From contig NZER01000359.1 in assembly GCA_002690445.1 (NCBI GenBank), positions 1-6,172 on the forward strand: a DNA stretch of 6,172 nucleotides, given 5' to 3'. This document shows positions 1-6,172 of the stretch, in pieces. Position numbers and translations under genes: made by a program. The notes beneath the pieces are model-generated. The model saw only the letters and a program-made list of their open reading frames with translations. It was not told the origin of the DNA and made no database searches. Source of the DNA: Candidatus Pacearchaeota archaeon (GTDB lineage Archaea; Nanoarchaeota; Nanoarchaeia; Pacearchaeales; GW2011-AR1). The stretch's first letter is position 1, and the number at the start of each line of letters is the position of its first letter.

Positions 1-255
1 ATACGCAGTTCCCTGCGAATCTGCATCGGTGATTACCGATTCACCTGCCGTGTGCCAGCGAGCGCCAGCCGTTCCGATGACCGGAAAACTTGCAGATTTC
101 CCCGATGTAATTGTCCTGGTGACCTGGAGAGGCATGAACTTATTAGCCTCTTGAAAGGTCGCCAGGACTTCGCCAGCGAAGATTTTTAAGAAGAGGGCGT
201 TGTCGTCGCCAGCGGCCAGTGATTGACCGAGGCGTGAAATATCAGAAGCAGCCAT
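1..255 (-). CDS. Major capsid protein, N-terminal part (T7 gp10-like), cut by the window edge
   Basis: Structural protein that builds the icosahedral head. Only the first 85 codons are present; the gene runs off the low-coordinate end. The visible protein starts MAASDISRLGQSLAAGDD. It then carries NALFLKIFAGEVL (about residues 19-31) and TSGKSASFPVIG (about 47-58), which match the T7 gp10 N-terminal segments LALFLKVFGGEVL and SSGKSAQFPVLG in sequence, spacing and order. The start is the ATG at 255-253. It is set by a perfect AGGAGG (266-261) five bases upstream and by the match to the family N-terminus. The position after portal and scaffold is the T7 order, except that a three-gene membrane cassette and a structured leader lie between. 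The full length, and any gp10A/10B-like frameshift at the 3' end, cannot be judged here. Identity is confident from motifs and synteny. Confidence 0.93.
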   Translation of the reverse strand, partial: MAASDISRLGQSLAAGDDNALFLKIFAGEVLATFQEANKFMPLQVTRTITSGKSASFPVIGTAGARWHTAGESVITDADSQGTAY

Positions 256-260
256 TGTGG

Positions 261-266
261 CCTCCT
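261..266 (-). promoter_or_regulatory. Strong ribosome-binding site of the capsid gene
   Basis: AGGAGG on the minus strand, five bases before the capsid ATG, within the context TAGGAGGC. The same TAGGAGGC core precedes the scaffold gene (around 1756-1750) and the exonuclease gene (around 5275-5268), so it is a recurrent strong translation-start signal in this phage. Confidence 0.85.
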
Positions 267-287
267 ATCTGTTTCAGTCTGGAAGGT

Positions 288-306
288 AAAAGCCCCTTGA
301 GGGACT
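288..306 (-). terminator. Terminator-like hairpin upstream of the capsid gene (weak)
   Basis: On the minus strand the RNA reads AGUCCC-UCAA-GGGGCU followed by UUU and then A. The stem is 6 bp including one G-U wobble, with a four-base loop and a short U run. On the plus strand the wobble becomes a C-A mismatch, so the structure is specific to minus-strand RNA, the coding direction. It resembles a weak intrinsic terminator or attenuator. The U tract is only four bases counting the one in the stem, so a processing or stability element is equally possible. Confidence 0.35.
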
Positions 307-394
307 ACGGCACCAGACCTCGCCTACAGGCGACCTGTAGCTGCGGGTTATCGACTAATCAGTCGGCCCGGTCAGACATCGCTTTCCGATGTCT
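291..394 (-). promoter_or_regulatory. Hairpin-rich leader between holin-like gene and capsid gene
   Basis: The 145-nt gap 256-400 has no gene. In transcription order it holds four consecutive inverted repeats: (1) AGACATCG / CGATGTCT, 8 bp perfect, loop GAAAG (394-374); (2) CGACT / AGTCG, 5 bp, loop GATT (365-352); (3) CTACAGG / CCTGTAG, 7 bp perfect, loop TCG (340-324); (4) AGTCCC / GGGGCT, 6 bp with one wobble, followed by TTT (306-291). These are read directly from the sequence. The likely role is regulatory, such as mRNA stabilisation, RNase III processing or attenuation before the most highly expressed gene. This is inference from position and from T7, where RNase III sites and control signals also cluster near gene 10. 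I could not recognise a phage RNA-polymerase promoter in the gap. Confidence 0.55.
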
Positions 395-400
395 AGTGTT

Positions 401-592
401 TCATGCGCCTCCACGCTTAACCATGCCGCGAGAAACAGCATAGCCAGCGGAGGCGAGCCCTGCGGCAGCAAGGCCCAAGGCTTTCGTCCAAACAGAATCC
501 GAGACAAAGAGATCGGAGGCCATGAGCAGACCGACCACAGCGGCCATCGCCGTCATCCAGAACTCAGTTGTCTTGTAACCCGGTTTCATCAT
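401..592 (-). CDS. Holin-like protein with two membrane spans (63 aa)
   Basis: Probable holin: a small inner-membrane protein that times lysis by forming lesions through which endolysin can act. The protein begins MMKPGYKTTEFWM and has two hydrophobic segments, about residues 12-29 and 37-54, separated by a short polar turn (SDLFVSDSVWTK). It ends in a short basic tail (VKRGGA). This is the class II holin layout with two spans and both ends inside. The KTTEFW start and the GYAVSRG segment resemble small phage holins I know, but that comparison is from memory. The start is the first of two consecutive ATGs (592-590), eight bases from AAGGA (605-601). That ATG overlaps the stop of the preceding lipoprotein gene as ATGA, implying coupling. 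Two adjacent ATGs could in principle allow dual starts, but no charged residue separates them. No endolysin is visible in the window. Confidence 0.7.
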   Translation of the reverse strand: MMKPGYKTTEFWMTAMAAVVGLLMASDLFVSDSVWTKALGLAAAGLASAGYAVSRGMVKRGGA

Positions 593-867
593 CGATCGTT
601 TCCTTCAGGATTTGGGGGGATCAGCCACCAACCAGGGCCGATCGTCACACGGTTAGTTGATTGTATGAGCTGCCCATTCTGCTCGACGAACACACGGGCC
701 TCGACTGACTCTGCGAGCTGTACGATTGAGTATGGGACTCCATCGACATCAACGGTCGACGGGACCAGGATCACGCTTACGCTTCCGCAACTTTGCGCGA
801 ATCCAAGAACGATCAGCATCGGCAGCGCGGTCAGCCTTCTTCCCTTTCGTCGGATTCTCGCGGGCAA
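589..867 (-). CDS. Probable small phage lipoprotein, o-spanin-like, overlapping the 57-aa gene out of frame
   Basis: The frame is open from a TTG at 912 to the TGA at 591-589. Within it a signal-peptide-like stretch reads PARIRRKGRR (basic) then LTALPMLIVLGFAQSC (hydrophobic, ending in Cys). The AQSC sequence is a non-ideal lipobox. The mature part would be about 66 residues, with a neat hydrophilic domain ending GPGWWLIPPNPEGNDR. A small lipoprotein encoded out of frame with an upstream membrane-protein gene, just before a holin, resembles Rz1-type outer-membrane spanins, but I cannot prove that role. The start is uncertain. TTG at 867 gives the best basic n-region but has no clear Shine-Dalgarno; ATG at 819 removes the basic residues; TTG at 912 also lacks a good site. 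Translation may depend on coupling to the overlapping gene. The stop forms ATGA with the holin start. Confidence 0.6.
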   Translation of the reverse strand: MPARIRRKGRRLTALPMLIVLGFAQSCGSVSVILVPSTVDVDGVPYSIVQLAESVEARVFVEQNGQLIQSTNRVTIGPGWWLIPPNPEGNDR

Positions 868-922
868 GAAAGGGAAGCAGCGCGGCCAAAATGCCGCGAA
901 TGATCTCAGCAATCCAGGTCAT
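749..922 (-). CDS. Small amphipathic/basic membrane-associated protein (57 aa), part of the lysis-like cassette
   Basis: A short open frame with sequence MTWIAEIIRGILAALLPFLA (residues 1-20), then a polar linker (RENPTKGKKADRAADADR) and a strongly basic end (RAKLRKRKRDPGPVDR). The first 20 residues form one hydrophobic or amphipathic helix containing Glu6 and Arg9. The ATG at 922-920 overlaps the scaffold stop as ATGA, the coupling mode used at several other junctions here, which is the main reason to call it real. Its 3' two thirds are also read in another frame by the probable lipoprotein gene. The paired layout recalls nested spanin genes, but the protein lacks the long coiled-coil periplasmic domain of a classical i-spanin. 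It could instead be an accessory holin or another lysis peptide. Function unknown; that it is translated is an inference from start context and frame integrity. Confidence 0.6.
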   Translation of the reverse strand: MTWIAEIIRGILAALLPFLARENPTKGKKADRAADADRSWIRAKLRKRKRDPGPVDR

Positions 923-1743
923 CCCATTACATCGGAGCGGGCGAGCTTGTCCCTCACCTTTGTGCGGAATGCGCTGTCCTGCTTGTAGAGATCGCTGCGC
1001 ATGTCAGTCATCACTTGCTCAAGGCTCTCGTAGGCCGCTGGTCCACCCGGTCCCACAGGCTCTGACTGAAGCAGTCGAGGCTGCTTGTTCCCTGAGTGCC
1101 CTGACTGATGATAGCGGGCCATCATGCCCAGCACCGCCATCTTGGCTGTTGCCGCATCACCCGTCTCCATTTGCACGTTGTAGGCGGCTATCTCTTCAGG
1201 AGAGAGGGCGCTTACCGCCCAGTCCAAAGCTGTTGTGTAGGACTCTTTGCCCCCGGCAGCCTCGTAGATCTGAGAGAGCTCGGCTTGGTGGGAGGCACGC
1301 TGGCCCTCCATGAACGCCTGCACCAACTCCCGCTGCAGTCCCATCTTCTCCAGAGAAGCGAAGGACTCTTCCTTCAACTCGCCGGACTCGGCGAACTCAT
1401 CGTAGAACGGCTGCAAGGCGTTAGTCCCCACGCCCTCAGGGATCGTGGCCTCTTGCTCCCCCGCCTCCTCGGCATCCTCAGGCGCTTCCGACTGTCCCAG
1501 CCGCCCCTCGAGTTCCTTGTATGCCTTGGCCATAGCCTCGGCATCATTGAACTTCTCGGGCAGCCAGTCAGGCCGTGAGGACTCCTCAGCCTCTTCAGTG
1601 GCTAGTGCCTCTTCGTCTTCCTCCTGGTCGGTGGGGATTGAGATCCCCTGCGGGATTATTGCCGAGACTTTGACTTCTGGTGCTTCCGGCGCCTCGGCCG
1701 GCGTGCTCCCACTGCTCAGTGAAATACTGTGCGCTTCTCCCAT
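919..1743 (-). CDS. Capsid assembly scaffolding protein (T7 gp9-like)
   Basis: Internal scaffold that directs capsid protein and portal into the procapsid and then leaves. The 274-residue product is close to T7 gp9 (about 300). It is very acidic, with Glu/Asp-rich stretches around residues 40-54 and 87-98. It contains RPDWLPEKF (57-65) followed by an AYKELEGRLG segment (74-83), a pairing common in T7-like scaffolds. The middle is predicted helical and Glu/Ala-rich. The end (238-274) is a charged helical segment, YESLEQVMTDMRSDLYKQD then a Lys/Arg-rich stretch, as expected for the capsid-binding tail. The ATG at 1743 lies seven bases after AGGAGG (1756-1751). That site overlaps the portal TAG stop, so the two genes are closely coupled. 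The stop forms ATGA with the downstream 57-aa gene. Position between portal and capsid supports the call. Confidence 0.92.
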   Translation of the reverse strand: MGEAHSISLSSGSTPAEAPEAPEVKVSAIIPQGISIPTDQEEDEEALATEEAEESSRPDWLPEKFNDAEAMAKAYKELEGRLGQSEAPEDAEEAGEQEATIPEGVGTNALQPFYDEFAESGELKEESFASLEKMGLQRELVQAFMEGQRASHQAELSQIYEAAGGKESYTTALDWAVSALSPEEIAAYNVQMETGDAATAKMAVLGMMARYHQSGHSGNKQPRLLQSEPVGPGGPAAYESLEQVMTDMRSDLYKQDSAFRTKVRDKLARSDVMG

Positions 1744-1754
1744 GTGGATGCCTC

Positions 1755-3323
1755 CTATCCTTCAGGTTGTTGGGCCGCTTGCGCGGCCGCGGTCTCTTGG
1801 TCAACACGGCCCGCAGCGAGGCGTAGCGCCTCAGGACCGAACGTCTGAGCAGCAGCCTGCATCTGTTGCTGTTGCCGCTCTTGCTGGATTTCCTCCTCTG
1901 TCTTGATCAACCCATCAGTGATCAGACCCAACGCGGTCGCCCGCCTGGTGAGGTAGTTGTTGATGTTCAGATACTGGTTGAGCAGCTCGGGGCCAAGCGT
2001 TGCGCCTACGCCCTGGACAAAGGCATCCAACCGCTGCAGATCTGCCCCTCGGCCGAGAGCCTCCAGGCCAGTTACAACGCTGGGTTTGACGATGTCCTTG
2101 GGGATCTTTGGCAGCCTGCGCTCCTTGGTCATTCGACTGATCAGTAAGTCGACCAGCTTGAGCTGAAAGATCTGACTCAGCAGAGAATAGGTGCCACTTA
2201 GAACCTGCTCCAGCTCCTCCGCTAGGATGCGCCACTCAGTCGCAGTGACCCTCTCACCCTTCCTCTGCAGCCCCTGGTTGTTCAGGAACGCCAGCCCGAG
2301 CCTGTCCTTGATCTGTCCGATAGCCTCGTAGGCGATCCGCATATCCTGGCCTTTGCCGGCCATTGTCACGAGTGAGACATCGTCTGCTCGCCCTTCGCGG
2401 ATGGCGCCGTTAGGAGCCTCGGCCAGCGTGCGTGCTCTGGTCTGGGCCGCTGGGTCGACAAGCCACAGGCATCGTGCGGCCATAGCTGCCGACTCCACCA
2501 TCGCTTGGCTCAGTCCCTCAAGACTCTTGAGGTCGCCCAAATACATGGTTGCGTATCCGTAGGCATAGCTCTCGCCAGTGACTTGCTCCATGCCCAGTAC
2601 AATCCAGGGCAGTTCTTTCGCCTTGTAGGAGCCACGGGTTTCTTCGACTTGTTCGCCGAAGACCTCCTGCCAGACCTCGTATTCATCGTCCGAGACCTTG
2701 TGGATACAGGTGTAGATGTCGCAGGTATCCTCGACTTTCGTCTCGTTCTCCTGCATCGCCTGGAGCAGATGCGCCGGCAGACTGGCGGGCGCAACACACT
2801 CTTTCAAGATGATGATCTGGGGGACACCCTCAGCATCAGCCTTGACGACATAGCGGTCGAGCTTGAAGACCTTCATGCCTCCCGTCTCAGGTATATGCAC
2901 AAGAGCATTGCCACAGACGATGAGCTGCTTGAGTGCCTCGTGAATATGAGGTCGGTAGTTCTCGGACTCGATCTCGGCCATCACGGCCTGCTCGATACGG
3001 TTGAGCGTAGCCTCCACTTCGCTGCGGATTTCTGGGTCGCCTGACAACTCCTCGAGTTTGTAGGGATCGACGATCAGCCGGAAGAAGGGGGTGTTCGGCG
3101 GGAACAGGGCCATCAGCAGCTTTGCACTGAGGCTGGCCACAGAGCGAGCTCCGATCCCCTGGAACGGGGTATAGAGCTTCTGCGTCCCATTCCACCCCTC
3201 CTCAGTGAGAAGGTGGGGAATCGTCAGCTTCGCGCAGTCCCTGCCGCGGCGGAGAAAAGGCTCTCGCTGCAGTGCAAGCCTCTCATACATGGAGGCCGCG
3301 CTGGTCGCGGTCATGTATGTCAA
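1755..3323 (-). CDS. Portal (head-tail connector) protein, T7 gp8-like
   Basis: Forms the dodecameric ring at the capsid vertex through which DNA enters and leaves. The 522 residues compare with about 536 in T7 gp8. Family-like segments run along the whole length: MYERLALQREPFLRRGRDCA (12-31), TIPHLL, the ARSVASLSAKLLMALFPPNT region (about 59-78), HEALKQLIVCGNALVHIPE, YLGDLKSLEGLSQAMV, RKGERVTATEWRILAEELEQ, and VVTGLEALGRGADLQRLD. Each has a recognisable T7 gp8 counterpart in the same order. The C-terminus is Gln/Ala-rich. I chose the TTG at 3323-3321 as start. GGGAGG (3335-3330) lies six bases upstream of it but 15 bases from the next ATG (3314), and the TTG overlaps the preceding stop as TTGA. 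The alternative ATG start would shorten the protein by three residues. Confidence 0.96.
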   Translation of the reverse strand: MTYMTATSAASMYERLALQREPFLRRGRDCAKLTIPHLLTEEGWNGTQKLYTPFQGIGARSVASLSAKLLMALFPPNTPFFRLIVDPYKLEELSGDPEIRSEVEATLNRIEQAVMAEIESENYRPHIHEALKQLIVCGNALVHIPETGGMKVFKLDRYVVKADAEGVPQIIILKECVAPASLPAHLLQAMQENETKVEDTCDIYTCIHKVSDDEYEVWQEVFGEQVEETRGSYKAKELPWIVLGMEQVTGESYAYGYATMYLGDLKSLEGLSQAMVESAAMAARCLWLVDPAAQTRARTLAEAPNGAIREGRADDVSLVTMAGKGQDMRIAYEAIGQIKDRLGLAFLNNQGLQRKGERVTATEWRILAEELEQVLSGTYSLLSQIFQLKLVDLLISRMTKERRLPKIPKDIVKPSVVTGLEALGRGADLQRLDAFVQGVGATLGPELLNQYLNINNYLTRRATALGLITDGLIKTEEEIQQERQQQQMQAAAQTFGPEALRLAAGRVDQETAAAQAAQQPEG

Positions 3324-3505
3324 GCACTGCCTCCCAAGGGAATCCTCAACCGCCGCAGCATGCTGGAGGATAAGCCACCAAACGCCGCGAGCCTGGAGCG
3401 AGATGCCGGTGTGGGCCGGACACCCTGAGCAACAGGCTCAGGAGCCGGCGGGGCAGGAGCAGGCTGTGGGGGTGCGGGTGGAGTCCTCGGTCTGCTCATG
3501 CACAT
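3320..3505 (-). CDS. Proline-rich small protein, possible T7 gp7.3-type tail/virion adaptor (61 aa)
   Basis: Small protein with an N-terminal Pro/Ala tract (PRTPPAPPQPAPAPPAPEP, about residues 6-24), a basic middle (RPTPASRSRLAAFGG) and the end SSSMLRRLRIPLGGSA. T7-like phages carry, just before the portal, small low-complexity virion proteins (gp6.7 and gp7.3) with a low-complexity front and a short conserved C-terminal motif. The position and architecture here fit that type, but the sequence match is only by pattern. The ATG at 3505-3503 is preceded by AAGGGGTGATCT, close to the full anti-Shine-Dalgarno complement; a second ATG follows two codons later. Its stop forms TTGA with the portal start. 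The 3-base gap to the upstream gene and unbroken frame support it as real. An ejected internal protein or adaptor role is inference. Confidence 0.62.
   Translation of the reverse strand: MCMSRPRTPPAPPQPAPAPPAPEPVAQGVRPTPASRSRLAAFGGLSSSMLRRLRIPLGGSA
3330..3335 (-). promoter_or_regulatory. Ribosome-binding site that selects a TTG start for the portal gene
   Basis: GGGAGG on the minus strand, spaced six bases from TTG at 3323 and fifteen from ATG at 3314. With the TTGA stop/start overlap, this makes TTG the more likely initiation codon. The site lies inside the 3' end of the preceding proline-rich gene. Confidence 0.65.
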
Positions 3506-3508
3506 AGA

Positions 3509-3742
3509 TCACCCCTTATTCCGTTGTCGCTCGTGCTCAACTCGTAGATAGCGAACAACGCTAACCTGCCCAGACTTCCACCAGATCTCGCGATCTGCTT
3601 GTGTTATCTCCGGGCAGCGGTCGGGCCATATTTTTTCCAGTTTCAGAAGCAAGGCTTCTGTCACTTGAGGGAATGTTTCATCCGTAGGATTGGGTGACTC
3701 GCGAATAACGCGCACTTTCAGATCGTTGTCAGTCTTGCTCAT
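3509..3742 (-). CDS. Conserved-looking small phage protein of unknown function (77 aa)
   Basis: Soluble, mixed-charge protein. Visible landmarks are a helix-like stretch TEALLLKLEKIWPDRCPEIT and then DREIWWKSGQVSVVRYLRVE near the end, followed by a charged tail (HERQRNKG). Small proteins with a Leu-rich helix, a PxRCP segment and DREIWxxxG occur upstream of the portal in other T7-like podoviruses as I remember them; no function is known to me. I chose the ATG at 3742-3740 because GGAGG (3755-3751) lies eight bases upstream. An in-frame ATG at 3778 (giving 89 residues) has its own weaker AAGGA only four bases away, so it cannot be excluded. No membrane segment or signal peptide. The next gene starts 3 bases after the stop, so the two are probably co-translated. 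Confidence 0.72.
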   Translation of the reverse strand: MSKTDNDLKVRVIRESPNPTDETFPQVTEALLLKLEKIWPDRCPEITQADREIWWKSGQVSVVRYLRVEHERQRNKG

Positions 3743-3803
3743 CTGTCTCTCCTCCCCATTGTTGGGCAGTAGCCACATCTAGTCCTTCGCCCTCTGGTTG
3801 CAC
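3743..3803 (-). other. Short intergenic gap between the DUF1599 gene and the structural block
   Basis: 61 bases with no gene, apart from an alternative 12-codon extension of the downstream gene. It is the only gap besides the capsid leader that is long enough to hold a promoter. It separates nucleotide-metabolism genes from virion genes, so it is a reasonable place for one. I see no convincing sigma70 boxes, no T7-type promoter sequence and no hairpin of note. Confidence 0.3.
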
Positions 3804-4178
3804 CTATGGACCCTCATCGAAGAAGCCTACCGCTTCCTGTGCCAAAGCCTCCTCAGTAATCCCTGCCCGCTCTCGCATGTAAGCGGCCAGAATCACAGCA
3901 TAGTTGATCAGATCCACCAGGGAATCTGTCGCCCCTTCGTTCTCGACTACGAGCTTGCCATCTCGCACAAAGGTCACCAAGCGATTGAGCTTGTCCGTCA
4001 TCCTCACCAAGATGCCCGCCTCTGTCGGCGCAATACCCAGTGCCTCGACGGCCTCAAAGTTCCTGAAAGGGGAGGCGCCAGTCGCGCCGGCATAGTCATG
4101 GTTCTTCCGCTCGCAGAGCTGGTAAGCCTGGTAGCAAAAGGCCAAGTGAAACTTCAGTAGTTCGTCGACCGTCATCAT
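3804..4178 (-). CDS. DUF1599 family protein (MazG-like; nucleotide-modification-associated domain)
   Basis: Small all-helical protein of the DUF1599 type, found in phages and bacteria and linked to nucleotide metabolism or modified DNA. Family-like features in order are CERKNHDYAG (22-31), SPFRNFEAVEALG (36-48), RMTDKLNRLVTF (59-70) and DSLVDLINYAVILAAYMRER (85-104). The acidic and Asn residues Asp63, Asp85, Asp89 and Asn92 sit where MazG-like NTP pyrophosphatases keep metal ligands. Length (124) is normal for a stand-alone domain. The start is the first of two adjacent ATGs (4178-4176), which overlaps the preceding stop as ATGA; an AGG lies upstream within GCAGGC. Its likely role is handling of a (deoxy)nucleotide during phage replication, but the substrate cannot be read from sequence. 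No dedicated base-modification enzyme is visible in this window. Confidence 0.82.
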   Translation of the reverse strand: MMTVDELLKFHLAFCYQAYQLCERKNHDYAGATGASPFRNFEAVEALGIAPTEAGILVRMTDKLNRLVTFVRDGKLVVENEGATDSLVDLINYAVILAAYMRERAGITEEALAQEAVGFFDEGP

Positions 4179-4498
4179 TGCGATGCCTGCTTTTTCTCGG
4201 TTCTCTGCGCCAGCGCCGAAGCTGAAATGGGCGGGCGCTTCTTACGTTTCCAGCGGTAATCCTGAGCACTTCGCGCCCCCCCGCACCAGTAAACGCTCGG
4301 GTGTTGGCGGACGTTCCGCGACAGGGTGGGTCCAACCGGTATAACGCGGCCCTGATAAATGAGCTCGCTGCTGGTCTCTTCGCGGTGCTCGTCCACCCAC
4401 ACTCTCAGGTAGGAGCTCAAATCCTGCTGGAGGTATCTGAGGATGTCTCGGTTATCCAAGCGGCTCTTCTTTAGAATCTTTACGCGCTCCTTCTTCAT
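4175..4498 (-). CDS. Small basic protein of unknown function (107 aa)
   Basis: I do not recognise the family. The protein begins MKKERVKILKKSRLDNRDIL, continues with a helical Leu/Tyr-rich part (RYLQQDLSSYLRVWVDEH), a beta-like stretch (ELIYQGRVIPVG) and a HPSVYWCGGARSAQDYRWKR segment, and ends in a Lys/Arg/Gln-rich tail. It has a net positive charge and no membrane span, suggesting nucleic-acid binding. That is inference only; I see no HNH or zinc-ribbon ligand set. The frame stays open upstream to about 4645, but that part overlaps the exonuclease and looks like shadow sequence. The ATG at 4498-4496 overlaps the exonuclease stop as ATGA and has GGAAG six to nine bases upstream, so it is preferred. 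It lies between two nucleic-acid/nucleotide genes and is coupled to both by ATGA junctions. Confidence 0.68.
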   Translation of the reverse strand: MKKERVKILKKSRLDNRDILRYLQQDLSSYLRVWVDEHREETSSELIYQGRVIPVGPTLSRNVRQHPSVYWCGGARSAQDYRWKRKKRPPISASALAQRTEKKQASQ

Positions 4499-5262
4499 CG
4501 GTGCTTCCGCGGATTCCACAAGGTGACCTTGTGTGTCTTCTGGTCGTAGAGCTTCGGAGTGAGGATCTTGGCTAGGCGTGCCTGCAGTAGAGCTTCGGTT
4601 TCGTTGAGGCCCTTCTTCTCGTAGGCGTCCACGACTTCCTCCCATAGGCCCTGCTTGAGGATTGCCTCAGCCCTCTTAGGCCCAACTCCCGGCAGGCCGG
4701 GGTATCCATCGCCACTGTCGCCTGTCAGCGTCTGCGTCAAATGGTAGCGCCGCGCATTGGCATACGTCACACGCCTGACGCCGCGCTCGGGATGCATCGG
4801 CTGGTAGAGCATGCAAGGTATCGACTCCATGTCGTGATCATCAGAGACGACTATCTTAGGAGCAGGCACCGAATGGCTCTTGGCCAGGATGCCTATGATG
4901 TCGTCCGCCTCGACGTTGGGCCAGCACTCGCTGCGCCACTCAGATATCACCCACTCACGCAGCGCAGGAAAGATCGTAGGCTTCCTGTCTTTCCTGTGCG
5001 CCTTGTAGCGGGGGAACAGTTCATGCCTGAATGTCTTCCGCGGCGAGAAACACATGATGACGCTGACGCCCCCAAGCACATCACAGAGGTGAGCGACTTC
5101 GTCCTGCACCTTTGCCTTCGCCTGCTTGAGGTCGGCATGCAACGTCCACAGTTCGTTGTCTGTGTCCCAGCAGATTGCCTCTTCCTCTGCGATAGCGATC
5201 CGAAAAACAAGTATGTCTGCGTCGACCAAAAGCGTGTTCCGCTTCTTCCTCTTCCTGCCCAT
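4495..5262 (-). CDS. 5'-3' exonuclease of the FEN/PIN superfamily (T7 gp6-like)
   Basis: Degrades DNA from 5' ends. In T7-like phages gp6 breaks down host DNA, removes RNA primers and takes part in recombination. The 255-residue protein shows the family's metal-binding motifs in order: LLVDAD (11-16, Asp14 and Asp16), the basic arch segment YKAHRKDRKP (86-95), VEADD (117-121), SDDHD (140-144, aligning with SADKD-type motifs, so Asp142 and Asp144) and TGDSGDGYPGLPGVGPKRA (180-198). The last combines the final Asp pair (182, 185) with the helix-hairpin-helix DNA-binding element. The N-terminus is very basic (MGRKRKKR). It is shorter than T7 gp6 (about 300). The ATG at 5262 lies six bases after AGGAGG (5274-5269), which overlaps the preceding stop. 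It is downstream of DNA polymerase as in T7. All key acidic residues are present, so it should be active. Confidence 0.95.
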   Translation of the reverse strand: MGRKRKKRNTLLVDADILVFRIAIAEEEAICWDTDNELWTLHADLKQAKAKVQDEVAHLCDVLGGVSVIMCFSPRKTFRHELFPRYKAHRKDRKPTIFPALREWVISEWRSECWPNVEADDIIGILAKSHSVPAPKIVVSDDHDMESIPCMLYQPMHPERGVRRVTYANARRYHLTQTLTGDSGDGYPGLPGVGPKRAEAILKQGLWEEVVDAYEKKGLNETEALLQARLAKILTPKLYDQKTHKVTLWNPRKHR

Positions 5263-5272
5263 GTAATGCCTC

Positions 5273-5380
5273 CTAGAACTCCACGATGATGCGTGCGAAC
5301 CAGATGATGGCCGCCCAAAAAAGTAGAGACACCCCCGTCCAAACCAGCAGCGCCTGCCCAGGCGATAGCTTGTCTTTCAT
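5273..5380 (-). CDS. Very small single-span membrane protein (35 aa)
   Basis: Reads MKDKLSPGQALLVWTG then a strongly hydrophobic segment VSLLFWAAIIWFARIIVEF. It has one predicted transmembrane helix (about residues 10-33) after a short Lys-containing N-terminus. The ATG at 5380-5378 has AGGAGG about four bases upstream and overlaps the homing endonuclease stop as ATGA. Its TAG stop lies inside the exonuclease Shine-Dalgarno. These start and stop signals, rather than similarity, support it as a real gene. Function unknown. Tiny membrane proteins in phage early/middle regions may alter host membrane proteins or lysis timing, but nothing here decides that. A longer frame continues upstream but is antisense-like shadow within the endonuclease gene. 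Confidence 0.62.
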   Translation of the reverse strand: MKDKLSPGQALLVWTGVSLLFWAAIIWFARIIVEF

Positions 5381-5784
5381 GGTCCCTCCTTGTAGTCGAT
5401 CTGTTTCATCGAACTGAGCTGTTTGATGAGTGCTTCCCGCCGCGCACCGGGACTCTCCTCTCGGATTGCCAACATCAGTTCTGCCTGTGGCCGCTTCTCC
5501 CAAAGAAAGGGCTTCAACAGTTCCACCAAGCGGATCGCTGCATCCCCATAGACCCGCCACTGAAAGTATGTGCGGCCCTTCTTCTTGTGTGCGCGTTGTA
5601 GCACTGTCCCCCCAAAGCTCGACGCCAACTGATGCAAGGTGAAGGGGAAGCAATTGGTGACGGATACCTCGGGAGAACTTTCGTTCCACCGGAAACAACC
5701 GTCGCCGTCAATATATCCAGCGATATACGACAGCCATACGTCAGTGTGTTTCGGCCCAGGTTTGCCCAACCTTTGTCTCCCCAC
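5377..5784 (-). CDS. LAGLIDADG homing endonuclease (single-motif, free-standing)
   Basis: Site-specific DNA endonuclease that copies its own gene into lineages lacking it. The 135-residue protein carries one LAGLIDADG motif, YIAGYIDGDGCF (20-31), in which Asp28 is the expected metal-binding catalytic acid. Beta-strand-like segments follow (PEVSVTN; TYFQWRVYG) with helices after (HQLASSFGG; AIRLVELLKPFL), the usual order of the fold. One motif implies a homodimer of the I-CreI type. The GTG start at 5784 has GAAGG (5798-5794) nine bases upstream and lies inside the polymerase 3' end, so the two genes overlap by 44 bases in different frames. The polymerase reads through to its normal C-terminus, so this is a free-standing gene and not part of an intein. 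No intron boundary is visible. The stop forms ATGA with the next gene. Confidence 0.88.
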   Translation of the reverse strand: MGRQRLGKPGPKHTDVWLSYIAGYIDGDGCFRWNESSPEVSVTNCFPFTLHQLASSFGGTVLQRAHKKKGRTYFQWRVYGDAAIRLVELLKPFLWEKRPQAELMLAIREESPGARREALIKQLSSMKQIDYKEGP

Positions 5785-6172
5785 TCAAGGCAACCTTCAA
5801 ATCATAGAACTGTCCCGCCGCACTAATTGCCTGGAGCGCGAGCTCTGATGCTGTGTCTGCTTCCTGTTCGATGATCTCGAGCTGCCATTCGTCGTGCGCA
5901 TGTACCGCAAGAGTGAAGTCGATGGTATGTCTGACACCGTTCATCTCCAAGAACATGAAGTGCAACAGCGTGGCCTTCTTCGTCACCGTGGACGCCGCGT
6001 TCTGAATCCACAGGTTGGCTGCACTGTGTGCGCTACGCGGGTACAGGGGTCTGCCGTCGAGGCCGATGAGAACACCTTCGCTTGTGGCCTTCTCTTGGAT
6101 GGACTCAAGGAACTTGCGGAAGGCTGGGTTGGAATCGTAGAAGCGGCGGCGCAACGCTCGCCCCTCCTTGCG
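5741..6172 (-). CDS. DNA polymerase, family A, C-terminal part (T7 gp5-like), cut by the window edge
   Basis: Replicative DNA polymerase of the phage; 143 C-terminal residues are present and the gene enters from the high-coordinate side. The segment GLDGRPLYPRSAHSAANLWI corresponds to GLDGRKIKVRSPHAALNTLL of T7 DNA polymerase. HAHDEWQLEI contains motif C (His-Asp-Glu), whose Asp is one of the two catalytic metal ligands. The last residues, ETKVGQTWAETH, match the T7 ending EGKMGPNWAICH, so the natural C-terminus is intact. Exonuclease domain, thumb and motifs A and B lie outside the window. No intein or intron interrupts the visible part. The homing endonuclease starts inside its last 15 codons in another frame, and the exonuclease follows soon after, as in the T7 replication block. 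Confidence 0.95.
   Translation of the reverse strand, partial: RKEGRALRRRFYDSNPAFRKFLESIQEKATSEGVLIGLDGRPLYPRSAHSAANLWIQNAASTVTKKATLLHFMFLEMNGVRHTIDFTLAVHAHDEWQLEIIEQEADTASELALQAISAAGQFYDLKVALSGETKVGQTWAETH

Follow-up and report, generated by a model that had tools for sequence, protein, structure and literature searches.

Does one short stretch of phage DNA encode two proteins in different frames, and if it does, what does the pair do? Both questions are raised by a window of 6,172 nucleotides, a piece of a T7-like phage that is read on the minus strand. Its genes follow one another in the order homing-endonuclease-like ORF, exonuclease, portal (PF12236), scaffold (PF05396), three small genes termed here A, B and C, and capsid (Table 1). 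An open frame ahead of the homing-endonuclease-like ORF resembles what we take to be the end of a DNA polymerase. That ORF itself (5377–5784, minus strand), which has the exonuclease gene downstream of it, is of LAGLIDADG/HNH type (phrog_5046, E 6e-16), and in a related contig (L016) a second LAGLIDADG-like ORF comes after gene C (4406–4825). Also on the minus strand, a longer ORF ends in a 35-aa peptide that resembles one transmembrane segment (MKDKLSPGQALLVWTGVSLLFWAAIIWFARIIVEF; 5276–5380), and a 124-aa protein has a sub-threshold match to DUF1599 (nucleotide modification; 3804–4178).

The first-pass annotation of this DNA had read positions 749–867 of the minus strand in two frames, and these positions prove to be the exact overlap of A and B. 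Gene A is complete at 57 aa as proposed, running from ATG 922 to the stop at 749 and coupled to the scaffold gene, whose stop codon its ATG overlaps as ATGA (919–922). The second frame, B, was likewise found as described, from TTG 867 to the stop at 589, with its Cys (789–787) in AQSC and the C-terminal end ...GPGWWLIPPNPEGNDR; the start of gene C overlaps the B stop, again as ATGA (589–592). What does not hold is the description of the pair as nested: B extends 160 nt beyond A, and the pair is therefore overlapped. Neither A nor B matched a Pfam or PHROG family at E ≤ 1.

Table 1. Features of the A/B locus in the window
Feature	Coordinates	Strand	Remarks
Gene A	749..922	-	57 aa, net charge +8; amphipathic helix at the N-terminus, basic segment after it
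Gene B, lipoprotein (predicted)	589..867	-	92 aa from TTG 867; alternative ATG 819; +1 frame relative to A
Dual-coded A/B overlap	749..867	-	119 nt; from geometry and leave-window-out test
Predicted signal peptide of B	787..867	-	Cys27 at 789-787; its lipobox, AQSC, is weaker than those of relatives
Mature part of B	592..786	-	Small all-beta domain, five strands (AF2 model)
Gene C, holin-like	401..592	-	63 aa, KTTEFW...GYxVSRG
Shine-Dalgarno-like AAGGAA ahead of gene C	601..606	-	Within 3' end of B
Scaffold gene, upstream of A	919..1743	-	PF05396, phrog_1052
Major capsid gene, downstream, cut by window end	1..255	-	phrog_27239

Relatives were collected through B. A search with window B alone gave six viral contigs, and a profile from this set gave 110 stretches, of which 80 were kept; with a wider B profile at least 467 of 599 candidate IMG/VR stretches encode a B relative (80 kept). 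The 168 sequences examined, window included and several from one contig, represent 78 distinct B genes. Geometry was measured at 37 loci, again with the window, four of 41 (L054, L083, L084 and L091) having been dropped as their start was unassignable or off the contig. Among 50,697 phage records, tblastn with three B proteins found no match better than E 0.8, and a fourth, divergent B found none better than E 1. A scan of genomes from 84,980 species with a narrow B profile returned two matches, both in bins labelled Planctomycetota. A divergent version with the same C, A, B order was seen in L191 (2258–2725); the middle of its B reads MRVGPDARFRVYHRVAGEWTLSSNRIAIPEGW, so the family is broader than the profile used.

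In the window taken singly, synonymous recoding of B within the overlap keeps A open in 52% of trials, so the open frame there is little proof of dual coding. Relatives keeping only one of the two frames open, which the first-pass annotation had named as one refuting observation, were not found: all 78 distinct loci keep both. Their A-like frame, always at +1, scores E<1e-3 in 70 (E for 10,000 sequences) and more weakly, up to E 0.87, in the other eight. At each of the 37 measured loci B begins at A codon 16–31, out of frame within A, and outruns it, which is the overlapped arrangement, with an overlap of 77–179 nt in the +1 register. An HMM for A made from four relatives, with the window left out, gives window A 28.3 bits (E 8e-7, 10,000 sequences), and none of 1000 synonymous recodings of B reaches the score of window A with either of two models that leave the window out.

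Variation by codon position was compared among zones at 25 loci of the largest clade, which is T7-like where neighbours could be read and lies outside the window's own group. Third positions of A vary most in the A-only zone (0.52), as do third positions of B in the B-only zone (0.53, with second positions at 0.13); in the overlap, B third positions stand at 0.36 and second positions at 0.29. Bootstrap intervals of the third-position ratio, 1.04–2.28 in the overlap and 1.97–8.58 outside it, just touch. The partly overlapped zone behaves as B alone, indicating that the variable tail of A is unconstrained. A recoding null was prepared for 22 loci by fixing the B protein and redrawing synonymous codons at the rate of B-only codons. 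Observed A-frame identity is 0.60 against 0.32 expected, and lies above the null mean for every one of the 228 pairs tested. These pairs share ancestry and so are not independent; in 209 of them, at most two of 100 nulls reach the observed value. Among 49 held-out loci, absent from the model though some are close to loci in it, A is found in 41 at E<1e-3, and after recoding in 4, 5 and 5. Codon-level conservation in both frames had been put forward as a check, and the recoding tests show selection on both; on these comparisons of sequence we consider A/B dual coding established.

The same data bear on the possibility that B is the sole gene and A a by-product of the codons of its signal peptide. 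The basic stretch of A does overlie hydrophobic codons of B, and the A tail past the common overlap is, as noted, free to vary. The Shine-Dalgarno sequence of B, moreover, accounts for some conserved A residues: AAGGA stands 5 or 8 nt ahead of the B start in 26 of 37 loci, spelled by A codons reading mostly S-K-E/D (five loci have another purine-rich site and six, the window included, none by the rule used). The recoding nulls, however, reject a by-product, A is conserved upstream of B too, with position 3 the most variable in the A-only zone, and A persists as a domain in the fused proteins described below. We have rejected this explanation, which we hold to be extremely improbable.

B is predicted to be a lipoprotein. 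Its lipobox Cys is invariant in a 29-sequence alignment, and where the Cys was placed by the pattern [GAS]C (37 of 41 loci) Gly occupies position -1 in 34 of 37 and Asp position +2 in none. The residue after the lipobox Cys, by the +2 rule, governs outer-membrane sorting. A lipobox thus characterises the family, from which localisation is predicted, although the AQSC of window B is a poor one. The start of window B is not firm: TTG 867 lines up with GTG starts in L015 and L016 but shows no Shine-Dalgarno sequence under the rule used, and the alternative ATG 819 would leave just 10 residues ahead of the Cys. In seven phage records of which nearly all was read, a simple rule for lipoproteins picks out B five times, four of them as the sole candidate; B escapes it in G002 and G008, and implausible frames are flagged in G002, G005 and G008. 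Mature B has neither extra cysteines nor a transmembrane segment (KD19 maximum 0.02–1.49, 37 loci), and the lipobox with C-terminal transmembrane segment that marks a unimolecular spanin was seen at none of these loci. The AF2 model of window B has pLDDT block means of 81–95 for residues 31–90, above 90 for 41–80, and continues as beta-strand up to residue 83; structure searches gave no clear match for B.

Ten places with B (E ≤ 1e-6) were found in seven of 294 Planctomycetota genomes. Five have the window-like overlap (G015, G016, G126 and G234 twice), and at the other five, in three genomes, A and B are one protein (G091 twice, of which L201 is cut at its start, G141 twice, and G302). The fused order is A helix, basic stretch, hydrophobic stretch, [AS]GC lipobox and B domain. 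From the A start to the Cys, the four complete fused genes span 183–198 nt by alignment count, as against 118–148 nt in the 37 overlapped loci, because in fused genes the basic stretch and signal sequence lie in tandem rather than superposed; given this longer distance, the fused forms do not look like frame errors. The G302 copy, on a contig of 4.25 Mb with an integrase gene some 11 kb away, is most likely a prophage, and its fused gene sits between a small membrane gene and a tape measure gene. Overlap and fusion together strongly support A and B as one functional unit, and since A stands ahead of the signal sequence in the fusions, A should be cytoplasmic.

This placement of A matters for a conventional reading of the pair as an overlapped two-component spanin, with A a very short i-spanin whose C-terminus is periplasmic and B the o-spanin. 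Geometry and the +1 register fit the overlapped class in the part of Kongari et al. (2018, PMC6139136) used here, and the combined length is within the range given there. The first-pass annotation had thought A too short for a normal i-spanin, but length alone cannot exclude one, as the same part of that survey includes two-component spanins whose periplasmic residues total as few as 62. The objections to a normal i-spanin come instead from the fusions and the A sequences. A proteins are 55–83 aa, with an N-terminal part whose hydrophobic moment is 0.42–0.70 in 29 of 29 (taken as the highest value among the first 20 start positions, which for a few members falls beyond the first helix) against 0.21–0.34 for the i-spanins of lambda, T7 and P2. 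None of the 29 has K or R at residues 2–5, and just four have a KD19 of at least 1.6, window A being borderline at 1.67; by hydropathy, a type II inner-membrane anchor is not recognised across this set. T7 gp18.5 itself has a KD19 of only 1.35, so hydropathy alone is not decisive, and the stronger arguments against i-spanin identity are the fusions and the lack of charge at the N-terminus. We therefore consider a conventional spanin unlikely. The N-terminus of A has the look of an amphipathic helix more than of a segment that spans the membrane; of the membrane protein first proposed for the outer frame, the small size and a putative membrane activity are supported.

A short, amphipathic and often basic A (net charge -1 to +8, the latter in the window) could also be a disruptin-like antimicrobial peptide released via holin lesions, with B its docking partner or an independent lipoprotein. 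The T7-like phage phiKT has such a gene, for a 56-aa amphipathic disruptin, adjoining its holin gene (PMC12819732, in the part consulted for this comparison). Against this, A gives no BLASTP alignment with phiKT gp28, six of the 29 A proteins have a net charge of 0 or -1, and three genomes have A joined to B in one protein; we judge it improbable.

The neighbourhood of the pair suggests its function. At E<1e-3, gene C lies upstream in 40, downstream in 6 and in neither place in 32 of the 78 distinct loci; 23 of these 32 were examined, and 22 have at least one hydrophobic ORF near the B start (those of L039 and L165 look spurious), with none in L181. Hydropathy of 26 C proteins is transmembrane-like (KD19 1.76–2.50). 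Window C has two weak PHROG matches, both to families of unknown function, and none to named holin families of Pfam or PHROG; its relatives have weak holin-family matches, as of the L083 protein to PF23809 (E 1e-4, 22.5 bits, cut-off 27). A curated holin family, PF23987 (Phage_holin_10), is over its cut-off (63–72 bits against 27) in ten of 17 records, the ten belonging to the set with no C gene on either side, and in none of 14 controls. Nine of the ten (the L123 group) have a 4-nt overlap between the stop of this holin gene and the A start codon, and in L143 the two genes are separated by 179 nt. PF23987 is absent from the other seven of the 17, including the window's own group (L006), so there the assignment of C draws on hydropathy and weak matches; window C and B fall below their relatives on holin and lipobox criteria. 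Other loci have membrane proteins of 115–130 aa that are unnamed by PHROGs and Pfam (the latter for L092 only), and further loci have ones of 119–122 aa near A/B. Unrelated membrane genes alternating in one slot are typical of holins. In L156 (2142–2722) and L193 (2076–2665) three genes share DNA, a 119–122-aa membrane protein ending at the B start and A overlapping both.

Gene order adds to this. In L014 it is tail fibre, two small ORFs, A/B, C, terminase small and terminase large, which is close to the T7 order of tail fibre, holin, terminase small, spanins and terminase large. Four contigs of one lineage (L007–L010), found with the scaffold protein (52% identical), lack A, B and C by HMMs run on L007, and have in the scaffold-capsid slot a 146-aa gene instead (L007:1879–2316, plus strand). 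Its product, which has no match among the phage records, has LPSC as its lipobox and is acidic in the middle; towards the C-terminus comes a hydrophobic stretch, a weak one (KD19 1.62 against 2.97 for T1 gp11), and then a basic tail, a layout that is u-spanin-like. Endolysin families were sought as well: PF00959 (Phage_lysozyme) and PF08291 (Peptidase_M15_3) were found in none of 14 records (G001–G014), PF01510 (Amidase_2) over its cut-off in none of the 14, with one sub-threshold match in G011, and PF13539 (Peptidase_M15_4) in none of 17. Phages with A/B may use an unrecognised cell-wall enzyme.

A curated holin nearby, the T7-like position in L014 and a u-spanin-like gene in the same slot thus suggest a role in lysis. 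They have to be weighed against a superinfection-exclusion or entry-related lipoprotein pair, acting for example with the tape measure protein. Phages do encode envelope proteins of such a role (T1 Cor is annotated so), the G302 fused form adjoins a tape measure gene, and the lack of a recognised endolysin points the same way. ATGA coupling to the curated holin in nine records, the L014 position and the swap in L007–L010 speak for lysis, however, and a non-lysis role seems to us rather improbable.

With moderate confidence, then, we read A/B as a divergent, spanin-like outer-membrane disruption pair that fills the place of the spanins in a holin-led lysis cassette. The first-pass annotation had raised a minimal or different lysis pair, and a lysis role of that type is now supported as probable. 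C, or its replacements, would open the inner membrane; B would be sorted to the outer membrane, and the amphipathic helix of A would keep it at the inner membrane, on the cytoplasmic side; once triggered, the two would jointly destabilise both membranes. In the fused forms A would be an extended N-terminus ahead of the signal sequence of B, an order in which cutting at the lipobox would leave A in the inner membrane with B going outward. More tentatively, the pair could represent a third architecture, an inner-leaflet amphipathic peptide with an outer-membrane lipoprotein, made from overlapping frames or one precursor in hundreds of uncultured phages with Planctomycetota among their hosts; in the one-precursor form the long signal region, after lipoprotein processing, would itself be the inner-membrane partner. 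Because a type II anchor was looked for and not found, A/B should not be filed as a spanin member.

Since many uncultured phages retain A/B, frequently beside a holin-type gene, the pair is probably an unrecognised phage route to outer-membrane breakage when the host bursts. In the part of the survey by Kongari et al. (PMC6139136) used here, some 13% of phages of Gram-negative hosts had no recognisable spanin, and 31 genomes had a lipoprotein with no i-spanin partner nearby. To such partnerless lipoproteins A/B would give a partner invisible to searches for type II anchors, and the fused forms offer a natural test of how the A and B parts cooperate.

Among known systems, Phage_holin_10 (the Pam3 gp28 family) is the neighbour ATGA-coupled to A in the nine L123-group records, whereas window C belongs to a separate family of small membrane proteins, in which relatives match holin families only weakly. 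The phiKT disruptin gp28 resembles A in being about 56 aa, basic and next to a holin in a T7-like phage; besides not aligning, it differs in its moment (0.37, against 0.42–0.70 for A) and in having no lipoprotein partner. Unimolecular spanins such as T1 gp11 share their layout with the slot gene of the four scaffold relatives, and fused A-B is likewise one polypeptide with a lipobox, but B is without a C-terminal transmembrane segment and the extra part of the fusion is N-terminal. To spanin families A/B has no sequence match save a weak, unspecific one to phrog_456. Overlapped two-component spanins, as P2 LysB/LysC are presented in the part of PMC6139136 used here, are alike in that the lipoprotein gene starts out of frame inside a small upstream gene and outruns it, with a lipobox and a holin nearby. 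The A/B pair differs from them in that A has an amphipathic helix in place of the type II anchor, the mature part of B is modelled as a beta domain, and in-frame A-B fusions exist.
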